12,595 nt of DNA, from contig JAFYQC010000057.1 in the NCBI GenBank assembly GCA_017547265.1, positions 1 to 12,595 on the forward strand, written 5' to 3'. Position numbers and translations under genes: made by a program. The notes beneath the pieces are model-generated. The model was not told where the DNA came from and ran no database searches. It worked only from the letters and a program-made list of their open reading frames with translations. This document shows positions 1 to 12,595 of the stretch, one piece after another (within the stretch, counting starts at the first letter, position 1; the number at the start of each line of letters is the position of its first letter). The stretch comes from Kiritimatiellia bacterium. Its GTDB lineage: Bacteria > Verrucomicrobiota > Kiritimatiellia > RFP12 > UBA1067.

Positions 1-602
1 AAAATCTGGCCCGGGTCCTCGGGGTCTAGGTGGAAGAGGTCGAGCTCGGTGCCGAGACGCCTGTGGTCGCGGCGCTTCGCCTCCTCGGCGCGAGCGACGA
101 TCTCGTCAAGCTCGGCTTGGTCCTTAGCGACAATGCCGTAGATGCGCTGGAGCATCTTGTTCTTCTCGTCGCCGCGGTAGTAGCTGCCGGCGACGCGCGT
201 GAGCTTCACAACGCCAATCTGCTTCGAGTGCTCGACATGAGGGCCACGGCACATCTCGACATACTCTCCGACCGCATAGGTTGAAATCGCGACGCCGTCA
301 GCAACGACGTCTGCAAGGCGCTCGAGCTTGTACTTCTGCCCCGCGAGAAGCTTCTTCGCCTCGTCAGCGGAAACTTCCTTCCTGACGAACGGCTCGTCGA
401 GCGCGATCATGCGCGCAATCTCGGCCTCGATCTTAGGGAAGTCCTCGGGCGAAAGGCGGTGAGGAAGGTCAAAATCGTAGTAGAAGCCGTCGTCTGTCGC
501 AGGCCCGATGTCAACCTGCACGTCTTCAAAAAGGTTCATTACAGCGCGGGCCATCAAGTGTGCCGCGCTGTGCCGACGCTGCTCCAATGTAATCTCTGCC
601 AT
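1..602 (-). CDS. thrS: Threonyl-tRNA synthetase, N-terminal part (runs off the window)
   Basis: Charges tRNA-Thr with threonine in the cytoplasm. Only the first 200 residues are in the window; the gene continues past base 1. The visible part is the N2 editing domain that hydrolyses Ser-tRNA-Thr. The HxxxH pair is at H11/H15 and the CxxxH pair at C118/H122 (MCRGPHV). The linker to the aminoacylation core follows, with the family-typical KRRDHRRLGTELDLFH at about 177-191. The ATG at 602 comes straight before the editing domain, so the N-terminal TGS domain of most bacterial ThrRS is absent. It cannot lie upstream, because only about 100 bases separate this ATG from panB. A weak AGG (611-613) precedes the ATG by 8 bases. 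The gene has its own extended -10 promoter. The family call is very secure; the exact start is slightly less so. Confidence 0.96.
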   Translation of the reverse strand, partial: MAEITLEQRRHSAAHLMARAVMNLFEDVQVDIGPATDDGFYYDFDLPHRLSPEDFPKIEAEIARMIALDEPFVRKEVSADEAKKLLAGQKYKLERLADVVADGVAISTYAVGEYVEMCRGPHVEHSKQIGVVKLTRVAGSYYRGDEKNKMLQRIYGIVAKDQAELDEIVARAEEAKRRDHRRLGTELDLFHLDPEDPGQI

Positions 603-640
603 ATCGTTTACCTGTGTTTCTTTCCTGTTGGGAAATAGAT

Positions 641-649
641 ATTATACCA
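641..649 (-). promoter_or_regulatory. Extended -10 promoter of thrS
   Basis: The minus strand reads TGGTATAAT here, a perfect -10 hexamer with the TGn extension. It sits in the short gap between panB and thrS. No convincing -35 box lies about 17 bases upstream, which is usual for extended -10 promoters. The expected transcription start near 634 would give a leader of roughly 30 bases before the thrS ATG. The same TGGTA(T/A)AAT core precedes obg and nadE in this window. This is read from sequence only. Confidence 0.68.
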
Positions 650-699
650 CAAATAGACGACGATATGGCGGGAACGACTAAAAACAAAAGCGCTGTTCG

Positions 700-1473
700 T
701 CAGTTAGGAAACGCCCCGTCCGCGACTTCCTTGACGTACGCGGCAAATGCGCCGCGCACGACCGGTGCGAGGTCGGCGTACTTCTTGACGAACGACGGCA
801 CCTTTTCGTTGAGCCCGAGGAGGTCGTGCATGACGAGCCATTGCGCGTCGCAGACTGGCCCCGCTCCAATGCCGATCGTGACGATCTTGAGCGCGGCAGT
901 TATCTCGGCTGCGAGGTCGGACGGAATGCACTCGAGAGTGACTGCGAACGCACCCGCCTCCTCGACGGCCTTTGCGTCTGCGAGCACCTTCTCGGCGGCC
1001 TCGCGCGTCTTGCCCTGCTTCTTAAAGCCGCCGTATTCGTTGACGCTCTGGGGCGTCATGCCGACATGCGCAAGGACCGGTATCCCAGCCGTCGTGAGGC
1101 GGCGAATGAGCGAGCACACCGACGCCCCGCCCTCGAGCTTCACCGCTTCTGCGCCCGCCTTGATGATCGCTACGGCGTTCTTCACCGCCTCGTCGTCACC
1201 GCACTGGTACGAGCCGAAAGGCATGTCACCTACGACAAGCGCGTCCTTTGTGCCGCGAGCGACAGCGGCCACTGCAGCGACCGTATCGGACATGTTGACG
1301 GGGAGAGTCGTCTCGTAGCCGAGGCAGTTCATGCCCTGAGAGTCGCCGACGAGGATGATCGGAGCGCCCGCTTCGTCGGCCAGGCGCGCGAAGCACGCAT
1401 CGTATGCGGTTACGCAGCCGAGCTTCGTCTTTCCCTTCGCGGCCCTTATGGCCGCAACGTTCCACTTCTTCAT
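700..1473 (-). CDS. panB: 3-methyl-2-oxobutanoate hydroxymethyltransferase
   Basis: First committed step of pantothenate (hence coenzyme A) synthesis. It transfers a hydroxymethyl group from 5,10-methylene-tetrahydrofolate to alpha-ketoisovalerate, giving ketopantoate, in the cytoplasm. The 257-residue product matches the usual family length (about 260-280). Metal ligands are visible at D44 (LVGDSQGM), D83 (VGDMPFGSYQ) and E114 (VKLEGG). The catalytic glutamate is E181 (TLECIPSDLA), and the conserved IGIGAGP motif is at 200-206. The start codon overlaps the stop of the upstream pseudoprotease gene as ATGA (1470-1473), and a strong GGAGAAGGGG Shine-Dalgarno lies just ahead, so it is translated as the last gene of the obg operon. 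No panC or panD is in view. No strong hairpin terminator was found after its stop. Confidence 0.97.
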   Translation of the reverse strand: MKKWNVAAIRAAKGKTKLGCVTAYDACFARLADEAGAPIILVGDSQGMNCLGYETTLPVNMSDTVAAVAAVARGTKDALVVGDMPFGSYQCGDDEAVKNAVAIIKAGAEAVKLEGGASVCSLIRRLTTAGIPVLAHVGMTPQSVNEYGGFKKQGKTREAAEKVLADAKAVEEAGAFAVTLECIPSDLAAEITAALKIVTIGIGAGPVCDAQWLVMHDLLGLNEKVPSFVKKYADLAPVVRGAFAAYVKEVADGAFPN

Positions 1474-3530
1474 TTCCCCTTCTCCTTGTCCTTGTCCGCA
1501 TCGGCATCCGGCTCGACGTGTATCTTGACCATGCGCGTCTGCGCGAGATGGCGCACCGCGAACACGAGATCCTTCTTGCCCTTGACCTTCGCGGCAAAGT
1601 CCTTCGCGCTAGTCACCTTCTCGCCGTTCACCTCGGTGACAAGCTCATGCTCGTCGAGCCCTGCGACATCGGCGGGAGAACCCGGCTTCACCTTGGCGAT
1701 CACGATGCCAGGCGCCTTCTCGTCGAACTTGAAGAAGCTGCGCACCTCGAACGTCATGTCGCGGACCGAGAGGCCAAGCGTGCGGTTGCGGGCCTTAGGC
1801 GCGTTCTTGTAGTGGACGGGCGCGGGCTCGAGAACTACCGGGGTCTCGCAGCGCTTGCCATCGCGCGCATACACGATCGTCACCTTCGCGCCGGCGCCGA
1901 ACTCCGTCATGAGCGTGTTGAGGGAGTTCTCCACTTCCGGCCACGGAGCGGACGACGAATACGAATAGTCGTAGTCCGCCTCGAGCGAACGCTCGCGTTC
2001 GCTTCCGCGCCTGACAGCGAGCAGTATGTCGCCGACCTGGAGCCCCGCCTTCGCCGCTGGCGAATCGGGATAAACTTCCGTCACGTAGGGGGGCCTCGAA
2101 TACTCCTTTATGAAACTCTGCGCCTTCTTCTCGCGCGCGAGGGCGTCAGTGAGGCGCACCGCCTCAGTGCCGAGCCAGACGAAGCGGTTGCGCTCCTCTT
2201 CCTTGCGCGGCATGAACTCCGGATTGAAACATTCGCCAGCGATGAAGCGCGAGAGATCAGCCATCGTCACCGGCTCCGTGTCGTGCCTCGACCAGCGGCT
2301 TGAAGAGAACCTGCGACAAAGGGATAACACGGCGACATTCCCGTCGTCGTCGAGGACAAACGCCTTGAAGCTGCCAGTCGGCATGTCGTCGTCATCGTCG
2401 TCGTCGCCGCGCATGCCCGAGCGCCATTCCCCGATGAAGGGAACGAAGCCAGCGCCACGCACGAACTTGACGCCCGAAAAGCGACGGCGCGTCGCGGTCG
2501 TGACGACATGCCCGTTTTCGTTCTCGGCGACCATCACCCAGGCAACGCGGTTGTCGAAGTCATCGGGCGCGCCCTTCGCCACCGTGAGGGGAGTGGCCTT
2601 GTCCTTGAAGCCCTCTGGTATGTCGAACACAATCGCGTTCCACTCTGCAATCGCACCGGCAAATACGAGATTCGTCTTAGAGCCGTCGGGGAACGTCGCC
2701 TCTACCTTGCCGAGACGGGATATCTTCTCGCCGTTGAGATCGGACGGAACGAGTACGCGCCCCTCGATAGCGAAGCCAAGCGCGTCAATCTCGTTGTTGC
2801 CGCCGTCATCGTCGTAGCGAGAATAGCGGCGCGAGGCATTCTCCTTGTCTATGGGATTGAGGTGGATCACGATGCCGAGCGTCGCCGCCGCGAGGCGGTC
2901 TTCCATGCGCTTCGCCGACTTTTCGTATTCGTCTGCGGGGAGCCGAGTCCACTCCGCCGGCGGAACATAGTCGAACTTGCCGTCCTGCATCTCGAAGCGC
3001 GAGCCGAAGTCGAGCCACACGGGATTGCGGTCCTTGTCGACATAGAGGGCGTTCGCGACGCCCTTCCTGAACACGCGACCGGTCGACGCCACCACGATTA
3101 CGGAGTCGTTCGTACCGACGCCAGCGGACGAAACGGTAAGCGTGTCGCCGTTCCACTTCCAGACGAGCTTCTCGACGGGATCGCCCTTCTGGAACGCGAG
3201 CGGTGTGACGCCCTTGACTGGACGTTCAGCCTTGAGCAGCACCGCGTCGGGATTCACGAAGCGCCCGATTTCCTTGGCGGGAACCTTGTCACCCCCGAAG
3301 CACACCTCGATGCGGTCGAGGTGCTTTTCGCGGACGAGGGGATCCGCAACGATGAACTCGTCCTCGGAAATTGCAAACGCCGGGAAGCGCTTCGGCTTCG
3401 CAAGTTCGGATATCTCGTCGCCCCTCCCGCGCTCGTCCTTCTTGTACCAATAGGCGGCGAGAGCGACGGAGGAAAGCTTGTCAGACGGAACTGCTGCGGC
3501 GAGCAGCGACGCGGCCAATACGGAAAGCAT
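1470..3530 (-). CDS. Secreted protein with two inactive HtrA-like protease domains and two PDZ domains
   Basis: 686 residues with a short N-terminal signal sequence (about 1-14), so probably exported. It starts 3 bases after the stop of the active protease gene, behind a GAGGAGGA ribosome site. By my alignment to that neighbour, residues about 48-180 are a trypsin-like fold whose catalytic His, Asp and Ser positions read P64, D95 and A159 (GVANALYVD in place of GNSGGPLVD). Residues about 250-410 look like a second copy, with D264, N298 and F388 at the triad positions. Two PDZ domains follow: about 450-570 (VYPDSPAAKAGLQVGD) and 584-673 (VKPGSPADVAGLDE). A run of seven aspartates (376-382, DNA 2385-2405) and an Asp/Lys-rich tail are low-complexity. 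The likely role is non-catalytic: substrate binding, or modulation of the neighbouring protease. Gene boundaries and PDZ domains are secure; the duplicated dead-protease reading is inferred from hand alignment. Confidence 0.85.
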   Translation of the reverse strand: MLSVLAASLLAAAVPSDKLSSVALAAYWYKKDERGRGDEISELAKPKRFPAFAISEDEFIVADPLVREKHLDRIEVCFGGDKVPAKEIGRFVNPDAVLLKAERPVKGVTPLAFQKGDPVEKLVWKWNGDTLTVSSAGVGTNDSVIVVASTGRVFRKGVANALYVDKDRNPVWLDFGSRFEMQDGKFDYVPPAEWTRLPADEYEKSAKRMEDRLAAATLGIVIHLNPIDKENASRRYSRYDDDGGNNEIDALGFAIEGRVLVPSDLNGEKISRLGKVEATFPDGSKTNLVFAGAIAEWNAIVFDIPEGFKDKATPLTVAKGAPDDFDNRVAWVMVAENENGHVVTTATRRRFSGVKFVRGAGFVPFIGEWRSGMRGDDDDDDDMPTGSFKAFVLDDDGNVAVLSLCRRFSSSRWSRHDTEPVTMADLSRFIAGECFNPEFMPRKEEERNRFVWLGTEAVRLTDALAREKKAQSFIKEYSRPPYVTEVYPDSPAAKAGLQVGDILLAVRRGSERERSLEADYDYSYSSSAPWPEVENSLNTLMTEFGAGAKVTIVYARDGKRCETPVVLEPAPVHYKNAPKARNRTLGLSVRDMTFEVRSFFKFDEKAPGIVIAKVKPGSPADVAGLDEHELVTEVNGEKVTSAKDFAAKVKGKKDLVFAVRHLAQTRMVKIHVEPDADADKDKEKGK

Positions 3531-3533
3531 GTC

Positions 3534-4877
3534 TCAGTCCTCCTCTTCTGTATCTTCTGTGTAGTCGAGGACGAGCGTCGTGCGCCGACCTCTCCTCATG
3601 ACGACGAACGGCAGTCGCGTCTTCTCCTCGAGCTTCGCGATGGAATCCTCGTAGACGGCCTTTACCTCCGCGACGGTCTTGACCGGCTTCCCGCCGATCG
3701 AGACGATTATGTCGCTCTCACGGAAGCCGCAGGAATCGGCGTTGCCGTCCCACGCAAGTCCAGAGACATAGACGCCGCCTTCGGGCGCGAAGAAGATGAG
3801 GTCGGGGTTGTAGAAGCGGTTGATCTCCTTCGCGGTGAGGCCCCAGCGCTCGCACGCGAACTCCTCGCCCTCGACGCGACCCTTCTCCGTCGGCGCGACG
3901 GCAATCTCGACATCCTTCCCGTCGCGGACGACCTTGAATTTGCAGGGCTTCTCGAACTCCCTACGTCCAAGATGGCGCTCGATTGCGGGAATGTCCTCCC
4001 AGAACCGCGCCGTCGTCTTCTCGCCGTCGACAGAGAGCAGCAGGTCGTTCGACTTAAGACCCGCCTTCTCCGCGGGCGAACCCGGCTCCACGTCGGCGAC
4101 AAGAGCGCCTTCCTTCGCATCGAAACGTATGTTGCGCTTGAAGTCCTCGAGCGGCTGGAGCTTGAACCCGAACCACGCCCAGTGCGCCTCGCCGTACTTC
4201 CTGAGGTCGGGCAGTATCTCTAGAATCGTCTCGGAAGGAATCGTGAACGCCTGGTCTCCAAAAAGATTGCCGCGCGCATTGAGCCCAACGACGTGACCGT
4301 CTGTGTCGACGAGAGGTCCGCCCGAGTTGCCGGGCGAGATCGCTGCGTCTGTCTGGTACCAAAGCGTGTAGTCTCCGCAGTCCTCGAGGAAGCGGTCGTT
4401 GCACGAGACGATGCCCATCGAAACCGAACGCGCGAGACCCCACGGCGCGCCCATGGCGAGCACGACTTCACCGACCTCAAGTCGGCGCGGCGAAAGCGCC
4501 GCGACGGGAACGTCCGTTCCCTCGGGAATATCGAGCTTCAGGAGCGCGATGTCGAGGTCCTTGTCCTTGCCGAGCACCTTGGCAGTGAACGAACGTCCGT
4601 CTGCGAGCTGGCAGCGTATCTCGCTCGTCTTGTCGACGACATGGTGGTTGGTCAGCACCTCGCCGTCCTTCGAGACTACTACGCCCGATCCCGACGCAAC
4701 ACCCTTGCGGTTGCGGCCTGACTCGGTGTCGTTGTAGATTACGCGAATGAAGACTACCGCAGGCGCGACTGCGGCCTTTGCCTCGGATACGACTTGCCTA
4801 AAGTCTGGCGTCGACGAGATGCAACCCGCCGCGCACAGCAGAAGAGCCGCCGATACGGCCCTCGCGATTTGATTCAT
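3534..4877 (-). CDS. HtrA/DegP-like serine protease with two PDZ regions, probable lipoprotein
   Basis: Envelope protease of the HtrA (S1C) family, expected to degrade or refold misfolded proteins outside the cytoplasm. The 447 residues begin with a signal peptide ending in a lipobox-like AAGC (C19), so it is probably lipid-anchored. The full triad is present: H79 in TNHHVV, D109 in DLDIALLK and S185 in SPGNSGGPLVD. A PDZ domain follows (about 235-330, VEPGSPAEKAGL), then a second PDZ-like region (about 340-437, with GFRESDIIVSIGGKPV). The frame stays open upstream to 4961. I chose the ATG at 4877 because it gives a proper signal peptide, has GAAAGGA about 9 bases ahead, and does not overlap obg. 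It lies 16 bases after obg and 3 bases before the pseudoprotease gene, so the three are probably co-transcribed. It is about as long as DegP/DegQ-type proteins but differs in its C-terminal half. Confidence 0.93.
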   Translation of the reverse strand: MNQIARAVSAALLLCAAGCISSTPDFRQVVSEAKAAVAPAVVFIRVIYNDTESGRNRKGVASGSGVVVSKDGEVLTNHHVVDKTSEIRCQLADGRSFTAKVLGKDKDLDIALLKLDIPEGTDVPVAALSPRRLEVGEVVLAMGAPWGLARSVSMGIVSCNDRFLEDCGDYTLWYQTDAAISPGNSGGPLVDTDGHVVGLNARGNLFGDQAFTIPSETILEILPDLRKYGEAHWAWFGFKLQPLEDFKRNIRFDAKEGALVADVEPGSPAEKAGLKSNDLLLSVDGEKTTARFWEDIPAIERHLGRREFEKPCKFKVVRDGKDVEIAVAPTEKGRVEGEEFACERWGLTAKEINRFYNPDLIFFAPEGGVYVSGLAWDGNADSCGFRESDIIVSIGGKPVKTVAEVKAVYEDSIAKLEEKTRLPFVVMRRGRRTTLVLDYTEDTEEED

Positions 4878-4893
4878 TTTCCGTTGTCCTTTC

Positions 4894-6051
4894 TCAATGG
4901 ATGTTTCCCCTCGACGGATGGCTCTTCGCCTTCGGGTCCTCAAACTTGAGGAATGTCGCAAACTTCAAGGCCTCGGCTGGAATTTCGTCGCCAGTCGTGT
5001 CTGGCATATCCTTTATGTCAGGCGCGACTTCGTGGGTGTGGTGGAACTTCACGACGGGATTCACGATGCGCCGAAGTTCTTCCTTGAGGGCGTCGAGCCC
5101 ATCGCGAGTCTCGCACGATACGCAGATTGGACTTACGCCGGTCTCCTTTACGAAGCGCTCGAGATTCTCCTTTGCACCCTCGAGGTCGAGCTTGTTGGCG
5201 ACGACGACGGCAGGCCGCTCCGCAAGCTCGACGGAATACTCGTCGATCTCGCTGCGCAGCACCTCGTAGTCGCGCCACGGCTCACGCCCGTCGACGCCAG
5301 CCATGTCGATCACGTAGACTAGGACGCGCGAACGCTCGAGGTGCTTTAGGAACGCAAGCCCGAGCCCAACGCCCTTCGCCGCGCCCTCGATTATACCGGG
5401 CACGTCCGCGATGCGAATCTTCGCGTAGTCGTGGTATACGACCGTGCCGACTATCGGGTTCAGGGTCGTGAAAGGATAGCTCGCGATCTTCGGGGTCGCA
5501 GCAGAAAGCGACGAGAGGAGCGACGACTTGCCGGCATTGGGGAAACCGAGAAGCCCGACATCCGCTATCGTCTTGAGCTCAAGCCGGAGACGACGCTCCT
5601 CTGCGGCGCCGCCAGGAGTGTGCTCGGTTGGCGCCTGGTTCACCGACGACTTGAAATGGACATTGCCAAACCCACCGGCGCCGCCCTTTGCAACGATCGC
5701 GGTCTGGCCAGGTTCCGTTATGTCAGCGACAAGAAGCCCAGAGTCGACATCGTACACTTCGGTACCGAGCGGAACAGGCACGATAAGGTCCTTGCCACGC
5801 TTTCCGTACATCTTCTGCCCCTGCCCGGCACCGCCGTCCTGCGCGAAGCACTTGGGATCGTAGAAGAGGGAGAGGAGTGAATTCACGTGGTCGGACGCCT
5901 TGAACACGACGTCGCCGCCACGACCGCCGTCGCCGCCGTCTGGCCCGCCAAACTCAACAAGGGCCTCGCGCCGGAACGACATCGCGCCATCGCCGCCCTT
6001 GCCCGACCTGACAAGAACCTCGACTTGGTCTATGAATGTCTTCGCCTTCAT
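4894..6051 (-). CDS. obg: Ribosome-associated GTPase Obg
   Basis: Essential GTPase that binds the 50S ribosomal subunit and acts in ribosome assembly and growth control. The 385-residue product has the glycine-rich Obg domain at 1-160 (RSGKGGDGAMSFRRE, FGGPDGGDGGRGGDVVF). The G domain carries G1 GFPNAGKS at 169-176, G2 TT at 195-196, G3 DVPG at 216-219, G4 NKLD at 286-289 and a G5-like VSCETRDG at 311-318. The roughly 55 residues after the G domain show no recognisable OCT domain; this tail varies widely in the family. The usual upstream partners rplU and rpmA are not adjacent. Instead obg leads an operon with two envelope proteins and panB. No Shine-Dalgarno lies before the ATG, but an extended -10 element ends 7 bases upstream, which predicts a leaderless message. 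Confidence 0.97.
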   Translation of the reverse strand: MKAKTFIDQVEVLVRSGKGGDGAMSFRREALVEFGGPDGGDGGRGGDVVFKASDHVNSLLSLFYDPKCFAQDGGAGQGQKMYGKRGKDLIVPVPLGTEVYDVDSGLLVADITEPGQTAIVAKGGAGGFGNVHFKSSVNQAPTEHTPGGAAEERRLRLELKTIADVGLLGFPNAGKSSLLSSLSAATPKIASYPFTTLNPIVGTVVYHDYAKIRIADVPGIIEGAAKGVGLGLAFLKHLERSRVLVYVIDMAGVDGREPWRDYEVLRSEIDEYSVELAERPAVVVANKLDLEGAKENLERFVKETGVSPICVSCETRDGLDALKEELRRIVNPVVKFHHTHEVAPDIKDMPDTTGDEIPAEALKFATFLKFEDPKAKSHPSRGNIH

Positions 6052-6058
6052 GGACGAT

Positions 6059-6067
6059 ATTTTACCA
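6059..6067 (-). promoter_or_regulatory. Extended -10 promoter of obg, predicts a leaderless mRNA
   Basis: The minus strand reads TGGTAAAAT here, ending 7 bases before the obg ATG. Transcription normally starts 6-8 bases after the -10 hexamer, so the message would begin at or next to the start codon. There is no Shine-Dalgarno sequence and no -35 match. The placement is the same as for the nadE promoter at 10608-10616. Confidence 0.6.
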
Positions 6068-6077
6068 TATTCGGCGC

Positions 6078-6103
6078 AAAACCGCGACGGTGGCAGGCGT
6101 CGC
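6078..6103 (-). terminator. Hairpin terminator after the nadE-membrane-protein operon
   Basis: On the minus strand, just after the stop of the 622-residue gene, GCGACG and CGTCGC form a perfect 6-bp stem around an 8-base loop. GG and four T residues follow. The stem is GC-rich but the T-run is short, so termination may be partial. The position between that gene and the obg promoter supports the role. Confidence 0.55.
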
Positions 6104-6105
6104 AG

Positions 6106-7974
6106 CTACTTGAGGCCAAGAATGCGCGAAATCGCGCTCGTGACCTTGAACATCGCATTCTCGAAATCATCCTTCTTCGCCGGAACAGTCTCGCTCTCGA
6201 CGACAGTTTCGCCTTGTTTCAGCGAAACCTCGACTTCGTTCCCCGTGCGGCGGACCGATATCTCGAACTCGACGACCTCCTCCTGCTCCTCGGGCGTCTC
6301 TTCGGGCTGCTGTTCCTCGGGCGGCGGTTCCTCGGGCTTTTCCTCGTTCTCCGGCTTCGGCTCGTTCATCTCCTCGAGGATCGTCCTTGCGAGAAGCTCG
6401 ATCTTGCGCCTTACGCTCGGGAAAAGCGCCTTGTGCTGTTCGGCGGCGTTCGCAGGGCGCTTCGCCTCGTCGGGCCAGAGCGTGTTGAGACGAGACGCCT
6501 CCCACGACTCCTCAGTCGCCTGGGTAAGAAGGCCGACGATGGTCTTCAAATCGGGCGTACGCGTCCAAAGCGAATCCTTGCGCTTCTTCGCCTCGGCAAG
6601 AACCTGCGCATGGCTTCCATCGACGATGGCGTTCTGCGCGGCGATCGCGCTGCGAGCAATGTCAAACGCCGCGGCCACCTCGGAATCGGCGCGGCTGTCG
6701 GCTTCTTCCATCAGCGGCCTGCCCTTCGGCGCGTCCGCGAGAGACTTGAGCGCTCCAAGCGAACGCCACTCCTTGACCGACTTCGCGTAGTCGCTTCTCG
6801 CCGTCACGTCGTCCGCGAGATCAGCGGGCGGGAACCATGTTCCGTCCGCAAGCGTGGGCCATGTGTCGTCTGCCTGGCGCTTCGCCGCAGTCGCGCGCGC
6901 CTCGCGCCACTTTGGAAGGACCTCTTTCTTCACCTTCGCCTCGGCGGCCTTCTGGATCCGCTCGCCACCAAGACGCGAGGCAAGGTATTCCCTCAGTTCG
7001 TCGCGCTCCGACTGCGGCGCGTCGTTGCAAGCACCGTCGAGAGCCCGAGCGAGAAGCGCCGTGGAATAGCGGGTCGCAAAGATTTTTTCGCTCTCCGCTT
7101 GCTTCACATGCTTCTGCGGCGCCTCGACGATCTCCTTGAGTATCGAATCGACATCGACTTCGACATTCGTTGCTTCCATCTTCTTCTCGAGACGGTCAAG
7201 TGTGCGGCGCTCGACTGCTGGCCCGACTGACTTCTCGAATGTTCCGGCAAACACGCCCCACGCCTTCGACGGATCGTCCGCCTTTTCGCGGCGTTCCTTC
7301 ACATTCTCCTCGAGACGCGCCTTCAGGTCTGCAGCAAGCTTCGATGGCGCGGCGGTGTCGCACCGCGCGCGCATCAGGTACTCGGCCTGGCGCTTCTGCT
7401 CGTGGCGAGCGTCCTTTATGACTGGCTCAACCATGCGCTCGCTGATGAACTGGCGGTTCTCGGAGAAGACGACCGTCTTCTGCTCGTCAAGGATGCGCTT
7501 TTGCATCTGCTCGCGAAGTTCCCAGTCCTCCTTCTCGTCGAATTCCGCTTCCGTCGGGCGAGTGGCGGCAACAATCGTCTTCGCCTGCGCCTCGACTGCG
7601 GCCTTACGCTCTGCGGCAAACGCGGAGGCAAAATGCTTGTTTGCGATTTCGTCGGCCTTGCCTGCGTCCAACTCCACCTTGTCCGACTCTAGGCCAAGCC
7701 GTTCGGCGATGGCGCGCGCCTTCGCGGCGAACTGCGCGCGCAGTTCGTCGGCAAAGACTCCACGGCAAAGCGCCTCGGCCTCGGCCGGCTTCTCGAACTT
7801 CTTTGGATCGGCGAGCATCGCCTTTTCAAGCGCCCCCGGCGCTGGACCCTTCTCGCGCAACTCCTCACGGGCGCGTGAAAGCGAGATGTCGCGCGCGCCG
7901 TCACGCGCCGTCGAGTCGAACTCTGCGTTCCCGGCCGAGAGCGTCGCGGCCAAAATCAATGCAATCATGTTCAC
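6106..7974 (-). CDS. Secreted, mostly helical protein of unknown function, partner of the ExbB/ExbD-like pair
   Basis: I do not recognise the family. The 622 residues (from the GTG) begin with a signal-peptide-like segment (MIALILAATLSAGNAEF), so the protein is probably exported. Residues about 30-535 are charged and Ala/Glu/Lys-rich with helical character and no enzyme motif I can see. A Glu/Pro-rich linker (about 537-568) leads to a small C-terminal module, about 569-622, with beta-like alternation (EFEISVRRTGNEVEVSL) and then a helix. The start is chosen as GTG at 7974: its GTGA overlaps the stop of the preceding gene, and GGAGG lies 7 bases ahead. The ATG two codons later would sit 13 bases from that site. 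As the last gene of the operon, it could be the envelope effector or load-bearing partner of the two membrane proteins. That is inference from position and export signal only. Confidence 0.82.
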   Translation of the reverse strand: MNMIALILAATLSAGNAEFDSTARDGARDISLSRAREELREKGPAPGALEKAMLADPKKFEKPAEAEALCRGVFADELRAQFAAKARAIAERLGLESDKVELDAGKADEIANKHFASAFAAERKAAVEAQAKTIVAATRPTEAEFDEKEDWELREQMQKRILDEQKTVVFSENRQFISERMVEPVIKDARHEQKRQAEYLMRARCDTAAPSKLAADLKARLEENVKERREKADDPSKAWGVFAGTFEKSVGPAVERRTLDRLEKKMEATNVEVDVDSILKEIVEAPQKHVKQAESEKIFATRYSTALLARALDGACNDAPQSERDELREYLASRLGGERIQKAAEAKVKKEVLPKWREARATAAKRQADDTWPTLADGTWFPPADLADDVTARSDYAKSVKEWRSLGALKSLADAPKGRPLMEEADSRADSEVAAAFDIARSAIAAQNAIVDGSHAQVLAEAKKRKDSLWTRTPDLKTIVGLLTQATEESWEASRLNTLWPDEAKRPANAAEQHKALFPSVRRKIELLARTILEEMNEPKPENEEKPEEPPPEEQQPEETPEEQEEVVEFEISVRRTGNEVEVSLKQGETVVESETVPAKKDDFENAMFKVTSAISRILGLK

Positions 7975-8669
7975 GGCAGAACCTCCGCGCCAGTCGCCTC
8001 GGCGACAAGCTTAAGCGACCTTGCCTTTAGTGCGTCCGCCAGCGCGCTTGGGTCGGCTATGTCGCCGAGCGCAGACGGGTTTTCGATCCACTGGCGCTGC
8101 AGACGCGCGGCAAGAGCGCGCTGAACGCCACGGGCGTCAAGGCGAACATCCTCGACGGAACGCGCAATCTCGTCGTCGAGCCATGTCTTTTCATCATCGG
8201 TAAGCGCGGCTTCCTCAAGTTTCGCCTCATTGAGGACGGCAGACTTCCATGCAACGGCGAGCGCGGCCGAATCGCGGTAATCGGCGCATGCAGCAGCCGA
8301 ACCAGACGCAAACGCGGCTTTCGCCGCAGGCGCGAGCTCGATGCGCCCGCCCTTCACGTGCTCGTCGGCGTCGAAAGAGCGGCGGCCGTCTGTTCCCTGG
8401 GTCATTAGAGCGTTAAGCCCGTATTTAACGCGATGGTCCTCGGCGACCTTCTCGAGCGCAAGAACGAGCTTCTGCCTGTTCACTTCAAGGATTTCCTCGG
8501 CGCGTTCCTTGCGCGACATCTCAACGAAGATGAAGTAGGCGATCATGAAGACCATAAGTAGCGCGAACACGACCTGGAGAAGAAGCCCCTGCAAGTCGTC
8601 GGTCGTCGCCCGACGAGAGGCATCTCCCCCAAGGAGCCGTTTCAACGCAGCGCGGTCAGATTCCGTCAT
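7971..8669 (-). CDS. Single-span membrane protein, ExbD/TolR/MotB-like
   Basis: 232 residues: a short charged cytoplasmic N-terminus, one strong membrane helix (about 28-49) and a largely helical C-terminal part likely outside the inner membrane. This is the layout of ExbD, TolR and MotB. The helix LQVVFALLMVFMIA lines up with the ExbD membrane helix, but the proton-carrying Asp position reads Gln (Q32). The nearest acidic residues are D24/D25 before the helix and E50 after it. No OmpA-type peptidoglycan-binding motif is visible in the C-terminal part. It follows the ExbB-like gene by 9 bases, with AAGGA (8676-8680) overlapping that gene's TAA, and overlaps the next gene as GTGA, so coupled translation is likely. 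Assignment rests on topology and neighbour; sequence similarity alone is weak. Confidence 0.8.
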   Translation of the reverse strand: MTESDRAALKRLLGGDASRRATTDDLQGLLLQVVFALLMVFMIAYFIFVEMSRKERAEEILEVNRQKLVLALEKVAEDHRVKYGLNALMTQGTDGRRSFDADEHVKGGRIELAPAAKAAFASGSAAACADYRDSAALAVAWKSAVLNEAKLEEAALTDDEKTWLDDEIARSVEDVRLDARGVQRALAARLQRQWIENPSALGDIADPSALADALKARSLKLVAEATGAEVLP

Positions 8670-8678
8670 GGCGCGTCC

Positions 8679-9581
8679 TTATCCCCTGAGCGCCGCGGCA
8701 ACCCGCGCAAGGCGCGCTTCCGTCTCTACGCGGGCTTCGTCCGCGGCCTTTGCACGGCGTTCGAGCGCTTCGAGTTCTCGCTTGAAGAACTCGACGTATT
8801 CCTTCTGGCGCGTTTCGAAAGACTGCTCGTAGTCGGAAAGACGCTTCTCGAAATGCGCGGCATATTCGCCGCGCCGCTTCTCGAATTCCGCAGCGTCGGC
8901 TGCGGCCCTTCGCGAAGCTTCCGCCGCGTAGTCGTCGAGGCGCTTGCGAAACTCCGCCTCGAACTCCTGCTGGCGCTTTTCGAACGCATCCGACGCCGCG
9001 CCGAGACGCACGACGAGCCGGTCCACTGCCGCCGCAAGATCGCCGTCGTCCGTCTCCGCGAGCCCCGTCTCTTCGAGGAGCCGCGTGAAATACGGCCTTA
9101 CGAGCGGACGGTCGATGAGAAACACCCAGACGACTGCGGCCAAGGTCGAGAAGAGCGCCGTATGAAGGCACTGCATGAGGTCTGCCATAGTCACCGTGTC
9201 GAGCTTGAAGTAGCCGATCACTATGATTCCCCAGAGCGTGCCGAGAAGCCCGAGCGCAACATTCAACTGGTCGGACCCGCGGAAGAACGGGAAGTCGCCA
9301 GCGCGAGCACGACGGCGGGCAAGCATCCGCGACAACGAAAGCGTCATGCAGAGGAAGCCGAGCAACGGAATGAACGTCGTCACCGCCGAATAGTCGACGA
9401 CCGTCCAGTCGAGCCAGGGGAGGAATCCCGACGCCTTTGCCGCGAACGCCGACGAATCACCGCCGGCGGCGATAAACGACGACCACCAGTTGAATATGGC
9501 GACAACATTGTTCACGAAGGCAAGCGCACAGAAGACTGTCGCGCAGATGCACGCGAAAAGAAGGACAATGACTTTTTTCAT
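8679..9581 (-). CDS. TolQ/ExbB/MotA-like inner-membrane channel subunit with a hendecad coiled-coil tail
   Basis: 300 residues. Membrane segments are at about 3-31, 63-87, 105-124 and 134-156. The last two (LNVALGLLGTLWGIIVIGYF, then LMQCLHTALFSTLAAVVWVFLI) have the pattern of the conserved TM pair of the MotA/TolQ/ExbB proton-channel family. There a five-subunit ring surrounds a two-chain ExbD/MotB-type partner, which the next gene could supply. Unlike ExbB and TolQ, this protein carries a long C-terminal helix (about 180-296) that includes seven successive 11-residue repeats. The start ATG overlaps the nadE stop as ATGA (9578-9581), so expression is probably coupled to nadE. Zorya ZorA also pairs a MotA-like core with a helical tail, but no other Zorya gene is present. 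Family membership is inferred from topology and motif pattern. Confidence 0.82.
   Translation of the reverse strand: MKKVIVLLFACICATVFCALAFVNNVVAIFNWWSSFIAAGGDSSAFAAKASGFLPWLDWTVVDYSAVTTFIPLLGFLCMTLSLSRMLARRRARAGDFPFFRGSDQLNVALGLLGTLWGIIVIGYFKLDTVTMADLMQCLHTALFSTLAAVVWVFLIDRPLVRPYFTRLLEETGLAETDDGDLAAAVDRLVVRLGAASDAFEKRQQEFEAEFRKRLDDYAAEASRRAAADAAEFEKRRGEYAAHFEKRLSDYEQSFETRQKEYVEFFKRELEALERRAKAADEARVETEARLARVAAALRG
8757..8987 (-). repeat. Seven tandem 11-residue repeats in the ExbB-like tail
   Basis: Residues 199-275 of the ExbB-like protein divide exactly into seven 11-residue units without gaps. Examples are AFEKRQQEFEA, EFEKRRGEYAA, HFEKRLSDYEQ and SFETRQKEYVE, with consensus xFEKRxxEYxA. 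The third unit (EASRRAAADAA) and the seventh are the most diverged. An 11-residue period is the hendecad pattern of nearly straight or slightly right-handed coiled coils. Confidence 0.85.
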
Positions 9582-10600
9582 AGTATCCCCGTTGGCATGT
9601 CGGACGGTATCGACCAGCTCTCCTTGGAGAAGTCGAACGAGAAAATCCTTATTCCGTCAGGCGCGCAGTTGCGCTTGAACGCCTGCGAGACAAGACGGTA
9701 GAGGAACGTGTCGAGCGTGCGTCCGATGAGATCAAGCCCGAAAGTCTTCCCATAGCGCTTCGCCGCGGCGTCGTAGAGCGCCTTGCGGCCAAGGCCGTTC
9801 TTGCAGAAATTCCAGATGAAGAAGTCGTGTAGCTCGTAGGGACCGATCTTGTCCTCTGTAACCTGACCCTTCACGAGTTCGGGGCTCACGGGCGTAGCGA
9901 CGATATCCATGAGCGCCTTCGCCGCCTTCGCCGTTCCCCGTTCCCCATTCCCCGTTCCCCTCTTCTCCGCCCACCACGTGCAGACCTTGCGAACGATTGT
10001 CTTCGGAACGCCGGAGTTGACGCCGAACATCGACATGTGGTCGCCGTTGTAGGTGCACCAGCCGAGCGCGATCTCCGACATGTCGCCCGTGCCAAGGACT
10101 ATTCCGCCGACCATGTTTGCCTTGTCCATCAATATCAACGTACGCATCCTCGCCTGCGAATTCTCGTAGGCGGCGTCGGGCGTCTTTCCGTCGTGCCCGA
10201 TGTCCTTGAGGTGCTGCCTCACAGACTTCGCGATTGAGATCGTCTCCATCTTCACCCCGAGCCCTTCGCAGAGAAGGTCGGCGTTCGTCTTCGTGCGCTT
10301 CGAGGTGCCGAAGCCGGGCATCGTGTAGGCGTGGATGCCGGAGAGAGGAAGCGAAAGCTTCTTAAAAGCGCCGACGGCGACAAGAAGCACGAGCGCGGAG
10401 TCAAGGCCTCCCGATACGCCGATAACGACGTCCTTTACGCCGATGCGCTTGAGCCGGAGCGCGAGTCCGTCGACCTGTTTCGCGTAGACTTTCGCGGGAT
10501 CGCAGGGGAACGGGGCGGACGCCGCGCGCCCCTTCGGAAGCTTCGCGAGACTGCCGAGAGTCCCGCCGCTCTTGATGTATTCCTTAAGACGCTTGTCCAT
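9578..10600 (-). CDS. nadE: NAD synthetase, synthetase domain only (glutamine-dependent type without glutaminase domain)
   Basis: Makes NAD from deamido-NAD with ATP and ammonia; cytoplasmic. The 340 residues carry the pyrophosphatase loop SGGLDS at 63-68, TMPGFGTSKRTK at 93-104, YENSQARMR at 145-153 and GTGDMSEIALGWCTYNGDH at 170-188. The C-terminus has GPYELHDFF (253-261), QAFKRN and a PSDM end. These motifs match the synthetase half of the roughly 650-residue glutamine-dependent enzymes, yet the N-terminal nitrilase-like glutaminase domain is missing and cannot lie upstream. Residues about 214-223 (RGTGNGERGT) come from a 7-bp tandem repeat and look like an insertion. I chose the ATG at 10600 over an in-frame GTG at 10636, because the promoter -10 lies between them. 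It overlaps the next gene as ATGA. Ammonia is either used directly or supplied by a separate glutaminase. Confidence 0.93.
   Translation of the reverse strand: MDKRLKEYIKSGGTLGSLAKLPKGRAASAPFPCDPAKVYAKQVDGLALRLKRIGVKDVVIGVSGGLDSALVLLVAVGAFKKLSLPLSGIHAYTMPGFGTSKRTKTNADLLCEGLGVKMETISIAKSVRQHLKDIGHDGKTPDAAYENSQARMRTLILMDKANMVGGIVLGTGDMSEIALGWCTYNGDHMSMFGVNSGVPKTIVRKVCTWWAEKRGTGNGERGTAKAAKALMDIVATPVSPELVKGQVTEDKIGPYELHDFFIWNFCKNGLGRKALYDAAAKRYGKTFGLDLIGRTLDTFLYRLVSQAFKRNCAPDGIRIFSFDFSKESWSIPSDMPTGIL
9933..9960. repeat. Heptamer tandem repeat inside nadE
   Basis: Four contiguous 7-bp units on the plus strand: GTTCCCC, GTTCCCC, ATTCCCC, GTTCCCC. On the coding strand this is a GGGGAAC/GGGGAAT run encoding part of RGTGNGERGT. 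Since 7 is not a multiple of 3, gain or loss of one unit would shift the nadE reading frame. Confidence 0.9.
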
Positions 10601-10607
10601 GTAGGAA

Positions 10608-10616
10608 ATTATACCA
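10608..10616 (-). promoter_or_regulatory. Extended -10 promoter of nadE operon, predicts a leaderless mRNA
   Basis: The minus strand reads TGGTATAAT, ending 7 bases before the nadE ATG at 10600. No Shine-Dalgarno is present between them (TTTCCTAC) and no -35 hexamer is recognisable. The expected transcription start falls on or next to the ATG. The first T of the element is also the last T of the T-run of the preceding terminator-like hairpin. Confidence 0.65.
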
Positions 10617-10663
10617 AAAAGCGGCCTCGCGCGCACACTGATGGGCCCGCCGAATTAGCCGCT
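10616..10663 (-). terminator. Possible hairpin terminator after the prenyl synthase gene
   Basis: On the minus strand, AGCGGC (10658-10663) and GCCGCT (10620-10625) can pair as a 6-bp stem over a 32-base loop. The T-run TTTTT (10616-10620) begins with the last base of the stem. The large loop weakens the case, but it lies about 17 bases after the prenyl synthase stop and directly before the nadE promoter, where a terminator would be expected. Confidence 0.42.
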
Positions 10664-10679
10664 GAAAAATCGAAAGGCG

Positions 10680-11531
10680 TCAGACTGAGCGCCCGACGAG
10701 CTTCTCGGCAAGCGCCTTCAGGAACGACGTATCGCCAGGGAGCTCTGCAAGCGCGGCGATTGACGCGGCGGTAGTCTCGCGGACGAGCGCCTCGGTCTTC
10801 TCGCGCGAATACGGCGAATCGCCGTCGAGAAGATCGTCTTCGTACTGGAACGCGAGCCCGAGATTTAGCGCAAACGTGCGAAGCTTCTCGACGCTCGCCG
10901 CATCGCCGCCACCAGCATAGCCGCCCATCGCCGCCGCCGCGACAAAGAGATCGGCGGTTTTGTGGGTGTAGACAAAGTCTACCAACTCCATGGGCAAGGG
11001 TGCGGGGCTGCCAGAAGCCCCGTCCGTTCCATTCACCCTTCCCAAGGGTGCGGGACCGCCCGCAGTCCCGTCCGTTCCACTCTCCCGCTTCAAATCTTCT
11101 ACCTGTCCCTGCACAACGCCGACACCAGCAGCGCCAAGCGCCGCAACGATTTCGGCGACGTTACGCGGCGCATTTGCCGCGGCCTCGAAGGCAAGCGCCT
11201 GCAAAGCGTCGCCGACGAGAATTGCGTTCGCCTCGCCAAACTTAGTCCAGACCGTCGGCTTGCCGCGGCGCTCCGTGTCGTTGTCCATCGCGGGAAGATC
11301 GTCGTGGACAAGCGTGTAGTTGTGAAGTAGTTCTATTGCCGCAGCGGGATAGCGCGCGTCTTCCGCGCTCCCGCCGACCGCGACTGCGCTCGCAAGGCAG
11401 ATGAGCGGACGGATCCTCTTCCCGCCCGTGCCGACGGCATAGCGCATCGCCTCGCTCAACTCCGCAGGGCGCTCCCACGGCTTCGGCAAGACCTCGTCAA
11501 GGGTCCGCTCGACTATCTCAAGATACTCCAT
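10680..11531 (-). CDS. ispA: Polyprenyl (probably farnesyl) diphosphate synthase
   Basis: Condenses isopentenyl diphosphate with allylic diphosphates to build C15 or longer prenyl chains for quinones and wall-lipid carriers. The 283 residues include GGKRIRP (36-42), the first Asp-rich motif DDLPAMD (77-83), RRGKPT (88-93), KT (191-192) and the second Asp-rich motif DDLLD (232-236). The context HNYTLVHDDLPAMD resembles the bacterial IspA type, so farnesyl product is likely, though chain length is not proven. The frame is open to a GTG at 11552, but the ATG at 11531 has AAAGGA 5 bases ahead and is preferred. Residues 149-180, between GQVEDLK and the KT helix, are an in-frame insertion encoded by two 48-bp repeats. 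The gene follows the oxidoreductase by 29 bases. Confidence 0.92.
   Translation of the reverse strand: MEYLEIVERTLDEVLPKPWERPAELSEAMRYAVGTGGKRIRPLICLASAVAVGGSAEDARYPAAAIELLHNYTLVHDDLPAMDNDTERRGKPTVWTKFGEANAILVGDALQALAFEAAANAPRNVAEIVAALGAAGVGVVQGQVEDLKRESGTDGTAGGPAPLGRVNGTDGASGSPAPLPMELVDFVYTHKTADLFVAAAAMGGYAGGGDAASVEKLRTFALNLGLAFQYEDDLLDGDSPYSREKTEALVRETTAASIAALAELPGDTSFLKALAEKLVGRSV
10995..11090. repeat. Two tandem 48-bp hairpin-forming repeats inside the prenyl synthase gene
   Basis: Copy A is 10995-11042 and copy B is 11043-11090. They differ at 7 of the first 44 positions. Each holds an inner hairpin: GGGGCT with AGCCCC in copy A, and GGGAC with GTCCC in copy B. Two of the differences (repeat positions 13 and 24) compensate, a G-C pair becoming A-T. 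Copy A also has an outer inverted repeat, AAGGGTG (10996-11002) with CACCCTT (11034-11040). On the coding strand each copy adds 16 residues, RESGTDGTAGGPAPLG and RVNGTDGASGSPAPLP. Confidence 0.9.
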
Positions 11532-11560
11532 TGCAGTCCTTTCGGGTTCCACCGCGCAGG

Positions 11561-12595
11561 CTACCGCTTCTTCATCCCTCCGAGGTTGTAGTCCTGCGGC
11601 GGCTGCGGTCTGTCGAGCCCGACGCCCTTCGTCATCAGCCCCTTTAGCTCGTCCAAGTGCGATTTGTAGACGTCGCGCGGATTGCAGCCGTGCTTCTTGC
11701 AGATGCTCGCCGCCATGCCGACGACCTCGCCCTGCATGCCATGCGTGCGCATGACACGCGTCGTGCCGAGGGCAACGTGAGTCACCGAGATGTCACGCCC
11801 AGCCATGAAGAGGTTCGACACGTTGCGCGAGTAGAAGCAGCGATAGGGGATTGGGTAGCCGTAGTGCGGCGTATGCTTCGCCACCGAGCGAAACGGCTCA
11901 CCCTCGAAATTGCGCTGGTTGGACGGCATCGGATAGTGCAGGTCGACCGTCCACGTCGTCCAGCACGTGCCGTCGGGATACTTGCGCTCCTCGGTGATGT
12001 CCTGCTCGCAGAGGACAATGTCGCCCATCAGACGGCGCGTCTCGCGCTTGCCGGCGACATAGGCGACCCAGACAAGCGAGGCATTCGCGAAGCCGTCCTT
12101 CTTCGCGCCAGAGTTCTTGATGTAAGACCAGTTGGAGTAGACGACGAGAAGCCCGTAGTCGCGGACTGTCTCGAAGTCGGTGAGCTGGTCTCGGTTCATG
12201 CCCGTCTCCCAGTCCCAATCGCCGCGCATGTTGTACTCGCAATTCGACTCGTTGAACTTGATCATCCACTGCTCGGACGGGAACGACGTCGCCTCGGCGC
12301 CCTTCTTCGCGTACCATTGGACGGACGCGCCCATCGTCATCCTGTCGCCCTTCTCTGGTGCGCGGCTCTCGCCCGTCTCGTCCTTACCCTCGCGGCCGAG
12401 GCGCCAGTCCGCGCCAGCGAGCGCGCCAACCGTCCCGTCTCCCGTGCAGTCGGCGAAGAGCTGCGCCTCGAAGCGCGTGCGCTCGCCAGTGACGACGTTT
12501 ACGCCCTCGACGGCGGCTATCCGCTCGCCCTTCTTCGCATCGACCCGGTCTACGAGCGTGTTGAGGAATAGCGAAATGTTCTTCTCGGCCTCGAC
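11561..12595 (-). CDS. FAD-dependent oxidoreductase, C-terminal part (starts outside the window)
   Basis: 344 residues are visible, in frame from base 12595 down to the stop at 11561; the N-terminal Rossmann FAD motif lies outside the window. The segment LFADCTGDGTVGALAGADW is the late FAD-contact motif seen in the FAD_oxidored-type flavoproteins (as I recall them, PF12831). The C-terminal NLFMAGRDISVTHVALG with RVMRTHGMQGEVVGMAA is the closing signature of the same family. Substrate cannot be told from sequence. In related bacteria such genes are often found with sugar or sulfatase catabolism, but no such neighbour is visible here. An internal ATG at 12340 is not the start, because conserved sequence continues upstream of it. 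The prenyl synthase gene follows after 29 bases, so the two could share a transcript. Confidence 0.9.
   Translation of the reverse strand, partial: VEAEKNISLFLNTLVDRVDAKKGERIAAVEGVNVVTGERTRFEAQLFADCTGDGTVGALAGADWRLGREGKDETGESRAPEKGDRMTMGASVQWYAKKGAEATSFPSEQWMIKFNESNCEYNMRGDWDWETGMNRDQLTDFETVRDYGLLVVYSNWSYIKNSGAKKDGFANASLVWVAYVAGKRETRRLMGDIVLCEQDITEERKYPDGTCWTTWTVDLHYPMPSNQRNFEGEPFRSVAKHTPHYGYPIPYRCFYSRNVSNLFMAGRDISVTHVALGTTRVMRTHGMQGEVVGMAASICKKHGCNPRDVYKSHLDELKGLMTKGVGLDRPQPPQDYNLGGMKKR

Follow-up and report, generated by a model that had tools for sequence, protein, structure and literature searches.

Membrane machines of the 5:2 type, such as ExbBD, TolQR, MotAB, and ZorAB, consist of two axle helices enclosed by a ring of five subunits, and the residue at one particular position of the pore carries protons in ExbD, TolR, MotB, and ZorB. 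To our knowledge, few kinds of 5:2 machine have been characterized. According to the available sections of the source papers, ZorAB of the Zorya system is a 5:2 complex in which the ZorA tails bundle into a rod required for function (PMC11890865), and GldL of type IX secretion, with two membrane helices, carries its working acid (E49) on the ring subunit (PMC8986121). The available sections of two further papers describe force transducers encoded beside tolQ-like genes, which are defined by a vWA domain and occur with a TPR gene or a pore-helix Asp (PMC12204202), and generic ion transporters (GIT), in which ring proteins have added N- and C-terminal parts and B subunits lack OmpA homology (PMC12505986).

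Here we analyzed a 12,595-nt stretch of DNA (the window) from a Kiritimatiellia bacterium (GTDB lineage Bacteria; Verrucomicrobiota; Kiritimatiellia; RFP12; UBA1067; GCA_017547265.1, contig JAFYQC010000057.1, positions 1 to 12,595, forward strand). Three of its genes, o1, o2, and o3, probably build a membrane machine akin to the rotary motors of bacteria, in which an internal rod is combined with a new partner outside the membrane.

Organization and conservation of the o1-o2-o3 locus

The three genes abut on the minus strand in the order o1 (9581-8679, 300 aa), o2 (8669-7971, 232 aa), and o3 (7974-6106, 622 aa). Consistent with the original prediction, o1 and o2 are separated by 9 bases, and the stop of o2 overlaps the GTG start of o3 by 4 bases (GTGA, 7971-7974). 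The same 4-base overlap is present in 29 of 33 loci with a complete trio (starts called by script), which suggests that expression of o2 and o3 may be coupled. By hydropathy analysis, o1 has four membrane spans and o2 a single one, and o3 has none of full length. Pfam models were compared with ten window proteins, the partial ORF 3-602 being left out, and none of them was identified as a TonB, Tol-Pal, flagellar, or Zorya partner, as had been predicted.

The trio occurs in Verrucomicrobiota-group bacteria, of which many come from guts or rumens. The gene order holds in 33 of 36 loci, which bears out the expectation of conserved neighbors, and in eight of nine loci from outside the class. Both o1 and o3 were identified in 51 of 345 class genomes, each of the two being present in 56; among the 49 genomes with o1 at E < 1e-50, 48 also contain o3. 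In the distant clade, the o3 profile detected nothing in G318 or G322, and its matches in G022, G026, and G082 are weak (E 1.5e-9 to 9.9e-8). In genome G011, o1 lies on a different contig from o2-o3. The o3 of a more distant clade is homologous to o3 (hhalign probability 98.9, E 2.8e-17, 548 columns), and the counterpart of o2 in the most distant clade shows only a weak likeness to it (probability 9.4, E 0.0034). When proteins from 38 sources (the window and 37 loci) were clustered, the trio recurred in 38, 33, and 32 of them, and apart from ORFs overlapping the trio no listed cluster exceeded five.

Divergence of o1, o2, and o3 is correlated (mirror-tree r 0.91-0.93, 27 rows, Mantel P 0.0005, with L007, L010, L013, L015, L017, L020, L036, and near-identical rows left out). 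Conserved proteins, the same order elsewhere, and correlated divergence together indicate that the trio is not a chance arrangement. That three unrelated membrane or exported proteins merely share an operon, as the lack of any known match to o3 would allow, is thus improbable, because order, co-occurrence, and correlated divergence are kept across diverged genomes while other neighbors change.

The proposed coupling to nadE, in contrast, was not supported, and coupling to Obg was likewise rejected, because these neighbors change between loci. Besides the window, only three of 36 loci (L001, L003, and L008) have a nadE that ends on the o1 start; a nadE match was found anywhere in seven, and none in the stretch available for the other 29, several of which are short upstream. 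Obg directly follows o3 only in L003 and L028, a third match (L018) being located elsewhere. Genomes bearing the trio also carry clear ExbB (11/11) and ExbD (9/9) genes, so the trio represents an additional system.

The predicted ring subunit o1 and its repeat-built tail

Matches to PF01618 (E up to 1) were identified in all 27 scanned o1 proteins including that of the window, with a best E of 1.6e-4. The window o1 scores 18.1 bits, below the Pfam cut-off of 22.9, but the distant relative L098 passes it (27.1 bits, and 30.1 in another scan), and six of 12 proteins in a second, more distant o1 set match at E up to 0.01. In the membrane core (residues 1-161, 9099-9581, minus strand), the GxGTxxG ring motif and the threonine-bearing inner helices are invariant across 53/53 aligned rows. 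Invariant residues include Asn25, Asp63, Thr69, Gly111, Gly114, Thr115, and Gly118, together with Thr141, Ala142, and Ser145. The ring and inner-helix threonine motifs are also conserved columns in 41 ExbB-type rows from relatives. By sequence comparison, o1 is a divergent member of the MotA/TolQ/ExbB superfamily. Neither outcome that would have refuted the original prediction was observed: o1 matches the family profile, and the three genes are conserved neighbors.

Repeat analysis identified residues 180-300 (8682-9044, minus strand) as a coiled-coil tail of 11-residue repeats with variable length, which from the topology would lie on the cytoplasmic side. Where measurable, tail length varies almost only in whole 11-residue repeats. 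The pool comprised 371 sequences (120 of them o2-type), of which 147 contain both anchors; 146 of 235 o1-type proteins have both, 89 being not measurable, and 25 were left after removal of near-copies. Repeat slippage could be an alternative source of these whole-repeat steps. Of 26 additional tails that are more distant, the majority have their peak near 3.5, and a lag-11 identity above 0.2 was obtained for L083 and L085 alone, which makes the 11-residue repeat characteristic of the wider clade to which the window belongs.

A ring protein with such a tail resembles ZorA, and the trio might accordingly be a phage-defense machine of the Zorya kind whose rod signals to cytoplasmic effectors. Matches to ZorA profiles are weak: with PADLOC, the best for the window o1 is 6.1e-4, to the tail, and L068 o1 gave 3.3e-8, with 0.0029 in another scan. 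Against NCBIfam ZorA, the window o1 scores 10.9 bits (cut-off 700). We consider a defense role highly improbable, because PADLOC models detected no ZorB, ZorC, ZorD, or ZorE among nine trio proteins scanned, helicases and nucleases are absent among the ten window proteins, and the correlated divergence with a steady exported third gene is unlike a defense island.

The single-span subunit o2 and the probably exported protein o3

The o2 protein (7971-8669, minus strand) has one span and a helical periplasmic part (AlphaFold2 mean pLDDT 82.7). It thus has the single-span layout of ExbD/MotB that had been proposed, but Pfam models of these families were not matched: PF02472 (ExbD/TolR) was found in 0/25 members, and MotB (PF13677) and OmpA-domain models are likewise absent from their matches, all at E up to 1. 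A weak match to the MotB-like NF006543 (E up to 0.1) was identified in 15 of the 25; the window o2 scores 20.4 bits (cut-off 305) over profile positions 22-175 of 350, from residue 24 on. Occurrence of NF006543 across the phylum (211/288 genomes) proved uninformative, as the rows listed match mostly profile positions beyond 190. A plasmid search with o2 gave no match.

Alignment and hydropathy place the o2 membrane helix at residues 24-53 (8511-8600, minus strand), with acidic Asp24/Asp25 and a Gln32 that is invariant in 51/51 aligned rows. The best ExbD register places the proton-carrying Asp at Gln32 (scores 9.65-10.06 versus 6.69-7.15 for the next register; P 0.02-0.04 by column shuffle). 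The same pairing came from hhalign, with little significance (probability 5.3, P 0.0073, 17 helix columns), and the Asp is present in 42/44 ExbD segments from relatives' genomes. These observations are compatible with an unpowered scaffold in which ring and axle were kept and the ion drive was lost, o1 rod and o3 being joined by a fixed strut for cell shape or positioning. Such a scaffold is possible but clearly the less probable reading, because an acidic residue lies on the same helix face seven residues before Gln32 in 46/51 rows and four before it in the other five, and the NF006543 match of the window o2, starting at residue 24, would be compatible with this acid as the homologous residue. 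Scored against MotB, the register prefers residue 37, with Gln32 second. The register score is a blunt test, since in a control of ExbD versus MotB the known register was misplaced by five and the true one ranked second (P 0.175). Gln32 is therefore not taken as a certain loss of the Asp. Among four further loci inspected by eye, L203 and L212 have helices with Asp.

The o3 protein (6106-7974, minus strand) is helical (AlphaFold2 mean pLDDT 88.1) and begins with a short signal-peptide-like stretch (residues 1-17, 7924-7974), recognized by eye; the o3 starts of relatives such as L032, L097, L100, and L103 appear more classical than that of the window. A proline/glutamate-rich linker (residues 541-566, 6277-6354, pLDDT under 50) precedes a C-terminal domain predicted to contain three strands and a helix (residues 570-619, 6118-6267). 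The fold search gave no significant match for o3, PorM being at chance level (E 5.7), and Pfam detected no TonB/TolA-type C-terminal domain in the window o3 or in 19 relatives' C-terminal pieces. The original view of o3 as an exported protein of unknown family is consistent with its start as judged by eye and with the absence of matches in the searches run. On the sequence evidence, the trio appears to be a previously undescribed gene set, with o3 belonging to no known family among those searched. Two candidate features were not retained. In distant relatives, the o3 C-terminus looks ExbD-like by eye, but Pfam and PDB sequences gave nothing usable and hhalign was too weak (P 0.017, probability 2.7). 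The hhalign evidence for an internal duplication of o3 (E 0.0013, probability 18.5) is no more than suggestive.

Proposed machine and comparison with known systems

The ring-family homology of o1, the conserved trio with its correlated divergence, and the repeat-built tail lead us to favor, with moderate confidence, one inner-membrane machine of the 5:2 type with a cytoplasmic rod, a new periplasmic subunit, and ion-driven force transfer. Export of o3 enters this reading as judged by eye; the 5:2 stoichiometry, o3 docking, ion flow, and force are what we infer. Five o1 subunits would form the ring, their tails bundling into the rod, and two o2 helices would pass through it, with o2 bearing a helical periplasmic head. 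Exported o3 would dock on this head and may reach the peptidoglycan or outer membrane by way of the proline-rich linker and the small domain at its C-terminus. Ions would flow past the ring threonines Thr115 and Thr141, with o2 Asp24/Asp25 or o1 Asp63 as the carboxylate, and this flow might turn or tilt parts so that force is passed between the rod and o3.

More tentatively, the trio might constitute a separate branch of 5:2 machines, with an invariant Gln at the proton-carrying pore position, a displaced acid (o2 Asp24/25, o1 Asp63) or ion-free operation, a rod built in 11-residue steps, and force passed between the rod and a new soluble periplasmic family. A further 5:2 machine whose periplasmic partner is new and whose pore helix has an invariant polar residue would provide a natural test of which residues are essential for drive. 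The stepwise tail raises the question of whether the phase from membrane to tail end is important to a rod in the cytoplasm, and the trio offers a function to seek in little-studied gut bacteria.

Like ExbB-ExbD-TonB and TolQ-TolR-TolA, the trio has PF01618 core motifs and combines genes for a ring, a one-span partner, and a partner in the periplasm. It differs in the four spans, very short cytoplasmic loop, and long tail of o1, in an o2 without ExbD match, and in an o3 start that by eye is signal-peptide-like rather than a membrane anchor as in TonB/TolA. GldL-GldM, compared by description only from the available sections, provides a precedent for a ring-borne acid but has two GldL helices instead of the four of o1. 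The vWA force transducers are also new TolQ-type systems in Verrucomicrobia, including Tichowtungia, in the available part of their description (PMC12204202), whereas the window o3 has no Pfam vWA match. GIT share the ring-protein extensions and the lack of OmpA homology in the B subunits, but no set of three genes with an exported third member is found in the available description, and Kiritimatiell- and Lentisphaer- are absent from its text (PMC12505986). As in ZorAB, the ring protein extends into a long cytoplasmic coiled coil and adjoins a single-span partner; unlike in ZorAB, no OmpA-type peptidoglycan domain was detected in o2, and the trio has an exported third gene and tail repeats of 11 residues.

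Gene order and distribution of the trio

The three minus-strand genes under study, encoding a four-span ring-type protein (o1, 9581-8679, 300 aa), a single-span protein (o2, 8669-7971, 232 aa) and a helical protein (o3, 7974-6106, 622 aa), are separated by a 9-base gap and then joined by a 4-base overlap. Hydropathy predicted four membrane spans in o1 and one in o2, and found no full-length span in o3. A scan of species genomes recovered o1 relatives at 36 loci, 33 of which carry all three genes in the same order, including four incomplete ones (L013 and L017, where a contig end cuts o3, together with L020 and L010), and the exact 4-base o2/o3 overlap is common to 29 of these 33. The L020 o2 has an inner stop and the L010 o3 a frame change. 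The three exceptions are L036 at a contig edge, L015, which is cut in o2, and L007, in which another gene follows o1. The genome of the latter (G011) holds o1 on one contig and o2 and o3 together on another (L197), a split reflecting either rearrangement or assembly error.

Among the 345 scanned genomes of the class, o1 was matched in 56, o3 in 56 and both in 51, with five genomes having o1 without o3 and five the reverse. The o2 profile matched 19 of 387 genomes in a phylum sample, nine of them outside the 345 class genomes; in the stretches fetched from outside the class (L097-L105), o1 adjoins o2 at all nine loci and o3 is found at eight, no o3 match being present in the stretch searched for L101. 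A more distant group (L067-L072) has an o1-like gene at all six loci, and clustering placed an o2-like gene group in five and an o3-like group in four; profile comparison indicated that its o3 is homologous to o3 and that its o2 weakly resembles o2. Pairwise divergences of o1, o2 and o3 correlate (r 0.91-0.93). The organisms named in the protein matches are Kiritimatiellae, members of the Victivallaceae and unplaced bacteria; one of the Victivallaceae matches is already annotated as MotA/TolQ/ExbB by its source.

Ring-family protein and proposed pore helix

The MotA/TolQ/ExbB model PF01618 matches o1 of the window weakly, yet it was found in all 27 scanned o1 proteins and its cut-off is exceeded by the o1 of L098. 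Invariant residues comprise the ring motifs and a few others including Asp63 (53 of 53 rows), whose expected position is the outer edge of the second span. The tail carries an 11-residue repeat, with an identity of 0.267 at lag 11, 0.225 at lag 22 and 0.06-0.13 at the remaining lags up to 30, and its hydrophobic period peaks at 3.64. Measured between two fixed anchors, tail length leaves a remainder of 7 on division by 11 in 143 of the 147 proteins having both, and a remainder of 3 in the other four (21 to 4 in a non-redundant set of 25). Relatives' genomes also encode separate, clear ExbB (11/11) and ExbD (9/9) genes. The pore-Asp column holds Thr in two of 44 segments from relatives' ExbD-like genes (within L107-L166).

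The o2 protein is modelled as a single long helix (residues 23-82) followed by a mainly helical head (AlphaFold2, mean pLDDT 82.7). None of the ExbD, MotB and OmpA models matched it, and the MotB-like model NF006543 weakly matches 15 of 25 o2 proteins. Gln32 is invariant (51/51 aligned rows), preceded by an acid at seven residues in 46 rows and at four in five. With a method whose control was itself five residues off, the best alignment onto the ExbD helix sets Gln32 opposite the proton-carrying Asp (P 0.02-0.04), the register with Asp25 in that position scores near zero, and the MotB registers rank residue 37 first and Gln32 second. An unpowered scaffold in place of an ion-driven trio is to be weighed as a serious rival. 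A working acid on the ring subunit has a precedent in GldL (PMC8986121).

Third protein and neighbouring genes

Judged by eye from the sequence, o3 appears to begin with a signal-like segment. Its model (mean pLDDT 88.1) continues with a long body of helices and ends in a small C-terminal domain that follows a linker rich in proline and glutamate; family and fold searches returned no known family and no significant fold match. The o3 of L001 contains a tandem repeat (L001:11934-12058, 21 bp x 6), as do nadE (9927-9960, 7 bp x 4.9) and the polyprenyl synthase gene (10995-11086, 48 bp x 1.9) of the window, and these short intragenic repeats may be in-frame insertions typical of the clade. The nadE product (9578-10636) probably lacks the glutaminase half, because its match to the NAD synthase model NF002730 is confined to the C-terminal half (340-661 of 677). 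Within 1470-4961, a gene for a trypsin-like protease is followed by one for a 686-aa protein; each product carries two PDZ stretches, and no protease match was found in the second.

Relation to known machines

The anatomy of the trio fits a 5:2 machine, for which we infer stoichiometry, docking and ion drive: o1 would form a ring with a cytoplasmic rod, o2 an axle with a periplasmic head, and o3 a soluble periplasmic partner. In published work, ZorA tails form a bundled rod and are required for function (PMC11890865). No title or abstract opening found in the open-access literature, a scope outside which most subscription papers fall, describes the trio. The closest finds in the literature are vWA transducers, which also occur in Verrucomicrobia (PMC12204202), and diverse generic transporters (PMC12505986).
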